Source: an uncultured Flavobacteriaceae bacterium (GTDB lineage: Bacteria; Bacteroidota; Bacteroidia; Flavobacteriales; Flavobacteriaceae). From it: a DNA stretch of 64,000 nucleotides. The notes below the pieces were generated by a model. The model was not told the DNA's origin. It ran no database searches and saw nothing but the letters and a program-made list of their open reading frames with translations. A program made the position numbers and the translations under genes. Below, piece by piece: positions 1-64,000 of the stretch. Where the stretch lies: assembly GCA_938011315.1 (NCBI GenBank), contig CALLUG010000010.1, forward strand, positions 1 through 64,000, given 5' to 3'. Each line of letters starts with the position of its first letter. Within the stretch, counting starts at the first letter, position 1.

Positions 1-138
1 AATAATTGGGGTGGTTACTGTGTTAAACCCATTGAAATAGAATTTTGGCAGGGGAGGGCCAACAGGCTGCACGACAGGATTCGTTATCAATTACAAGAGG
101 ACAGTAATACTTATACAATAGATAGGTTATCGCCGTAA
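1..138 (+). CDS. pdxH: Pyridoxamine 5'-phosphate oxidase, C-terminal end only
   Basis: The window opens inside a gene. The last 45 codons read [19 protein letters not shown], then RLHDRIRY and DRLSP before the stop. This is the conserved FMN- and substrate-binding tail of PdxH (WGGY, IEFWQGR, RLHDR). The enzyme oxidises pyridoxine or pyridoxamine 5'-phosphate to pyridoxal 5'-phosphate in the cytoplasm. The N-terminal part lies outside the window. It is the core-genome neighbour of the accessory block that follows on the opposite strand, so it marks the left edge of that block. Confidence 0.93.
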
Positions 139-194
139 TTGATAGATACTATTCCAATAATTAGGCAAGCTCTTTAGAATGAGTTTTCATTAGC

Positions 195-1769
195 TTACTT
201 ACGGAGTCTTTTCTTTTTCAACTTATTTCTGATTTTAGTTAATTTTAGTAAGTCTTCATTATTAATTCCGAGGGTAGAATTAAGGATGTTATAGTCATTC
301 TGTATTAGTATTTCTTCAATATTTGATTTGTTCTCAAAATTAGCTGTGAAATGATTAAATTGATTAATCATAATTTTATTATATGGAATTGGTAATTTTT
401 TAAATTCACTAGGTATAAGTTCTAAAACTCCTCCGCCATAATATCTCCCTTCTAATTCCGATAGGAGTAGAGTTAAAGTGTTGTAAAATGAATAAATAAA
501 ACTATTCAAGTCGTAACCATTTCTCATTCTAACTTTATATGCAGAGTCTGTTACGAATGCATCGGAATTATTCTTTAAAAGCTTTGGGTATAAATGACTT
601 CTTTTAAAGAAAAAAGCATCTGGTTTCTTAGAAATATTTGGAATAATATACCAATTTTTTCTAATTCCACATTTATGTCTTTGAGGTAATTTTTCTAATA
701 CACCAACATCTAAATATTCCCTTAATTTCTTTGAAATTTTATCGGTATCATTTAATTGTAAAAGTTTCGTTGGGCGATTGTCCTTTTCAAGTTTTTGAAT
801 ATCGTTATCATTAAAAACGACACTTCCATTTACAAAAAGACCTTTTTGGATAATTGGTTTAGTGTATTTCGATAAGTTATATTTATTTTCAGTTTCTTTA
901 TCAATTATAAAATAGTTGTTTGCTCCAGTTACAATTCCAGGCTTAGATTCAGAATAATCATTAACCGTTTTAAGTTCTTTCTTTAAATTTTCAATGAAAG
1001 TTAACTCATCAGAAGTTAAAAAATGATGTGTCCATTTTACTTTTGATTCAACTAATAAATTATTATTATTTAAAACAAAGCTATTTTGTTGTAATGATTC
1101 TTTTGATGAAATATTAGTAAAGAATTCGCCTTTTTGCTCTGCTTTTTTATAAGCAAATAGAACAATTGTATCTTGCCCTTTACATTCAAACATAAGGTCA
1201 TTGAACGTAAAAATTTCAATTCTTTCAAATTCTTTTTTTAAATATTCACGAACTTCTTCTGCAAATTTAACTTGTAATAATTCTGAAGGTAAAACAAATG
1301 CTAAAACTCCATTTTTAGTTAATAATGTATTTGCTTTAACCAAAAATGTAGCCCAAATATTTTTAACTGAAGCTTCAGTTAAATTTTCGTTTGAATGTAT
1401 CTCTTTGCTTAATTTAATTTGTTTTGAGGTAAGAATATTTTTTTTTACATAAGGTGGATTTCCAATAACTGCTGAATATTGTTTATTGATTGAATATTCT
1501 AAGAAATCTGTTTTTACAAATGATGCAGTTTTTTTACTCCATTTTTTAGAAGCTGTATTTAACTCAACTCTATTAATGTCTAATGCCGTTAAATTGATGT
1601 TTATGTTTTCTTCTTTAGCTAATTCAGAAATAAAAGCACCATCTCCAACACTTGGCTCTAAAATAGACATACGGGCTCTGTTTTCAAAATGAGATAAAAC
1701 TCTTTTTGAAATAAAACTCGCCAAATATTGTGGCGTGTAATATGAACCTGTTTGTTTTTGGTTTGTCAT
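195..1769 (-). CDS. Class I N6-adenine DNA methyltransferase (Eco57I/TaqI-like)
   Basis: This 524-aa protein begins with the GSYYTPQYLASFI segment typical of this group. It then shows an S-adenosylmethionine motif I (ILEPSVGDGAF, residues about 36-46) and the catalytic NPPY motif (about 104-107), the signature of amino-methylation of adenine. The C-terminal two thirds resemble a target-recognition region with no nuclease motif that I can see. It is the last gene of a four-gene minus-strand operon, starting 4 bp after the HNH nuclease gene stops. By context it probably protects the host DNA from the nuclease, or marks DNA for the module. The recognition sequence cannot be read from the sequence. 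A stand-alone (orphan) methylase is the alternative, but the tight spacing argues for a shared role. Confidence 0.85.
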   Translation of the reverse strand: MTNQKQTGSYYTPQYLASFISKRVLSHFENRARMSILEPSVGDGAFISELAKEENININLTALDINRVELNTASKKWSKKTASFVKTDFLEYSINKQYSAVIGNPPYVKKNILTSKQIKLSKEIHSNENLTEASVKNIWATFLVKANTLLTKNGVLAFVLPSELLQVKFAEEVREYLKKEFERIEIFTFNDLMFECKGQDTIVLFAYKKAEQKGEFFTNISSKESLQQNSFVLNNNNLLVESKVKWTHHFLTSDELTFIENLKKELKTVNDYSESKPGIVTGANNYFIIDKETENKYNLSKYTKPIIQKGLFVNGSVVFNDNDIQKLEKDNRPTKLLQLNDTDKISKKLREYLDVGVLEKLPQRHKCGIRKNWYIIPNISKKPDAFFFKRSHLYPKLLKNNSDAFVTDSAYKVRMRNGYDLNSFIYSFYNTLTLLLSELEGRYYGGGVLELIPSEFKKLPIPYNKIMINQFNHFTANFENKSNIEEILIQNDYNILNSTLGINNEDLLKLTKIRNKLKKKRLRK

Positions 1770-1773
1770 AGCG

Positions 1774-2397
1774 TTATATACTATTATAGTGTTCTATAAG
1801 TGCTTTGTCATATTTATAATATTCAAAACTTAACTTTTCAGCTTTTGCTTTAATTTCATTATATTCATTAGAGCCTTCTTCTCTTTTGTTTAACTCAATA
1901 ATAAAAATATCAATTAGTTTTCTTCTTTCGTTCAATTCCCATAAAAGTCTAAGTGCATAATTTCTTTCATCAAACTTAAATGCCGTTTCCCACATCCATT
2001 TTCCTAAGTTTGTACTCCACATAATTCCACCATCATCTGTTCGGTATAAGTGAGTGTCATAATCTTCATCACAAGGGTCTACAAAACCTTTATCATTGGC
2101 ATTTGATATACTAATATCTTCTGTTGGCCATTTTGCAAGTTTTTTATTGTTACAAAATTTACAAGAATAAACTAGGTTTGAATATTCCACATCTGATATT
2201 TTACCTTCTAATAATGATTTAGGAATAAAATGGTCAACTTCATACCAAGTGTGTCTATAGCCATCATAAGAACCACAGTAACCACAATGTGAGTGAAAAT
2301 CTTCACGTAAATCAGGTTTGTGTTTTGTCCAATTCCCCTCTTCAGGCGATTTTGTTGGCTCAGGACGTCTTATAGGTAGTTTGTCCCTTACTTTCAT
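1774..2397 (-). CDS. HNH endonuclease family protein
   Basis: The 207-aa protein has the zinc-finger form of the HNH fold. Cys38 and Cys41 (HCGYCG) are followed by the catalytic pair Asp55-His56 (YEVDHFIPKS), then Asn74 (SNLVYSC), and Cys79/Cys82 with Asn83 (CKFCNN). These are the metal-binding and catalytic residues of HNH nucleases that cut DNA. The C-terminal half is charged and helical and may bind a partner. The gene starts inside the stop codon of the receiver-domain gene (ATGA overlap), so the two are translationally coupled. Beside a methyltransferase it is the obvious effector. It is too small for a complete type II enzyme with its own specificity, so it may depend on the ATPase/receiver proteins. 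Confidence 0.85.
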   Translation of the reverse strand: MKVRDKLPIRRPEPTKSPEEGNWTKHKPDLREDFHSHCGYCGSYDGYRHTWYEVDHFIPKSLLEGKISDVEYSNLVYSCKFCNNKKLAKWPTEDISISNANDKGFVDPCDEDYDTHLYRTDDGGIMWSTNLGKWMWETAFKFDERNYALRLLWELNERRKLIDIFIIELNKREEGSNEYNEIKAKAEKLSFEYYKYDKALIEHYNSI

Positions 2398-3056
2398 TTC
2401 TTCTTGCTTTTTTCAATTAATGATTGCAAGAATGCTTCAGCTTCTTTTCGAGTTTTAGATAAATCATCTAATTTCTCGAATGAAATTAATTTTTCTGGAA
2501 TTTCTTTCTTTTTAGTTTTATCTAAATCGCTTAATTCTCTTTGTAAAGAAATTAGCGAGTCCTGCTCTGATGAACTCAATCCTTCTTCTTCTCCTTTTAC
2601 CAATAATTCAGAAATTAAAGTCTTCTTTTTATCTATGTGATTACGATATTGAAGAATACTTTTTTCAAGTTCCATTGTGAATTTTTTTGCTGATTCCTCT
2701 GTTTCAAAAACATCCCCTTTGTCGTATATTTTCATCCAGTCTTCAACAAACTCTTCTGCAAAAGATTTATCACTTGTGAAAATTATATAAGGGAATCTAG
2801 GCTTATTATCATAAAAATCACTTTCAATTAAATGACCATTGAAACTAACCATATTTGTTCCATTCAAATTGAAATCAATCATTAATAAGTCAATATCATT
2901 TGCATCATAAACTTGTGTCATTAATTCATTGAAAGTCATTCCTTGTTCAAAATTAAAACCTCTTACATTAAATCCATAAGGTCTCAATCTACGAGCATAA
3001 GTGTTTACTTCGTTTGGATCTTCGTCTATGTAGCCAATAGTGTATTTTGTTTTCAT
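2394..3056 (-). CDS. Receiver-domain (response-regulator-like) protein with coiled-coil tail
   Basis: The first ~120 residues form a CheY-like receiver domain with every catalytic position in place: the acidic pocket Asp11-Glu12-Asp13 (YIDEDPNE), the phospho-acceptor Asp61 (LLMIDFN), Thr94 (IIFTSD) and Lys113 (YDKGD). The remaining ~100 residues are highly charged and predicted helical or coiled-coil. There is no DNA-binding output domain, so it is not an ordinary transcription factor. The gene begins 3 bp after the ATPase/kinase gene ends and overlaps the HNH gene by 4 bp. The likely job is to carry a phosphoryl signal from the kinase-like protein to the nuclease or methylase. The domain call is firm; the role is inference. 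Confidence 0.8.
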   Translation of the reverse strand: MKTKYTIGYIDEDPNEVNTYARRLRPYGFNVRGFNFEQGMTFNELMTQVYDANDIDLLMIDFNLNGTNMVSFNGHLIESDFYDNKPRFPYIIFTSDKSFAEEFVEDWMKIYDKGDVFETEESAKKFTMELEKSILQYRNHIDKKKTLISELLVKGEEEGLSSSEQDSLISLQRELSDLDKTKKKEIPEKLISFEKLDDLSKTRKEAEAFLQSLIEKSKKK

Positions 3057-3059
3057 AAT

Positions 3060-5495
3060 TTATTTCTTTCTTGTCAGGAAAACGATTTTAACTTTAAAAC
3101 CTTTGTCTGTTTCTAAAATATCAATGTCGCCATTATTGTCGTCAATTACACTTTTAACCAAATACATCCCTAAACCTGTTCCGATTTCATCTCCTTTTCT
3201 ATTCTTTTTAGAAGTTGTGAATGCAAGGAAAATATCTTCTTTTGTTGTGAATACCTTTGGAATACCAGCACCATTGTCTGAATATATAAATTCTAGTGTT
3301 TCATTTTTAATAGAAGATTCTATTTTTATTTCTCTATTCTGAACTTTTTTAAGGCTTTCAAATGAATCTATTGAATTATTAATGAGATTTGAAAAAATTG
3401 TGCTAATATCCATTTCAAAAGCCCTAAAGCTGTAGTTTTTATCTTTTAGATTATCTACTAACTCTAATTTTATGTCTTTTGATTTTAAGACTTTCTTCCA
3501 ATTTTTTTCTAATGATTTAAAATAAGTTGAAAAATTTAAAGCTCCTCTTTTCCTTTTATCTTTCTGAATCGAGGTAAGCGAATAATTTACCCAATGCTTA
3601 ATCTTTTCATTATTTTCTTTGAGCAAATTAATAATATCAATACCATCTTTATACTCAATACCTTTTTTTAATTCTTTCTCGATAAGGTTTTTGTATATTA
3701 CTTCTAAGGAAATAATTTCTGATGAGTTATTTCGTATTTGTTTTAATTCGTGTGCAAAAGAAGAAACTATAAGTCCTAAACTAGCAAGTGCACGAACTTG
3801 AACTATTTCTTCATTTTCCTTTTGTGCTTTTTCTTCATCTATAGCTTTAAAAGTATCTTTAAAAGCCTGTTCATAGGTTTTTTTTTCCTCTTTTTCTTGT
3901 TCTTTTTGAAATAAATCTACAGTATCTTTTTTCTTGCCATAAACTTTTTCATCGACTTCTTTTCGCTTCTCAATAATTTTAGAAGCTAGTTTTTCAGCTC
4001 TTCGTTGAATTTCGGCTTCTCTTTCAGCTTCTTTTTCTTGTTTGAAATGCTTATAGAAAGGGTTTAAAATTTTTGTTCTATCTATTTCAAATTCTCGTAT
4101 AACGCCACCAATTATTACTTTGAATAAATCAAAAGAATCATTTTCTTGGAGAGAATCCCTGTCCGATTTATCAATTAATAAAGGATTTGTTTTTCTAGAA
4201 ATAGTTATTATACCAGCTGTTTGTTCTGGTCTAACTCTCCAATCTCCGATTCTTTGTCCTGCACCAGCTGGACTTTGAGCTACTTTTGCTCCTAATTTTA
4301 GCCAATCATTAGTTGGGTCACCATAAGGCCTAACTCTAAATGAATCTCTATAAACTTTAACACCTCCAAATTTACTCAAAACTGAACGCCTTTCTGAAGC
4401 AATAACTGTTTTGTACGGATATCCTTCTTTAGAAGAATTTGAATATTTTAAATAATAAAAAGTTAAATCGAATGAACCGACATTTTTTAATTGATTTTTT
4501 TGTGAATCGTCTAATTTCCAATTTAAAATTTCATCAATTGGTTTAGAATAGCTAAATGTTTTGTTGAGGATAGTTTTTAAATCATATGGTTTTTTTGCGT
4601 TATTAAATATGAAAGCATAATTCTCTTTAACTTTTTTCAAGTCAAGTTCATTTCTGGTTATTTCAAAGTTTACTTTTAATTTATCCGCATTATAGTTTGC
4701 AGCTAATTTATAATCATAATCATTGAAGAAAGCAGTATTCACTTCTCCAAATTCATCAGGATTTTGAAAATGATGAAAATATACTTCAAAAGGAATTTTT
4801 AATTCTTTTGGTGGTATTAATGCTTCCAAATTTTTAAAAACATCATTTATACTATCTTCATCCCAACTATCTTTTAAATTGTTTATTTTAAGGATTGTTC
4901 CTTTATTAAAAGAAACATTTTTAATCTGCTTTTCTAATCTTGTATTTCCTTTAATAATTGATTTTATCTTCTCGGATAGATTTAGACTAATTGGTTCTAT
5001 ATCTGCTTCAATTTGAGAAATGATTTTATCTGAATCATCAAATTGATTCCAATCCATTTTCCAATATGTCCCTTGGTTTTTTTGTGTTTTTTTAGGCAAT
5101 GTCCACATTTCTGTCTCAAACCCTAGTCTATCTAATGCAAATCTACCAATTCCTTTTGCTCCAGTTTTGGTACGTTTGTCTTCTGAGATAAAATATTTTT
5201 CTTTGTTCCCTGTTCCAATTTGCATCCAATGGTCATTTATGACTTTTTCAGTCATTCCTTCCCCATTGTCAATTATGTACAAAACACTCTTCTCTTTTAT
5301 AGGAACTTTATATTCCTTTCCATTTTTATCATGTTTTGTTTCAAAAGGAATATCAAAAAAGACAAAACAATTGTTTGCATCAGCATCATAGGAGTTTTTA
5401 ACCAACTCAATTATGGCACCCTCAGGATTAGAGAAATTTTCTCTACCTAATAGTTTACCCGCTCTAGCAGAAACTTTAAAAGGTATTTTAGCCAT
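3060..5495 (-). CDS. Double GHKL ATPase: Hsp90/MORC-like N-terminus plus histidine-kinase-like C-terminus
   Basis: The 811-aa protein carries two GHKL ATP-binding domains. The N-terminal one has an N box with Glu30 and Asn34 (IIELVKNSYDA), a DNGEGM box at 76-81 and a glycine lid GAKGIGRFA at 112-120, as in Hsp90, MutL and MORC ATPases. A long charged region (about 500-580) leads to FAHELKQ, where His582 sits like the phospho-acceptor of a dimerisation/HisKA helix. A second ATPase domain follows with NLINNSIDSF (about 703), SDNGAGI (about 739-745) and GTGLGMYLVK (about 772-781). There are no transmembrane segments, so it acts in the cytoplasm. It is the first gene of the operon with the receiver, HNH nuclease and methyltransferase genes. 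It probably senses DNA or phage state and phosphorylates the receiver. Whether the N-terminal domain is a clamp is unknown. Confidence 0.8.
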   Translation of the reverse strand: MAKIPFKVSARAGKLLGRENFSNPEGAIIELVKNSYDADANNCFVFFDIPFETKHDKNGKEYKVPIKEKSVLYIIDNGEGMTEKVINDHWMQIGTGNKEKYFISEDKRTKTGAKGIGRFALDRLGFETEMWTLPKKTQKNQGTYWKMDWNQFDDSDKIISQIEADIEPISLNLSEKIKSIIKGNTRLEKQIKNVSFNKGTILKINNLKDSWDEDSINDVFKNLEALIPPKELKIPFEVYFHHFQNPDEFGEVNTAFFNDYDYKLAANYNADKLKVNFEITRNELDLKKVKENYAFIFNNAKKPYDLKTILNKTFSYSKPIDEILNWKLDDSQKNQLKNVGSFDLTFYYLKYSNSSKEGYPYKTVIASERRSVLSKFGGVKVYRDSFRVRPYGDPTNDWLKLGAKVAQSPAGAGQRIGDWRVRPEQTAGIITISRKTNPLLIDKSDRDSLQENDSFDLFKVIIGGVIREFEIDRTKILNPFYKHFKQEKEAEREAEIQRRAEKLASKIIEKRKEVDEKVYGKKKDTVDLFQKEQEKEEKKTYEQAFKDTFKAIDEEKAQKENEEIVQVRALASLGLIVSSFAHELKQIRNNSSEIISLEVIYKNLIEKELKKGIEYKDGIDIINLLKENNEKIKHWVNYSLTSIQKDKRKRGALNFSTYFKSLEKNWKKVLKSKDIKLELVDNLKDKNYSFRAFEMDISTIFSNLINNSIDSFESLKKVQNREIKIESSIKNETLEFIYSDNGAGIPKVFTTKEDIFLAFTTSKKNRKGDEIGTGLGMYLVKSVIDDNNGDIDILETDKGFKVKIVFLTRKK

Positions 5496-5706
5496 TATTC
5501 AGTTTTAAATATTTACAAACTTCTTCTAGTACAATGGATGGTTTTTTGTCAATCGCTAACGTAATTAGATATAATTCATTAACTGTAAATCGAGTAGATT
5601 CATTAAGATTTGATTCACTAAGTTTAGAGGTGCTAATCCTGTTTGTCTAGCGATTTCAGCTTTGTTTACCTATTTTTTATTTAAAAACTTATCTATTTTC
5701 AGTCAT
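5488..5706 (-). pseudogene. Broken XRE-type helix-turn-helix regulator upstream of the ATPase operon
   Basis: The minus strand still spells a small HTH regulator of about 70 codons, but in pieces. MTENR starts at 5706 and meets a stop at once. In the next frame DKFLNKK is followed by a TAG, then NKAEIARQTG (the helix-turn-helix). After a further frameshift comes ESTRFTVNELYLITLAIDKK and then a short tail ending at 5488. That tail overlaps the ATPase start codon by several bases, which shows the two genes were once translationally coupled. At least two frameshifts and one nonsense codon are needed to explain it. It was most likely the control protein of the operon, now lost. Confidence 0.7.
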
Positions 5707-5726
5707 TTGTCTAGAAATGTTTGATA

Positions 5727-5734
5727 CAAATATA
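5727..5734 (-). promoter_or_regulatory. Probable -7 element for the defence operon
   Basis: On the minus strand the sequence TATATTTG fits the Bacteroidetes -7 consensus TAnnTTTG and lies about 20 bp before the start codon of the broken regulator. No good -33 TTTG is present at the usual spacing, so the promoter may be weak or may depend on a regulator. Confidence 0.4.
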
Positions 5735-5770
5735 CAATGTTCTGCCACGAATGTTATGAAAACACTAAAT

Positions 5771-5877
5771 TATACCAATCGTTATTTAAAATGAGCTATA
5801 ACTAATTTGGAATCTATTGTATTTATGTTTCATATAGACGCGATTATACAGCTTATTTTGAGTCATAACTGGCGTTA
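5771..5877 (+). repeat. Palindromic intergenic repeat, copy A (short form)
   Basis: It begins TATACCAATCGTTATTTAAA and ends near GCTTATTTTGAGTCATAAC. It matches the ends of copies at 20245-20405 (reverse), 25209-25300 and 61981-62147. It lacks the inner hairpin of the long copies, and its right end is decayed. It has no coding capacity and lies between the defence block and dusB. Confidence 0.75.
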
Positions 5878-5909
5878 ATTTGTAAAATGACTAAGTCAGT
5901 AAAAAAATG

Positions 5910-5917
5910 TAATTTTG
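5910..5917 (+). promoter_or_regulatory. Probable -7 element for dusB
   Basis: TAATTTTG matches TAnnTTTG and sits 19 bp before the TTG start codon of dusB. A clear -33 element at the right distance was not found. Confidence 0.4.
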
Positions 5918-5936
5918 CCAAAAATAAAAAAAGACT

Positions 5937-6935
5937 TTGGTAAAAATAGGCGATATACAACTCCCAGACTTTCCACTGCTACTAGCTCCTATGGAAGATG
6001 TTAGCGATCCACCATTTAGAGCTCTATGTAAAGAGCAAGGCGCAGATTTGGTTTATACTGAATTTATATCGAGCGAAGGCCTAATTAGAGATGCAGCCAA
6101 AAGCACAATGAAACTAGACATTTATGAAAAAGAGCGTCCAGTAGGTATTCAAATTTTTGGTGCCAATCTCGATTCTATGCTCAAGTCTGTTGAAATTGTA
6201 GAAAAGTCTAAGCCAGATATTATTGATATTAACTTTGGTTGCCCAGTCAAAAAAGTGGTAAGCAAAGGCGCTGGTGCAGGAATTTTAAAAGATATCGACC
6301 TTATGGTGTCTTTAACCAAAGCTATGGTAAAGCATACAAAACTACCAATTACAGTAAAAACCCGTTTAGGTTGGGACCATAATTCTATTAAAATTGTTGA
6401 GGTAGCAGAACGCTTACAAGATATAGGATGCAAAGCAATCGCTATTCATGGTAGGACTAGAGCGCAGATGTATAAAGGCGATGCCGACTGGAACCCTATT
6501 GCTGAGGTAAAAAATAACCCACGAATGCACATTCCTGTGTTTGGTAATGGCGATGTTAATACGCCAAAAAGAGCGATGTTAATGCGAGATACTTATGGTC
6601 TAGATGGTGCTATGATTGGTCGTGCTACTATTGGCAATCCTTGGTTTTTTAAGCAAGTAAAACATTTTTTTAATACAGGAACGCATTTGCCCCCAGTATC
6701 TTTGCAAGAGCGTGTTGCCGCAGCACGACGACATTTAGAAATGGCTATCGCTTGGAAAGGCGAAACCCTAGGTGTTTTTGAAACCCGCAGACATTATACA
6801 AACTACTTTAAGGGCATCCCTAATTTTAAACCTTACCGTACTAAAATGGTAACTAGCGATAAGTCGGAAGACGTATTTGCAGCGTTTGATATGGTTTTAG
6901 AAAATTTTTCTGATTATCAATTTGCAACACCATAA
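5937..6935 (+). CDS. dusB: tRNA-dihydrouridine synthase B
   Basis: This 332-aa FMN enzyme reduces uridine to dihydrouridine in the D-loop of tRNAs. Visible hallmarks are LLAPMEDVSDPPFR near the N-terminus (flavin binding), GVQIFG-type strand (VGIQIFGAN), DINFGCPVKKV with the catalytic cysteine, KTRLGW, and IHGRTRAQMYKG, plus GNGDV and GAMIGRATIGNPW. The reading frame starts with TTG. Family members begin MVKIG at the same place and no ATG is available nearby, so TTG is the likely start. It is transcribed alone and convergent with the permease gene downstream, with only 14 bp between them. Confidence 0.93.
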   Translation: MVKIGDIQLPDFPLLLAPMEDVSDPPFRALCKEQGADLVYTEFISSEGLIRDAAKSTMKLDIYEKERPVGIQIFGANLDSMLKSVEIVEKSKPDIIDINFGCPVKKVVSKGAGAGILKDIDLMVSLTKAMVKHTKLPITVKTRLGWDHNSIKIVEVAERLQDIGCKAIAIHGRTRAQMYKGDADWNPIAEVKNNPRMHIPVFGNGDVNTPKRAMLMRDTYGLDGAMIGRATIGNPWFFKQVKHFFNTGTHLPPVSLQERVAAARRHLEMAIAWKGETLGVFETRRHYTNYFKGIPNFKPYRTKMVTSDKSEDVFAAFDMVLENFSDYQFATP

Positions 6936-6949
6936 AAAAGCTAAAATAG

Positions 6950-8146
6950 CTAGTCGATTAGACGCTTTGTAATTCGTGTCGATGCTATTTTTGAGGCTAA
7001 AATACCTAAAAATGAAATGGTTAAAAACACGATTATAAAATTAATAGGCAAAATACTTACAGGATAGGCAATGCTCTCGGTAAGCATAAGTAAAGATAAT
7101 TTGCTTTGCAATAATACACTTATATAACCCAATAGCAACCCAATAGCACCACCAACTAAAGTCATTAAAACACCTTGAAAGAAAAATATGCGACGAATAT
7201 TTTTTAAGGTTAGCCCTAAATTAAATAAGGTTTTTAGATTACTCTTTTTGTCCAAAATCATCATTACAATAGCGCCTACAATATTAAAAAGTGCAATAAT
7301 TAACACTAATGTAAAAATTAAATATACTGCCAAATTTTCGGTATTCAACATTTTGTATAACGCATCGTTAAGCTGAATTCTATTTTTTATCACAACCTTA
7401 TCCCCAAAAATGTTTTGCAAACTTTCTTTTACGGTATCAATAGCCTCTAGGTCGGTAAGTCTAAGCTCTAGAGCTGTAATTTGGTTGTCTGTATAGTTTA
7501 ACAAATACTGTACTGTTTCTAGGTTGGCGTAAATGCTAGAGTTGTTTAAGTCTTCGTCGATACTAAAGCTTCCTACATTTGTAACGTTAAGCTCAGTATA
7601 GGCGGATTTTTGGGAACTAATTTGTCCTTTACCTGGTTTTACAGCTAAGATTTTCAAAGCCTTATCAAAGCTAAAAAAACTTAAACCCAAGTTGTAAGCT
7701 ACACCAGACCCCGATACAATTTGATCTGTATTTGGAGCCATCCAACGGCCTTCTTGCAAAATATGCGCAATAGTTTGTTTTGGGTAATTTTCGTCAACTC
7801 CTTTTACGGTTACAATTTTAATTTTTTCGCCGTACTTTAAGACAAAACGTTCTTCTATAATTTGCGAGTATGAAGCAACTTGGGTTATGGTATTGAGCTC
7901 AGAACGCTCTTTTGCACTTAGTTCAAAACGTTTCCCCTTGGCACTACTAATTTTTAAGTCTGGATCTGCAACAGATATAGAGGCTACGGTTAGTTCCTTT
8001 AAACCAGAAAATCCAGAGAGCACAATAAACAGTGCCATAGCTCCAATTATAATTCCAAAAGCAGCAATACTACTTATAATATTAATAGCATTATTACTAC
8101 TTTTAGATCGCAAATAGCGTTTGGCTATATATAACGAAACGTTCAA
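6950..8146 (-). CDS. ABC transporter permease, LolC/LolE-FtsX type
   Basis: The 398-aa inner-membrane protein has one N-terminal transmembrane helix (after MNVSLYIAKRYLRSK), a large periplasmic MacB/FtsX-core domain (about 50-265), and three C-terminal helices (about 275-395). This is the architecture of LolC/LolE subunits that release lipoproteins from the inner membrane. The segment KKSNLKTLFNLGLTLKNIRR is the cytoplasmic coupling loop that contacts the ATPase. No ATPase gene is adjacent; in Bacteroidetes the LolD partner is usually elsewhere. It starts 3 bp after rbfA and is probably co-transcribed with it. Confidence 0.85.
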   Translation of the reverse strand: MNVSLYIAKRYLRSKSSNNAINIISSIAAFGIIIGAMALFIVLSGFSGLKELTVASISVADPDLKISSAKGKRFELSAKERSELNTITQVASYSQIIEERFVLKYGEKIKIVTVKGVDENYPKQTIAHILQEGRWMAPNTDQIVSGSGVAYNLGLSFFSFDKALKILAVKPGKGQISSQKSAYTELNVTNVGSFSIDEDLNNSSIYANLETVQYLLNYTDNQITALELRLTDLEAIDTVKESLQNIFGDKVVIKNRIQLNDALYKMLNTENLAVYLIFTLVLIIALFNIVGAIVMMILDKKSNLKTLFNLGLTLKNIRRIFFFQGVLMTLVGGAIGLLLGYISVLLQSKLSLLMLTESIAYPVSILPINFIIVFLTISFLGILASKIASTRITKRLID

Positions 8147-8149
8147 TGA

Positions 8150-8542
8150 TTAAGCTTTTTTTCTTTTTTGGAGTAAGCTAGGGTCACTAATTGGATTGTC
8201 TAAGCCTTTTAGGGAACGCTCTATATTGTCGATATACTCTAGCGAGTCGTCTATAAAAAACGCTAGCTGTGGCATTTTGCGTAATTGGTGTCTTGTGCGC
8301 TGTGCCAACTCATGTTTTATTAAAGGCGTGTTAGAGCGTATGCCTTCTAGCATTTCTTTGCCCTTACTTATAGGAAAAATACTCAAGTACACTTTGGCTA
8401 TAGATAAATCTACAGTAACCTTTACCTTGGTTACCGATATAATAATATGTCGCAGTCCGCCTTGAGATGCTGCACCTTGAAGCACTTCTACCAAATCGCG
8501 TTGTAAGACTGATGCTATTTTTTTTTGACGATTGCTTTCCAT
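8150..8542 (-). CDS. rbfA: 30S ribosome-binding factor A
   Basis: The protein is 130 aa and starts MESNRQKKIASVLQRDLVEV, the usual N-terminus of RbfA. It carries the KH-like fold with ISVTKVKVTVDLSIAKVYLS and the terminal helix region LAFFIDDSLEYIDNIERSL. RbfA binds immature 30S subunits near the 5' end of 16S rRNA and helps late maturation and cold growth. The start was chosen because the family begins at this Met and upstream codons fall in the promoter of the divergent epimerase gene. It forms an operon with the permease gene downstream. Confidence 0.93.
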   Translation of the reverse strand: MESNRQKKIASVLQRDLVEVLQGAASQGGLRHIIISVTKVKVTVDLSIAKVYLSIFPISKGKEMLEGIRSNTPLIKHELAQRTRHQLRKMPQLAFFIDDSLEYIDNIERSLKGLDNPISDPSLLQKRKKA

Positions 8543-8597
8543 AGTACAAAAATAAGATATTTAAGGTGTTAATGTCTTAAAACAAGCGCAATTTAAT

Positions 8598-8605
8598 TAA
8601 ATTTG
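8598..8605 (+). promoter_or_regulatory. -7 promoter element just before methylmalonyl-CoA epimerase
   Basis: TAAATTTG fits TAnnTTTG exactly and ends only 4 bp before the first ATG. Transcription would start at or within a few bases of the ATG, so the mRNA would be leaderless or nearly so. The second ATG at 8613 is then an equally good start. Confidence 0.5.
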
Positions 8606-8609
8606 CGCC

Positions 8610-9017
8610 ATGATGGATAAGATAGAACATATTGGTATTGCTGTAAAGGATATTGAAAAATCCAATGCCCTATTTAAAAAACTCTTTGGGGAGGCGCATT
8701 ATAAAGTAGAAACTGTTGAGAGTGAAGGTGTAAAAACCTCTTTTTTTAAAACAGGACCTAATAAAATTGAATTATTACAAGCCACAAACAAGCATAGCCC
8801 TATCGCAAAGTTTATTGAAAAAAAAGGCGAGGGAATTCACCATATTGCCTTTGCAGTAAATGATATTGTTTCGGAAATAGAACGCCTTAAAAAAGAAGGA
8901 TTTACAGTGCTTAACGAAGTGCCTAAAACTGGGGCAGACAATAAACTGGTTGCTTTTTTGCATCCCAAAACAACCCATGGCGTTTTGATAGAGCTTTGCC
9001 AAGAGATAAATAAATAA
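8610..9017 (+). CDS. mce: Methylmalonyl-CoA epimerase
   Basis: This 135-aa protein has two vicinal-oxygen-chelate modules. Metal ligands are seen in HIGIAVKDI (N-terminus), IHHIAFAVNDI (centre) and GVLIELCQ (C-terminal Glu). It interconverts the (S) and (R) forms of methylmalonyl-CoA between propionyl-CoA carboxylase and the B12-dependent mutase. Two ATG codons stand in tandem (8610 and 8613). The promoter position makes either possible. It is divergent from rbfA and lies upstream of a tRNA gene that has its own promoter. Confidence 0.93.
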   Translation: MMDKIEHIGIAVKDIEKSNALFKKLFGEAHYKVETVESEGVKTSFFKTGPNKIELLQATNKHSPIAKFIEKKGEGIHHIAFAVNDIVSEIERLKKEGFTVLNEVPKTGADNKLVAFLHPKTTHGVLIELCQEINK

Positions 9018-9022
9018 ATTCC

Positions 9023-9053
9023 TTGCAACCTTTAAAAATAAATAGTAATATTG
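9023..9053 (+). promoter_or_regulatory. tRNA promoter
   Basis: TTG at 9023-9025 and TAATATTG at 9046-9053 are separated by 20 bp, close to the Bacteroidetes consensus (one mismatch in the -7 box). The tRNA begins 11 bp further on. Confidence 0.55.
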
Positions 9054-9064
9054 CAGCCTATTTA

Positions 9065-9138
9065 GGTCTCATAGCTCAGCTGGTTAGAGCACCTGACTCA
9101 TAATCAGGGGGTCCATGGTTCGAGCCCATGTGGGACCA
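9065..9138 (+). tRNA. tRNA with CAU anticodon (Met elongator or Ile2)
   Basis: The 74-nt cloverleaf folds cleanly. Acceptor arms are GGTCTCA and TGGGACC, the D stem is GCTC/GAGC, the anticodon stem is CCTGA/TCAGG with loop CTCATAA, and the T arm is CATGG-TTCGAGC-CCATG. The discriminator base is A and the CCA end is not encoded. A CAU anticodon can belong to elongator tRNA-Met or to the tRNA-Ile whose C34 is turned into lysidine by TilS. It lacks the initiator's three G-C pairs in the anticodon stem. I cannot decide between Met and Ile2 by eye. Confidence 0.93.
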
Positions 9139-9150
9139 CTTTTAAAAATT

Positions 9151-9184
9151 AAGCACTTACATACTTTTTGTAAGTGCTTTTTTA
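9151..9184 (+). terminator. Rho-independent terminator after the tRNA
   Basis: AAGCACTTAC and GTAAGTGCTT form a perfect 10-bp stem with an 8-nt loop, followed by a run of T. It ends tRNA transcription. Confidence 0.85.
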
Positions 9185-9378
9185 TTTTGGGTCAAACATA
9201 GGTCAAACATTTTTATATTTTTGGAATTATGAAAAGTACAGCTGAACATCCTTTCTTATTTTTTGAAGGTTATTTTGAAAACCAAATTTAAAAGGACTTA
9301 CATTCAATAAATAAATACAATTTTTAGGATAGTTGATTTGATTTAAATTATTTTTTCAGAAAAGAGAAGAGTAAAATA
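9185..9378. other. Gene-free stretch with an 11-bp tandem repeat beside the tRNA
   Basis: GGTCAAACAT occurs at 9190-9199 and again at 9201-9210, an 11-bp period. Nothing coding that I can support follows; a 20-codon reading frame from 9229 is too short to judge. Direct repeats next to tRNA genes often mark old integration sites, but no integrase is present. Confidence 0.4.
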
Positions 9379-9557
9379 CTATTCCCGTTTCTTCTTCAAC
9401 TCTCTTATTAGTGCATTTTCAGGGTTTCGTTCTTTTTTTAAAAACCTTCTGCCAAGACATCCCTTTTTTTAAGGCTATTTTTTTGAAATACAAAAATATT
9501 ATTGTCGTTTACAATTAACAAGCCCGACTTTTGCTGTTTTTTCTTCTTAATTGCCAT
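9379..9557 (-). pseudogene. Small basic protein gene interrupted at two 7-A runs
   Basis: The reading frame starts MAIKKKKQQKSGLLIVNDNN at 9557. At a run of seven A it leaves frame; dropping one A restores KKGMSWQKVFKK. At a second run of seven A the same happens, and dropping one A gives KERNPENALIRELKKKRE and the stop at 9379. The repaired product would be about 58 aa and very basic. The start lies 3 bp after the preceding gene, as in an operon. Either the gene is broken, or the runs are sequencing errors, or they slip during transcription. The family is not recognised. Confidence 0.45.
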
Positions 9558-9560
9558 CTC

Positions 9561-9833
9561 TTAATCTAAATCAAAACTTAAATCATCTGTTGGAGAATAA
9601 TCATCATTAAAGTTATCTTCTTCGTGTTCTTTAATGGCTTCTTGTAGTTTTCTACCAATCTTTACCAAATAAATAGTATTATCGGTTTTAACTTCAACAG
9701 CTTCTATTTGTTCGCCTTGAAGATTTCTAAATGAAATAATATCTTTATCTGCATACCCATCAGGATAAGTTTCAATTAATAGGTCTAAAATTTCACTATT
9801 TAATTTCTTATAATCTACGATTATTCGTTTCAT
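9561..9833 (-). CDS. Conserved small acidic protein of the polyamine operon (unknown function)
   Basis: The 90-aa protein begins MKRIIVDYKKLNSEILDLLI and ends in an Asp-rich tail (DDYSPTDDLSFDLD). It has no signal peptide or transmembrane segment and no motif that I recognise. The charge pattern suggests a soluble cytoplasmic protein with an alpha/beta core (TYPDGY, IISFRN, IYLVKIG). It starts 3 bp after the deoxyhypusine-synthase-like gene stops, so it is almost certainly co-transcribed with it. A link to polyamine metabolism is inferred from position only. Confidence 0.7.
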   Translation of the reverse strand: MKRIIVDYKKLNSEILDLLIETYPDGYADKDIISFRNLQGEQIEAVEVKTDNTIYLVKIGRKLQEAIKEHEEDNFNDDYSPTDDLSFDLD

Positions 9834-9836
9834 CTG

Positions 9837-10805
9837 TTACATGTTTAAGAGATAAGCAAAAATAAGCGGTGCTACAATAGTGGCATCACTTTCTATGATA
9901 AATTTTGGGGTGTCTATATCTAACTTCCCCCAAGTGATTTTTTCGTTAGGAACTGCACCAGAATACGAACCATAACTTGTAGTACTATCACTTATTTGGC
10001 AGAAGTAACTCCAAAACGGTGTGTCTTCCTGTTCCATATCTTGATACAACATTGGCACGACACAAATAGGAAAATCGCCTGCAATACCGCCGCCGATTTG
10101 AAAGAAACCAATACCGTTTTTAGAATTTTTAGTGTACCAATCGGCAAGGAATGTCATATATTCAATACCCGATTTCATCGTACTGGCTTTGAGCTCGCCT
10201 TTAAGTACATAAGAAGCAAAGATGTTACCCATAGTACTATCTTCCCAACCTGGCACTACCATTGGTAAGTTTTTTTCTGCTGCGGCATACATCCACGAAT
10301 TTTTAAGGTCTATTTCATAGTATTCTTGTAAAACACCTGATAGTAAAAGTTTGTACATAAATTCGTGAGGGAAAAAGCGTTCGTCGTTTTCTTCGGCTTC
10401 TTTCCAAATTCTGAAAATATGTTTTTGTAAACGCCTAAAAGCTTCTTCTTCGGGAATACAGGTGTCTGTTACTCGGTTAAGCCCCTTTAAGAGTAAATCC
10501 CATTCATCTTGTGGTGTTAAATCACGATAATTTGGCACACGTTTGTAATGGCTATGCGCTACTAAATTCATAATATCTTCCTCAAGGTTTGCACCTGTAC
10601 AAGAAATGATATGAACCTTATCTTGTCGAATAATTTCAGCAAAAATTTTACCTATTTCTGCTGTACTCATTGCGCCTGCCAACGATACTAACATTTTTGA
10701 ACCATTAGCTAATTGGTCTTTATATGCTTTAGCAGCATCTACTAAACTTGCAGCATTAAAGTGCAAAAAGTGGTTTTCTATAAATTGGGATATGGTATTA
10801 TTCAT
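9837..10805 (-). CDS. Deoxyhypusine synthase family protein
   Basis: This 322-aa enzyme belongs to the deoxyhypusine synthase fold: an NAD-binding strand MLVSLAGAMSTAEIG, IISCTGANLEED, VPGWEDSTMGN, and GGGIAGDFPI. The active-site lysine of the family is kept as Lys294 in KITWGKLD. In eukaryotes the family transfers the butylamine group of spermidine to eIF5A. Bacteria lack that target, and bacterial members are thought to make homospermidine or act on other amines. Here it sits in one operon with arginine decarboxylase and agmatinase, which supply putrescine, so an amine substrate is likely. The exact reaction is inference. Confidence 0.85.
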   Translation of the reverse strand: MNNTISQFIENHFLHFNAASLVDAAKAYKDQLANGSKMLVSLAGAMSTAEIGKIFAEIIRQDKVHIISCTGANLEEDIMNLVAHSHYKRVPNYRDLTPQDEWDLLLKGLNRVTDTCIPEEEAFRRLQKHIFRIWKEAEENDERFFPHEFMYKLLLSGVLQEYYEIDLKNSWMYAAAEKNLPMVVPGWEDSTMGNIFASYVLKGELKASTMKSGIEYMTFLADWYTKNSKNGIGFFQIGGGIAGDFPICVVPMLYQDMEQEDTPFWSYFCQISDSTTSYGSYSGAVPNEKITWGKLDIDTPKFIIESDATIVAPLIFAYLLNM

Positions 10806-10874
10806 TTCTGTGTCTCTTAGTGGTAAAATTAATACAGGCTATTTTTGTAAATGCCCATCTTAAAACTATTGAAT

Positions 10875-11198
10875 TTACTCTCGTTGATTATTTGTTTTTT
10901 TAATGTCTATAAGTTTATAGGTTACGAACTCATAATTACCGTCGTCATCAATTTCTTTTATATAAGTAATGGTAAATTCTTCACCGATGAATGTTTCTGA
11001 ATTCAAATCATACTTTTTTAAAATTTCATCTGAAATGTTTTCAAACTCAAGAGTCTCTCCAAAGTCATCTTCGTCATCAGTTATTGTTGTGAAAGAATAT
11101 ACGCCTTCGTAATATCCGTCATAAGTAACTTCAATAGTTGTTTTGTCTTGATTAACAGTACCTAAAAAAAGTAAGGCAATAATAAAAAGTGATTTCAT
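10875..11198 (-). CDS. Small exported protein, unknown function
   Basis: The 107-aa protein starts with a short hydrophobic segment (MKSLFIIALLFLG) that looks like a signal peptide. The rest is acidic, with TYDGYYEGVYSFTTI, a DDEDDFGE stretch and FVTYKLIDIKK; it is probably a beta-rich periplasmic domain. No lipobox cysteine is present. It lies between agmatinase and the deoxyhypusine-synthase-like gene in the same orientation, with 69 bp to the latter and 139 bp from the former. It is an odd secreted partner inside a cytoplasmic polyamine operon. I do not recognise the family. Confidence 0.65.
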   Translation of the reverse strand: MKSLFIIALLFLGTVNQDKTTIEVTYDGYYEGVYSFTTITDDEDDFGETLEFENISDEILKKYDLNSETFIGEEFTITYIKEIDDDGNYEFVTYKLIDIKKTNNQRE

Positions 11199-11337
11199 TT
11201 TAGTTTATTTTTAATTTAACATAGTTGTTTTTTCGGATGTTTTGCCACTTCAAGTCCGATGCCTTTAGTAACAACTTTCATAAGCCATTACCTGTGGGTT
11301 TTTTAAATTCTTCTTTGATTTTAGTCTTAGTTATTTT

Positions 11338-12282
11338 TTACTTATCAGTATCTCTAAATTTTGATAGTTTGTTAAAAGGCGAATCTATATGCTCTTCAAA
11401 ACCATCATTGAAGTTTTCGTTTCCATCTTCGTTATTAAATTTGTAACTCAATAGTTTATAATACAGTTTTGCAGCCAAAAAATCAGGTGCTTTGTTTGTG
11501 GGGTTTGGACAGAGTTCTACCATATCAAAACCAACTACATTTTTTTTTTGAAATACTTTTTTAAGAAATTCTACTGTTTCATTCCAAAGTAAACCATTTG
11601 GTTCGGGTGTGCCTGTGCTTGGCATTATAGATGGGTCTAACACATCTAAATCGAAAGTGATAAAGACATTATCCGTCATTTGGTCTATGGCATTATCCAT
11701 CCAATATTCATCGTAAATGAGTTCGTGGGCAAAATAAACCTTATCTGTGTTCATAACTGTTTTTTCGGAAACATCCATAGAACGAATACCCACTTGTATG
11801 AGGTTTGTGTTTTGGTTGGCTTCATAAACTGCACAAGCGTGATTGCAAGTTGAACCCTCGTACTCTTTTCGTAAATCTGCGTGAGCATCTAAATGCAATA
11901 CGGTTAAGTTTTTAAAACATTCATTAAACGCCCTAATTGTACCAATTGAAACAGAATGCTCGCCACCAAAAATGGTTACAAACTTATTACGATTGATGTA
12001 CTTTTTTACAGTTTGATGCACGGCTTCTACCATTGCTTCTGGCGAACTATTTTCTGTAACAGGCTCGGGCATATAGATACCTTGTTTATACACTTCGCTA
12101 TCGGTTTCTATATCATAGAGTTCCATATTTTCTGATGCTTCTAAAAAGGCTTCAAAACCTTTATCTGCGCCTTTTTGCCAAGTACTTGTGCCATCATAGG
12201 GTACAGATAGCAATACGATTTCTGATTTGCTTGATGTTGCGTATTCTTCGGGAATACCTGCAAATATTTTATTTGTATTCAT
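11338..12282 (-). CDS. speB: Agmatinase
   Basis: This 314-aa member of the ureohydrolase (arginase) family has the manganese-binding motifs GGEHSVSIG, LDAHADLR and TFDLDVLDPS in order. It has VLHLDAHADL rather than the longer arginase loop seen at 60214-61164, and its partner gene is arginine decarboxylase. The likely reaction is agmatine to putrescine and urea. It begins 1 bp after the decarboxylase gene stops, so the two enzymes are made together as a two-step route from arginine to putrescine. The C-terminus has a ~25-residue charged extension. Confidence 0.9.
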   Translation of the reverse strand: MNTNKIFAGIPEEYATSSKSEIVLLSVPYDGTSTWQKGADKGFEAFLEASENMELYDIETDSEVYKQGIYMPEPVTENSSPEAMVEAVHQTVKKYINRNKFVTIFGGEHSVSIGTIRAFNECFKNLTVLHLDAHADLRKEYEGSTCNHACAVYEANQNTNLIQVGIRSMDVSEKTVMNTDKVYFAHELIYDEYWMDNAIDQMTDNVFITFDLDVLDPSIMPSTGTPEPNGLLWNETVEFLKKVFQKKNVVGFDMVELCPNPTNKAPDFLAAKLYYKLLSYKFNNEDGNENFNDGFEEHIDSPFNKLSKFRDTDK

Positions 12283-12283
12283 T

Positions 12284-13744
12284 TTAATAATGATTTGCTT
12301 TTATTGAATTATGATTTGGTACCAATTTTTCGTTATCAACGTCATAGCCTAAAATTTCAAGAAAATCGATGTTGGTTTGTTGTGGTCTGAATAATTGAGT
12401 GGTTGTATTTCCGTTTTCATCTTTATCGATAATAATATGTTTAGGCGCAGGGATTAGACAGTGCTGTAAACCGCCGTATCCACCTAAAGTTTCTTGATAC
12501 GCACCTGTATTGAAGAACCCGATATACAATCGTTTATTCTCGTTATATTTTGGTAAATAAATAGCGTTAATGTGTTGCTCGCTGTTGTAATAGTCATCGC
12601 TATCACAGGTCAATCCACCCAATAACACTCGTTCATAGGAATCGTTCCAACGGTTAATTGGTAGCATTACAAAGCGTTTATTAATTGCCCAAGAATCTGT
12701 TAATGTGGTAATGAACGATGAGTTTATCATATTCCACTTCTCACGGTCATTTTGTTGTTTTTGATATAACACTTCGTATATCATTCCACCACTTTCGCCA
12801 ACAGTAAAACTTCCAAATTCAGTAAAAATATCAGGGGCATCTACATTGGCTTCGTTGCAGGCTGTTTGAATTTGGTGAACGATTTCTTCAACTAAATACT
12901 GATAATCAAAGTCAAATGCTAACGAGTTTTTAATGGGAAAACCACCGCCAATATTGAGGCTATCTAAAGTAGGACATACTTTTTTTAGGTTGATGTACAC
13001 TTTTAAACATTTCAACAATTCATTCCAATAATAGGCAGTATCTCTAATACCTGTATTAATAAAGAAATGAAGCATTTTTAATTCAACTTGCGAATTGTCT
13101 TTGATTTGCTCGTTATAAAAGCGAACTATGTTTTTATAGCCAATCCCTAAACGTGAAGTATAGAACTCAAACTTTGGTTCTTCTTCCGAAGCAATACGAA
13201 TGCCTACTTTAAACTTGGTGTTAATCTCGTTGGTAAGTAGTGGTAATTCTTCGTAATTATCAATAATCGGTATACAATTATGATGTCCGTTATTAATTAA
13301 TCGAGCAATGTTAGTAATGTATTGCTTTCGCTTAAATCCATTACACAGTATAAAGGTACTGTCTGTGATTTTGTCTTCTTTTTTTAGGGATTCAACAATA
13401 TCAACATCAAAAGCTGATGAGGTTTCTATATGGACATCATTTTTAAGGACTTCGTTTATTACAAATTTGAAATGCGAACTTTTAGTACAATAGCAATAAT
13501 GGTAATTGCCTTTGTAGTCCACATTTTTCATTGCGCTTGCAAACCATTGTTTTGCTCTTTGAATGTTGTTCGAAATTTGTGGTAAGTATGTGAATTTTAA
13601 AGGCGTACCATATTGTTCTATTATTTGCATCAAATCAATTTGATGAAATAGTAGTTTGTCACTTTGTAAAGTAAATTCTTCTTGTGGAAAATCAAAGGTT
13701 TGATTAACCAAATCAATATATCGGGTATTCATTATGTTATTCAA
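12284..13744 (-). CDS. speA: Arginine decarboxylase (fold III, PLP)
   Basis: The 486-aa protein has the alanine-racemase-like barrel of group IV decarboxylases, with the pyridoxal-phosphate lysine probably Lys88 in YCYCTKSSHF. Further on it shows ASEEEPKFEFYTSRLGIG, NIGGGFPIK (glycine loop) and FTEFGSFTVGESGG. It is shorter than the biosynthetic SpeA of enterobacteria but typical of the Bacteroidetes form, which is paired with agmatinase. It decarboxylates arginine to agmatine. The first ATG (13744) and a second one at 13732 (MNTRYIDL) are both possible starts. It is the first gene of the polyamine operon. Its upstream region carries two hairpins. Confidence 0.85.
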   Translation of the reverse strand: MNNIMNTRYIDLVNQTFDFPQEEFTLQSDKLLFHQIDLMQIIEQYGTPLKFTYLPQISNNIQRAKQWFASAMKNVDYKGNYHYCYCTKSSHFKFVINEVLKNDVHIETSSAFDVDIVESLKKEDKITDSTFILCNGFKRKQYITNIARLINNGHHNCIPIIDNYEELPLLTNEINTKFKVGIRIASEEEPKFEFYTSRLGIGYKNIVRFYNEQIKDNSQVELKMLHFFINTGIRDTAYYWNELLKCLKVYINLKKVCPTLDSLNIGGGFPIKNSLAFDFDYQYLVEEIVHQIQTACNEANVDAPDIFTEFGSFTVGESGGMIYEVLYQKQQNDREKWNMINSSFITTLTDSWAINKRFVMLPINRWNDSYERVLLGGLTCDSDDYYNSEQHINAIYLPKYNENKRLYIGFFNTGAYQETLGGYGGLQHCLIPAPKHIIIDKDENGNTTTQLFRPQQTNIDFLEILGYDVDNEKLVPNHNSIKANHY

Positions 13745-14098
13745 AAAAAATTAAGAAATTATAGCATAAGGGTGTGTTATACTATATCTGAATTGCGGAA
13801 TAAATAATGAAAAATCAAATCCTTATTTGCTGCCTGACAACACAAATAAATTGATGCCTTATAGAAGAAATAAAAGCGGAAGTTAGCTCTAAATTTCGGA
13901 GGCTTATACCATAAGCCATTTTTGGGTTTGACTTCCTAATACCCAAAATACCGAACGTAAAAACAGTTTTCAATGTGTTCAGCTAAAAGGCGTATATTTC
14001 ACCTCTTACATAACAAAGAAAATATAAAAATGGATATGTTGTATGTTTTTTTTTAATATTTCAATAAAAAAACAGGTTATGGCTTTTTTAATTCATTT
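13745..14098. other. Leader region of the polyamine operon with two hairpins
   Basis: No gene is seen here. On the side upstream of arginine decarboxylase, GGCTTAT-ACC-ATAAGCC (13901-13917) is a perfect 7-bp hairpin. Directly beside it TTTGGGT (13921-13927) pairs with ACCCAAA (13941-13947). Both lie about 160-200 bp before the start codon. They could be leader structures or the end of a lost gene. A plus-strand reading frame around 14043-14306 looks fortuitous. Confidence 0.4.
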
Positions 14099-14474
14099 TC
14101 AAGGTATCTTCGCCATCTTTCTAGTTTGTCTGTATTTCATTTTAACGCCATCTATACAAACTACATTACCTAATTGTTTAGAGGGTTGTAACAAAATAAT
14201 TTTAGATTTTACTACACCTACATCATTGAGATATGTTTTTTCAAATCATCTACGCGAATACCCATCTTTTTCCAAGATTTACTTTTGTTCCATTTTGGTT
14301 CTTTAAAACCTTTTTCAACGATACACGAATTTTTAGACTCTATAGCATTAGTATATTGACAAATTTTATTTGCGTTTAATGTTACTTTTTTGCCATCTTA
14401 GGTAATTCTGTTTGAGTCTGTGAAAATGATAATGTCGTTATCAGTAGTATGTTTAATAATAGTAGTCTTTTCAT
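14099..14474 (-). pseudogene. Remnant of a secreted protein gene, frameshifted
   Basis: A signal peptide is intact from 14474 (MKRLLLLNILLITTLSFSQ). The frame then stops after PKMAKK, and continues one frame over as DGKKVTLNANKICQYTNAIE and further to DDLKKHISMM with a stop at 14218. A third piece in another frame (LGNVVCIDGVKMKYRQTRK) runs to 14099. The order and codon choice suggest one decayed gene for a small exported protein. The family is not recognised. Confidence 0.5.
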
Positions 14475-14623
14475 TGTTTGTTGAGTTTAATATTATTTTT
14501 TGCAGGCACATAGATATGTTTTAGGTTTAAGTTTTTGAGCTTGTTGAGGTAAAGGGCTTTGTTTTGCACCACCTCTTTTTTGCTTGTTTTTATATTACTA
14601 ATAATGTATAAGTCTGTTGTCAT
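14471..14623 (-). CDS. Possible 50-aa protein coupled to the secreted-protein remnant
   Basis: The reading frame starts MTTDLYIISNIKTSKKE at 14623 and its TGA stop overlaps the ATG of the broken secreted-protein gene (ATGA). It is basic and rich in Lys, Asn and Leu. The coupling is the only argument that it is real; low-GC DNA produces such frames by chance. Confidence 0.25.
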   Translation of the reverse strand: MTTDLYIISNIKTSKKEVVQNKALYLNKLKNLNLKHIYVPAKNNIKLNKQ

Positions 14624-14653
14624 TAGTGTGTTGTGTTTTTTAACCTCTATAGA

Positions 14654-14683
14654 GAGTACAACTACTCTTTTTTGGTTGTACTC
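14654..14683. other. Hairpin between divergent units
   Basis: GAGTACAAC pairs with GTTGTACTC (9 bp, 12-nt loop). It lies between the minus-strand remnant and the plus-strand lipoprotein gene. It may be a leader structure or a terminator. Confidence 0.35.
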
Positions 14684-14764
14684 AAATGTAAGGAAATGTA
14701 GTAAATATTGCTTATATTTAGCATAGATAAACAAAACGCACAACGCAATTCAAATATTAAAGTG

Positions 14765-15775
14765 ATGAAATGTACACTACTTACATGTAGTTTATTGGTG
14801 TTACTAGGCTGCGGTACTCCTGAGTTGAGTACCACTAGGTTACTTCGTTTTAAAAAAGAAATGACCCAAGCCGATGGCAAGTATATAAGCGATGTTTATG
14901 GTTTGATAAATGATGAAAACTATCTATACCTTTCAGACTATAACCTTAACCAAGTTTTTAAAATTAACAAAACGAGCTTAGAAACAGAGCGGGTATATGC
15001 TGCTCCCGGAAAAGGCCCTGGAGAGCTTACTGGAGCTTCCAAAATAGCGCTAAGCAATGAAGCAGTGTACGTGCAAAACGACCTTAAACGCAGTATTGAA
15101 AAGTACAATAGGACTACCGCCAAGCATATAGCGAGTGTGAAACTCCCTACTGCTTTGAGTCGTGCAGATTTTGGTTTAAATTTTTTTGTAAATAACGACA
15201 AGTATTACCTCTCTGGTATTAGTAGCAAAACGACTTCAATAACGGCATTTAATACGCATAGCGAAATCCTTAAAAAAGCAGGCAATGTGTTTCCCTTTGA
15301 TAATGCCACACAATTTTTTATAAGAAACGGCAGGCATTTGCTAAGCCTAGACTCGGGCAATATAATAGCCGTATCCAACAACTTACCTGTTATAGAACTG
15401 TACGATGCCTCACTAAACCTTAAAACTGTACACGACTACACAAACGATGCAACACTAATTAAAACCAATATTGACAACATTAACCTAAAACACAACATTA
15501 ATAACAGTAATACTTACAGCGTTTTAGTTAGCGATGTTAGTGTTTATAATAACAAACTGTATATGCTGTTTACTAGAATTGATGCATCTGGTTTTTATCG
15601 AAATACGATTGTTGTTTTTACCATTACAGACAAGTTTATAGAATTTGATGAGATCTTATCTTTGGGAAGCGCTGCTCACAATGACGAATTTTATACCACA
15701 ATTACTGTCGATGCTAATTCTATTTTTGCCTTTAACGGTACAACATCATCACTTCAGGTTTTTTCTAAAAATTAA
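14765..15775 (+). CDS. 6-bladed beta-propeller lipoprotein
   Basis: The product is 336 aa when read from the ATG at 14765. That start gives a proper lipoprotein signal (MKCTLLTCSLLVLLGCG, Cys16 in the lipobox); a longer frame from 14708 would bury it. After the signal come repeated strands of propeller type (YLSDYNLNQVFKINK, VYAAPGKGPGEL, VYVQNDLKRSIEKYN, FFVNNDKYYLSG, LYMLFTRIDA, DANSIFAFNG). The APGKGPGEL loop is typical of the Bacteroidetes 6-bladed propeller group. It is predicted to be membrane-anchored, in the periplasm or at the surface. Its ligand is unknown. A decayed relative lies just downstream in the opposite orientation. Confidence 0.75.
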   Translation: MKCTLLTCSLLVLLGCGTPELSTTRLLRFKKEMTQADGKYISDVYGLINDENYLYLSDYNLNQVFKINKTSLETERVYAAPGKGPGELTGASKIALSNEAVYVQNDLKRSIEKYNRTTAKHIASVKLPTALSRADFGLNFFVNNDKYYLSGISSKTTSITAFNTHSEILKKAGNVFPFDNATQFFIRNGRHLLSLDSGNIIAVSNNLPVIELYDASLNLKTVHDYTNDATLIKTNIDNINLKHNINNSNTYSVLVSDVSVYNNKLYMLFTRIDASGFYRNTIVVFTITDKFIEFDEILSLGSAAHNDEFYTTITVDANSIFAFNGTTSSLQVFSKN

Positions 15776-15846
15776 TGTTTAGAGGGCATAAAACATGAGT
15801 TAGAGTAATAAGGTAAATAGCTCGACTGTCAATATCTTAATTATCA

Positions 15847-16537
15847 TTAGAGTTGCTCTATTTGTATTCTGTAAAAAGAAAGACTATCCTCATGGTCTGA
15901 ATCCTGTTGGAAATAAATAAACGATGCACCCGTAAACATACCAGCATGGGTAATTGAGAAGTCTAACTCGATGTTTTTTAATAAATTAAAATCTTTGTCA
16001 AAAACTTGAAGGTAGTTTTTCTTAAAGTTTTGATTAGCAATATACTTTTTACTTTGTGGCGTTGCCGATTGGTAAATTCTAAACACAAAATTGCTGTTAA
16101 CAAAGAGTGGTCCAAAATTGCTATTTAGTAAATAAGCATTAAGACTTTTTTGAACATGAGACTTAGATAAACATCTGGATAACTCGTTTTTAAGTGCGGA
16201 AGATCATCTGTAGGAGTATCGTGGGTCTCAGTTTTGCTTGTTGTAATATCGTACATAAATATCTGCCAAAGGCGATAAGGCATAGTATAACTTATCTTCA
16301 AACAGTAAAGTCAAAATTTTTGGATAAAAACGGCTTAGGGAACGGAATGTCCAATGTCGTTGGTTTTTTAGTATTAAATGAGTAGGAACTTAGGGGTTTA
16401 GAATCTTGGAATTCAATTTTTAAAGAATCTGTAGCCTTGAGAGTTATCGGATAGTTATGATTATCATTATTACGACACCCACTAATTGACAGCACAATCA
16501 ATAATTTTAAAAAAAACAACAGTTTAATCTTTTTCAT
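15847..16537 (-). pseudogene. Decayed 6-bladed beta-propeller lipoprotein
   Basis: An N-terminus with a lipobox is intact from 16537 (MKKIKLLFFLKLL, then VLSISGC) and reads to PKPFLSKNFDFTV before a stop. Fragments in shifted frames follow: EDKLYYALSPLADIYV, HDTPTDDLPHLKTSYPDVYL, LLNSNFGPLFVNSNF, and a C-terminal piece ending FYRIQIEQL at 15847. At least three frameshifts are needed. Even if repaired, the protein would be much shorter (~230 aa) than its relatives, so an internal deletion has also occurred. It resembles the intact lipoprotein at 14765-15775 in type. Confidence 0.7.
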
Positions 16538-16573
16538 TTTTTTGAATATTAATATAAAAATTAGCATAAATGA

Positions 16574-16606
16574 TAGAATAGAGGAATTTTAGATTCCTCT
16601 ATTCTA
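16574..16606 (-). terminator. Strong hairpin terminator
   Basis: A perfect 14-bp stem (TAGAATAGAGGAAT with its complement) closes a 5-nt loop. It is placed directly after the stop of the small minus-strand frame at 16616, which suggests a transcript really ended here. Confidence 0.65.
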
Positions 16607-16615
16607 AAACTTTTA

Positions 16616-16935
16616 TCAAAACCAACTGTCTATTTCTTCTGCTGTTTTGATTGAATAATAAGCGAATTTTTCAGCCCAACTCAATTCTCTCCAAGATGAG
16701 CTTTTTGGAGTAGAACAACTATTGCCACTTTCATTACCACAAACGTCTAACCATTTTGGACCTTTAGACCCTTCAACAAGATAAGCTGTGCTTGCGTAAC
16801 TAAAGCTTTGAGAGTACGCTGTATATACATTTGATGGCAACGTTCAGTATAAGAAACGTAGGGCAGGTGATAAGCACTTTCGTTTCTAGCCAAATATAAA
16901 TATTTTGCTTTTATCTTTTCTACTATAAATGCCAA
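16616..16935 (-). pseudogene. Probable remnant of a small peptide gene
   Basis: Two overlapping minus-strand frames make up this stretch. The upstream one reads AFIVEKIKAKYLYLARNES. The downstream one reads SYASTAYLVEGSKGPKWLDV, then two cysteines (DVCGNESGNSC), and ends AEEIDSWF at 16616. Its only possible start is TTG. A terminator follows at once. In Bacteroidetes small exported peptides (NVEALA type) commonly precede 6-bladed propeller lipoprotein genes, and this one precedes such a gene. That identity is a guess. Confidence 0.3.
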
Positions 16936-17134
16936 ATTTTATCTTTAGCGTACTTTGTAAAAAAAACACAGAACTTTGAAGTTAGCACAAAAGTCCTATG
17001 TTTTTTTATATCTTGTTGTATTTTCGTACTTTTTTGTCAAGTTTGTAACGTTGGCAAAGACATACTCTTTTGCAATTTTGCACTTATGTGTTAGCTGTAG
17101 CGAATTGTAAATGTGTATGGCTTTTAGCGTTGGC
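16936..17134. other. Gene-free left border of the restriction-modification cassette
   Basis: I see no gene in this stretch. It carries GTTGGCAAA (17050-17058) and GTTAGCTG (17090-17097). Related words (GTTGGCAAA at 19452-19460 and CGGCTAAC at 19482-19489) occur on the other side of the cassette. Confidence 0.4.
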
Positions 17135-17977
17135 TTATATGCATAATTTTATCAGTTTGCAGTCAATTAATTTTGCAGGATTATTGGGATTTTTTATTTG
17201 TTTATCTTCAATACTAAATCCTTTTTCAGTTATTTCTTCAAGTTTACTTTTACTTTCATTCGGAAAGCTATTGTATTTTTCTACTGGAATTATGCAAACT
17301 AATTCAAAGTCTTTGTCAGTTGGTTCGTGTAAATAATTGAATACTTTTCTTGGGTTTTCAATTTGCCACATTCCTCTAATTCTCAAGTTGGTTATTCCTA
17401 ATGGGTCAACTTGATTAACTCTCCCTAATTCCTTTGTATCTGCAAAAACAACGTCAGGAATAGTTTTTATTCCATCTGAAATGGTTGTTTTTATTCTTTG
17501 ATAAGTTTCGTGTTTTGCTGCATAAGAACTTCCATAAACCATCCATAAAGACTTAATGTTTGTGTCAGATGTGTGTCCAACGCAATAAATTAAATCTTTT
17601 ACTGTCCATTCTTCACAATCTCTACATTCACTTGTTATCATCGGACTTGTATGTCTTAAATCAGTTTTAGGATAACTACTATTTAAAGCCAAACTACTGT
17701 TCGCACTTTGAGTTTTCTTAACCTCAATTGCATCTCCACCTTTTATCATAATATCTGGTGGATTGTTTTGAGAACCTAACCAAGAAAATTCTTTATTATA
17801 AGTTTTTAATCGACTTTGTTCGTCATCAGAATCAAAGGTGTTAGTAAAAGCATCTTTAATGTAATTTTCAAGAGCTTCTCCCATACTATTTGCTCTATTT
17901 CTACCTGAATAAAATTCTCGGATAGCAAAATTCTTATGATTAACAATATTGTAAATTGCCTCTAAAATATTTGTCAT
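17135..17977 (-). CDS. Type II restriction endonuclease, NgoPII family (predicted GGCC)
   Basis: This 280-aa protein matches the NgoPII-type family: [18 protein letters not shown] near the N-terminus, a nuclease core with [16 protein letters not shown] (Asp...Glu-x-Lys, the PD-(D/E)XK pattern), [24 protein letters not shown], and [20 protein letters not shown]. NgoPII cuts GGCC. Its partner methylase here is of the M.HaeIII type, also GGCC-specific, which supports the same target. The start overlaps the methylase stop by 4 bp (ATGA), so it is made after the methylase. A zinc-like CRDCEEW segment lies in the middle. The fold and family are firm; the specificity is inference. Confidence 0.85.
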
Positions 17978-19023
17978 ATTGCAACTACTTCTTTTGATTT
18001 TGGAATCTTTTTGACTGCTTTATTCGTTTTTTCGTTAGCTTTAATTTGTTTCATAATGCTATTTGCTAAAAACTTCGCTAAATTAACAGGAACAGCATTT
18101 CCAATCATTTTGTAACCTGCTGCGACTTTTTTATAATGGAAAATAAAGTCATTTGGAAAAGTTTGAATTCTTGCACATTCTCTTATACTTAATCTTCTGT
18201 ACAAATGTTCTTTTCCTGGAACAAAAATTCTCTTATTCTTTTCTATAAATTTCATTTTTGGTGCTTGCGGATGAATAGGTGCGTGTCTTCCGCCTGCTTG
18301 AATTGTATAAGATTGTTCATCCCAACTTCTAACTCTGTTTCTTGACATAAAAATTGTAGAAAAACTTCCAATCATATATTCGTGATTTGGAACTACACAA
18401 TTGTCTCCATTTGTATTATTGTATTCTAAGGCCGGCAAAACACCTTCTTTCAAATCAGATATCACATCTTCAAGTGGTATTTTCGGAAAAGTTTCAGTTG
18501 GGAATTGATATTTAAAATTCAAGTCTTTTCTAATTCCAATAAAGAAAACTCTTTTTCGGTCTTGTGGAACATTATAATCAGATGCGTTAAGCATTTGAAA
18601 AGAAAGTTCATATCCTATTCCTGCGTTTCTAAAAAGTTCTTTAATCCCTTCTAAAGCTTCTGTGTGTTTAGAAATCAACATGCCACTAACATTTTCTGCT
18701 AAAAAGAATTTAGGTTGTTTAGCTTCTAATATCCTTATAAAGTCATAAAATAACTGACCTCTCTTATCTTTAATTCCTCTTGCTGCTCCAGCTTCACTCC
18801 AACTTTGGCAAGGTGGACCTCCAATTATTCCATCGCATTCTGGAACTTTATCAGCTGGTATATTTACGATACTTCTTTTGTCAAGTATCGTATTTGGATG
18901 ATTTTTTTCATAAGTTTCCCAAATTTCTTTGTCATATTCGTTTGCCCAAATAACATTAAAACCAGCTTGCTGAAAGCCTAAATCAAGTCCGCCAGCTCCT
19001 GCGAAGAAAGATACTATTTTCAT
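17974..19023 (-). CDS. DNA (cytosine-5) methyltransferase, M.HaeIII-like
   Basis: The 349-aa enzyme shows the ordered C5 motifs: I ([13 protein letters not shown]), IV with catalytic Cys72 (GGPPCQSW), VI with Glu110 (FLAENVSGM), VIII ([10 protein letters not shown]), and IX-X ([30 protein letters not shown]). The stretch [20 protein letters not shown] and the recognition-domain words [17 protein letters not shown] and HPQAPKM closely parallel M.HaeIII, which methylates the inner C of GGCC. It protects host sites from the nuclease encoded next. It lies 3 bp after the control-protein gene and overlaps the nuclease gene by 4 bp. About 20 extra Lys-rich residues close the protein. Confidence 0.92.
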
Positions 19024-19026
19024 ATG

Positions 19027-19359
19027 TTATTGTGCTTGAAGTAATTTATTAAGTGTTCTGCGATATTCTGCTTTTTCCTCTGCAACTTGTAAAAGTTGTT
19101 TTGTACAATTTGTCTCGTAAATATGCTTTCCAATTTGGTCAGTCACATATTCATTCCGCAATTCTGTAAGATTTAGTTTGAAGATTTTCGCAAGTTTTGG
19201 TAAGCGTTTTTCGTCAAAATCTCGTTTTCCATTCTCGATTTTACTCAAGTTTGCAGAGTCCAAATTCAGTTTGGCTGCAAGTTGAGTTAAAGTCAATTCA
19301 TTTTCGTTTCGTAAAATTCGGATGTATTCTCCAAATGTAACTTTCATGAGACTTGTCAT
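19027..19359 (-). CDS. XRE-family control protein of the R-M system
   Basis: The protein is 110 aa, or 106 if it starts at the second Met (19347, MKVTFGEYIRILR). It has a helix-turn-helix of the XRE/Cro type (LTQLAAKLNLDSANLSKIEN) and a C-terminal helical extension (EEKAEYRRTLNKLLQAQ) that could be a dimerisation arm. It is the first gene of the cassette, ahead of methylase and nuclease. A perfect inverted repeat covers its own promoter -7 box and first ATG, so autoregulation is likely. With a -7 box this close, the Met at 19347 is the better start. Confidence 0.85.
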   Translation of the reverse strand: MTSLMKVTFGEYIRILRNENELTLTQLAAKLNLDSANLSKIENGKRDFDEKRLPKLAKIFKLNLTELRNEYVTDQIGKHIYETNCTKQLLQVAEEKAEYRRTLNKLLQAQ

Positions 19360-19369
19360 TTTTTGACAA
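19353..19369. promoter_or_regulatory. Operator: perfect inverted repeat over the R-M promoter
   Basis: TTGTCA and TGACAA flank a 5-bp A/T spacer. The repeat overlaps the last three bases of the -7 box and the first possible start codon of the XRE gene. Bound protein would block transcription of the whole cassette. Confidence 0.6.
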
Positions 19370-19397
19370 ATCTAAATATTTTAATTGGAATATTCAA
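19367..19397 (-). promoter_or_regulatory. Promoter of the R-M cassette
   Basis: On the minus strand TTG, a 20-bp spacer and TAGATTTG match the Bacteroidetes promoter pattern (TTG-N19-21-TAnnTTTG). The -7 box overlaps the operator. Confidence 0.6.
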
Positions 19398-19690
19398 TTT
19401 GTGTGTTGGGAAATTTTAGCTCTTTTAGTTTTTTAAGCGTTGGAATTGCGTGTTGGCAAAAACTGAAAATGCTAAAATATGCGGCTAACAGTATGAAACA
19501 CAACACAAATGTTACCACTAAAATATTTTTTTTATTTTCATGTGTTAATTTTTTTAAAAAAACACTAAACCCTCCAAATACAACGCCATTTAAAGGTTTT
19601 TTGCAAACGTATAAAATGACCATTATATCTAGAATTTAAACTTAGACTTACGTAATAGTATTTTTTAGCGGTTACCAGCAATTAGTTTAG
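19398..19690. other. Gene-free right border of the R-M cassette
   Basis: This stretch holds GTTGGCAAA (19452-19460) and CGGCTAAC (19482-19489), echoed at the left border. Reading frames of about 80 codons exist on both strands and overlap each other. The minus-strand one has a hydrophobic stretch but no start signal or homology that I recognise, so I do not call a gene. Confidence 0.4.
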
Positions 19691-19698
19691 TATTTTTG
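19691..19698 (+). promoter_or_regulatory. -7 promoter element for ppa
   Basis: TATTTTTG fits TAnnTTTG and lies 17 bp before the ATG of the pyrophosphatase gene. The -33 region is not a clear match. Confidence 0.45.
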
Positions 19699-19715
19699 CA
19701 GGCTTAAAAAATGAT

Positions 19716-20243
19716 ATGGACGCAAAGAATCAACAAACTTTTGATGTTTTAATAGAAATCCCAAAGGGCAGTAGAAACAAATATGAATACGATTTTAAAT
19801 TACATAAAATACGTTTTGATCGTATGTTATTTTCATCTATGATGTACCCTGGAGATTATGGTTTTATCCCCGAAACCTTAGCGCTAGATGGAGACCCTCT
19901 AGATGTATTGGTTATGGGTACAGAGCCAACATTTCCTATGTGTGTTATGGAGGTAAAACCGATAGGTGTTTTTCATATGGCAGACGAAAAAGGCCCTGAC
20001 GAAAAATTAATTTGTGTTCCTGTTACAGACCCTATCTGGAATAGCTACAACGATATTACAGACCTAAACCCACACCGAAAAAAGGAAATTACTCACTTTT
20101 TTCAGGTTTATAAAGATTTAGAAAAAAAGAAAGTTGATGTTGGTGGTTGGGGTAACGCCCATGAAGCCTATACTATTTTAAATAAATGTATTGAACGCTA
20201 CAAAAATAGCACGCATCAAGCTAATGGCGATTTTACAATTTAA
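19716..20243 (+). CDS. ppa: Inorganic pyrophosphatase, family I
   Basis: This 175-aa cytoplasmic enzyme hydrolyses pyrophosphate and so drives biosynthetic reactions. The family I signature is present: EIPKGSRNKYEYD near the N-terminus, MMYPGDYGFIPETL, and DGDPLDVLVMG with the magnesium-binding aspartates, followed by DEKLICVPV. Length is normal for the bacterial hexameric form. It is transcribed alone. A palindromic repeat begins just after the stop codon and may serve as its transcript end. Confidence 0.96.
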   Translation: MDAKNQQTFDVLIEIPKGSRNKYEYDFKLHKIRFDRMLFSSMMYPGDYGFIPETLALDGDPLDVLVMGTEPTFPMCVMEVKPIGVFHMADEKGPDEKLICVPVTDPIWNSYNDITDLNPHRKKEITHFFQVYKDLEKKKVDVGGWGNAHEAYTILNKCIERYKNSTHQANGDFTI

Positions 20244-20244
20244 T

Positions 20245-20405
20245 AGTACCAATTAGGACTCAAAATAAGCGATATCATTCGTTTCTATTGCGTCTATATA
20301 TTACTGTAAAGAAACGTAACTAAGGCTATGTTTAGGTTTTCTATGTCATCTAAACAACTATATACCAAAGTTATTTATAACTCATTTTAAATAACAATTG
20401 GTATA
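20245..20405 (-). repeat. Palindromic intergenic repeat, copy B (long form, reversed)
   Basis: Read on the minus strand it begins TATACCAATTGTTATTTAAA, contains the shared core AAACCTAAACATAGCC, and ends GCTTATTTTGAGTCC. It aligns along most of its length with copy D (61981-62147). It lies immediately after ppa and has no coding capacity. Confidence 0.8.
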
Positions 20406-20504
20406 ACAAAACTGACACAGTAAACCCAACAATTTATATTGAGTTTTGATATTGTGCGTGTGTTTTGTATCTTGTGTATTGGTGTTTTATCTTTAAATTA
20501 AGTT

Positions 20505-20918
20505 ATGATGACTAAAAAGAAACGTGATTTTATTATTTGTGTAGCCTTAGTTCTGCCATTTATATTACATGGTATTGGGTTAACAACATTGTTTAGTAGA
20601 GTTTTTAATGAGCAAATAACTAAGAGCCATTTTTTTGTAGGCGCCATATTTGGATTCATTGTTTGGCTATTTGAGGTTAGGTCTATAATATTACGCATTG
20701 AAAAAAAACATAAATTGCATATGTACTCGATGCTGATAATACGGTTTGTTTTATGCGGTATTGGCTTAATGTCGATTGTTAGTGAGCTTTTTAATTATAA
20801 AATGGCCGACTATCATTTTGTTGTTGGGGGATTAATAGGATTACTCATCTATCATTTAGAGATTAAAACTATCTTGCTAATTCTTACAAGTCATAATCAT
20901 AATAAAATACCACAATAA
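20505..20918 (+). CDS. Four-helix membrane protein made of two repeats (unknown function)
   Basis: The 137-aa protein has four predicted transmembrane segments in two similar halves. The first half has GIGLTTLFSRVFN, then HFFVGAIFGFIVWLFEVRSI. The second has GIGLMSIVSELFN, then HFVVGGLIGLLIYHLEIKTI. Each pair matches position by position (GIGL, the HF-VG-x-G spacing and a Glu near the end of the second helix), so the gene arose by internal duplication. It is likely an inner-membrane protein. It has no motif that I recognise and stands alone between a repeat and a terminator. Confidence 0.65.
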   Translation: MMTKKKRDFIICVALVLPFILHGIGLTTLFSRVFNEQITKSHFFVGAIFGFIVWLFEVRSIILRIEKKHKLHMYSMLIIRFVLCGIGLMSIVSELFNYKMADYHFVVGGLIGLLIYHLEIKTILLILTSHNHNKIPQ

Positions 20919-21022
20919 ATCTCTGCCTACAACCATGTGATTTTGAGTGCGCTAGTACTATAAAATAATATGACTTAATAAGCCTATATATTATTGCAGT
21001 CTTAAACTCGCGTATTGAAATA

Positions 21023-21067
21023 AAGCCTATGATATTACAATAAAAATAATTGTATTATCATAGGCTT
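21023..21067 (-). terminator. Long hairpin terminator of the T9SS protein gene
   Basis: AAGCCTATGATA pairs with TATCATAGGCTT with further pairing inward (about 18 bp in all). It sits 12 bp after the stop codon of the large minus-strand gene and may also stop plus-strand transcripts. Confidence 0.7.
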
Positions 21068-21078
21068 ATAGGTTTTAC

Positions 21079-24000
21079 TTATTGCTTAATTATTTTTAAA
21101 ATCTCCTCAGTATTATTCATGTCTACGTTAACAAAATAAAGACCCTGCGCCATAGCATCAAACGGAAGTGTAATCTTATTGTTAGACATACTTAAGCGAT
21201 TACTATATACTAGCTGTCCTGTAATGTTATACACCCTAACAGGGATTAGCTTACCGCTTGAAGTATCGCTGTTATTAGGAATATGTATTGTTAACTGACT
21301 GGTTACAGGATTAGGGAATGCAAACACAGTGGTTTCGATACTATTTACATCAAACGTGAAACTGCCTTCACACAATCGTGAAGAGGTAACTTCTAATAAT
21401 CCCGAACCTACTAGCTCTAGCGCTAATACATTTTCATTTGTGATTTGAATTAATTCATCATTAAAGCGTATTTCAAATGGTCCAGTACCTTCTTCTATAC
21501 TGAATGTAAACAATTGTGTATTGGGGTTAGCAGATGATAGTACGCCATTAAAGTCGATATTTAAAGGGCTTGCACTATTAACATCGAGCTCAAAGCAAGT
21601 TTGAAAAACTTGCCCATCTACAGAAACACAAACGGTATAGCGTCCAGCAGGAACATCTTCAAATACTGCTGTAGAGTTAAAACTTATTGTTGTGTTTATT
21701 CCATTTCCAGATAAATTTGCGGTGTAATCAAAATCAATTGCATTTGCCGTTACAGTAACGTTACCGTTATTAAGCCCAGGGCAGGTTTCTGAGGTAACTT
21801 CTACCCTTATATTATTAGGGTCTGTAAAAGTACCTCCTGTAAATCGTCCTGTAAACACACCGCGTCCGTGAGTTGTTGCTAAAACTTCGTTTCGTGAAGC
21901 TCGTAAATCTAAATCCCGAACAGGAACATTACTCATCCCATTAAACGACTGTACCCAGTTTGGGTTAGTGGCTAAAAAATTGTTAGTTCTCCAAACACCA
22001 AATTGTGTTCCTACAATAACTTCATTTGGGTCAAATGGGTTTTGTAAAATTGTAAACACAGGGATGTCGGGTAAGTCACCTTGTTTTGGACTCCAATTTA
22101 CTCCGCCATTTTCAGAATAGAAAATACTTTCAACACCGTAATTAGATATAGTTGCCATAATAATGTCCTCATTAGCTCCAAATTCTATATCGCTTATTGA
22201 CCCAACAAAATCTGTAGTTTGTATAAGTCTAAACGAGGGGTTTGTATCGGCATCATCGATATTTATAATCCTACTTTGTTCTGTCCCCACCAGTAGCCTA
22301 GTTGCTGTTGAGTTGAAAGGGGAAACTTGCATTGCAGAAATAGTTCCTACAAGCAAAGCGTTTGTAAGGGTTTGTTCAATAATATTTTCGCGACCATTCT
22401 GAAAATTAGAATATCTTGCAACCTGAGTTCCGTCAGAAGTGTTTGTTGCATTGATATAAAGAATGTCTAAATTGGTGTCTATAACCGCTTCATTAATAAA
22501 GTTTCCGCCATCTCTGTTGCTGTTTCCTTGGTCTGTAATTGAGTAGTTTGCGGAGCTTATTTGGTTAAAGAAACTTGGAGGCGATGTTCTAGCGGCTCCA
22601 GTCCTAACGATGGGCAACTCAAAATAAGTATAGTTTATAAACTGTGTGGATGCTATAAAATATTGTCCTTGGTCATCAAACTGTGCAAAAGCTCCATCAC
22701 CAGAGGTAATATCAAAAAAACGATTATTACCTGTTGTTGGGGTGAAATTAAAAAGGTTACCATTGTCTTGAGCTGCCGCTGCAATATTACCCGTAGCATC
22801 ATTAATAGCTCCTGTATAAAATTGAGTAACATTATAGCCCCTATTTCTAGCTTCGATATTTCTATTGCCTTGCGAACTACTGTTCTCTAAATCTCTTCCA
22901 TAAAAAATACCGCCATCTGTACCAAAAACAGCTTGGTTGGAGTTATTAGGATTAAACACAATAGCATGTATGTCTGCATGCATTACAGAAATATCTAAAG
23001 ACGACGCAAACGATTCATTTTGCCTAGAAATTTGTTCCCAATCTACCGTCCTTGAGTCTTGATCGACATTACCCCTAAAACTATTAATCCCTCCTATGTA
23101 GAGTATATTTTCGTTATTGGGATCGACCTCTATAGGTAAATTATAAAACGCTTGTTCTCTTGCATAATCATTAGCATCTACTGTGGTATCGACATCATTA
23201 GGTTCTTCTAAGCTGCTAATGTTCGCAAAAGCATCTGAGGTAATAAACAAATCGGCCTCACCATTAACATCTGCAGCAATATAAAATAGGTTTGAATTTT
23301 CTGGAGAGGTTGCTATTTCAGTTCTTGCTGCGTTTGGGATATTATTTATAAACGTAAAATTAATCCCGTCTGAAGAGGTGTATATTTCCCCACCGTTAGA
23401 CAAACCAAAAGAAGAGGTTGTTGCTAACCAAATATTGTTGTCGGCATCTATCTCTAAATCGTTGGGATTAATTCCTGGAAAAGGGGAGCTGTTGCTAGGT
23501 GAGTCAATGTTTAGTTGTGTCCAACTATCGCCATTATCGACAGAGCGATATACCCCTCTACTTTCTAAACCTAAAAAGGCAAGAGGGTCGGCATTATCAC
23601 CAGGAGCAGCAACGTTAACACCTACTGCTGCCGCAAAATAAACTTCTGTACTTCCATTTACAGTTCTAGTAATAATATCGTTTACATAAAAAATTCCTCC
23701 AATACGAATCTGTTCGCCGTCTGTACTTAATGTTGAAGTTCCATCTGGACCCCCAAAAATCATTTCCCAAGTTACCCCTGCATTAGTGGATCTGTAAATT
23801 CCATTTCCTATCACATTCCCCTGAGTATAAGACTCGCCTGAGGCAATATACAATATAGCTGGATTATTAGGGTCCGATACTATTTTGGTTACCGCTATAT
23901 TTTCTGGCACTCCAGAAACCAATTGCCAAGTTGTGTTTTCGTTTTCTATATTTTGGTTTACCCATAGACCTCCGCTAACGCCTCCAGCAAAAACTCTAGT

Positions 24001-24438
24001 GCCATTAGAGTCGTTAGGATCGTACAAAATGGCTCTAGTTCTACCTCCCACATTACTAGGGCCTCGCTCTACCCAAGCATTATTGGTAGACTCTCCTGGG
24101 ACACCAAAAACACTATTAGCGTCCAAATTATTATTGTTTTTGATTAATTCATGCTGAATTTTTAGAGCGTTCTCGTAATTAGGGTAGCCTAAGTTAGGAT
24201 CTAGAGTACGTTCCCATTCTTGCTCAAAAAAAGCATTTGGAGGCAAGCCCAAATGTTTCCGTTCTTTTCTACCCAAAAACTTTGTGTTTTTGTATGGGCT
24301 GTTAGCTAAGTGTTTGGCATGTTGTTCTTTAAGCTTTGATATTTTAGCATCTGTAGTATTTGTATTATAGTGTTTTAGTAAAACGACGGTCAAGACAAAA
24401 GCACACAATAAACTTAATGAGAGTAATTTCTTTTTCAT
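21079..24438 (-). CDS. Large T9SS-exported BNR/sortilin-like repeat protein
   Basis: The 1119-aa protein starts with a signal peptide or anchor (MKKKLLSLSLLCAFVLTVVL). The middle (about 130-850) holds BNR/VPS10-like propeller repeats: GIYRSTNAGVTWEMI, GVYRSVDNGDSWTQL, FYSENGGVNWSPKQG and GVWRTNN. Two shorter beta domains follow (from VEVTSETCPG and FNGVLSSANP). The last ~85 residues are a type IX secretion sorting domain: FAFPNPVTSQLTI, YNITGQLVYSN and AQGLYFVNVD. It is therefore exported across the outer membrane and anchored or released there. A role in adhesion or polymer binding or degradation is typical of such proteins but cannot be assigned. It is transcribed alone. Confidence 0.85.
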   Translation of the reverse strand: MKKKLLSLSLLCAFVLTVVLLKHYNTNTTDAKISKLKEQHAKHLANSPYKNTKFLGRKERKHLGLPPNAFFEQEWERTLDPNLGYPNYENALKIQHELIKNNNNLDANSVFGVPGESTNNAWVERGPSNVGGRTRAILYDPNDSNGTRVFAGGVSGGLWVNQNIENENTTWQLVSGVPENIAVTKIVSDPNNPAILYIASGESYTQGNVIGNGIYRSTNAGVTWEMIFGGPDGTSTLSTDGEQIRIGGIFYVNDIITRTVNGSTEVYFAAAVGVNVAAPGDNADPLAFLGLESRGVYRSVDNGDSWTQLNIDSPSNSSPFPGINPNDLEIDADNNIWLATTSSFGLSNGGEIYTSSDGINFTFINNIPNAARTEIATSPENSNLFYIAADVNGEADLFITSDAFANISSLEEPNDVDTTVDANDYAREQAFYNLPIEVDPNNENILYIGGINSFRGNVDQDSRTVDWEQISRQNESFASSLDISVMHADIHAIVFNPNNSNQAVFGTDGGIFYGRDLENSSSQGNRNIEARNRGYNVTQFYTGAINDATGNIAAAAQDNGNLFNFTPTTGNNRFFDITSGDGAFAQFDDQGQYFIASTQFINYTYFELPIVRTGAARTSPPSFFNQISSANYSITDQGNSNRDGGNFINEAVIDTNLDILYINATNTSDGTQVARYSNFQNGRENIIEQTLTNALLVGTISAMQVSPFNSTATRLLVGTEQSRIINIDDADTNPSFRLIQTTDFVGSISDIEFGANEDIIMATISNYGVESIFYSENGGVNWSPKQGDLPDIPVFTILQNPFDPNEVIVGTQFGVWRTNNFLATNPNWVQSFNGMSNVPVRDLDLRASRNEVLATTHGRGVFTGRFTGGTFTDPNNIRVEVTSETCPGLNNGNVTVTANAIDFDYTANLSGNGINTTISFNSTAVFEDVPAGRYTVCVSVDGQVFQTCFELDVNSASPLNIDFNGVLSSANPNTQLFTFSIEEGTGPFEIRFNDELIQITNENVLALELVGSGLLEVTSSRLCEGSFTFDVNSIETTVFAFPNPVTSQLTIHIPNNSDTSSGKLIPVRVYNITGQLVYSNRLSMSNNKITLPFDAMAQGLYFVNVDMNNTEEILKIIKQ

Positions 24439-24648
24439 AGGAAGGGGGAATTAATCTACTAAGTTAAGGGTATTATTCATAAAAACAAAAACTAATTGGT
24501 GTTTTACCCATTATAAGCGATGCTTTGTTATTGAAATTAAATAAAATTACGCTTTTTAGAATAGAATACAAATGCACTCAATAAACTAGATTGTTTAACT
24601 TTTGTTGATACGCATTTTTTTAATTAAATTTATAGCAAATATAAATTT
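24439..24648. other. Divergent intergenic region
   Basis: The region is AT-rich and lies between the T9SS gene and the DUF4136 lipoprotein gene. It must hold the promoters for both. I see no clean TAnnTTTG pair on either strand and no other structure. Confidence 0.3.
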
Positions 24649-25173
24649 ATGAAATATCTAAAAGCAATAGTATTACTATTATTACTCAGCGCGTGCTCAC
24701 CAATACTAGTAAATTATGATTATGATAATAAAATTGATTTCACAACTTATAAGACCTACAACTATTCTCCCGATAGAGATACTGGCTTAAGTGAGCTAGA
24801 CGAAGATAGACTGCTAGATGCTATAGACAGTATAATGACCTTAAAAGGTTTAAAACTCTCTAATACTCCAGATTTTTTTATTAATGTTAAAAGTGGCGAG
24901 TATCAAAACAACCAGCAGAGTGCCGTGGGAGTAGGTCTAGGAGGTACAGGGCGTAATATTGGCGGAGGGCTATCTATAGGCTTACCTATAGGCGCATTAG
25001 TTAACCGACAAATTACTATCGACTTTATAGACCAAACAAAAAACAAATTGTTTTGGCAAGCGATAAGTAAAAGTTCTTATAGCCCTAAAGCGAGTCCAGA
25101 AAAACGAGATTCAAAATTTAAAGCTATTGCAAAAAAAACACTCTCTAAATATCCACCAAAACAAAAGCAGTAA
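24649..25173 (+). CDS. DUF4136-type lipoprotein
   Basis: This 174-aa protein has a lipoprotein signal (MKYLKAIVLLLLLSACS, Cys16). The DUF4136 pattern follows: VNYDYDNKIDFTTYKTYNYS near the start, LLDAIDSIMTLKGLKLS, PDFFINV, a glycine-rich loop (VGVGLGGTGRNIGGG), and ITIDFIDQTKNKLFWQA. Family members are envelope lipoproteins with no known biochemical role. The stop codon is inside the left arm of a terminator hairpin, so the gene is a single unit. Confidence 0.85.
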   Translation: MKYLKAIVLLLLLSACSPILVNYDYDNKIDFTTYKTYNYSPDRDTGLSELDEDRLLDAIDSIMTLKGLKLSNTPDFFINVKSGEYQNNQQSAVGVGLGGTGRNIGGGLSIGLPIGALVNRQITIDFIDQTKNKLFWQAISKSSYSPKASPEKRDSKFKAIAKKTLSKYPPKQKQ

Positions 25174-25208
25174 AAAAAACTTGCTTTGCAACATTTTTTA
25201 CTGCTTTT
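25163..25208 (+). terminator. Terminator overlapping the stop codon of the DUF4136 gene
   Basis: AAAAGCAGTAAAAAA pairs perfectly with TTTTTTACTGCTTTT around a 16-nt loop. The TAA stop codon lies in the left arm. Confidence 0.75.
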
Positions 25209-25300
25209 ATTATTTAAAATGAACTATAAATAATTTGAAATATTTTATGATTAGATAAAACAGAAGATATATAGCTTATTTTGAATAGTAACTTGGATTA
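25209..25300 (+). repeat. Palindromic intergenic repeat, copy C (short, decayed)
   Basis: It contains TTATTTAAAATGAACTATAA and ends AGCTTATTTTGAATAGTAAC. It matches both ends of copies A, B and D but lacks the outer TATACCAA end and the inner hairpin. It starts directly after the terminator of the DUF4136 gene. Confidence 0.65.
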
Positions 25301-25333
25301 CTGCTTAATGAAGGTACTAATTATATTAGAACC

Positions 25334-25708
25334 CTAGCTAAGTAAAACCTTATAGCTACTTCTGTAATTGTATAGTGCAGCACAGTTTAAAGCTAATAGT
25401 GCTAATGCTGGAGCTATGTTTGGTGGGTCTAAAACAACATGAAATAATACGGTATTGACCGAAACACTCATTAAAATTACAGACATTAAAGCTGCAAATT
25501 TGTTCGTAAGCAGCGCAATGCCCGCAGCGATTTCTACAACACCACTAAGTAACAATATTTTTGAGGTTTCTAGTGATGTAAAATGTGCTAAGGCTTCTGT
25601 AGACATCCCCTCTATAGGCGGAAGAAATTCGTAAAGCTTATTAGCTCCAAAAACTAAAACGAAAATGGCTAAGATAAATCGTAATCCTGTGAAAATTTTT
25701 GAACTCAT
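25334..25708 (-). CDS. DoxX family membrane protein
   Basis: The 124-aa protein has four hydrophobic helices with the DoxX pattern: ILAIFVLVFGANKLYEFLPP in the first, LLLSGVVEIAAGIALL with the conserved Glu in the second, then MSVILMSVSVNTVLFHVVLD and APALALLALNCAALY. Members are small inner-membrane proteins, in some bacteria linked to thiosulfate or redox metabolism, but most have no defined role. It is transcribed alone. The 272 bp between it and the divergent TPR gene contain no feature that I can support. Confidence 0.8.
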   Translation of the reverse strand: MSSKIFTGLRFILAIFVLVFGANKLYEFLPPIEGMSTEALAHFTSLETSKILLLSGVVEIAAGIALLTNKFAALMSVILMSVSVNTVLFHVVLDPPNIAPALALLALNCAALYNYRSSYKVLLS

Positions 25709-25980
25709 ATTTTTTAAATTAGGTTAGTCGTCAAATATAATCATAAAAATATAATATTGTAAAACGAATACTAGTTATAATTATTAATAATGATATTTAC
25801 TAATTGAGTTAACCAAATTGTAAAATGCTAAAAAAAACCTAAAACCATTATGTAACAGCACTAAATAAGTAACTTGCACGTTTCAATGGAGGACAACTAA
25901 TAAAGTTATTTAATATCCCTCTATAAACGATGTGTCAAAAAATTTTGTAACATAATAATTTTGTAGCAGTTTCATTATTT

Positions 25981-26952
25981 ATGAAAAAAATTGTAGTTAT
26001 CATAATCTTTCCTCTTTTAAGTTTTTCTCAAGGAAACATAGTGACTGTGGCGCAAAAATTATTAGACACAAAAGCATACTTGCAATTAGAAGTTTTAATG
26101 CTTAACCATATTGAAAATCATCCAAAAGATGAGAAGGCAATTGAGTTTTTAGGAGATGCCTATAGCTATCAAAAAAAATGGGAACCCGCATTTACAACGT
26201 ATAAAAAATTGGTAGATTGGAATTATAATAATGCAAACTATCATTTTAAATACGGTGGTGCATTAGGGATGCACGCAAAAGAAATTAGCAAACTATCTGC
26301 CCTGCTAATAATTAATGATATAAAAAAAGCATTCTTAAAAGCTGCACAATTAGATTCTAAGCACATAGAAACACGTTGGGCCTTAGTACAGTTATATATG
26401 GAGTTACCCAGCGTTGTAGGGGGTAGCAAAGCAAAATCACTTAAGTATGCAAAAGAATTAGATAACCTGTCTAAAATAGATGGCTATTTGGCAAAAGGCT
26501 ATATTTATGAAAATGATAATGAGTTTGATTTAGCTGAATTTAATTATAAAATGGCAATCAAAATTGGTGGCTCTTTAACCTGTTTTAATAAACCAACACA
26601 TGTGCATAAAACACTACTGGATGATTCGAAAAAGGCTGCAAAACCTTCAGAACAATCACGGCGACAAGAAGAATTGAAGCACCAACGTAATACTCTGCAT
26701 TATCAAATAGGGAAAATAGCAGCCAATTACAATTATGAGTTAGATAAAGGGCTGTGTTACCTAATGTGTTACGTTAAAAACTATACTGCAAAAGACGCGG
26801 TAGGACTTGAATGGGCCTACCTAAGATTGGCTCAAATTTATAAACTTAAAAATAACAAAAAACAAGCACTTAACTATATTAACAAAGCGATTACTATTCG
26901 TTCAAACTTTCCCGAAGCAGAATTAGAAAAACAACAAATTTCTAATATTTAA
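25981..26952 (+). CDS. TPR-repeat exported protein
   Basis: This 323-aa protein has an N-terminal signal peptide (MKKIVVIIIFPLLSFSQG). Tetratricopeptide-like helical pairs follow: EKAIEFLGDAYSYQKKWEPA, TRWALVQLYMELPSVVGGSK, AKGYIYENDNEFDLAEFNYK, and, after a charged gap, LRLAQIYKLKNNKKQAL. These repeats bind protein partners; no catalytic motif is present. It is likely periplasmic. The VVGGSKAKSLKYA word is shared with a group of Bacteroidetes TPR proteins of unknown function. It stands alone, with a spaced start 124 bp before mpl. Confidence 0.75.
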   Translation: MKKIVVIIIFPLLSFSQGNIVTVAQKLLDTKAYLQLEVLMLNHIENHPKDEKAIEFLGDAYSYQKKWEPAFTTYKKLVDWNYNNANYHFKYGGALGMHAKEISKLSALLIINDIKKAFLKAAQLDSKHIETRWALVQLYMELPSVVGGSKAKSLKYAKELDNLSKIDGYLAKGYIYENDNEFDLAEFNYKMAIKIGGSLTCFNKPTHVHKTLLDDSKKAAKPSEQSRRQEELKHQRNTLHYQIGKIAANYNYELDKGLCYLMCYVKNYTAKDAVGLEWAYLRLAQIYKLKNNKKQALNYINKAITIRSNFPEAELEKQQISNI

Positions 26953-27075
26953 TAATAATCTTAGGTTAAAATTTGAATAAGAATGATACTCTTTATATAG
27001 TTTATTGAAATTAGATTCATTAGCCTACAGGTTTTTAAATTCAATATGTATATTTACCCTTTGTAAATAATAAAC

Positions 27076-28431
27076 ATGAAAGTTCATTTTATAGCAATAG
27101 GAGGTAGTGCAATGCACAATTTGGCAATAGCGCTGCACAATAAAGGTGATGAGGTTACAGGTAGTGACGACACTATTTTTGAACCTTCAAAATCGCGATT
27201 AGATGCTAAAGGCTTGCTTCCTAAGGTATTTGGTTGGTATCCCCAAAAAATCACTACCAAGCTAGATGCAGTTGTATTGGGGATGCACGCAAAAAAAGAT
27301 AATCCAGAACTACTAAAAGCACAAGAATTAGGGTTGAAAATATACTCTTATCCAGAATTTTTATACCAACAATCTAAACATAAAACAAGGGTGGTTATTG
27401 GGGGAAGTCACGGTAAAACAACTATTACCTCTATGATACTTCATGTAATGCACTATCATAATCGAGATTTAGATTATATGGTAGGAGCACAACTCGAAGG
27501 GTTTGACGTTATGGTAAAACTTAGTGAACATAACGATTTTATTGTTTTAGAAGGTGACGAGTATTTAAGCTCAGCGATAGATCTTCGTCCAAAATTTCAC
27601 TTGTACAAACCCAATATTGCTTTGTTAAGTGGCATTGCTTGGGATCATATTAATGTGTTTCCGACGTATAATGATTATTTAGAGCAGTTTAAACTCTTTG
27701 TAAACACTATTGTTAATGGTGGTAGTATTTCTTACAATGAGGAAGATACAGATTTGAAACATCTTGTTGAAAAATCCGAAAATGCTATTCGGAAATTCCC
27801 TTATGGCACACCACAATATACTGTTGAAGATGGTGTAACCTACTTAGAAACTCCAGACGGAGCAATGCCTATAGAAATTTTTGGCGCACATAACCTTAAT
27901 AATCTTGCAGGAGCCAAGTGGATTTGCCAGCATATGGGCGTGGATGAAGACGATTTTTATGAGGCTATTGCAACATTTAAAGGCGCCAGCAAACGACTAG
28001 AGAAAATTGCAGAAAATCATACTAGTGTCCTCTATAAAGACTTTGCCCACTCGCCAAGCAAAGTAAAGGCTACAACCCAAGCGGTAAAACAGCAATACAA
28101 AAACAAAAGGCTAATAGCCTGTTTAGAACTACATACTTATAGTAGTCTAGACGCAGCATTTTTAAAGGAGTATAAAGGGACTTTAGATAATGCCGATATC
28201 GCTGCTGTATTTTACTCGCCAGACGCTGTAAGTATCAAAAAATTAAAAACAATTACTCACAGCCAAATCGCGAACGCTTTCGAACGAGAGGATTTAAGTA
28301 TTTATACCAACTCAAATGACTTTAAGCAATTTCTTGTGTCTCAAGATTTTAGCGATACGGCAGTGTTACTAATGAGCTCTGGAAATTATGGAGGCTTAGA
28401 CTTTAGTGAACTAAAGCAACGCTTTGTCTAA
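27076..28431 (+). CDS. mpl: UDP-N-acetylmuramate:L-Ala-gamma-D-Glu-meso-DAP ligase
   Basis: The 451-aa Mur-ligase family enzyme begins MKVHFIAIGGSAMHNLAIAL, typical of Mpl (MurC has a different GIGG context). It carries the ATP loop VIGGSHGKTTITSMI, the EGDEYLSS motif, the SGIAWDHINVFPTY segment, FGAHNLNNLAGA, and FKGASKRLEKI with YKDFAHSPSKVKA in the C-terminal domain. Mpl re-attaches recycled murein tripeptide to UDP-MurNAc, saving peptidoglycan building blocks. Length is normal. The neighbours on both sides are unrelated. Confidence 0.92.
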   Translation: MKVHFIAIGGSAMHNLAIALHNKGDEVTGSDDTIFEPSKSRLDAKGLLPKVFGWYPQKITTKLDAVVLGMHAKKDNPELLKAQELGLKIYSYPEFLYQQSKHKTRVVIGGSHGKTTITSMILHVMHYHNRDLDYMVGAQLEGFDVMVKLSEHNDFIVLEGDEYLSSAIDLRPKFHLYKPNIALLSGIAWDHINVFPTYNDYLEQFKLFVNTIVNGGSISYNEEDTDLKHLVEKSENAIRKFPYGTPQYTVEDGVTYLETPDGAMPIEIFGAHNLNNLAGAKWICQHMGVDEDDFYEAIATFKGASKRLEKIAENHTSVLYKDFAHSPSKVKATTQAVKQQYKNKRLIACLELHTYSSLDAAFLKEYKGTLDNADIAAVFYSPDAVSIKKLKTITHSQIANAFEREDLSIYTNSNDFKQFLVSQDFSDTAVLLMSSGNYGGLDFSELKQRFV

Positions 28432-28463
28432 TACAATTTTGGTTACAGCATTTTAAGGTATAG

Positions 28464-28919
28464 TTATACTCCAAATTGCTTTAAGTGATGGTCTAAATGT
28501 TTGTATTGCATTTTGCCACGCTGTTCCGTTGTAAAATCACCAAAAAGCGGATGGGTAGGCCAGTTAGTAGCATTCTTTTTACTAGCAAACTCATTAATAA
28601 GTTGTGTTAAATTTTCTTTTTCTGAAGTAAATTCTTGGCTGTTAGCAACCACAAATTCTTTTGGGGTTTGTAAATTAGGCCTCCAAGGCTTGTCGTTATA
28701 CATATGTGGTTTAATAAAAGATTTGAATATAAAACGCTTTAAAGCCCCAGCTTTTACTTTCATTTCAGTTTTTTCTGTAGCAATATTAAGGGGCAACTGA
28801 CAGTGTTTTAGCATCTGCGCAACATTCATTTTTCCCCAATGCGCTTCGCTGTCTTCAGTTAAGCGATTTAATCGTTTTATAATATTTTGATGCCCTTCAT
28901 CTGTAAATATAGAATTCAT
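28464..28919 (-). CDS. DUF1569 (DinB-like) protein
   Basis: The 151-aa protein reads HWGKMNVAQMLKHCQLPLNI, then KPHMYNDKPWRPN, and ends with HPLFGDFTTEQRGKMQYKHLDHHLKQF. That is the DUF1569 arrangement. The fold is the four-helix bundle of DinB-like enzymes, in which three histidines bind a metal; His38 and the HLDHHL cluster could serve. The function is unknown. It is cytoplasmic. It is divergent from radC across 51 bp. Confidence 0.8.
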   Translation of the reverse strand: MNSIFTDEGHQNIIKRLNRLTEDSEAHWGKMNVAQMLKHCQLPLNIATEKTEMKVKAGALKRFIFKSFIKPHMYNDKPWRPNLQTPKEFVVANSQEFTSEKENLTQLINEFASKKNATNWPTHPLFGDFTTEQRGKMQYKHLDHHLKQFGV

Positions 28920-28970
28920 TAAATGTTATTTTTAATTGTTTCTGAAAGTTACAATAATTATATTTAACCA

Positions 28971-29669
28971 ATGCAAAACAAACCAAATTCTTTTTCTATA
29001 AAACAATGGTCGCACGACGACCAACCAAGAGAAAAACTGCTCTATAAGGGCAAAAGCACTTTGAGCGATGCTGAATTACTTGCCATATTAATAGGGAGCG
29101 GTAATAAAGATGAAAGCGCAGTAGCTCTTAGTAAACGGATGCTTTGTGCTGTAGATAACAGTTTGAATAAACTAGGGAAGCTATCCGTAAATCAGCTCAT
29201 GGAGTTCAAGGGTATTGGCCAAGCTAAAGCAATTACGATTGTTGCTGCGATGACCTTAGGGTTAAGAAGACGAGGAGAGGCAGCCTTAAAAAAAGAAAAA
29301 ATAACTTCCAGTAAAGCTGTTTTTGAATTAATGCAGCCTGTTATTGGAGAACTTTCGCACGAAGAGTTTTGGGTAATATACTTAAACAACTCAAACAAAA
29401 TTATTGAAAGAAGCCAGCTAAGTAAAGGTGGTATTACAGGAACTTTGGTCGATGTGCGCTTGGTTTTGAAAAAGGCTTTAGCGCTTGATGCTACGGGGCT
29501 TATACTACTACACAATCACCCCTCAGGAAGCTTAGAACCTAGTAAACCAGACAAGCAACTTACCGTTAAAATGCAAGCAGCAGCAAAGAGTTTAGATATA
29601 AAACTACTAGATCATTTAATTATTACAGAAAAAGCCTATTTTAGTTTTGCAGACCACGCCTTGCTATAA
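28971..29669 (+). CDS. radC: RadC family JAMM/MPN+ protein
   Basis: The 232-aa protein has the two RadC parts: an N-terminal helix-hairpin-helix domain (ELLAILIGSGNK; LMEFKGIGQAKAITI) and a C-terminal JAMM metalloprotease-like domain with Glu131-Glu132, His181-x-His183 and Asp194 (LLHNHPSGSLEPSKPD). Despite its name, a direct repair role of RadC is not well supported; relatives are also found with mobile elements. Full length and all metal ligands are present. It is followed after 12 bp by the deacetylase-like gene, possibly co-transcribed. Confidence 0.92.
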   Translation: MQNKPNSFSIKQWSHDDQPREKLLYKGKSTLSDAELLAILIGSGNKDESAVALSKRMLCAVDNSLNKLGKLSVNQLMEFKGIGQAKAITIVAAMTLGLRRRGEAALKKEKITSSKAVFELMQPVIGELSHEEFWVIYLNNSNKIIERSQLSKGGITGTLVDVRLVLKKALALDATGLILLHNHPSGSLEPSKPDKQLTVKMQAAAKSLDIKLLDHLIITEKAYFSFADHALL

Positions 29670-29681
29670 TCAAAACGTTTA

Positions 29682-30983
29682 ATGTTACTAATTTACACAC
29701 ACAAAATCACGCCACGTCTCAAATACGTATTTAAGCAGGTTTGCACACGTATTTTAGGTATCCCAGTGGCCTTTACAACAACTATAGAAGAGTTTATAGC
29801 TCATAAGAGCTTAAAGGTGTCATATACCACATTAGCTTTAGGGAAAGAGTGTTTTATAAAAAGTAATTCTATTCTTTTTGAACAAGGCTTGTCCGATATC
29901 AAAATAAAAGTTCAAGATTGGGACAACACAAAATGCTTTTTTTATAACGGTGATAAAAGCGCATTACCTTTTGATATTTTTGCAGCTTCGTTTTATTTAC
30001 TAAGCAGATATGAAGAGTACCTCCCTCATGTTAAAGATACTTACGGGCGTTTTACTGCTCAAGACAGTATTGCGTTTAAACATGGTTTTTTGCAACAACC
30101 AGTTATCGATATTTGGGCTTATAAGTTTAAAGCCGTTTTACAAAAACATTTCCCAGAGTACAAATTTACCTCAAGGCATTACAGCATAAACCCTGTTATA
30201 GATGTTCCTATGGCGTATCTTTTTAAAAACAAAGGTGTTTTACGAACCATAGGAGGGGCGTTTAACGACCTGCTAAAGTTTTTGCCTAAACAATTATACC
30301 ATCGTGCGTTAGTGCTTTTAAATTTAAAAAAAGACCCCTACGATACGTTTAATTGGCTCATAAATAAGCAAAAAGAATGCAGAAATAAATTTTTAATCTT
30401 TTTTTTAGTAGGTGATTACACAACTTACGATAAAAATATTAATTTAAATAAAAAAGAGTTTATATCACTTATAAAAACTATGGCAGACTATTGCAAGGTA
30501 GGGCTAAAAGCATCTTATTTTGCTCTTGAAAATATTGATATTCTCAAAAAAGAAAAACACCATATAGAAACGATTATTAACACCAACTTAAAAATATCTA
30601 GAAACTCGTTTTCTAAACTGAATTTGCCGAGTTTATACCGCAACCTTATTACCCTAGAAATAAAAGAAGATTACACTATGGGCTACACCGATAAAATTGG
30701 ATTTAGGGCAGGAACATGTACCCCATTTTTGTTTTACGATATCGATTACGAAATACAAACCCCTTTACTAGTGCATTCATTTCATATAATGGATTATAGC
30801 TTGCTAAACAATGAATCCCTACTAGATAAACAACAAAATCTTAATACAATACTGAATGAAGTTAAAAAAGTAAACGGAACTTTTGTTCCAGTATTTCATA
30901 ATTACACTTTTAGCGGCCAAGAACGTTGGGTAGGGTTTAAACAACTATTCAATAGCATAATAAATTCTACAAACAAAAGTTGA
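29682..30983 (+). CDS. Polysaccharide-deacetylase-like protein
   Basis: This 433-aa protein has a Bacteroidetes-type N-terminal domain (IYTHKITPRLKYVFKQV; LPFDIFAASFYLLSRYEEYL; VIDIWAYKFKAVLQ), then a NodB-like deacetylase barrel. Signs of the barrel are DYTMGYTDKIGFRAGTCTPF and VHSFHIMDYSLL near the end. Relatives have a Asp-x-Asp metal motif where this protein reads VIDVPMAYLF, so the second Asp appears replaced by Pro. It may be altered in metal binding. No signal peptide is seen. It likely modifies surface polysaccharide in the cytoplasm. Coding density suggests it shares a transcript with radC. Confidence 0.75.
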   Translation: MLLIYTHKITPRLKYVFKQVCTRILGIPVAFTTTIEEFIAHKSLKVSYTTLALGKECFIKSNSILFEQGLSDIKIKVQDWDNTKCFFYNGDKSALPFDIFAASFYLLSRYEEYLPHVKDTYGRFTAQDSIAFKHGFLQQPVIDIWAYKFKAVLQKHFPEYKFTSRHYSINPVIDVPMAYLFKNKGVLRTIGGAFNDLLKFLPKQLYHRALVLLNLKKDPYDTFNWLINKQKECRNKFLIFFLVGDYTTYDKNINLNKKEFISLIKTMADYCKVGLKASYFALENIDILKKEKHHIETIINTNLKISRNSFSKLNLPSLYRNLITLEIKEDYTMGYTDKIGFRAGTCTPFLFYDIDYEIQTPLLVHSFHIMDYSLLNNESLLDKQQNLNTILNEVKKVNGTFVPVFHNYTFSGQERWVGFKQLFNSIINSTNKS

Positions 30984-31118
30984 GCATAGGTATTACTTTT
31001 TTTATCGTGCATAATCTTTTGAAATAAGTAAGGTTATAAATTTTTAACGATAAACTACTATGTTTAAAGTGAATACTAAACGGTCATTATTTTGCGTTAT
31101 AATAGAAAAAGAAAAAGA

Positions 31119-31685
31119 ATGAAATCTATAGTTAGGCATAGTTTATTGTATATAGCGATTTGTTTTTTAATAATATCCTGTTCAGACGATATAGATACAA
31201 GTCAAGCTAACAGTTTTAGAGCTAACCCTGTTCTTACATCTAGCCTTGCTTTTTTTGATGAAACCGCTGAGGTTTTTATTTTAGATCCGGGCGTCCTTAA
31301 TGTTATTACAGATACCATAGGAATTGATGTTTTTGACGATCCTTTTGTAGTTAATAACCTAATTAGAGCAGAGTTTCTGTTTGAGACTACCAACTCTATA
31401 GATAGAGCATTTCAGGCTAGAGTTGAGTTTTTTGATGCTAATTTTAATTTACAAGAAACCTTTACGATAAACGTCCCTAGGTCTCCTAATAACCAAAATG
31501 TTATTACAAATCAACAAGAAATTTTTGAAGGACAAGACCTAATGTCCCTTACAGCATCAACTCGAGTAGTGTTTACCTTAATATTAGAAGAGGACACAAA
31601 TTTGCCCCCAGTAGATGAGAATACGCCAGGGCGTTTAAGTTTGAGATCTCAAGGAACATTTTTCTTAGACATAGATGCTATATGA
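31119..31685 (+). CDS. Small lipoprotein ahead of the outer-membrane protein gene
   Basis: Reading from the ATG at 31119 gives 188 aa with a clean lipoprotein signal (MKSIVRHSLLYIAICFLIIS, then Cys21 and SDDID). A TTG nine codons upstream is less likely. The body is beta-rich (IRAEFLFETTNSIDRAFQ; RVEFFDANFNLQETF; RVVFTLILEED). The acidic residues right after the cysteine fit the Bacteroidetes signal for surface display. The stop overlaps the next gene by 4 bp, so both proteins are made together. No known motif was found; a helper role for the neighbouring porin-like protein is inference. Confidence 0.7.
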   Translation: MKSIVRHSLLYIAICFLIISCSDDIDTSQANSFRANPVLTSSLAFFDETAEVFILDPGVLNVITDTIGIDVFDDPFVVNNLIRAEFLFETTNSIDRAFQARVEFFDANFNLQETFTINVPRSPNNQNVITNQQEIFEGQDLMSLTASTRVVFTLILEEDTNLPPVDENTPGRLSLRSQGTFFLDIDAI

Positions 31686-33061
31686 AAAAAGTAAACTTAA
31701 GTGTATTACTTATTCTACTATGCTATGTATGTTTTTCACAAAACAAACAATTGCTATACGGTTTAAAGGAATTGCCGCAAAACTTACTCATAAATCCAGG
31801 AAGTGAAGTCGATTATAAATGGCATGCAGGGCTTCCTTTGCTCTCTCAAATTCATGTAAGCGCAGGGTCATCTGGTTTAGCACTGAATGATATTTTTGCA
31901 GACAATGGCATAGACTTTAACCAAAGAATAAGAAACATTGTAAACGATTTGTCAAGTCGCGATTTTTTTACTGTAAATCAGCAATTAGAAATTTTTTCTG
32001 GAGGATTTAAAACAGGTAAGCAATATGTAAAGGATACTTACATTTCCTTTGGTTTATATCAAGAAGCAGATGCTATTATATATTTTCCTAAAGACTTTGC
32101 GGTGCTTTTTTTGGAGGGGAATCAAAATAATATTGATCGCGTGTTTGATCTTAGTGATCTTAACCTAAGAGCAGATTTAATTTCTGTACTACACTTAGGA
32201 TATAACAAGAAGGTTAACGATAAATTTACTTACGGAGTTCGAGGCAAAATTTACTCTAGCTTAGCAAGTATTAGCTCAATTAACAATAATGGGTCTTTTG
32301 TAACACGGCAAGGCGATAATAATTTCCTAACACATACATTTAATCTCGATTTGCAAGTGCGCACCTCTGGAATTTCATCATTAATTAATAATAATTCAGA
32401 TGCGAGTAGCAATATTAACGATTTTAGAAGTAAATTGTTTTTGGGAGGAGACCTAGGCTTAGGGCTTGATGCTGGATTTACATACCGATATTCCGATCAA
32501 TTATCGATAGACGCTAGTGTGCAAGACCTAGGGTTTATAAATCACACAAAAGATCTTGAAACCCTTTCTATAGACGGCAATCTTGTTTTTGAAGGTGTTA
32601 ATCCTGTTCGTGGAACTAACGTAGATGATGCTTCAGAAGACTTTGAATCATTATTTGAAATTGATACAACAGCAACAAAATTTGTAACAACGCGACCCGT
32701 AAAGTTTAATGGAGCAGTAAGGTATGCTTTTGAAAGAGTAAAGGACAAAAATTGTAATTGTGTTAAACCCGAAAAAGACTATTTAAGCCAAATAGGCGCT
32801 CAGTTGTATGCCATTAAAAGACCAGTACAACCTCAGTTAGCACTAAGTTTATATTATTACAGGAAAATTTTTGGTGTATTTAGAACTAAATTAAGTTACA
32901 CCATCGATTCATTTTCAAAGCGAAACATTGGTTTTGGACTGTCTACACATATTGGCAGTTTTAATTTTTATGTAACGGCAGATAATTTACTTGAATATGA
33001 AAACTTAGCTAATGCACAAAGCTTATCTTTGCAGTTCGGATTTAATTTGATATTTAATTAA
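31682..33061 (+). CDS. DUF5723-type outer-membrane beta-barrel protein
   Basis: The 459-aa protein has a signal peptide (MKKVNLSVLLILLCYVCFSQ) and long alternating strands typical of a PorV/FadL-like barrel: PGSEVDYKWHAGLPLLSQIH at the start, TYGVRGKIYSSLASI, GLGLDAGFTYRYSDQLSID, KFNGAVRYAF, and IGFGLSTHIGSFNFYVTADN near the end. The opening LPQNLLINPG word is shared by the DUF5723 group found next to small lipoproteins in Flavobacteriia. It likely sits in the outer membrane; its cargo is unknown. It forms a trio with the flanking genes. Confidence 0.75.
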   Translation: MKKVNLSVLLILLCYVCFSQNKQLLYGLKELPQNLLINPGSEVDYKWHAGLPLLSQIHVSAGSSGLALNDIFADNGIDFNQRIRNIVNDLSSRDFFTVNQQLEIFSGGFKTGKQYVKDTYISFGLYQEADAIIYFPKDFAVLFLEGNQNNIDRVFDLSDLNLRADLISVLHLGYNKKVNDKFTYGVRGKIYSSLASISSINNNGSFVTRQGDNNFLTHTFNLDLQVRTSGISSLINNNSDASSNINDFRSKLFLGGDLGLGLDAGFTYRYSDQLSIDASVQDLGFINHTKDLETLSIDGNLVFEGVNPVRGTNVDDASEDFESLFEIDTTATKFVTTRPVKFNGAVRYAFERVKDKNCNCVKPEKDYLSQIGAQLYAIKRPVQPQLALSLYYYRKIFGVFRTKLSYTIDSFSKRNIGFGLSTHIGSFNFYVTADNLLEYENLANAQSLSLQFGFNLIFN

Positions 33062-33066
33062 AATAG

Positions 33067-33912
33067 ATGAAAACAAAGTATATTCTTATCTTAGTTATAT
33101 GTTGTAATGTAAGTTATATTTCGGCTCAACTAAGTAGCAATCTAAATAATTATAAATATATTATTGTTCCAGATAAGTACGATTTTTTTAAGGAGCCCAA
33201 TAAGTATAGGCTTAATGAGCTAACCGTATTTTTGTTTCAAAAAAAAGGATTTAATGTGTTAAGTATTGCCGACCCTTACCCCGCCGATTTGGCCGACAAC
33301 AACTGTCTTGCTCTAAGGGCAAATGTAACCAAAGAATCTAGCGTGCTTCGTACAAGACTAAAAGTAGAACTAAACGATTGTAAAGGACATAAAGTGTACG
33401 AAACCAAAATTGGTAAAACAATAGAGCGCAATGTGTATAAATCGTACAACCTAGCTTTGCGTGACGCGTTTACATCTTTTGATGTGGTAAACTATAACTA
33501 TAATGGGAAAACTTTAGCTTCAGTCAAAACAAATGTTACTGATACTAATGCAACACCAAATATTTCAAAAACAACAGCTTCTACACAAGACGAGATTAAA
33601 AAGTTAAAAGCACAGGTTGCAACCTTAAAGCAAGAAAAAGAAAAACAAGCCGAAGAGCTTAAAAAAGATCAGCCAAGTAAGGTGTCCCTAAATTTTGAAA
33701 GGACAGTACTCTATGCTCAAAAAATTGAAAATGGATTTCAGCTAGTGGACAAAACCCCACAAGTAGTTATGATACTTTTAGAAACGGCACGTCGAGATAC
33801 TTTTATTGTTAAGGGAGAAAATGCAACTGTTTACAAAGATAATGATGTTTGGTACTTGTCAAAAAATGAAAATGATAAAGTGGTTACAACACAATTAATA
33901 ATTAAGTTTTAG
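33067..33912 (+). CDS. Exported protein with coiled-coil linker (unknown function)
   Basis: This 281-aa protein has a signal peptide (MKTKYILILVICCNVSYISAQ). An N-terminal domain follows, with YIIVPDKYDFFKEPNKYRLN and LTVFLFQKKGFNVL. A lysine/glutamate coiled-coil (DEIKKLKAQVATLKQEKEK) leads to a C-terminal beta part (QVVMILLETARRDTFIVKG). It starts 5 bp after the DUF5723 gene and is convergent with rarA, with a single base between the stop codons. Position suggests a periplasmic partner of the outer-membrane protein. The family is common next to DUF5723 genes but has no assigned role that I know of. Confidence 0.65.
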   Translation: MKTKYILILVICCNVSYISAQLSSNLNNYKYIIVPDKYDFFKEPNKYRLNELTVFLFQKKGFNVLSIADPYPADLADNNCLALRANVTKESSVLRTRLKVELNDCKGHKVYETKIGKTIERNVYKSYNLALRDAFTSFDVVNYNYNGKTLASVKTNVTDTNATPNISKTTASTQDEIKKLKAQVATLKQEKEKQAEELKKDQPSKVSLNFERTVLYAQKIENGFQLVDKTPQVVMILLETARRDTFIVKGENATVYKDNDVWYLSKNENDKVVTTQLIIKF

Positions 33913-33913
33913 C

Positions 33914-35191
33914 TTAGTACTTATACTTCTCTTTCCAGCGTTGTTTTAAAAAATTGCGTAAGGCATCTTCTCTAGGGTTATCTCCAGGGTTGTAAAACGT
34001 AGTATGTTTTAGTTCTTCTGGCAAAAACTCATGATTAATAAAATTGTTGTTATGCTTGTGAGCATACTTATAATCTGTTCCGTACCCTAGGTCTTTCATG
34101 AGTTTTGTAGGAGCATTTCTAAGCGATAAAGGCACACTCAAATCTCCAGTGTTTTTAACAGCTTGTTGTGCCATTTCAATTGCGATATACGCAGCATTAC
34201 TTTTGGCAGAGCAGGCTAAGTATGTAACACATTGGCTTAAAATAATCCGTGATTCTGGATAACCTACAGTAGCAACAGCTTGAAAAGTACTATTTGCAAT
34301 CACTAAGGCTGTAGGGTTTGCATTACCAATATCCTCGCTTGCCAAAATGAGTAAGCGTCTTGCTATAAACTTTAAGTCCTCACCTCCTTCAATCATTCTG
34401 GCCAGCCAGTATACCGCGGCATTGGGATCGCTACCTCTAATGGATTTTATAAATGCAGAAATAATATCGTAATGCTGCTCCCCAGTTTTATCGTACCTTA
34501 ATGTATTGTTTTGCACTTTTTCTAAAACGAGCTTATCGGTAATAGTTGTTGCTTCGGTATTACTACTATTTACAACCAGCTCAAAAATATTTAGTAATTT
34601 TCTAGCATCTCCTCCAGAAAGTCGTAATAAGGCATTGGTTTCTGCAAGCGTAATATTTTTTTTAGAAATAAAACGATCTTTCGCAATGGCGCGATGTAGT
34701 AAGTGTTCTAAATCTTCCTTTTCAAAAGCTTTTAAAACATAAACTTGACACCTAGAGAGTAGTGCGGGGATTACCTCAAAACTAGGGTTTTCTGTCGTAG
34801 CGCCAATAAGAGTAATCCACCCTTTCTCTACTGCTTGCAGTAATGAATCTTGTTGCGATTTACTAAAACGGTGAATCTCATCGATAAACAAAATAGGATT
34901 TTTTGCAGTAAAAAGGCCATCGTTTTGTTTCGCTTTTGTAATAACATCTCTTATATCTTTAACACCAGAATTTATGGCACTTAAAGTGTAAAAAGGTCTG
35001 TTTGCAGTGTGAGCAATAATATGCGCTAAGCTAGTTTTTCCAGTTCCTGGTGGTCCCCATAATAGCATTGAGGCGATTAAACCCTGTTTTATGTGCTGGG
35101 TCAATATCCCTTTAGCCCCTACAAGGTGCGATTGACTAACATAGTCTTCTAGTGTTTTAGGGCGTAGGCGTTCTGCCAAAGGAATATTCAT
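33914..35191 (-). CDS. rarA: Replication-associated recombination protein A (AAA+ ATPase)
   Basis: The 425-aa AAA+ protein has [20 protein letters not shown] at the start, Walker A ([15 protein letters not shown]), Walker B ([16 protein letters not shown]), the sensor [14 protein letters not shown] and the C-terminal tetramerisation region with [20 protein letters not shown] and [14 protein letters not shown]. RarA/MgsA acts at stalled replication forks and on single-strand ends. Length and motifs are normal. It is transcribed alone. Start: the first Met gives the conserved [12 protein letters not shown]-terminus. Confidence 0.95.
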
Positions 35192-35323
35192 AATGTAAAG
35201 TTATACATTTTTTGCTTAGAGATGTAGTTGTAAGGCGCTTTTTAAGTATTTAATTTTAAAAAAACAATACGATATACTGTTTATGAACTTTTACAATATA
35301 AAGTTAATCACTATATTTATAAA

Positions 35324-36073
35324 ATGGAGCAAAATGAGTTTAAATATTATACAGGAGTAATCGCCTATCCATTACTATTTGTACTGTTAATATGGTTTGT
35401 GTTTTGGTTTGAAGTGCGCTTTGGAGTTCGTTTTAACGACTATGGCATTTACCCCAAAACGCTAAAAGGCTTGCGAGGTATCGTTTTTAGCCCTTTTATT
35501 CATAGTAGCTTATCGCATTTATACCATAATAGTATTCCGTTAGTTGTGTTATCTATGACGCTATTTTATTTTTACAAAAAAATAGCTTGGCGAATAATTA
35601 TTTACGGTATTGTACTCTCTGGCTTACTAACATGGTGTATTGGCAGACCAGCGAACCATATTGGTGCTAGTGGACTAATATACGTGCTGATGAGTTTTAT
35701 TTTATTTAAAGGTATTTTTGCAAAACATTTTAGGCTAATAGCCGTATCATTAGTCGTTGTTTTTATTTACGGAAGCATGATTTGGTATGTTTTTCCTGTA
35801 AAACAAAAAATATCTTGGGAAGGTCATTTGTCTGGATTATTAACAGGTCTGTTTTTTGCTTTTGTATTCGTAAAATCTATAGCGAAACCAAAAAAGTATG
35901 CTTGGCAAGATGAAAATTATAATGAAGCTAATGATGACTTTTTAAAACATTTTGACGAACAGGGTAATTTTATAGAACTTACAAACGTGCAAAACGAAAT
36001 TGGAATTCCTTCGGAAGATATTGATTATAGGAGAGTGAAGCCTAGTAACAATCTAAAACTTGATAATGAATAA
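35324..36073 (+). CDS. Rhomboid family intramembrane serine protease
   Basis: The 249-aa inner-membrane protein has at least six hydrophobic segments. The catalytic dyad is visible: Ser116 in HIGASGLIYVL and His168 in WEGHLSGLLTG. HSSLSHLYHNS (60-70) supplies the conserved histidine/asparagine stabilising the oxyanion. It cleaves membrane-anchored substrates within the bilayer; the substrate is unknown. A ~55-residue acidic cytoplasmic tail (after AKPKKYAWQDE) is a Bacteroidetes trait. It is divergent from rarA and convergent with rlmB. Confidence 0.9.
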   Translation: MEQNEFKYYTGVIAYPLLFVLLIWFVFWFEVRFGVRFNDYGIYPKTLKGLRGIVFSPFIHSSLSHLYHNSIPLVVLSMTLFYFYKKIAWRIIIYGIVLSGLLTWCIGRPANHIGASGLIYVLMSFILFKGIFAKHFRLIAVSLVVVFIYGSMIWYVFPVKQKISWEGHLSGLLTGLFFAFVFVKSIAKPKKYAWQDENYNEANDDFLKHFDEQGNFIELTNVQNEIGIPSEDIDYRRVKPSNNLKLDNE

Positions 36074-36206
36074 AGTTATGTTTTTTTTTGAATGTCATCT
36101 TTATCCAACTTATAATAGTTGACTCTCTTTTTTATAAGTTTTTAAAAATCATCACACCCTTTTTCATAGCGTTGTAATACTATAAGATTAAATTTAATAT
36201 TAACCT

Positions 36207-36941
36207 TTATATACGCTGCCTTACAGCTTCATACAAAAATGCGCCACAAGCCACCGAAACGTTTAAGGAAGTTATAGTGCCCAAAATAGGAAGTTTAGCT
36301 TTTTCATTTACTACTTTTAGTACAGAGGGATTAATGCCCCTACCTTCAGAACCCATTAATATTGCGCAAGGTGTTTTAAATGAAACATCAAACAGAGTGT
36401 TTTTAGCTTTTTCGGTAGCAGCAATAACATTAATCCCGGAAGCTTGCATATAAAAGACTGCATCTTTTATATGATCTACCTTACAAATAGGAATTTTAAA
36501 AACAGCTCCCGCACTTGTTTTTATAGTATCACCATTAATAGGTGCGCCTCCTTTTTTTTGTATAATAATACCACTAACACCTGTGCACTCTGCAGTTCGT
36601 ATAATAGCACCAAAATTGCGAACGTCGCTTAGTTGGTCTAAAAGCAAAAATAAAGGTGTCTTTCCAGAGGCCATAACTGTAGTAACTAGGGTTTCGATAT
36701 CATGAAAAGCAATAGGCGAAATTAAGCCAACGGCACCTTGGTGGTTTTTATCTGTAAGCCTGTTGAGTTTTTCAATAGGCACGTACGATATATTAATCCC
36801 CTTTTTTCGTAAGAGTTGTTCAAGCTCACTAAACAGCTCCCCTTTCAAACCTTTTTGTAAAAATACTTTATCTATTGTTTCACTTGCTTTTATAGCTTCT
36901 ATAAGCGCCCTAATGCCAAAAACTTTGGTGTTATTTTCCAT
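36207..36941 (-). CDS. rlmB: 23S rRNA (guanosine-2'-O)-methyltransferase
   Basis: The 244-aa SPOUT enzyme starts FGIRALIEAIKASETIDKVF, the N-terminal substrate-binding domain of the RlmB/TrmH group. It then has LLDQLSDVRNFGAIIRTAEC (motif 1 Arg and Asn), AILMGSEGRGINP (motif 2) and LPILGTITSLNVSVACGAFL (motif 3), which form the knotted S-adenosylmethionine site. It 2'-O-methylates G2251 (E. coli numbering) in the peptidyl-transferase centre. Close paralogues modify tRNA, so the substrate is the family's most likely one. It lies 44 bp downstream of the Omp85 gene and may share its transcript. Confidence 0.88.
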   Translation of the reverse strand: MENNTKVFGIRALIEAIKASETIDKVFLQKGLKGELFSELEQLLRKKGINISYVPIEKLNRLTDKNHQGAVGLISPIAFHDIETLVTTVMASGKTPLFLLLDQLSDVRNFGAIIRTAECTGVSGIIIQKKGGAPINGDTIKTSAGAVFKIPICKVDHIKDAVFYMQASGINVIAATEKAKNTLFDVSFKTPCAILMGSEGRGINPSVLKVVNEKAKLPILGTITSLNVSVACGAFLYEAVRQRI

Positions 36942-36985
36942 AAAAGCAAAGGTAAAAAAATATACAGTGCAACTTTATTTTAAAA

Positions 36986-38728
36986 CTAAAACCTTGTATT
37001 TAAACTTAAATGCACTTTGGAGTCGGACAGCCTAAAGTTTTGATTGTCTCGTCTTCCGTTGGCATAATTAAAGCGTAATAATCCTGCCTTAGTAACTAAG
37101 CCAAATCCGAATCCAAACCCAAACAGATTGTCTTGAATATTAGAAATATCATCTTCAAAATAAGCGACATCAACAATAGAGTGTAGGTATAGACTAGAGT
37201 TGAGTTGGTAGCGGTATTCCGTATTTATAATACCATATAGCGATGCAATAATACTGTTTTCTTCAAACCCACGTATGGAATTAATACCTCCAAAACGCAA
37301 TAACTCATTGGTAAGAAAACTGTCAGAAACAATAAGCCCAGCGTTTGCTCGTATATAAAAACTGTTTTTGGTGTTTAGGCTAATGATTTTAAAACTATTT
37401 AAGTTAAAAATACTTTGGCTCTCAGACAAGTCTTCAAATTCACGCCGTCCTAACCCAGCCTTAATGTCAAATAAAAAACCAACAGGAAAAAGTAGATTGT
37501 TAAACTGGGGGCTACGATACTCATACCTTAGATTATAATGTGTGGTATTAAAATCTTGCAAGTTACTATCGGTATTAATGTCTAATAAGTTGGTGGAAGA
37601 CGTAAAGTCTATACCAGCATAAATTTTTTGACTGCTATTAACTTGATAAAATAAACTTGCAGATTGTTTGGTACTACTAAAGATGCTGTCCTGTCTGAAA
37701 ATTTGTAATGATAACTCCGCACCAATAGGCGAATTAAAAAGATATGGCAAACTAAATTTGACTTCAAAGGTAACTTGGTCGTTCTCATCGTTTTTGTATT
37801 GCAACGAAGCTGACTCTCCATAATTAAGATTATTAGTAAGCTTTAAATCTAGAAAGCCATCAAACTCTAATCTATTTGTCGTTTCGTTAGTCCCAAACCC
37901 TAAAAAACCATCAAACGTATTGTTCTTTAATTTTTCTAAATACAAATATACTGCTGTGGAGTCTTGTGTAAATAAGACTTCTGGAGGTTTTGTTTGATTT
38001 GCAAAGCGTAAGGTGTTCAAAACTTTTGTTTTTGTTTTTATTTCGTTTAAGTTAAAAACACGATTCGTTTTAATTTTCAAATAATGCTTAAGATATGATT
38101 TTGGAAACTTTTCATACCCTTTAACAACGATATTACTTAGGGTTCGTGTTTTATTGTGCGTAATTACGAGATCTGCTTTAAGGATTTGAGCATTATTAAT
38201 ACTTATGTTTTCTAATTTAAGTGAAGCAAAAGGACGTCCATTTTCAATAATTTTAGAGCTTAGATACTCTAAAGACTTTTCAATAGTTGTGACAGCAATG
38301 CTAAAGTAGTTAGGGGTAACACGATCTGAAATGTTACTTAAAATTGTTTTTGAAATGTGATTAGTGTCATAATAAACATATATAGAGTCGTACTTTGTGT
38401 TGAGGTGAAACTCGGTAAAGTATAACGAATCATTTTGTTTAGTAATAGGTTTAAAAAAAGCGTTAATATATCCTATGCCTTGCAGTTTGGTGTAAAGGGT
38501 CTTCACTTCTGTAGCAAGTGATTTGTAATCTGTAAATGTATTTTTGTAGCCAATAGTATTGATTGTGCTTGTTTGTAGGCTATCTTTTCCTGCGATATTG
38601 AGTAATAGGTTTTGCGCAGCTAATGTTTTTGAGCAAAACACAAGAGCGATACATAAAAAAATAGGAGATTTAAAAAATATCAATACCGTTTGTTTAGATG
38701 AAAAAACATTAGCACAAAATAAAGACAA
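36986..38728 (-). CDS. Omp85/BamA-like outer-membrane protein with POTRA region
   Basis: The 580-aa protein has a signal peptide further in than usual (PIFLCIALVFCSKTLAAQ), so translation may start at a codon after 38728, for example the TTG at about 38686. POTRA-like segments follow (FTDYKSLATEVKTLYTKLQG; ILSNISDRVTPNYFSI; TLSNIVVKGYEKFPKSYLKH). The last ~300 residues are a 16-strand barrel with FRFGGINSIRGFEENSI-type lid motif (LLRFGGINSIRGFEEN). Shorter than BamA, it is a TamA- or ShlB-type member, which inserts or exports proteins. The substrate is not known. It ends in an aromatic residue-rich strand (LSLNTRF), as barrels do. Confidence 0.85.
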   Translation of the reverse strand: MSLFCANVFSSKQTVLIFFKSPIFLCIALVFCSKTLAAQNLLLNIAGKDSLQTSTINTIGYKNTFTDYKSLATEVKTLYTKLQGIGYINAFFKPITKQNDSLYFTEFHLNTKYDSIYVYYDTNHISKTILSNISDRVTPNYFSIAVTTIEKSLEYLSSKIIENGRPFASLKLENISINNAQILKADLVITHNKTRTLSNIVVKGYEKFPKSYLKHYLKIKTNRVFNLNEIKTKTKVLNTLRFANQTKPPEVLFTQDSTAVYLYLEKLKNNTFDGFLGFGTNETTNRLEFDGFLDLKLTNNLNYGESASLQYKNDENDQVTFEVKFSLPYLFNSPIGAELSLQIFRQDSIFSSTKQSASLFYQVNSSQKIYAGIDFTSSTNLLDINTDSNLQDFNTTHYNLRYEYRSPQFNNLLFPVGFLFDIKAGLGRREFEDLSESQSIFNLNSFKIISLNTKNSFYIRANAGLIVSDSFLTNELLRFGGINSIRGFEENSIIASLYGIINTEYRYQLNSSLYLHSIVDVAYFEDDISNIQDNLFGFGFGFGLVTKAGLLRFNYANGRRDNQNFRLSDSKVHLSLNTRF

Positions 38729-38783
38729 AAAGTAGGCTTAAGAAATTAATTTTTTAATTATTAATAAATTAAATGTTGTAGGG

Positions 38784-38814
38784 TTTGAATTTTTAAAATT
38801 AATTTCTACATTTG
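38784..38814 (+). promoter_or_regulatory. Consensus promoter of the ribosomal cluster
   Basis: TTTG at 38784-38787, a spacer of exactly 19 bp, and TACATTTG at 38807-38814 reproduce the Bacteroidetes primary sigma-factor consensus without mismatch. It drives rpsL and the genes behind it. Confidence 0.85.
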
Positions 38815-38817
38815 CAG

Positions 38818-38833
38818 CCCTCTTAAAAGAGGG
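38818..38833 (+). other. Leader hairpin at the expected transcription start
   Basis: CCCTCTT-AA-AAGAGGG forms a 7-bp hairpin 3 bp after the -7 box, so it would be at the very 5' end of the rpsL mRNA. It may stabilise the transcript or regulate initiation. Confidence 0.45.
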
Positions 38834-38860
38834 TTTAATTAAATATATTATAAAAATAAT

Positions 38861-39235
38861 ATGCCTACAATTTCACAATTAGTACGAAAAGGAAGAGCCA
38901 AAATAACTAAGAAGAGTAAATCGGCTGCTTTAAATTCGTGTCCACAGCGACGTGGGGTATGTACTCGTGTTTACACTACAACACCAAAAAAACCAAACTC
39001 AGCAATGCGTAAAGTAGCAAGGGTAAGGTTAACAAATGGTAATGAAGTAAATGCCTATATCCCAGGCGAAGGTCACAATTTGCAAGAGCACTCGATAGTA
39101 TTAGTTAGAGGTGGAAGGGTGAAAGATTTGCCAGGAGTTAGATACCACATTGTTCGTGGCGCCTTAGATACCGCAGGTGTAGAAGGAAGAACACAACGAC
39201 GATCTAAGTACGGTGCAAAACGCCCAAAGAAGTAA
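38861..39235 (+). CDS. rpsL: 30S ribosomal protein S12
   Basis: The 124-aa decoding-centre protein monitors codon-anticodon pairing. The segments [18 protein letters not shown] and [17 protein letters not shown] are intact. The lysines in PKKPNSA and RVKDLPG, where changes give streptomycin resistance in other bacteria, are wild type. It is the first gene of the cluster, 46 bp after the -7 box, and is followed after 26 bp by rpsG. Confidence 0.98.
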
Positions 39236-39261
39236 TTTTAAAAAAACTTTAAGAAGAAGAC

Positions 39262-39738
39262 ATGAGAAAAAGAGCAGCCAAAAAAAGACCTCTTTTGCCA
39301 GATCCAAAGTTTAACGATCAGTTAGTAACACGGTTTGTTAATATGATGATGTGGAGTGGTAAAAAGTCAATCGCTTTCAAAATCTTTTACGATGCTATAG
39401 CTATCGTTGAAGAAAAGAAAACGGACGAAGAAAAAACAGCTTTAGAGGTGTGGAAAGATGCACTGTCTAATGTAATGCCTCACGTAGAAGTACGTAGTCG
39501 TAGAATTGGAGGAGCGACATTTCAAATTCCTAACCAAATACGACCTGATCGCAAAATTTCAACAGCAATGAAATGGTTGATTGGTTTTTCAAGAAAAAGA
39601 AACGAAAAATCAATGGCGCAAAAATTAGCAGCAGAAATATTAGCCGCTTCAAAAGAAGAAGGTGCTGCGGTTAAGAAGCGTACAGATACACACAAAATGG
39701 CAGAAGCAAACAAAGCATTCTCTCACTTTAGATTTTAA
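39262..39738 (+). CDS. rpsG: 30S ribosomal protein S7
   Basis: The 158-aa primary binder of the 3' major domain of 16S rRNA nucleates assembly of the 30S head. It begins [36 protein letters not shown] is the conserved beta-hairpin near the E site. In other bacteria S7 also represses its own operon. The gene lies 6 bp before fusA. Confidence 0.98.
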
Positions 39739-39744
39739 TTAGAC

Positions 39745-41871
39745 ATGGCAAGAGATTTAAAATTTACTAGAAATATAGGTATTGCTGCGCATATTGATGC
39801 TGGTAAAACCACAACTACAGAGCGTATATTATACTATACAGGAGTATCTCACAAAATAGGAGAAGTACACGATGGTGCTGCAACCATGGACTGGATGGAG
39901 CAAGAGCAAGAAAGAGGGATTACAATTACCTCTGCAGCAACAACCTGTGAATGGAAGTTTCCTATCGAAAACGGTGAACCGACAGCAGATGCTAGAGATT
40001 ATCATTTTAACATTATTGATACCCCAGGACACGTTGATTTTACGGTAGAAGTAAACCGTTCATTACGTGTGTTAGATGGTTTGGTGTTTCTATTTAGTGC
40101 AGTAGATGGCGTTGAGCCACAATCGGAAACTAACTGGAGACTTGCAGACAACTACAAAGTGCCAAGAATTGGATTTGTTAATAAAATGGACCGTCAAGGC
40201 TCTAACTTTCTAGGCGTTTGCCAGCAAGTAAAAGAGATGTTAAAATCTAATGCAGTGCCAATTGTACTAAACATTGGCGACGAAGCAGATTTTAAAGGTA
40301 TTATCGATTTGGTAAAAAACCGCGCTATAGTATGGCACGACGAAACTCAAGGAGCAACCTTTGATGTTATTGAAATTCCAGACGACTTAAAAGACGAAGC
40401 AAGAAAATATAGAGCCCTATTAATAGAGGAAGTAGCAAGTTACGACGAAAACTTATTAGAGAAATTCATGGACGATGAAAACTCTATTACAGAAGAGGAA
40501 GTACATGCTGCGCTTAGAGCTGCTGTTATGGATATGGCAATCATCCCTATGATTTGCGGTTCTGCTTTCAAAAATAAAGGTGTGCAATTTTTGCTAGACG
40601 CAGTATGCCGTTACTTACCTTCTCCAACCGATAAAGAAGGTATTGCAGGAATGAACCCAAATACAAACAAAGAAGAAATCCGTAAGCCAGATGTAAAGGA
40701 GCCATTTGCAGCCTTAGCATTTAAAATAGCAACAGACCCATTTGTAGGGCGTTTAGCATTTTTTAGAGCATATTCTGGTCGATTAGATGCAGGGTCTTAC
40801 GTTTTAAATAACCGTTCGGGTAAAAAAGAGCGTATTTCTCGTATCTACCAAATGCACGCTAACAAACAAAATGCAATCGACTTTATAGAAGCAGGCGATA
40901 TTGGTGCTGCCGTAGGATTTAAGTCCATTAAAACAGGCGATACACTTACAGCAGAGAAACACCCTATTGTTTTAGAATCTATGGAGTTTCCAGATCCAGT
41001 AATAGGTATTGCTGTAGAGCCAAAAACAAAAGCAGATGTCGATAAACTAGGTATTGGTTTAGGTAAATTAGCAGAAGAAGATCCTACATTTACAGTACGT
41101 TCCGATGAAGCTTCTGGACAAACCATTATCTCAGGAATGGGCGAGCTTCACTTAGATGTTATTGTAGATCGTTTAAGACGAGAGTTTAAGGTCGAAGTTA
41201 ATCAAGGACAGCCACAAGTAGAGTATAAAGAAGCAATAACAGCCGCAGCAAATCACAGAGAGGTTTATAAAAAACAATCTGGTGGTCGTGGTAAATTTGC
41301 CGATATAGTATTTACAGTAGAACCTGCAGAAGAAGGAAAAACAGGTCTTGAATTTATTTCCGAAATTAAAGGTGGTAATGTTCCTAAAGAATTTATCCCT
41401 TCAATAGAAAAAGGATTCAAAATGGCAATGGTTAACGGTCCACTAGCAGGCTATGAGATTGATGCCATGAAAGTAACCCTGAAAGATGGATCTTATCACG
41501 ATGTCGATTCAGATCAATTATCGTTTGAGTTAGCCGCTAAACTTGGATTTAAAAACTCAGCAAAAGCAGCAAAAGCTGTAATCATGGAGCCTATTATGAA
41601 ACTTGAAGTTATTACCCCAGAAGAAAATATGGGAGATATTGTTGGTGACTTAAACAGACGTAGAGGGCAAGTAAGTGATATGGGCGATAGAGCAGGAGCA
41701 AAAACAGTAAAAGCAACCGTGCCATTATCTGAAATGTTTGGATATGTAACCACATTAAGAACATTGTCTTCTGGTCGCGCAACATCAACAATGGAGTTTT
41801 CACATTACGCACAAACACCTTCAAACATATCCGAAGAAGTGATTAAAGAAGCTAAAGGAGAACAATCTTAA
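39745..41871 (+). CDS. fusA: Elongation factor G
   Basis: The 708-aa translocation GTPase has G1 ([15 protein letters not shown]), switch I ([13 protein letters not shown]), G3 (DTPGHVDFT) and G4 (NKMD) in the first ~170 residues. Domains II-V follow, with [20 protein letters not shown] near the C-terminus. It carries the tRNA-mRNA complex from A to P site and takes part in ribosome recycling. Length is a little above the E. coli form. It sits between rpsG and rpsJ, where the elongation factor Tu gene of the classical str operon is missing. Confidence 0.98.
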
Positions 41872-41882
41872 ACGTTAAGAAA

Positions 41883-42188
41883 ATGAGTCAAAAAATAAGA
41901 ATAAAATTAAAGTCTTACGATCATAACTTAGTAGATAAATCTGCTGATAAGATTGTGAAAACAGTAAAAAGTACAGGTGCAGTAGTAACGGGACCAATTC
42001 CTTTACCAACACACAAGAAAATTTTTACAGTATTACGTTCGCCACACGTTAATAAGAAGTCTAGAGAGCAATTTCAGTTAAGTTCATATAAGCGCTTATT
42101 GGATATATATTCTTCATCTTCAAAAACAATTGATGCTTTAATGAAATTGGAGCTGCCAAGTGGTGTAGAAGTACAAATTAAGGTTTAA
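41883..42188 (+). CDS. rpsJ: 30S ribosomal protein S10
   Basis: The 101-aa protein of the 30S head begins [20 protein letters not shown] and has [19 protein letters not shown], the loop that packs into the 3' domain of 16S rRNA. S10 (NusE) also binds NusB in antitermination. Here it is joined to the str-type genes (11 bp after fusA) and separated from the L3 gene by a 208-bp gap with hairpins. Confidence 0.98.
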
Positions 42189-42258
42189 GTATGTTTTTGT
42201 AAAACAAAGCATAATGATTGAGTTTTATCTTTAAATTAATATTGAGAAACTCACAAAA

Positions 42259-42274
42259 CCCTACAAGTGTAGGG
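42259..42274 (+). other. First hairpin in the S10-L3 gap
   Basis: CCCTAC-AAGT-GTAGGG is a perfect 6-bp hairpin. It lies 71 bp after the rpsJ stop codon. Confidence 0.45.
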
Positions 42275-42319
42275 AAACATATCCCAAGCTTCGTGCAAAG
42301 GAAAAACGGTAAAAATACA

Positions 42320-42352
42320 ACTCAAGGCTGAAATGTATTTTCAGCCTTGAGT
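42320..42352 (+). terminator. Strong hairpin between rpsJ and rplC (terminator or attenuator)
   Basis: ACTCAAGGCTGAAA pairs perfectly with TTTCAGCCTTGAGT (14 bp) around a 5-nt loop, followed by GTTTAATAAATAA. It stands 44 bp before the ATG of rplC. It can end or attenuate transcription from the upstream genes, so that rplC to rplQ would need its own start or read-through control. Confidence 0.6.
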
Positions 42353-42396
42353 GTTTAATAAATAATAAATAATAACTATAAATTTAAATAATAATT

Positions 42397-43014
42397 ATGT
42401 CTGGGTTAATTGGAAAAAAAATCGGTATGACCAGCATTTTCGATGAAAATGGAAAAAATATTCCATGTACAGTAATCGAAGCTGGACCATGTATCGTTAC
42501 CCAAGTCAGAACTGAAGATGTTGATGGCTATGAAGCTATTCAACTTGGTTTCGATGACGCGACAGAAAAAAGTGCTACTAAAGCAGACTTAGGTCACGCT
42601 AAAAAAGCAGGAACTTCTGTAAAACGTAAAATCGTCGAGTTTAAAGGTTTTGATAAGGAGTACAAATTAGGTGATGCAATCACTGTAGAGCACTTTGAAG
42701 AAGGTGAATTTGTTGATGTTTCTGGAACATCAAAAGGAAAAGGATTTCAAGGCGTTGTAAAGCGTCATGGTTTTGGTGGTGTGGGACAAGCAACTCACGG
42801 ACAACACAACCGATTAAGAGCACCAGGATCCATAGGAGCAGCATCATATCCTGCAAGAGTATTTAAAGGAATGAAAATGGCAGGACGAATGGGCGGCGAT
42901 ACAATAAAAGTTCAAAATTTAAGAGTTTTAAAAGTAGTAGCAGAAAAAAATCTACTTGTAGTGAAAGGCTGTGTGCCAGGTCATAAAAACGCTTACGTAA
43001 CGATTAGAAAATAA
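42397..43014 (+). CDS. rplC: 50S ribosomal protein L3
   Basis: The 205-aa protein helps form the peptidyl-transferase centre. It starts [20 protein letters not shown]. The central loop [20 protein letters not shown] contains the glutamine that PrmB-type enzymes methylate in some bacteria. The stop codon shares one base with the ATG of rplD. Confidence 0.98.
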
Positions 43015-43643
43015 TGAAAGTAGCAGTTTTAGATATAAACGGAAAAGACACAGGTAGGCAGGCAGACCTTTCTACCAATGTGTATGCTATAGCACCTAAT
43101 AACCATGCGGTGTACCTAGATGTTAAGCAATACTTAGCAAACCAACGTCAAGGAACTCACAAAGCAAAAGAACGTGCAGAGATTTCTGGAAGTACACGTA
43201 AGATTAAAAAGCAAAAAGGAACAGGTACAGCAAGAGCAGGTAGTATTAAGTCTGGGGTTTTTAAAGGCGGAGGTCGTATGTTTGGACCAAGACCGAGAAA
43301 TTACAGTTTTAAACTCAATAAAAATTTAAAACGATTAGCACGTAAATCTGCCCTAAGCATTAAAGCAACTGAAAAAGCAATAACAGTTTTAGAAGACTTT
43401 AATTTTGATGCCCCTAAAACTAAAGATTTTACAGCGATACTAAAGACTTTAAAATTACAAGATAAAAAATCTTTGTTTGTGTTGGGTGGGTCAAATAATA
43501 ATGTATATTTGTCATCACGTAATTTAAAAGGAGTTGATGTTATAACTAATTCAGAGTTAAACACTTATAAGATTTTAAATGCAAATCAAATCGTGCTTTT
43601 AGAGAGCTCTTTAGAAGCAATTGAATCGAATTTAAGTAAATAG
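43014..43643 (+). CDS. rplD: 50S ribosomal protein L4
   Basis: The 209-aa protein has the long loop [20 protein letters not shown] that lines the exit tunnel, where macrolide-resistance mutations arise in other species. In E. coli L4 also represses the S10 operon by acting on its leader. The gap before rplC could play a similar part here. Confidence 0.97.
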
Positions 43644-43650
43644 AAAAATA

Positions 43651-43941
43651 ATGAGTATCTTAATTAAACCTATAATCACAGAAAAAGCGACAAACGCTAG
43701 CGAGTTAAGAAACTGCTATAGCTTTGAAGTGAATAAAAAGGCGAACAAGGTAGAAATTAAAAAAGCTGTAGAAGCTTTTTACAGTGTTTCTGTTGAAAAA
43801 GTTCGTACTATAAATGTCCGTCCAGATCGCAAGACCAAGTTTACAAAAACTGGTGTTCAGCATGGTAAAACAAATGCCGTTAAAAAAGCAATTGTACAAC
43901 TGGCGGAAGGTGAAACAATTGATTTATACGCTAACATGTAA
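43651..43941 (+). CDS. rplW: 50S ribosomal protein L23
   Basis: The 96-aa protein at the tunnel exit docks trigger factor and the signal recognition particle. It starts MSILIKPIITEKATNASELR and has the NKKANKVEIKKAVEAFYSV segment. Spacing to rplD is 7 bp and to rplB is 14 bp. Confidence 0.97.
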   Translation: MSILIKPIITEKATNASELRNCYSFEVNKKANKVEIKKAVEAFYSVSVEKVRTINVRPDRKTKFTKTGVQHGKTNAVKKAIVQLAEGETIDLYANM

Positions 43942-43955
43942 TTTAAGACGAAAAA

Positions 43956-44780
43956 ATGTCAGTAAGAAAATTAAAACCAATCACACCAGGACAGCGATTT
44001 AGAGTTGTTAATGGGTTTGACGCCATTACAACTGATAAGCCGGAGAAAAGTTTATTAGCTCCGAAAAAACGTTCAGGTGGTAGAAACAGTCAAGGAAAAA
44101 TGACTATGCGCTACAAAGGTGGTGGTCATAAAAAGCGCTATCGTATTATCGATTTTAAGCGTGACAAAACAGGAATCCCTGCTCAAGTTGCCTCTATCGA
44201 ATATGATCCAAACAGAACCGCTTTTATTGCATTATTGAATTACCAAGATGGCGAAAAACGATACGTTATAGCTCAAAATGGACTGCAGGTTGGACAAACC
44301 ATTGTCTCTGGAGATAATGTGGCTCCAGAAATTGGAAATGCAATGCCACTAAGTAAAATACCTTTAGGAACAATTATATCCTGCATAGAACTAAGACCAG
44401 GACAAGGAGCTATTATGGCTCGTAGTGCAGGTGCTTTTGCACAATTGATGGCAAGAGACGGTAAATTTGCAACAGTAAAATTACCATCAGGCGAAACACG
44501 ATTAGTTCTTGTAGGTTGTTTGGCAACAATAGGAGTAGTGTCTAACTCAGATCATCAATTACTTGTATCAGGAAAAGCAGGTAGAAGTAGATGGTTGGGC
44601 AGACGTCCACGTACAAGACCAGTAGTAATGAATCCTGTAGATCACCCAATGGGAGGTGGAGAAGGAAAATCTTCTGGTGGTCATCCACGTTCTAGAAATG
44701 GCATCCCTGCTAAAGGATTTAGAACCCGATCTAAAACAAAAGCGAGTAATAAATATATTGTAGAACGTAGAAAGAAATAA
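43956..44780 (+). CDS. rplB: 50S ribosomal protein L2
   Basis: The 274-aa protein is essential for subunit joining and peptide-bond formation. The C-terminal loop has the universally conserved [19 protein letters not shown], with the histidine near the catalytic centre. The N-terminal OB-fold contains [17 protein letters not shown]. Confidence 0.98.
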
Positions 44781-44786
44781 TACATT

Positions 44787-45065
44787 ATGGCAAGATCATT
44801 AAAAAAAGGACCATACGTTCATTATAAATTAGAAAAGAAAGTTGCTGCAAATGTAGAAGCTAACAAAAAAACAGTTATCAAAACTTGGTCAAGAGCAAGT
44901 ATGATTACTCCAGACTTTGTTGGTCAAACCATAGCAGTGCACAATGGCCGTCAATTTGTACCAGTTTACGTAACCGAAAACATGGTAGGTCATAAATTAG
45001 GAGAGTTTTCACCAACACGATCATTTAGAGGTCATGCAGGTGCTAAAAATAAAGGAAAAAAATAA
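44787..45065 (+). CDS. rpsS: 30S ribosomal protein S19
   Basis: The 92-aa head protein starts [19 protein letters not shown] and has the [20 protein letters not shown] core and [12 protein letters not shown], which contact S13 and the inter-subunit bridge. It lies 5 bp before rplV. Confidence 0.98.
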
Positions 45066-45070
45066 GAGCT

Positions 45071-45481
45071 ATGGGAAGTCGTAAAAAACAAATGGCAGAC
45101 GCTATTAAAGAAAGTAAAAAGCAAATTGCTTTTGCTAAGCTTAATAACTGTCCTACGTCACCAAGAAAAATGCGTTTAGTAGCCGATTTAGTAAGAGGCG
45201 AAAAAGTAGAGAAAGCACTTAGTATATTGAGATTCAGCTCAAAAGAAGCCTCTCGACGTTTAGAAAAACTATTGCTATCTGCGGTAGCAAACTGGCAAGC
45301 AAAAAATGAAGATGCTAACGTTGAAGACGCTAAGTTATTTATAAAAGAAATAAAAGTAGATAGCGGAACAATGTTAAAACGATTACGCCCAGCACCACAA
45401 GGTAGAGCACACAGAATTAGAAAACGTTCTAACCACGTAACTTTAGTGCTAGGGGCCATTAATAACACACAAAGCAATTAA
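45071..45481 (+). CDS. rplV: 50S ribosomal protein L22
   Basis: The 136-aa tunnel-wall protein has [17 protein letters not shown] and the long beta-hairpin [20 protein letters not shown] that reaches the tunnel constriction. A Lys-rich N-terminal extension ([18 protein letters not shown]) is usual in Bacteroidetes. Confidence 0.97.
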
Positions 45482-45484
45482 TAA

Positions 45485-46210
45485 ATGGGACAAAAGACAA
45501 ATCCAATAGGAAATCGCCTTGGTATAATCAGAGGATGGGAATCTAACTGGTACGGAGGAAATGATTATGGAGATAAGCTTGCTGAGGATGATAAAATCAG
45601 AAAGTATATTCACGCTCGTTTATCTAAAGCTAGTGTGTCTAGAGTAATTATAGAGCGAACACTAAAACTTGTAACCGTTACCATAACCACCGCTAGACCC
45701 GGTATTATTATTGGAAAAGGTGGGCAAGAAGTAGATAAGTTAAAAGAAGAGCTTAAAAGAATTACCGAAAAAGAAGTACAGTTAAACATCTTTGAAATTA
45801 AAAGACCAGAACTAGATGCATTTCTAGTAGGGTCGAGTGTAGCACGACAAATAGAAAATCGTATTTCCTATAAGCGTGCGATAAAAATGGCCATACAAGC
45901 ATCTATGCGTATGAATGCCGAAGGAATAAAAATTCAAATTAGTGGACGACTAAACGGCGCAGAAATGGCACGTAGTGAACACTTTAAAGACGGACGTATC
46001 CCATTATCTACATTTAGAGCAGATATTGATTACGCCTTAGTAGAAGCACATACAACCTACGGTAGATTAGGAATAAAAGTATGGATAATGAAAGGTGAAG
46101 TTTACGGTAAACGAGAGCTTTCCCCACTTGTTGGCCTATCTAAAAAGCAAGGAAAAGGTGGTGGAGGACGATCAGGTGGAAATAATAGAAAACCTAATCG
46201 TAGAAAGTAA
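45485..46210 (+). CDS. rpsC: 30S ribosomal protein S3
   Basis: The 241-aa protein at the mRNA entry site has the KH-domain motif [17 protein letters not shown] and starts [20 protein letters not shown]. The last ~30 residues are Gly/Arg/Lys-rich. It helps the ribosome unwind mRNA. Confidence 0.98.
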
Positions 46211-46230
46211 TTTTTTAAACTAAAGAAGAA

Positions 46231-46650
46231 ATGTTACAACCAAAAAGAACAAAATTTCGTAAAGCTCAGAAAGGGCGTATGAAAGGAAACTCCGGAAGAG
46301 GACACTTACTCTCGAATGGAATGTTTGGTATAAAATCTCTGGATTCAAAATTTATAACCTCTCGTCAAATCGAAGCAGCACGTATTGCCGCTACACGTTA
46401 TATGAAAAGAGAAGGGCAATTATGGATTAAAATATTTCCAGACAAACCAATTACCAAAAAACCTCTTGAGGTACGTATGGGTAAAGGTAAAGGAGCTGTA
46501 GAGTATTGGGCTGCTGTAGTAAAACCAGGGCGAATACTATTTGAAGTAGGAGGTGTACCATTAGACATAGCAAAAGAAGCCTTACGATTAGCTGCACAAA
46601 AATTACCAGTTAAAACTAAGTTTATAATAGCTAGAGATTTCGAAGCTTAA
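46231..46650 (+). CDS. rplP: 50S ribosomal protein L16
   Basis: The 139-aa protein positions the A-site tRNA. It has [20 protein letters not shown] at the start and [16 protein letters not shown] in the middle, the loop modified on arginine in some bacteria. The gene is 20 bp after rpsC. Confidence 0.98.
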
Positions 46651-46662
46651 CGTATTAATATT

Positions 46663-46854
46663 ATGAAACAATCAGAAATTAAAGGACTATCCACAACCGA
46701 GCTACAAGATAAACTCGGTGAAACTAGAAAGAATTATGCAGAGCTAAAAATGGCTCACGCATTATCTCCCTTGGAAAACCCAATTCAGTTAAGAGGCATC
46801 AGAAGAGTTGTAGCTAGAATTGCAACAGAATTAACTAAAAGAGAAGTACAATAA
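46663..46854 (+). CDS. rpmC: 50S ribosomal protein L29
   Basis: The 63-aa two-helix protein near the tunnel exit reads MKQSEIKGLSTTELQDKLGE and later SPLENPIQLRGIRRVVARI. Size and charge are normal for the family. Confidence 0.96.
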   Translation: MKQSEIKGLSTTELQDKLGETRKNYAELKMAHALSPLENPIQLRGIRRVVARIATELTKREVQ

Positions 46855-46871
46855 TCGTATTCTGCTGAAAG

Positions 46872-47129
46872 ATGGAAAAAAGAAACTTAAGAAAAGAACG
46901 TATAGGTGTTGTTACAAGTAATAAAATGCAGAAATCAATTGTGGTTTCTGAAGTTAAAAAAGTAAAACACCCTATGTACGGAAAGTTCGTGTTAAAAACT
47001 AAAAAGTATGTAGCACACGACGAAACAAACGACTGTAATATTGGAGATACAGTAAAGATCATGGAAACAAGACCTTTAAGTAAATCTAAATGTTGGAGAT
47101 TAGTAGAAATCATTGAAAGAGCTAAATAA
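46872..47129 (+). CDS. rpsQ: 30S ribosomal protein S17
   Basis: The 85-aa primary 16S-binding protein with an OB fold has [20 protein letters not shown] and [20 protein letters not shown]. It is 2 bp before rplN, consistent with coupled translation. Confidence 0.97.
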
Positions 47130-47131
47130 TT

Positions 47132-47500
47132 ATGGTACAACAAGAATCAAGATTAAAAGTAGCTGATAATACTGGAGCAAAAGAAGTATTAACCATTCGT
47201 GTATTAGGTGGAACAAAAAGACGCTATGCCTCTGTAGGCGATAAAATAGTAGTTACTGTTAAAGACTCCACTCCAAATGGTAATATAAAAAAAGGAGCTG
47301 TATCTACAGCAGTTGTAGTTCGCACTGTAAAAGAAGTTAGACGACCAGACGGCTCTTACATTAGGTTCGACGATAATGCTTGTGTGTTATTGAACCCAAC
47401 AGGAGAGATGAGAGGAACACGTGTTTTTGGCCCAGTGGCTAGAGAGCTTCGAGAAAAACAATTTATGAAGATTGTATCATTAGCACCAGAAGTGCTTTAA
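47132..47500 (+). CDS. rplN: 50S ribosomal protein L14
   Basis: The 122-aa interface protein has [32 protein letters not shown] and [20 protein letters not shown], the region bound by the silencing factor RsfS in other bacteria. Its stop codon overlaps an upstream in-frame ATG of the L24 frame. Confidence 0.98.
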
Positions 47501-47514
47501 TGCTAAATAGTAAG

Positions 47515-47826
47515 ATGAAAAAGCTTAAAATAAAATCAGGCGACACAGTAAAAGTTATTGCTGGCGACCATAAAGGTGCCGAAGGCAAAGTGTTGAAAGT
47601 GCTGAAAGATAAAAATAAAGCGATAGTAGAAGGTGTAAATATGGTAAAAAAACATAACAAACCAGACGCTAAAAACCCTCAAGGAGGAATCGTAGAAAAA
47701 GAAGCATCTATTCAAATCTCTAACCTATCATTGTTAACCTCAAAAGGTGAAGCAACAAGAGTAGGATTTAGAATGGAAGGCGATAAGAAAGTGAGATTTG
47801 CTAAAAAATCTAATGAAGTAATATAA
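47515..47826 (+). CDS. rplX: 50S ribosomal protein L24
   Basis: The 103-aa protein starts 23S rRNA folding. The KOW motif is [20 protein letters not shown]. The start at 47515 ([10 protein letters not shown]) matches the usual N-terminus. An upstream ATG at 47500 that overlaps the rplN stop would add five residues (MLNSK) and could serve coupling. Confidence 0.95.
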
Positions 47827-47831
47827 TAGTT

Positions 47832-48383
47832 ATGGCTTACATTCCAAGATTAAAAAAAGAATATAAAGAGAAAGTAATATCAGCTCTTACAGAAGAATTT
47901 GCTTACAAAAATGTGATGCAAGTTCCTAAGCTAAGCAAAATAGTATTGTCTAGAGGAATTGGCGGTGCAGTTGCAGACAAAAAACTAATTGACTATGCGC
48001 TAGACGAAATGACAAAAATATCTGGGCAAAAAGCAATTGCTACAATATCTAAAAAAGATGTAGCATCATTTAAGCTTCGTAAAGGTATGCCTATTGGAGC
48101 AAAAGTAACCTTACGCGGGGAACAAATGTATGAGTTCCTAGACCGCTTAGTAACATCATCTTTACCACGTGTTAGAGATTTTAACGGTATTAAAGCCAAT
48201 GGTTTTGATGGTAGAGGAAACTATAATTTGGGAATTACAGAACAAATTATTTTTCCTGAAATTAATATCGATAAAGTAAACAAAATTACAGGTATGGATA
48301 TTACATTTGTAACCAGCGCAAATACAGATAAAGAAGCAAAATCATTATTAACAGAATTAGGATTACCTTTTAAAAAGAATTAA
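47832..48383 (+). CDS. rplE: 50S ribosomal protein L5
   Basis: The 183-aa protein brings 5S rRNA into the central protuberance. It has [52 protein letters not shown] and the terminal [19 protein letters not shown]. Confidence 0.98.
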
Positions 48384-48386
48384 GAC

Positions 48387-48656
48387 ATGGCTAAAGAATC
48401 AATGAAAGCCCGTGAGGTAAAAAGAGCAAAAACAGTAGCAAAATACGCCGAAAAACGAAAAGCATTAAAAGAAGCTGGAGATTATGAAGCATTACAAAAG
48501 CTACCAAAAAATGCTTCCCCAATTCGTAAACACAACCGCTGTAAGCTAACAGGACGACCAAAAGGTTATATGCGTAACTTTGGCATCTCTCGTGTTATGT
48601 TTAGAGAAATGGCTAACCAAGGCTTAATACCAGGCGTTAGAAAAGCAAGTTGGTAA
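48387..48656 (+). CDS. rpsN: 30S ribosomal protein S14, zinc-independent form
   Basis: The 89-aa S14 of the long type has [20 protein letters not shown] and [19 protein letters not shown]. It lacks the CxxC pairs of the zinc-binding short form; a single Cys is left. Head assembly of the 30S is its role. It lies 3 bp after rplE. Confidence 0.97.
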
Positions 48657-48728
48657 AAAAATAAAATTATAAATAGGTTTTAGGTTCAAAACAATAATTT
48701 TGAAAACCATTACCGCAAATTAATAACT

Positions 48729-49127
48729 ATGTATACAGATCCAATAGCGGATTACTTAACTAGAATTAGAAACGCTGTGAGAGTTAACCATCGAGTGGTA
48801 GAAATTCCAGCTTCTAATCTAAAAAAAGAAATTACAAAAATATTATTCGACCAAGGATATATTTTGAGCTACAAATTTGATGACTCTACCGTGCAAGGAA
48901 CAATAAAAATTGCTCTCAAGTACACAAAAGACACTAAAGAGTCTGTAATTAAAAAAATCCAGAGAATAAGTAAACCAGGATTACGAAAATACGCAAATTC
49001 AAAAGAATTACCACGTATCCTTAACGGTCTTGGTATTGCAATCGTATCTACTTCTCACGGAGTAATGACAGGAAAGCAAGCCCAAAAAGAAAACGTAGGT
49101 GGCGAAGTTTTATGTTACGTTTACTAA
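48729..49127 (+). CDS. rpsH: 30S ribosomal protein S8
   Basis: The 132-aa primary 16S-binding protein has MYTDPIADYLTRIRNAVRVN and GLGIAIVSTSHGVMTGKQAQ with the conserved RNA-contact serines. A 72-bp gap precedes it. In E. coli S8 represses the spc operon at the L5 start; no such mimic was identified. Confidence 0.98.
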   Translation: MYTDPIADYLTRIRNAVRVNHRVVEIPASNLKKEITKILFDQGYILSYKFDDSTVQGTIKIALKYTKDTKESVIKKIQRISKPGLRKYANSKELPRILNGLGIAIVSTSHGVMTGKQAQKENVGGEVLCYVY

Positions 49128-49144
49128 TCTAAAACACAGAAAAC

Positions 49145-49687
49145 ATGTCAAGAATAGGAAATAATCCAGTTGTAATTCCAGAAGGCGTTACCGTAGATAT
49201 AAAAGACAACCTAATTACAGTAAAAGGTAAATTAGGAGAATTAACTCAAAACTACGATACTGTAGCGATAAAAGTAGAAGACCAAAATGTATTAGTAACA
49301 CGCTCTCAAGATACTAAAGATCATAAAGCAAAGCATGGCTTATACAGATCTTTGATTAATAATATGATTGAAGGTGTTTCTAAAGGTTGGACTAAAGAAT
49401 TAGAGCTAGTAGGTGTAGGATATAGAGCTAGCAACCAAGGACAAAAATTAGACTTAGCTCTAGGATTTTCACATAATATTGTTTTAAATATTGCTCCAGA
49501 AGTAAAAGTAGAAACAATATCAGAAAAAGGTAAAAATCCAATTATAAAATTAACATCTTTTGATAAACAATTAGTCGGCCAAGTAGCTGCAAAAATTAGA
49601 GGCTTTAGAAAACCAGAGCCGTACAAAGGAAAAGGAGTTAAATTTGTAGGAGAAGAAATAAGAAGAAAAGCAGGTAAATCAGCTTAA
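49145..49687 (+). CDS. rplF: 50S ribosomal protein L6
   Basis: The 180-aa two-domain protein near the factor-binding site has [19 protein letters not shown] at the start, [20 protein letters not shown], and [20 protein letters not shown] close to the end. Confidence 0.98.
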
Positions 49688-49697
49688 TATTAAGGTT

Positions 49698-50051
49698 ATG
49701 GCATTATCAAAGAACGATAGAAGACAACGAATAAAAAATAGAATACGCAAAATCGTATCTGGGACAGAGTCTCAACCAAGATTATCTGTTTTTAGAAGCA
49801 ATAAAGAAATTTACGCTCAAATTATAGATGATGTAAATGGCAAAACAATTAGTGCCGCATCGTCAAGAGATAAAGAAATTAACTCAAAAGGGACAAAAAT
49901 TGAAATAGCAGCATTAGTTGGTAAATCAGTTGCCGAAAAAGCTATCAAAGCTGGAGTAAATAAAATTTCTTTTGATCGAGGAGGGTATTTATATCATGGA
50001 AGAGTAAAATCATTAGCAGAAGGAGCTAGAGAAGCAGGACTTAAATTCTAA
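49698..50051 (+). CDS. rplR: 50S ribosomal protein L18
   Basis: The 117-aa 5S-rRNA-binding protein has [39 protein letters not shown] and [19 protein letters not shown] at its C-terminus. Length is typical. Confidence 0.98.
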
Positions 50052-50058
50052 AGAAATT

Positions 50059-50583
50059 ATGTATCAAAAATACAAAAGCGCGGAGTTAGTAAAGCCAAGT
50101 GGATTAGATCTTAAAGATCGATTAGTTGGTGTACAAAGAGTTACAAAAGTAACTAAAGGGGGTAGAGCCTTCGGTTTTTCTGCAATCGTAGTGGTTGGAG
50201 ACGAAGCAGGGGTTGTAGGACACGGATTAGGAAAATCGAAAGACGTTGCAAGTGCAATTGCAAAAGCTATAGAAGACGCAAAGAAAAACCTTGTAAGAAT
50301 ACCTCTTATTAAAGGATCTTTACCTCATGAGCAAAAAGGAAAGTACGGTGGAGCAAGAGTAAATATTATTCCAGCAGCAGCAGGTACAGGAGTTATTGCA
50401 GGAGGCGCTGTTAGAGTTGTGCTTGAAGCCGTAGGAGTACACGATGTATTATCAAAATCTCAAGGCTCATCCAATCCTCACAATGTAGTAAAAGCAACTT
50501 TTGATGCTTTATTACAGCTACGTGATGCAAGAACGATAGCTAAAAATAGAGGCATATCTCTCGAAAAAGTTTTTAACGGATAA
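50059..50583 (+). CDS. rpsE: 30S ribosomal protein S5
   Basis: The 174-aa fidelity protein has the double-stranded RNA-binding part [19 protein letters not shown] and the second domain [19 protein letters not shown]. It sits at the mRNA entrance with S3 and S4. Confidence 0.98.
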
Positions 50584-50594
50584 TTAAGAATACG

Positions 50595-50774
50595 ATGGCT
50601 AAGATAAAAGTAACAAAACAAAAAAGTGCGATTAATCGCTCGTTAAGACAAAAAAGAACACTTATAGCTCTTGGTCTTAAAAAGATTGGTCAAACTATAG
50701 AACACGATGCCACACCAAACATTCTTGGTATGGTTAATAAAGTTAAACATTTAGTTTCTGTAGAAGAAGCTTAA
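50595..50774 (+). CDS. rpmD: 50S ribosomal protein L30
   Basis: The gene is short: 59 aa from ATG at 50595 to TAA at 50774. It reads MAKIKVTKQKSAINRSLRQK, then RTLIALGLKKIGQTIEHD and PNILGMVNKVKHLVSVEEA. This is the L30 pattern, with position between S5 and L15 as in the spc operon. It is 11 bp after rpsE. Confidence 0.95.
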   Translation: MAKIKVTKQKSAINRSLRQKRTLIALGLKKIGQTIEHDATPNILGMVNKVKHLVSVEEA

Positions 50775-50788
50775 AAATATACTGAAAA

Positions 50789-51241
50789 ATGGATTTAAGT
50801 AACTTAAAACCTGCAGAAGGTTCAGTTAATAATAACAACAAGCGCGTAGGTAGAGGGCAAGGCTCTGGAAAAGGCGGTACAGCAACTCGTGGACATAAAG
50901 GTGCAAAATCTCGTTCTGGATATTCTAGAAAATTAGGTTTTGAAGGAGGTCAGATGCCATTGCAACGCCGTGTACCTAAATTTGGATTTAAAAATATTAA
51001 CCGCAAAGATTATCAAGGTGTTAACCTAGATACCTTACAACAAATGGTTGATGACAAAAAACTAAAAGACACAGTAGATTTAGAAACCTTAGTTAGTTTA
51101 CGATTAGTAAGTAAAACAGATTTAGTTAAAATTTTAGGACGAGGAGAATTAAAATCTAAATTAACCGTAACGGCACATAAATTTACTGCTTCAGCAAAAG
51201 CTGCTATAGAAGCTGCTGGAGGAGAAGCTGTAATTTTATAA
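50789..51241 (+). CDS. rplO: 50S ribosomal protein L15
   Basis: The 150-aa late-assembly protein has the glycine/arginine-rich arm GRGQGSGKGGTATRGHKGAK and GFEGGQMPLQRRVPKFGFKN. The globular C-terminus includes ILGRGELKSKLTVTAHKF. It lies 16 bp before secY. Confidence 0.98.
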   Translation: MDLSNLKPAEGSVNNNNKRVGRGQGSGKGGTATRGHKGAKSRSGYSRKLGFEGGQMPLQRRVPKFGFKNINRKDYQGVNLDTLQQMVDDKKLKDTVDLETLVSLRLVSKTDLVKILGRGELKSKLTVTAHKFTASAKAAIEAAGGEAVIL

Positions 51242-51257
51242 GATACAATATTAAAGG

Positions 51258-52622
51258 ATGAAATTTATAGAAACTTTAAAAAGTGTTTGGAGAATAACAG
51301 AACTAAAAGACAGAATCATACTTACCGTAGGATTGCTTTTAGTATTTCGTTTTGGTGCTCAAATTGTATTGCCAGGAGTAAACCCTACACAGTTAGAAGG
51401 TTTAGCAGGTAGTGCAGAAGGTGGTGGATTACTAAGCATACTGAATGCCTTTACTGGAGGAGCATTTGCTAATGCCTCTATATTTGCTTTAGGTATTATG
51501 CCTTACATATCAGCCTCTATTGTAGTACAATTAATGGGGATTGCAATTCCTTATTTACAAAAATTACAAAAAGAAGGCGCTAGTGGTCAAAAGAAAATAA
51601 CTCAAATTACACGATGGCTAACCATAGCAATATGTATGGTGCAAGCACCAAGTTACCTGTTGAGTTTACCAACTTTATCAGGCATAAACGGAGGCTTATC
51701 TACACTTTTAGTACCAGGATTTTCAGTAACAACTTTTATGTTTTCTTCAGTAATTATATTAATAACAGGCTGTATTTTTGCAATGTGGCTAGGAGAAAAA
51801 ATTACGGATAAAGGGATTGGTAACGGGATATCACTGTTAATAATGGTTGGTATTATAGCAACATTACCGCTCTCATTTGCTCAAGAATTTGACTCTGCAG
51901 TTAATCAATCTCAAGGAGGATTAATCAAGATACTAATTGAGTTAGTTGTATGGTTAGTTATTATATTACTATCTATAATGCTTGTTATGGGGGTTCGTAA
52001 AATAGCAGTGCAGTATGCAAGACGTACAGCATCTGGTGGGTACGAAAAAAACATCTTTGGATCGAGACAATATATTCCATTAAAGCTTAATGCATCAGGT
52101 GTAATGCCTATTATATTTGCTCAAGCTATTATGTTTGTGCCAGGACTTATTGGAGGCTTAGATTTTATGAAAGACTCAACCATAGGTCAGTGGTTACAAA
52201 CCAATTTTGGTAATGATATTTTTGGCTTATGGTATAATGTTTTATTTGGATTATTAATTATTGTATTTACTTATTTTTATACAGCGATTACAGTACCTAC
52301 AAATAAAATGGCAGACGATTTAAAACGTAGTGGAGGCTTTATTCCAGGAATACGACCAGGGTCAGAAACCTCAGAATATTTGGATAAAATAATGTCTCAA
52401 ATTACCTTACCAGGATCTGTATTTTTAGCAATGATAGCTGTATTTCCAGCAGTAATATTTCATATAATGAATATTCAACAAGGATGGGCACTGTTTTTTG
52501 GTGGAACATCTTTATTAATTATGGTTGGAGTTGCTATCGATACAATGCAGCAAGTAAATTCATACCTGTTAAACAAACACTATGATGGTTTGATGAAAAC
52601 AGGAAAAAATAGAAAGCAATAG
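51258..52622 (+). CDS. secY: Preprotein translocase subunit SecY
   Basis: The 454-aa inner-membrane channel protein has ten hydrophobic segments. Marks include FRFGAQIVLPGVNPTQLEGL, LGIMPYISASIVVQLM, GEKITDKGIGNGISLLIM, and NKMADDLKRSGGFIPGIRPG in the cytosolic loop that meets SecA and the ribosome. Position after L15 and before IF-1 is the standard one. Confidence 0.98.
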   Translation: MKFIETLKSVWRITELKDRIILTVGLLLVFRFGAQIVLPGVNPTQLEGLAGSAEGGGLLSILNAFTGGAFANASIFALGIMPYISASIVVQLMGIAIPYLQKLQKEGASGQKKITQITRWLTIAICMVQAPSYLLSLPTLSGINGGLSTLLVPGFSVTTFMFSSVIILITGCIFAMWLGEKITDKGIGNGISLLIMVGIIATLPLSFAQEFDSAVNQSQGGLIKILIELVVWLVIILLSIMLVMGVRKIAVQYARRTASGGYEKNIFGSRQYIPLKLNASGVMPIIFAQAIMFVPGLIGGLDFMKDSTIGQWLQTNFGNDIFGLWYNVLFGLLIIVFTYFYTAITVPTNKMADDLKRSGGFIPGIRPGSETSEYLDKIMSQITLPGSVFLAMIAVFPAVIFHIMNIQQGWALFFGGTSLLIMVGVAIDTMQQVNSYLLNKHYDGLMKTGKNRKQ

Positions 52623-52629
52623 GTAAGCT

Positions 52630-52845
52630 ATGGCAAAACAAGCAGCAATAGAACAAGACGGAACAATAATAGAAGCATTATCCAATGCTATGTTTCGTGT
52701 AGAACTAGAAAATGGTCATATTGTGACTGCTCATATCTCTGGTAAGATGCGTATGCATTATATTAAATTATTGCCAGGTGATAAAGTAAAATTAGAAATG
52801 AGTCCTTACGATTTGTCAAAGGCTCGAATAACTTATAGATACTAA
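52630..52845 (+). CDS. infA: Translation initiation factor IF-1
   Basis: The 71-aa OB-fold protein has [40 protein letters not shown] and [10 protein letters not shown]. It binds the 30S A site during initiation. Placement between secY and rpmJ is common in this phylum. Confidence 0.97.
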
Positions 52846-52855
52846 TTATAACAAG

Positions 52856-52972
52856 ATGAAAGTAAGAGCATCAGTTAAAAAAAGAAGTGCAGATTGTAAA
52901 ATCGTGAGACGAAAAGGTAGACTTTACGTTATCAACAAAAAGAACCCTAGGTTTAAACAAAGACAAGGTTAA
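52856..52972 (+). CDS. rpmJ: 50S ribosomal protein L36, zinc-free form
   Basis: The gene is 38 codons, from ATG at 52856 to TAA at 52972: [19 protein letters not shown], then [18 protein letters not shown]. The cysteines and histidine of the zinc-ribbon form are missing except one Cys, so this is the C-minus type that does not need zinc. It starts 10 bp after infA and ends 2 bp before rpsM. Confidence 0.95.
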
Positions 52973-52974
52973 TT

Positions 52975-53349
52975 ATGGCTAGAATTGCAGGGGTAGACAT
53001 ACCAAAACAAAAAAGAGGCGTTATTGCTTTAACGTACATCTTCGGGATAGGAAGAAGTAGAGCTCAAAAAATATTAGCGACAGCTAATGTAGATGAAAGT
53101 AAAAAAGTTTCAGACTGGACAGACAGCGAAATTAGTGGCATTCGTACCGCAGTAGGTACCTATACCATTGAAGGAGAACTGCGCTCTGAAACCCAGTTAA
53201 ACATTAAACGACTAATGGATATTGGTTGTTATAGAGGTATTCGTCATAGATCAGGGCTTCCCTTAAGAGGACAGCGCACTAAGAACAACTCTAGAACAAG
53301 AAAAGGTAGAAGAAAAACAGTTGCTAATAAGAAAAAAGTAACTAAATAA
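52975..53349 (+). CDS. rpsM: 30S ribosomal protein S13
   Basis: The 124-aa head protein has [33 protein letters not shown] and [20 protein letters not shown] with the basic tail that touches tRNAs. It is the first gene of the alpha-type part. Confidence 0.98.
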
Positions 53350-53359
53350 TAATTAGGAA

Positions 53360-53743
53360 ATGGCAAAGTCAAGTACTAAAAAACGTAAAGTTATTGTTGA
53401 GTCTATAGGAGAAGCCCATGTTACTGCTTCTTTCAACAATATAATTATATCTCTAACCAACAAAAAAGGCGATGTAATATCATGGTCTTCTGCAGGTAAA
53501 ATGGGATTTAGAGGATCTAAAAAGAACACACCTTATGCAGCACAATTAGCAGCAGAAGATGCTGTAGCAGTTGCTAAGGAAGCAGGACTACGTAAAGTAA
53601 AAGTTTATGTAAAAGGCCCTGGTAACGGTAGAGAATCTGCAATACGATCAATCCATAACGGTGGTATAGAAGTTACAGAAATTATTGATGTAACTCCAGT
53701 ACCTCACAATGGTTGTAGACCACCAAAACGAAGACGTGTATAA
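53360..53743 (+). CDS. rpsK: 30S ribosomal protein S11
   Basis: The 127-aa platform protein has [39 protein letters not shown] and [14 protein letters not shown] at the end. Its stop codon is part of a perfect palindrome. Confidence 0.98.
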
Positions 53744-53761
53744 TATTGAAATTTCAATATT
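53742..53761 (+). other. 20-bp palindrome at the S11 stop codon
   Basis: AATATTGA and TCAATATT flank AATT, so the RNA can form an 8-bp hairpin (4-nt loop) that starts in the rpsK stop codon. A 121-bp gap to rpsD follows and includes a purine-rich stretch (GGAGGATAAGAGATAAG). It may be a control region for S4 and RpoA. Confidence 0.5.
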
Positions 53762-53864
53762 AACCTCTTAATAAAAACAGATAAGTATCACGAGAGACAA
53801 AAGATTATCGGAGGATAAGAGATAAGACCTTAATTCATAATCACTCTCAAAAACAACAATTAAA

Positions 53865-54470
53865 ATGGCAAGATATACTGGTCCTAAAACTAAAATCGCA
53901 CGAAAATTTGGCGAAGCAATCTTTGGAGATGACAAATCTTTTGAAAAAAGAAATTACCCTCCAGGACAACACGGAAATAACAAAAGACGTGGAAAAAAAT
54001 CTGAATACGCAATTCAGTTACAAGAAAAACAAAAAGCTAAATACACGTATGGTGTACTAGAGCGTCAATTTAGAAATATGTTTAAAAAAGCAACAGCCGC
54101 ACCAGGAATTACAGGTGAGGTACTATTGCAATTATGTGAGTCTCGATTGGATAATGTAGTATACAGAATGGGCATATCGCGTTCCAGACGTGGCGCAAGA
54201 CAATTAGTGTCTCATAGACACATTACTGTAAACGGCGAAATTGTAAACATCCCTTCCTACTCTTTAAAACCAGGTGATATTGTTGCCGTAAGAGAAAAAT
54301 CAAAATCCTTAGAAACTATAGAAAGTGCATTGGCAAACTCTAGCACAATTTACGAATGGATTACATGGAATAATGATACAAAACAAGGCACTTATGTCTC
54401 TAAACCTGCAAGGGTACAAATTCCAGAAAACATTAATGAGCAATTCATAGTAGAATTATACTCTAAATAA
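53865..54470 (+). CDS. rpsD: 30S ribosomal protein S4
   Basis: The 201-aa primary 16S-binding protein has [40 protein letters not shown] and the S4 RNA-binding domain [20 protein letters not shown]. In E. coli S4 represses its operon by binding a leader pseudoknot; the gap upstream would be the place to look here. Confidence 0.98.
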
Positions 54471-54565
54471 TAAATTAATCATATTGGTATTTAGCCAAAG
54501 GATTTGTTAGTACTTCTTCAAACTTATAAATCGCGCAACTAAATCACAATTAAAACGAAGAAAAT

Positions 54566-55558
54566 ATGGCAATTTTAAATTTTCAAAAACCCGATAAAGT
54601 TATTATGGTCGACTCGACCGACTTTGAAGGTAAGTTTGAATTCAGACCTTTAGAGCCAGGTTATGGCTTAACCGTTGGAAATGCTTTACGACGCGTATTG
54701 TTATCCTCATTAGAAGGTTTTGCAATAACCTCTATACGTATAGAAAGCGTAGAACATGAATTTTCTACAATTGTAGGCGTAGTAGAGGACGTAACAGAGA
54801 TTATCCTTAACTTAAAGCAAGTTTGTTTTAAGCGTCAAATAGATGAAATTGATAACGAATCAGTTTCAATATCAATATCAGGACAAAATCAAGTTACAGC
54901 AGGAGATTTTCAAAAGTTTATTTCAGGATTTCAAGTGTTAAATTCCGATTTAGTAATTTGTAACCTAGACCCTTCGGTAACCATTAATATGGAAATTAAT
55001 ATCGAAAAAGGACGTGGCTATGTTCCTGCAGAAGAAAATAAAAAAAGCACAGCACCTATAGGAACAATCTTTACAGACTCCATATACACCCCTATAAAGA
55101 ATGTTAAATATAGTGTAGAAAACTATCGTGTAGAGCAAAAAACAGATTTTGAAAAATTAGTTTTCGAAATTCAAACAGACGGTTCTATAAGTCCTCAAGA
55201 TGCTTTAACCGAAGCAGCAAAAATATTAATTCATCACTTTATGTTGTTCTCCGATGAGCGCATTACACTTGAGGCCGATGAAATTGCACAAACAGAAACT
55301 TATGATGAAGAGTCACTTCATATGAGACAGTTATTAAAAACTAAGCTCATAGATATGGATCTTTCTGTACGCGCATTAAACTGTCTAAAAGCAGCAGAAG
55401 TAGATACTCTAGGAGATTTAGTATCATTCAATAAAAACGATTTAATGAAGTTCCGTAACTTTGGTAAAAAGTCTTTAACAGAGCTAGAAGAACTAGTTAA
55501 TGTAAAAGGACTTAACTTTGGAATGGATTTAAGTAAATACAAATTAGATAAAGATTAA
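54566..55558 (+). CDS. rpoA: DNA-directed RNA polymerase alpha subunit
   Basis: The 330-aa protein has the N-terminal dimerisation domain ([37 protein letters not shown]) and the C-terminal promoter-contact domain (LDMSV-type; here [20 protein letters not shown]). The C-terminal residues that bind UP elements are present. It lies between S4 and L17, the normal place. Confidence 0.98.
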
Positions 55559-55619
55559 TACATTGTATTTTGCTCCTCAAATATGAGTTGAAGCAAGATA
55601 ATGATTAAAACAAAACGTC

Positions 55620-56093
55620 ATGAGACACGGAAAAAAAATAAATCATCTAGGTAGAAAAACAGCACACAGAAAATCAATGCTTGCCAATATGGCCTGTTCA
55701 TTAATAGAACACAAACGTATTAACACTACCGTGGCAAAAGCAAAGGCACTAAAGCAATTTGTAGAGCCAATGATTACAAAGTCTAAAACAGACACAACAC
55801 ATAACAGACGTATTGTGATGTCTCGACTAAGACAAAAAGATGCCGTTACAGAATTATTTAGAGATGTAGCCGTAAAGATAGCCGATCGTCCAGGCGGTTA
55901 TACTCGTATTATTAAACTAGGTAACCGATTAGGTGATAATGCAGACATGGCAATGATAGAACTTGTAGATTATAACGATATTTATAACGCAGGAAACAAA
56001 AAGAAGTCAAATACTAGAAGAAGTAGAAGAGGTAAAAATAAAAATACAACCCCTCCTGTTACTAACACCAAAGCATCTAACGAAGAAGAATAG
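55620..56093 (+). CDS. rplQ: 50S ribosomal protein L17
   Basis: The 157-aa protein has [20 protein letters not shown] and [21 protein letters not shown] ~35-residue Lys/Thr/Glu-rich tail (from [15 protein letters not shown]) extends the E. coli form, as in other Bacteroidetes. It is the last gene of the ribosomal cluster. Confidence 0.97.
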
Positions 56094-56126
56094 ATATTGA
56101 CTATGTTGATAAGCATTAAAAAATAT

Positions 56127-56158
56127 AAGGGTAAACTAGTTTAGTTTACCCTTTTTTT
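56127..56158 (+). terminator. Terminator of the ribosomal cluster
   Basis: AAGGGTAAACTA and TAGTTTACCCTT form a 12-bp stem with a minimal loop, followed by seven T. It is a strong rho-independent terminator 34 bp after the L17 stop. Confidence 0.9.
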
Positions 56159-56193
56159 ATAGATTTTTGTATCACCTAAATTTATATTAAATA

Positions 56194-57309
56194 ATGAAAT
56201 ATAAAGAAAGAAAAAAAGCAATCATACTACTAGCCGATGGCACTATTTTTTATGGCAAAGCCATTTCAAAATCAGGAACTGCCTTTGGCGAAGTTTGTTT
56301 TAACACAGGAATGACAGGCTATCAAGAAATTTTTACAGACCCATCGTATTTTGGGCAGTTAATGGTAACCACAAATGCTCATATAGGAAACTACGGTATT
56401 AATCATGAAGAAGCAGAATCAGACTCCATAAAAATAGCAGGATTAATTTGCAAAAACTTTAGTTATAACTACTCACGAGATGATGCAGATGGTGCTTTAG
56501 AAGATTTTTTTGAAGACAACAACCTCTTTGGTATTTCTGACGTAGATACACGTGCATTAGTAAGCTATATTAGAGACAATGGTGCTATGAATGCTGTTAT
56601 ATCTACAGAGATTGATAATATAGAAGCTTTAAAAAAACAACTATCTGAAGTTCCAAACATGAATGGATTAGAGCTCGCCTCAAAAGTATCTACAAAAGAA
56701 CCCTATTACTTTGGCAACGAAAGCGCATCACTCAAAATAGCCGCATTAGATATAGGAATTAAAAAAAACATCCTAAGAAACTTAGCCAAACGCGACGCTT
56801 ACATTAAAGTCTTTCCATACAATGCAACCTTTAACGATATGATTGCATGGGCCCCAGATGGCTATTTTTTATCTAATGGTCCTGGAGATCCAGAACCTTT
56901 AGTAAATGCTCAAAACGTAGCTAAAGAGATTATTAGTAAAAATTTGCCTCTATTTGGCATCTGCCTTGGGCACCAAGTAATTGCCTTGGCAAACGGAATA
57001 TCTACCTACAAAATGCACAATGGACATCGAGGGATAAACCATCCTGTAAAAAATTTAATTACCGGCAAAGGAGAAATTACATCTCAAAACCACGGATTTG
57101 CAGTAAATAGAGAAGAAGCAGAAGCACATAACGATTTAACAATAACACACATCCACTTAAACGATAATACAGTAGCAGGATTGGCTATGAAAAGCAAAAA
57201 CTGTTTCTCGGTACAATACCATCCGGAAGCAAGTCCAGGACCACACGATTCATCGTATTTGTTTGATGAATTTATAAACAATATTAAATCTAATCAAAAC
57301 CCTAAATAA
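56194..57309 (+). CDS. carA: Carbamoyl-phosphate synthase small subunit
   Basis: The 371-aa glutaminase subunit has the N-terminal domain (LADGTIFYGKAISKSGTAFG; GMTGYQEIFTDPSYFGQ) and a class I amidotransferase domain with the catalytic cysteine in LFGICLGHQVIALANG and the histidine-glutamate pair in YHPEASPGPHDS. It supplies ammonia to CarB for pyrimidine and arginine synthesis. carB is not adjacent. In Flavobacteriia the gene is often found between L17 and enolase, as here. Confidence 0.95.
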   Translation: MKYKERKKAIILLADGTIFYGKAISKSGTAFGEVCFNTGMTGYQEIFTDPSYFGQLMVTTNAHIGNYGINHEEAESDSIKIAGLICKNFSYNYSRDDADGALEDFFEDNNLFGISDVDTRALVSYIRDNGAMNAVISTEIDNIEALKKQLSEVPNMNGLELASKVSTKEPYYFGNESASLKIAALDIGIKKNILRNLAKRDAYIKVFPYNATFNDMIAWAPDGYFLSNGPGDPEPLVNAQNVAKEIISKNLPLFGICLGHQVIALANGISTYKMHNGHRGINHPVKNLITGKGEITSQNHGFAVNREEAEAHNDLTITHIHLNDNTVAGLAMKSKNCFSVQYHPEASPGPHDSSYLFDEFINNIKSNQNPK

Positions 57310-57352
57310 ACATTTTAATGTTTTAAATTGTTTAAGCTTAAAATAACACAAT

Positions 57353-58645
57353 ATGAGTAGCATTATTAATATCCACGCCCGACAAATTTTTGACTCCAGA
57401 GGAAACCCAACAGTAGAGGTAGACGTAGAAACAGAAAACGGATTTATAGGAAGAGCAGCAGTACCTTCGGGGGCGTCTACAGGTGCCCATGAAGCCGTAG
57501 AACTTAGAGATGGAGGCGATAGTTATATGGGAAAAGGAGTTACTAATGCCATTGCCAATGTAAACTCTATTATAGCACAAGAGCTATTAGGTATCAATGT
57601 TTTTGAACAACACTATATCGATACATTAATGTGCGAAATCGATGGAACTCCCAACAAATCAAAATTAGGTGCCAATGCTATTTTGGGAGTATCCTTAGCC
57701 GTAGCAAAAGCAGCTGCTAACGAGCTAGGCATGCCATTGTATCGTTACGTAGGAGGTGTTAGTGCAAACACACTTCCTGTACCTATGATGAATATTATTA
57801 ATGGCGGATCACATAGCGATGCACCTATTGCATTTCAAGAATTTATGATAATGCCAGTAAAGGCTAATAATTTTTCGCACGCAATGCAAATTGGTAGCGA
57901 AATATTTCACAACCTAAAAAGCGTATTGCATCAACGTAACTTAAGCACTGCTGTGGGCGACGAAGGTGGTTTTGCTCCAACCCTAAATGGAACAGAAGAT
58001 GCTCTAGATACCATTGCAACAGCCGTTACGAACGCAGGGTACAGCTTAGGCGATGATGTTATGATTGCTCTAGATTGTGCTGCCGCAGAATTTTATGTAA
58101 ACGGTGCGTACGATTATACCAAGTTTGAAGGTGAAAAAGGAATTGTAAGAACCAGTGAGCAACAAGCCAACTACTTAGCAGAGTTAGCTTCAAAATATCC
58201 AATCATTTCTATTGAAGATGGTATGGACGAAAACGATTGGGAAGGATGGAAATACTTAACCAATAAAATAGGGCATAAAGTACAATTGGTGGGCGACGAC
58301 CTATTTGTAACCAATGTCAATCGTTTATCTCGCGGAATTAAAGAAGGGATTGCCAATTCAATACTAATAAAAGTAAACCAAATAGGAACACTAACAGAAA
58401 CTATTGCTGCTGTTAATATGGCACATAATGCTGGTTTTACCTCAGTCATGTCTCACCGCTCCGGAGAAACTGAAGATACTACTATTGCAGATTTGGCCGT
58501 AGCACTAAACACAGGACAGATAAAAACAGGCTCAGCATCACGTAGCGACCGTATGGCAAAATACAATCAATTACTACGTATAGAAGAAGAACTTGGAAAC
58601 ACAGCGTATTTTCCAAAACAAAAAGCTTTCAAAATAAAACAATAA
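57353..58645 (+). CDS. eno: Enolase
   Basis: This 430-aa glycolytic enzyme interconverts 2-phosphoglycerate and phosphoenolpyruvate. It has [65 protein letters not shown] (metal ligand), [24 protein letters not shown] and [17 protein letters not shown] with the catalytic lysine and loop. Length is normal. Confidence 0.97.
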
Positions 58646-58835
58646 GAACTATTGTTTATACAGCTATAAACCGAATTATTAAATATAAAAAATAATAATC
58701 TGTTTTCTTTTTTTTAGCACTATTTGTGCTCATATAAAACGTTAAAATTTACTTACACGAAGTATTATAAATTATAAGATATTTCGTAATTTAGCTGAAA
58801 GTATTTCGACAATTTATAAAAAAAAAGTAAAACTT

Positions 58836-60122
58836 ATGCCAAATAAAGCAACACTAGAGGTTAATAATCAAAAATATGATTTTCCGTTATTTGTAGGAAC
58901 AGAAAATGAAGTAGCAATAGATGTAAAAGCATTAAGAGCAGCTACAGGAGGAGTAACAACTATTGATCCTGGATATAAGAATACGGGGTCTTGCCTGAGC
59001 GATATTACATTTTTAGATGGAGAGAAAGGGATTTTAAGATACAGAGGTTACTCTATAGAAGAGCTTGCAGAAAAAGCAGACTTTTTAGAAGTTGTGTATT
59101 TACTAATCTTTGGAGAGTTACCAAATGCAGAACAACTTGATAAGTTTCATACCGATATAAAATTAAAATCGGTAGTTGATGACGATATAAAAAAAATCAT
59201 AGACGCATTTCCAAAATCGGCACATCCAATGGGCGTGCTATCGTCTTTAACAAGTGCTTTAACAGCATTTAATCCAAGCTCCGTAAATGTCGATTCGGAA
59301 GCAGAAATGTATAATGCCATAATAAAAATATTAGGGAAGTTTCCAGTACTCGTAGCATGGACTTTACGTAAACAACAAGGGTTGCCTTTGGATTATGGTG
59401 ATAATAGCTTAGGTTATGTTCAAAACATTTTAAAAATGATGTTTTGTAAGCCTAACGAAAATTACGTAGAAAACAAAATAGTATTAGAAGCCTTAAATAA
59501 GCTATTAATATTACATGCCGACCACGAGCAAAACTGCTCCACATCAACAGTTAGGATTGTAGGTTCATCTCATGCAGGGCTGTTTGCATCTATCTCAGCA
59601 GGAATTTCTGCATTATGGGGACCATTACATGGTGGCGCAAATCAGGCTGTGTTAGAAATGCTAGAAGCTATAAAACAAGATGGAGGCGATACCAAAAAAT
59701 ATATGGCTAAGGCCAAGGACAAACAAGACCCCTTTCGTTTAATGGGTTTTGGACATCGTGTCTATAAAAACTTCGACCCACGAGCAAAAATTATTAAAGC
59801 AGAAGCCGACAAAGTTTTGGCCGATTTAGGAGTAGAAGATCCAATTTTAGGAATTGCTAAAGGCTTAGAGCAAGAAGCCCTTAATGACCCCTACTTTGTA
59901 GATCGTAAACTATATCCTAATGTAGATTTTTATTCAGGAATTATTTATAGAGCAATGAACATTCCCGTAGAAATGTTTACGGTAATGTTTGCCTTAGGAC
60001 GCTTACCAGGCTGGATTGCACAATGGAGAGAAATGCGTTTACGTAAAGAGCCTATTGGTAGACCAAGACAAGTATATACAGGAGAAAACCTTAGAGCTTT
60101 TGTTGATTTAAACAAAAGATAA
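58836..60122 (+). CDS. gltA: Citrate synthase (type II)
   Basis: The 428-aa enzyme makes citrate from acetyl-CoA and oxaloacetate. It has the N-terminal segment GGVTTIDPGYKNTGSCLSDI, the substrate histidine in LHADHEQNCSTSTVRIVGSS, the second histidine in MGFGHRVYKNFDPRAKI, and the aspartate in VDFYSGIIYRAM. The long N-terminal domain marks the type II (NADH-sensitive hexameric) form. The 190 bp before it hold no gene. Confidence 0.96.
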   Translation: MPNKATLEVNNQKYDFPLFVGTENEVAIDVKALRAATGGVTTIDPGYKNTGSCLSDITFLDGEKGILRYRGYSIEELAEKADFLEVVYLLIFGELPNAEQLDKFHTDIKLKSVVDDDIKKIIDAFPKSAHPMGVLSSLTSALTAFNPSSVNVDSEAEMYNAIIKILGKFPVLVAWTLRKQQGLPLDYGDNSLGYVQNILKMMFCKPNENYVENKIVLEALNKLLILHADHEQNCSTSTVRIVGSSHAGLFASISAGISALWGPLHGGANQAVLEMLEAIKQDGGDTKKYMAKAKDKQDPFRLMGFGHRVYKNFDPRAKIIKAEADKVLADLGVEDPILGIAKGLEQEALNDPYFVDRKLYPNVDFYSGIIYRAMNIPVEMFTVMFALGRLPGWIAQWREMRLRKEPIGRPRQVYTGENLRAFVDLNKR

Positions 60123-60142
60123 TTGTTTCAAAATATTATAAC

Positions 60143-60187
60143 GCCATTTAGAAACTTGTTTATTCTAAAAACACATTTCTAAATGGC
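60143..60187 (+). terminator. Hairpin after gltA
   Basis: GCCATTTAGAAA pairs perfectly with TTTCTAAATGGC (12 bp) around a 21-nt loop, followed by a T-rich stretch. It probably ends the citrate synthase transcript. Confidence 0.65.
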
Positions 60188-60213
60188 ATTTCTATATCTA
60201 AAAATAAATAAAA

Positions 60214-61164
60214 ATGATTAAAATTATAAAAAACAGATCGGATATAGGAGCAGGTACTAGGGGCGCCGATATGGGAATTGATGCTATAGAAATTGCAGCT
60301 ATCAATAAAGAAAATGATTATTTTTTTCGTTTTAAATTTGAAGACGTACCAACTCAAAACAATACTATTTACGACAAGGTAGATACCCCCTTTGCAAAAC
60401 GAATTAAAAACATTGTAAACCAATGTACTCGCGTAGCAAAAGCAGTAACAGACAGTTTAGTAAACAAAATGTTTCCTTTGGTAATCTCTGGCGATCACTC
60501 CTCAGCCCTAGGGACACTAAGCGGAATTAAAGCCGCATATCCTAACAAGCGTATAGGAGCTGTATGGATAGATGCTCACGCCGATTTACACTCACCCTAC
60601 ACTTCGCCCTCCGGAAATGTACACGGTATGCCACTAGCAGCAGCATTATCTATAAATAACTTGGAGTGTAAGATTAACACCGTAACCAAAGATACAGAAG
60701 ATTACTGGGACGCTATGAAAAAAATAGGCGTGGACCAGACAAAAATTAAAGCAGATGACCTTGTGTATTTTGGAGTAAGAGACACAGAAACTCCAGAAGA
60801 TACATTAATAGAACGTCTAGGGATAAAGAACTACAAAGTTGAAGAAGTCCGTTACAGAGGATTAGATATCGTTTTAAAAGAAGCAATAAATCGACTTAAG
60901 CACTGCGATATGATTTATGTGTCGTTTGATGTAGATAGTATGGACTGCGACTTAGTGTCTTACGGAACAGGAACACCAGTAGCAAAGGGGTTTGACCCGT
61001 ATGAAGTGACACGTATTATTAATAAATTTATAGAAACAGATAAAGTAGTTTGTTTGGAACTTGTAGAAGTAAACCCGCTTCTAGACCACAAAGGTAATAA
61101 AATGGCAGAAACAGCTTTTGAAGTGTTAGATAGCGTTACTCAAACGCTATTAAAACATATTTAG
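60214..61164 (+). CDS. rocF: Arginase
   Basis: The 316-aa ureohydrolase has the ordered manganese ligands: ISGDHSSALG, VWIDAHADLHSPYTSPSG with NVHGMPLAAAL (the arginase-specific loop), and YVSFDVDSMDCDL with GTGTPVAKG. It hydrolyses arginine to ornithine and urea. Compared with the agmatinase at 11338-12282, it has the longer substrate loop for the carboxylate. Thus the organism can send arginine two ways, to ornithine or to putrescine. It begins 27 bp after the gltA hairpin. Confidence 0.9.
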   Translation: MIKIIKNRSDIGAGTRGADMGIDAIEIAAINKENDYFFRFKFEDVPTQNNTIYDKVDTPFAKRIKNIVNQCTRVAKAVTDSLVNKMFPLVISGDHSSALGTLSGIKAAYPNKRIGAVWIDAHADLHSPYTSPSGNVHGMPLAAALSINNLECKINTVTKDTEDYWDAMKKIGVDQTKIKADDLVYFGVRDTETPEDTLIERLGIKNYKVEEVRYRGLDIVLKEAINRLKHCDMIYVSFDVDSMDCDLVSYGTGTPVAKGFDPYEVTRIINKFIETDKVVCLELVEVNPLLDHKGNKMAETAFEVLDSVTQTLLKHI

Positions 61165-61195
61165 CAAACTCAATGCTCTTTTGTTGGCTACAAAA

Positions 61196-61927
61196 CTAAA
61201 AATTAGCAGTTTTGTTAGACTCACTAATTAAGGTATTAAGCTCGGTAAGTTCTTTTTTAGTCAACTCACGATACTCTCCAACAGGGAGGTCTAATGTAAT
61301 ATTCATAATTCTTATACGTTTCAAGGCAGTAACATTATAGTTTAAGTACTCACACATACGGCGTATCTGCCGGTTTAAGCCTTGGGTAAGAATAATCTTA
61401 AATTGGTTGGAGCTAACCTGTTTAACACGACATTGCTTAGTTACTTTTCCTAGTACAGGAACTCCGTTTGCCATACGCTCTAAAAAGGTTTGGGAAATAG
61501 GTTTATCTACGGTTACGATATATTCCTTTTCATGATTGTTATTAGCACGCAATATTTTGTTAACAATATCTCCATCGTCAGTAAGAAGAATTAAGCCCTC
61601 ACTAGGCTTGTCTAACCTCCCAATAGGAAAAATACGCTTTGGGTAATTAATAAAATCTATAATATTATTTTTTTCTACACGATTGTCTGTGGTACAAACA
61701 ATACCAATAGGCTTGTTTAGTGCTAAATACACAAACTCCGATGTAGTTGCTGTAATGTGCTTGCCATCCACGTGTACAATATCGCTAGGAGTAACTTTAG
61801 TCCCCATTTCAGGAACTTCATTATTTATAGTAACACGACCTTCATTAATGAGCTTATCTGCTGCACGGCGAGAGCAATAACCTACTTCACTTAAAAATTT
61901 GTTGAGTCGAGTTAATTTTTTTTCCAT
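61196..61927 (-). CDS. rluF: 23S rRNA pseudouridine synthase RluF
   Basis: The 243-aa protein has an S4 RNA-binding domain (LNKFLSEVGYCSRRAADKL) and a RsuA-type catalytic domain with Asp106 in GRLDKPSEGLILLTDDGD. TQGLNRQIRRMCEYLNYNV is the characteristic C-terminal motif. Family similarity points to RluF, which makes pseudouridine at 2604 of 23S rRNA, rather than RsuA or RluB. It is transcribed alone and convergent with arginase. Confidence 0.85.
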   Translation of the reverse strand: MEKKLTRLNKFLSEVGYCSRRAADKLINEGRVTINNEVPEMGTKVTPSDIVHVDGKHITATTSEFVYLALNKPIGIVCTTDNRVEKNNIIDFINYPKRIFPIGRLDKPSEGLILLTDDGDIVNKILRANNNHEKEYIVTVDKPISQTFLERMANGVPVLGKVTKQCRVKQVSSNQFKIILTQGLNRQIRRMCEYLNYNVTALKRIRIMNITLDLPVGEYRELTKKELTELNTLISESNKTANF

Positions 61928-61980
61928 GTTACAAAAGTAAGATAAAAGCTATAATTTATTTTTTAAGTAAACTTTAAATT

Positions 61981-62147
61981 TATACCAACGGTTATTTAAA
62001 ATAAGCTATAAATAATTTGGAAGATATTGTATTTAGATAAAATAGAAAACCTAAACATAGCCTTAGTTACGTTTAGGTTTTATAGTGGTATATATAGACG
62101 TAATAGAAACGAATTGTACGGCTTATTTTGAGTAATAAATTGGTATA
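61981..62147 (+). repeat. Palindromic intergenic repeat, copy D (longest, best kept)
   Basis: The 167-bp element begins TATACCAACGGTTATTTAAA and ends TTGAGTAATAAATTGGTATA, so its ends are about 27-bp imperfect inverted repeats. Inside is AAACCTAAAC pairing with GTTTAGGTTT. It contains no reading frame and lies between rluF and the metalloprotease-like lipoprotein. It serves as the reference for copies A, B and C. Confidence 0.85.
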
Positions 62148-62204
62148 ACTCACTGTTTAAGAATAATTATTTTATTTTGATTAGCAATTACATAATATTG
62201 AATA

Positions 62205-62250
62205 AAAAAACAGATAGCTTTTGATTAGTAAAAAAAGCTATCTGTTTTTT
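62205..62250 (-). terminator. Terminator of the metalloprotease-like lipoprotein gene
   Basis: AACAGATAGCTTTT pairs with AAAAGCTATCTGTT, flanked by A and T runs on both sides, so it can work in both directions. It lies 22 bp after the stop codon. Confidence 0.75.
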
Positions 62251-62272
62251 AATATTTACTTTTTAAGAAACT

Positions 62273-63424
62273 TTAATCAATTATCACGGTAGGTGCAGCG
62301 GAAGACGTTGTTCGTGATAAATCCTCTAAATTAAATGCCCATAAGCCCTCTGGTCCAGTTCCTAAGAAATCGATAGAGCCATCTATAGGAGGAACATTAC
62401 CTCTAATAACTGCACTATATAAGCCTATAACGTCGTTAAAACCAAAAAATACTGGATTAACATGGGCAGTAGTGCCATCGCCGGCAACAGGCAAGATAAT
62501 ATCATGATTCGGGTAAAATCGCTCTATTGTATGTATCCATTCGTGTATGTATGTGTAAGGGTCTGGGTGGAAGCGATTTCCAGCAACTTCTAAATAAGGG
62601 ACTTCAACAATACCAATAGCATGATCGTTTCTTCTAATTTCTCTCGCAAGACCTCCGTATGATGTAACGTAATTACACGGATTGCTTTGAGGGTCTGAAG
62701 GCCAAGAAGGCCAGTATATAGAAATTAAATCATACTCACTTAAGTCCATTCCTAGATTGTTTTCTAAATCATCGATTACACCTCCTGCTTGTTGAACATT
62801 AATTGTCCAATCATTTGGCAAACCACTTGATGGTGTGTTGCTAACTACTGGAGCATTTGTTGTCATGTTCAATCGTTCTACATCCCATTCTACAGATCGA
62901 AAGGCATTTCTTTCTATAGACTCTATTCCTTGCATAAAATTATTGAAGGCAATTTCAACAAAATCATCAGATACTTGTGTTTGGCAACCATTTGGAGCTT
63001 GTCCTGTAGTATAATTAATCCATAGCGCTCTCCATGTTCTAGGAGCTGCTAAATCATCGACAGTAAATACAACATCCTGCCCAACACCTTCTTCGACAGT
63101 AATTTCTTTTCTATAATAGCCTTCGTCATCTCCCTCTACACCTAATGATAATAGATGAGTTCCTGGAGCTAAATTTATTTGTGTAGGAAGGAGTAAATTA
63201 GTGTACTGGCTATCAATATAAAGCGAACCAGTAAGTGCAGATGAGATGCTAATACTTGTATTTACAGTAGTATCATCATCTGTATCTGTATCATCGTCTA
63301 CATTTGTGTCAATGTCTACTGTATTATCGTTTGATGAACCATCATCGCTGCCACAACTAATAAAACAAAGTAGAATTAGTAATAAAGAGCAAATTTTAAT
63401 GTTTTTAAAAATAGTTTTTTTCAT
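62273..63424 (-). CDS. Surface lipoprotein with PEGA-like domain and HExxH protease motif
   Basis: The 383-aa protein has a lipoprotein signal ending in CFISC (Cys24) followed by GSDDGSSNDN, an acidic stretch that in Bacteroidetes directs lipoproteins to the surface. A Thr/Asp-rich linker leads to a PEGA-like beta domain (GSLYIDSQYTNLLLPTQINL; GTHLLSLGVEGDDEGYYRK). The catalytic part has YIHEWIHTIERFYPNHD, with the zinc motif HEWIH at 294-298. A third ligand might be among the later His or Glu residues. It may cut extracellular proteins or only bind; no known protease family is recognised. It is a single gene with its own terminator. Confidence 0.7.
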   Translation of the reverse strand: MKKTIFKNIKICSLLLILLCFISCGSDDGSSNDNTVDIDTNVDDDTDTDDDTTVNTSISISSALTGSLYIDSQYTNLLLPTQINLAPGTHLLSLGVEGDDEGYYRKEITVEEGVGQDVVFTVDDLAAPRTWRALWINYTTGQAPNGCQTQVSDDFVEIAFNNFMQGIESIERNAFRSVEWDVERLNMTTNAPVVSNTPSSGLPNDWTINVQQAGGVIDDLENNLGMDLSEYDLISIYWPSWPSDPQSNPCNYVTSYGGLAREIRRNDHAIGIVEVPYLEVAGNRFHPDPYTYIHEWIHTIERFYPNHDIILPVAGDGTTAHVNPVFFGFNDVIGLYSAVIRGNVPPIDGSIDFLGTGPEGLWAFNLEDLSRTTSSAAPTVIID

Positions 63425-63484
63425 AAATTTTTTTTTTTTTGAAGTTAATGCAATTGTGTTATAGTTATAAAGTAAATATTAATC

Positions 63485-63582
63485 TAACAATAATTATGTT
63501 GGTTGTATTTGCAGACGACGATTACGAGGGTAGGTCTAGCAAATTGAACCCCATAAACCCTATAGTCCCATCGCTAAAAAGG
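63485..63582 (-). pseudogene. Decayed C-terminal piece of a second copy of the metalloprotease-like lipoprotein
   Basis: Read on the minus strand, FSDGTIGFMG then FNLLDLPS-stop-SSSANTTNIII aligns with DGSIDFLG, FNLEDLSRTTSSAAPTVII at the end of the intact protein. A gap of seven residues and a TAA replace part of it. No further match was found upstream of it in this window. The tandem order suggests an old duplication, one copy now lost. Confidence 0.5.
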
Positions 63583-64000
63583 TTTGAGATTTTTAATGAT
63601 AATAATTTTCATATTCTTTTTTAAAATTAAGCATAGTTATGTTTCCGTCTTTTTTGAATCATAATACTTACATAAATAGTGTTAAAAATGTGTTTTGTTT
63701 AATGATATATTTAAAACAGTACAAAATCATCATTTGCTATCGTTGTTTAATTATGCGGATTTATTACCTACTTAAGAAGTTTAAAAACTGGAAAAATGTC
63801 CTGTAAAAGGACTTGCCATTAAATTATATTTGTCTATATCTTATAAACCAATAATTATATTTAAGCAATATGCTTTCCTTGTTTAAATACCACATTCAAG
63901 AATTCATCAAAACAATAAGTGCTATTATATATTTTGACTGAATGACCTTAAAGAGTAAATCATTTACATAACCATATATTAAAAAATTCTATTATGAATA
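63583..64000. other. Gene-free end of the window
   Basis: The last 418 bp are AT-rich with stops in all frames. I see no gene, hairpin or promoter that I can support here. Confidence 0.5.

What the first reader, a model, noticed from the sequence alone, without database searches (positions are those of the whole stretch)
3060..5495. Histidine-kinase half fused to an Hsp90-type ATPase in one soluble protein
The protein has no transmembrane segment or sensor domain. The sensor may be the N-terminal GHKL domain itself, which in MutL and MORC closes around DNA. If so, clamp closure on DNA could directly trigger kinase activity.
Basis: inference. Interest (0 to 1): 0.6.

Follow-up and report, generated by a model that had tools for sequence, protein, structure and literature searches.

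The report
MORC-type histidine kinase in restriction operon
A soluble protein that joins a DNA-clamp-like ATPase to a seemingly intact histidine kinase sits in a conserved four-gene bacterial operon with a receiver protein, a DNA-cutting enzyme and a DNA-marking enzyme, which suggests a defence system whose cutting may be switched on by a phosphate relay.

Summary
The 811-aa protein has an N-terminal GHKL ATPase plus transducer with a MORC/Hsp90/MutL-like predicted fold (residues 9-482), a coiled coil, and a histidine-kinase DHp and catalytic domain.

In 82 of 85 loci the gene is followed by a receiver-like protein with intact phospho-acceptor Asp (82 of 82), then a PtuB-like HNH nuclease; the other 3 end at a contig edge. 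In 76 of 76 loci with room, an Eco57I-type methyltransferase adjoins (75 downstream, 1 upstream). Kinase, receiver and HNH diverge together (pairwise identity r 0.87-0.94); the methyltransferase is swapped (r 0.31-0.35; 9 family changes on the tree).

Best reading: a restriction-like cassette in which a MORC-type clamp drives a His-Asp relay that gates an HNH nuclease. Operon and chemistry rest on conservation; DNA sensing, phosphotransfer and gating are inferred.

The architecture is published (HATPase_c_3 + HEF_HK + HATPase_c beside R-M genes, 2021), with the N-terminal domain already proposed as sensor. This family does not match that HEF_HK profile (0 of 57) and has a different cassette: a new variant of a known kind.

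The parts
3060..5495 (-). MORC/Hsp90-type GHKL ATPase fused to a histidine kinase (811 aa, P0001)
   Evidence: ORF and translation; Pfam; AF2 model and fold searches
4956..5495 (-). N-terminal GHKL ATPase domain, residues about 1-180 (E30, N34, D76xG78xG80, G112-G117)
   Evidence: HATPase_c_3; motif conservation
4056..4955 (-). Transducer (S5-like) region, residues about 181-480, with the GGhxhaRDxhRhxPYG motif from residue 377
   Evidence: MORC3, TRAP1, Hsc82 and MutL aligned over 9-482; motif in 72 of 83
3561..3800 (-). DHp helices, residues about 566-645
   Evidence: aligned to ZraS and HK853; pLDDT below 50 at 567-580 and 639-644
3750..3752 (-). codon of H582, predicted phosphorylation site
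   Evidence: H in 83 of 83; next residue E (60) or D (23)
3063..3560 (-). Catalytic (CA) domain, residues about 646-811
   Evidence: HATPase_c 696-806; N703, N707, D740, G742, G744, G772, G774, G776 all 83 of 83
2394..3056 (-). Receiver-like protein (220 aa): REC fold plus a helical tail of about 100 residues; no DNA-binding domain found
   Evidence: AF2 pLDDT 90.6; Foldseek receivers; profile hit to the PhoP receiver E 1.9e-6; 25 of 58 homologues match Pfam Response_reg at E <= 0.01, this member does not
2874..2876 (-). codon of D61, predicted phospho-acceptor
   Evidence: D in 82 of 82; D11 79, E12 80, T94 80, K113 80 of 82
1774..2397 (-). HNH nuclease (207 aa), PtuB-like
   Evidence: Pfam HNH E 8.2e-8; PADLOC PtuB E 2.2e-15; C38, D55, H56, N74, C79, N83 82 of 82
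195..1769 (-). Eco57I-type N6-adenine DNA methyltransferase (524 aa)
   Evidence: Pfam M_Eco57I_C E 1.3e-39, Eco57I E 1.6e-16; PADLOC MTase_II E 2.4e-143
5488..5706 (-). degenerate (frame-broken) small XRE-type HTH gene overlapping the kinase start; ends read by eye
   Evidence: similar to intact HTH in L012 and L020; stops and shifts in the window copy

Best explanation
The protein is the sensor-kinase of a four-gene restriction-like defence cassette. Proposed mechanism: (1) the DHp region holds a constitutive dimer, and the N-terminal MORC-type GHKL-transducer arms close with ATP, probably around DNA that lacks the cassette's own adenine mark; (2) closure is passed down the coiled coil to the DHp, so the CA domain phosphorylates H582; (3) the phosphoryl group moves to D61 of the receiver-like protein; (4) the phosphorylated receiver, which has no recognisable DNA-binding domain, acts by contact and licenses the HNH nuclease; (5) the Eco57I-type methyltransferase protects the host and sets what counts as self. 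Shown by sequence or structure prediction: domain folds, intact kinase and receiver residues, conserved operon, joint divergence of kinase, receiver and HNH, exchange of the methyltransferase. Inferred: DNA as the signal, the order of events, phosphotransfer between these two proteins, gating of the nuclease, and defence as the purpose.
For: Residues 9-482 match MORC3 (5ix2, Z 19.7, 304 aligned), TRAP1 (Z 19.6) and MutL (Z 18.1); about 566-811 match ZraS (Z 19.9) and HK853 (Z about 18); MORC2 chains top Foldseek, DNA-bound ones at ranks 5, 7, 8 and 9. H582 83 of 83 with E/D next to it in all 83; N-, G1- and G2-box residues 83 of 83; E30 81 of 81. Receiver D61 82 of 82, D11/E12/T94/K113 79-80 of 82; receiver fold. 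Kinase-receiver-HNH order in 82 of 85 loci, the other 3 cut by contig ends; median gaps 2 and -4 bases. Methyltransferase adjoins in 76 of 76 loci with room (75 downstream; L062 upstream, Pfam Eco57I E 2.4e-15). Pairwise identities: kinase-receiver r 0.94, receiver-HNH 0.89, kinase-HNH 0.87, methyltransferase with each 0.31-0.35; methyltransferase family changes 9 times on the kinase tree, 9 being also the least that well-supported branches force. Loci in nine named phyla and differing flanks suggest transfer.
Against: No biochemistry exists. The kinase-receiver covariation test did not favour the DHp-receiver docking surface: of the top 200 pairs, DHp x beta1-alpha1 had 2 (3.4 expected) and DHp x beta5-alpha5 had 4 (1.5 expected), while the largest excess was N-terminal GHKL x beta3-alpha3 (37, 6.4 expected); Neff about 40, so it is inconclusive. 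No kinase-receiver or receiver-HNH fusion among 82 loci. The DHp region is among the weakest of the model (pLDDT means 52, 45, 56 over 561-590) and no dimer or complex was modelled. The identity correlations use non-independent pairs, with the methyltransferase compared only within its family, and the methyltransferase label is clustered on the tree (9 changes against 24 for shuffles), so swapping is repeated but not frequent. 26 of 82 HNH proteins lack the second pair of cysteines. The window's own HTH gene is broken.
Confidence: 0.5

Rival explanations
1. The kinase and receiver regulate expression of the restriction genes, as an ordinary two-component system would, rather than gating the nuclease protein.
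For: Control of R-M systems by such signalling, 'directly or indirectly', was speculated in print for the HEF_HK relatives (PMC8011034, Discussion); a small XRE-type HTH gene lies just upstream in 34 of 83 loci.
Against: The receiver shows no DNA-binding domain: REC fold plus a tail of 91-115 residues in 82 homologues, and no Pfam output domain shared by the 58 scanned. The genes overlap in one operon, and the receiver diverges with the HNH (r 0.89) but hardly with the methyltransferase.
Confidence: 0.15
2. The whole protein is a paraMORC-type DNA-looping or clamp ATPase of an R-M complex; the kinase half serves as a second ATP-driven dimerisation module without phosphotransfer.
For: Fold of residues 9-482; paraMORCs are R-M associated (PMC2292703); covariation gave no docking signal.
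Against: H582 is invariant and an acid follows it in 83 of 83, and a receiver with the acceptor Asp in 82 of 82 lies beside it. Such strict upkeep is hard to explain without phosphotransfer.
Confidence: 0.2
3. A plain type II R-M system: the HNH protein is a sequence-specific restriction enzyme matched to the methyltransferase; the kinase and receiver are accessory passengers.
For: HNH plus Eco57I-type methyltransferase adjoin in 75 of 76 loci with room and lie in one cassette in the last; HNH restriction enzymes are known (for example R.KpnI, named in PMC13092281).
Against: The methyltransferase is exchanged between two families and diverges largely independently of the HNH, unlike a matched pair; the kinase and receiver are never missing where the contig goes on (loci were found through the kinase, so HNH-methyltransferase pairs without it would not have been seen).
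Confidence: 0.15

Closest known systems
HEF_HK / Response_reg_2 two-component-like elements (Bellieny-Rabelo et al. 2021, PMC8011034)
   Same: N-terminal HATPase_c_3, DHp with conserved His, C-terminal HATPase_c, soluble, receiver-like partner gene, R-M neighbours; the kinases are homologous (profile-profile probability 100, E 5.4e-45, 700 columns, 21% identity).
   Different: 0 of 57 kinases of this family match PF19191 and 0 of 58 receivers match PF19192 at E <= 0.01, while 5 of 5 HEF_HK kinases and 3 of 3 scanned partners do. The five HEF_HK loci have 966-1001-aa kinases, an upstream C5 cytosine methylase and a 525-567-aa partner; here an 811-aa kinase, a 220-aa receiver, a separate HNH and an Eco57I-type methyltransferase. 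An intermediate exists: L116 (788 aa) scores 22-26 bits to PF19191, around its cut-off of 24.1, and E 2.9e-58 to this family's profile.
paraMORC families in R-M operons (Iyer et al. 2008, PMC2292703)
   Same: N-terminal GHKL plus S5-type domain, R-M operons, patchy spread; paraMORC1 may occur with HNH nucleases.
   Different: No DHp-CA kinase half or receiver partner is described for them in the two of three parts of the main text that I read.
MORC ATPases
   Same: Fold of the N-terminal half.
   Different: The published MORC motif GhXhhpXXRhl is absent in 83 of 83; a related motif with the Arg one place later is present in 72 of 83.
HK853-RR468-type two-component pairs
   Same: DHp-CA and receiver folds and catalytic residues.
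   Different: No HisKA Pfam match for P0001 or among 57 members; Pro at H+5 in 0 of 83; N at H+4 in 10 and T in 0 of 83 (the HisKA rules are recalled); no output domain found on the receiver.
Septu / retron PtuB HNH nucleases
   Same: HNH protein matches PtuB models (PADLOC E 2.2e-15); solved PtuB chains at E 0.014-0.054, behind Cas9-type HNH chains at E 5.6e-4 and above.
   Different: The partner ATPase is a GHKL-kinase with a receiver (no PADLOC match for P0001), and a methyltransferase adjoins.
GHKL-headed Shedu (VcSduA, PMC12137116)
   Same: N-terminal GHKL ATPase proposed to control a nuclease in anti-phage defence (passages read).
   Different: There the nuclease is fused (PD-(D/E)xK); no kinase half or receiver is mentioned in those passages.

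Membership tests
HEF_HK / Response_reg_2 element | match to Pfam PF19191 (HEF_HK) | tested here: not met
   0 of 57 members at E <= 0.01; positive control 5 of 5 HEF_HK kinases; P0001 and L014 none at E <= 1
HEF_HK / Response_reg_2 element | partner matches Pfam PF19192 (Response_reg_2) | tested here: not met
   0 of 58 members at E <= 0.01; positive control 3 of 3; profile comparison with five HEF_HK partners probability 6, E 0.0063
HEF_HK / Response_reg_2 element | domain order HATPase_c_3, His-acid DHp, HATPase_c; soluble | tested here: met
   HATPase_c in 57 and HATPase_c_3 in 56 of 57 members
Histidine kinase | phospho-acceptor His in a DHp helix plus N, G1, F, G2 boxes | tested here: met
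   H582, N703, N707, D740, G742, G744, G772, G774, G776 83 of 83; F756 78 of 83
Histidine kinase | autophosphorylation | not testable with these tools
   needs biochemistry
Response regulator receiver | receiver fold with acidic pair, acceptor Asp, Thr/Ser and Lys | tested here: met
   25 of 58 match Pfam Response_reg at E <= 0.01
MORC family proper | GhXhhpXXRhl motif in the S5-fold domain | tested here: not met
   0 of 83
paraMORC | N-terminal GHKL + S5-type domain in an R-M operon | tested here: met
paraMORC | membership of one of the families paraMORC1-5 by sequence | not tested
   no paraMORC profiles at hand
Type II restriction-modification system | DNA methyltransferase plus nuclease gene | tested here: met
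Type II restriction-modification system | nuclease and methyltransferase recognise the same site | tested here: inconclusive
   largely independent divergence argues against a matched pair; no specificity known
Septu | PtuA ATPase beside PtuB | tested here: not met
   no PADLOC match for P0001 at E <= 1

The most novel reading that the evidence does not exclude
A restriction system run by a true His-Asp phosphorelay: a MORC-type DNA clamp is itself the sensor domain of a cytoplasmic histidine kinase, and the phosphorylated stand-alone receiver directly switches on an HNH nuclease, with self/non-self set by an exchangeable methyltransferase.
Probability: 0.4. Interest if true: 0.8.

Novelty: new variant of a known kind. 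Interest (0 to 1): 0.55.

Why it matters
If the relay gates the nuclease, two-component signalling would act on DNA restriction at the protein level, and DNA itself, through a clamp, would be the signal read by a histidine kinase. The family gives clean residues to test (E30, H582, D61, HNH D55/H56) in a compact four-gene operon, and a bacterial model for how MORC-type clamps pass on the fact that they have closed. The core/exchangeable split (kinase-receiver-HNH versus methyltransferase) predicts where specificity lies.

Tried and rejected
Kinase x receiver covariation: 80 loci, Neff about 40; many of the top pairs in the receiver x HNH list join near-invariant columns and are artefacts; no clear docking signal, so it is not used as support. 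Receiver profile across 395 genomes of the phylum: 43 genomes hit at E <= 1e-6, of which 5 (G000, G101, G194, G290, G576) are strong (E < 1e-40); the other 38 are weak (1.2e-9 at best), probably ordinary receivers, not checked one by one. Sequence search of residues 1-490 against solved structures gave only sub-threshold, mostly Hsp90-type hits (best E 0.067), so the MORC/Hsp90 link rests on predicted fold. PADLOC gave no model for P0001. Phages: 2 records with partial matches (57% and 56% of the protein). Plasmids: 97 records, 23 with at least 80% coverage, top row 37.6% identity. Neither was followed further. Literature searches: (listings; up to 20 rows each); in those rows I saw no paper on this kinase-receiver-HNH-Eco57I cassette, but most subscription papers and nearly all preprints are outside the library. 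DefensePredictor (PMC13092281; passages and the figure-legend section): the abbreviation list of Fig. 6F (predicted, unvalidated systems) names HATPase and REC; whether they lie in one system, or in this one, cannot be told. PMC7159879 and PMC12839542: passages only, nothing matching.

Recalled, not from a call: the Glu/Asn distinction between hydrolytic and kinase GHKL domains, the HisKA H+4 and H+5 rules, the names PdxH and Dus for the flanking genes, and clamp closure in MutL/Hsp90.
Full report
What is there. window:3060-5495 (-) encodes an 811-aa protein with two different GHKL domains: HATPase_c_3 at 24-167 and HATPase_c at 696-806. The AlphaFold2 model made from 61 sequences (mean pLDDT 81.9, pTM 0.58) shows an N-terminal ATPase plus transducer, long helices (453-519 and 528-579), DHp helices and a CA domain. 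The N-terminal half (9-482) aligns with MORC3 (Z 19.7, 304 residues, rmsd 3.9), TRAP1 (Z 19.6), Hsc82 (Z 19.0) and MutL (Z 18.1); the C-terminal part with ZraS (Z 19.9) and HK853 (Z about 18). Foldseek ranks MORC2 chains first, DNA-bound ones from rank 5 on. By sequence profile the kinase half matches LvrB (E 1.4e-14) and HK853 (E 2.7e-11).

Two GHKL copies with different jobs. The set is 86 loci: the window, L010-L014 and L019-L098. L091 has no kinase ORF; L037 and L093 have split kinase ORFs and were dropped; 83 were aligned, of which L025 and L057 lack the N-terminal end. E30, N34, D76, G78 and G80 of the first copy are present in 81 of the 81 that cover them. In the second copy the equivalent of E30 is N703 (83 of 83), the kinase pattern (recalled rule). 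H582 is 83 of 83 and is followed by E (60) or D (23). After removing rows at least 80% identical, 66 remain and H582 is 66 of 66. At H+4, where HisKA kinases keep T or N for phosphatase activity (recalled), 10 of 83 have N and none T; Pro at H+5 is absent in all 83. This hints at a kinase without the usual phosphatase activity, an inference only.

The operon. The gene is followed by a 220-aa protein (2394-3056), a 207-aa HNH protein (1774-2397) and a 524-aa Eco57I-type methyltransferase (195-1769). The 220-aa protein is a receiver: AF2 pLDDT 90.6, Foldseek matches to receivers and PorX, profile match to the PhoP receiver E 1.9e-6; 25 of 58 homologues, though not this one, match Pfam Response_reg at E <= 0.01. 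The acceptor Asp D61 is 82 of 82, D11 79, E12 80, T94 80, K113 80 of 82. After the receiver comes a tail of 91-115 residues (82 homologues), helical in the model, with no recognisable output domain. The HNH protein resembles PtuB (PADLOC E 2.2e-15), with C38, D55, H56, N74, C79 and N83 in 82 of 82; in 26 of 82 the second two cysteines are lost together.

Conservation of the cassette. Of 85 loci with a kinase ORF, 82 also hold receiver and HNH in that order on the same strand; the other three (L040, L058, L068) end within about 0.5 kb after the kinase. In the 76 loci with at least 1.5 kb after the HNH gene, 75 have an Eco57I-type methyltransferase there, 36 nearest to the window's and 39 to a second, about 613-aa family (Pfam Eco57I E 7.4e-31 for the one member scanned); the remaining one, L062, has it directly upstream of the kinase (504 aa, Pfam Eco57I E 2.4e-15). 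Without near-duplicates the figures are 27, 30 and 1 of 58. Median gaps are 2 (kinase-receiver), -4 (receiver-HNH) and -4 (HNH-methyltransferase) bases; the largest kinase-receiver gap, 876, comes from a split kinase ORF. A few copies are broken or split (L025, L037, L093 kinase; L080 methyltransferase). A small XRE-type HTH gene precedes the kinase in 34 of 83 loci (22 of 64 without near-duplicates); the window copy is counted there but is frame-broken.

Core and exchangeable part. Pairwise identities of kinase, receiver and HNH rise and fall together (r 0.94, 0.89, 0.87) whereas the methyltransferase correlates only 0.31-0.35 with each, compared within a methyltransferase family and leaving out pairs with HNH identity of 95% or more; pairs are not independent. 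On a quick tree of 71 kinases the methyltransferase family changes 9 times (also the least forced by well-supported branches), against 24 for shuffled labels, so exchange is repeated but the label is clustered. L028, L030 and L033 have kinases 58-61% identical to the window's yet carry the other methyltransferase family. This fits a core of sensor, relay and effector with an interchangeable self-mark, and argues against an HNH enzyme matched to one methyltransferase.

Spread. 10 of 395 genomes of the class, own genome included, match at E <= 1e-20; 4 of the 10 are distant relatives with other neighbours (L015-L018). Of 80 loci from named genomes, many of them metagenome bins, 65 are Bacteroidota, 5 Pseudomonadota, one each in seven other phyla and 3 unassigned; the scan found 125 relatives and kept the best 80. 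The nearest copy in the tree (L020, 91% identical) has other flanking genes, and in 11 relatives' loci the roughly 1.5 kb beside the Dus-like flank shows no kinase ORF. So the cassette probably moves horizontally.

Relation to what is published. Bellieny-Rabelo et al. 2021 (PMC8011034; abstract, Results, Discussion) described soluble HATPase_c_3 + HEF_HK + HATPase_c proteins beside a Response_reg_2 gene and R-M genes, suggested the N-terminal domain as the sensor, and linked them to paraMORCs. Five HEF_HK loci fetched here (of 7 strong matches) carry 966-1001-aa kinases, an upstream C5 methylase (Pfam, 5 of 5) and a 525-567-aa partner (Response_reg_2 in 3 of 3 scanned). The kinase here is their homologue (profile-profile probability 100, E 5.4e-45), but 0 of 57 members match HEF_HK and 0 of 58 receivers match Response_reg_2, and the two receivers are not detectably related by profile comparison (probability 6). 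The border is not sharp: L116 lies near the HEF_HK cut-off and matches this family's profile at E 2.9e-58. Iyer et al. 2008 (PMC2292703; abstract and two of three parts of the main text) gives the paraMORC background. The MORC motif named there is absent in 83 of 83.

Judgement. What this work adds is a distinct, strongly conserved four-gene variant with a nuclease and methyltransferase, intact His and Asp on both partners, and a core/exchangeable split. DNA sensing, phosphotransfer and nuclease gating remain inferences; the one computational test of docking was inconclusive.

Noticed in passing
window:17135-19023 (-): A second, ordinary R-M pair: NgoPII-type restriction endonuclease (Pfam RE_NgoPII E 1.6e-122) and C5 cytosine methylase (E 5.5e-99).
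   Followed up: partly
window:5488-5706 (-): Frame-broken XRE-type HTH gene just upstream of the kinase; an intact relative lies at the same place in L020 and L012.
   Followed up: partly
window:1774-2397 and 81 homologues: 26 of 82 HNH proteins have lost both second cysteines (C41 and C82) together; of the 80 that also have an aligned kinase, 20 of 26 without them have Asp instead of Glu after the kinase His, against 2 of 54 with them, so the loss probably marks a clade.
   Followed up: partly
L052, L087, L092, L098: Cassettes lie beside genes that look like Bacteroidetes conjugative-transposon genes (read from ORF translations only).
   Followed up: no
L015, L016, L017, L018: More distant double-GHKL kinases beside DNA-methylase-like genes, two (L015, L016) with a 415-439-aa partner with an IDD motif; no HNH gene was recognised within the short loci held.
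   Followed up: partly
L116:2252-4618: A kinase between the HEF_HK proteins and this family in sequence, with a 687-aa neighbour that has no Pfam match.
   Followed up: partly
window:1-138 (+) and 5937-6935 (+): Flanks look like the end of PdxH and a dihydrouridine synthase (names recalled); the contig starts inside the first gene.
   Followed up: no
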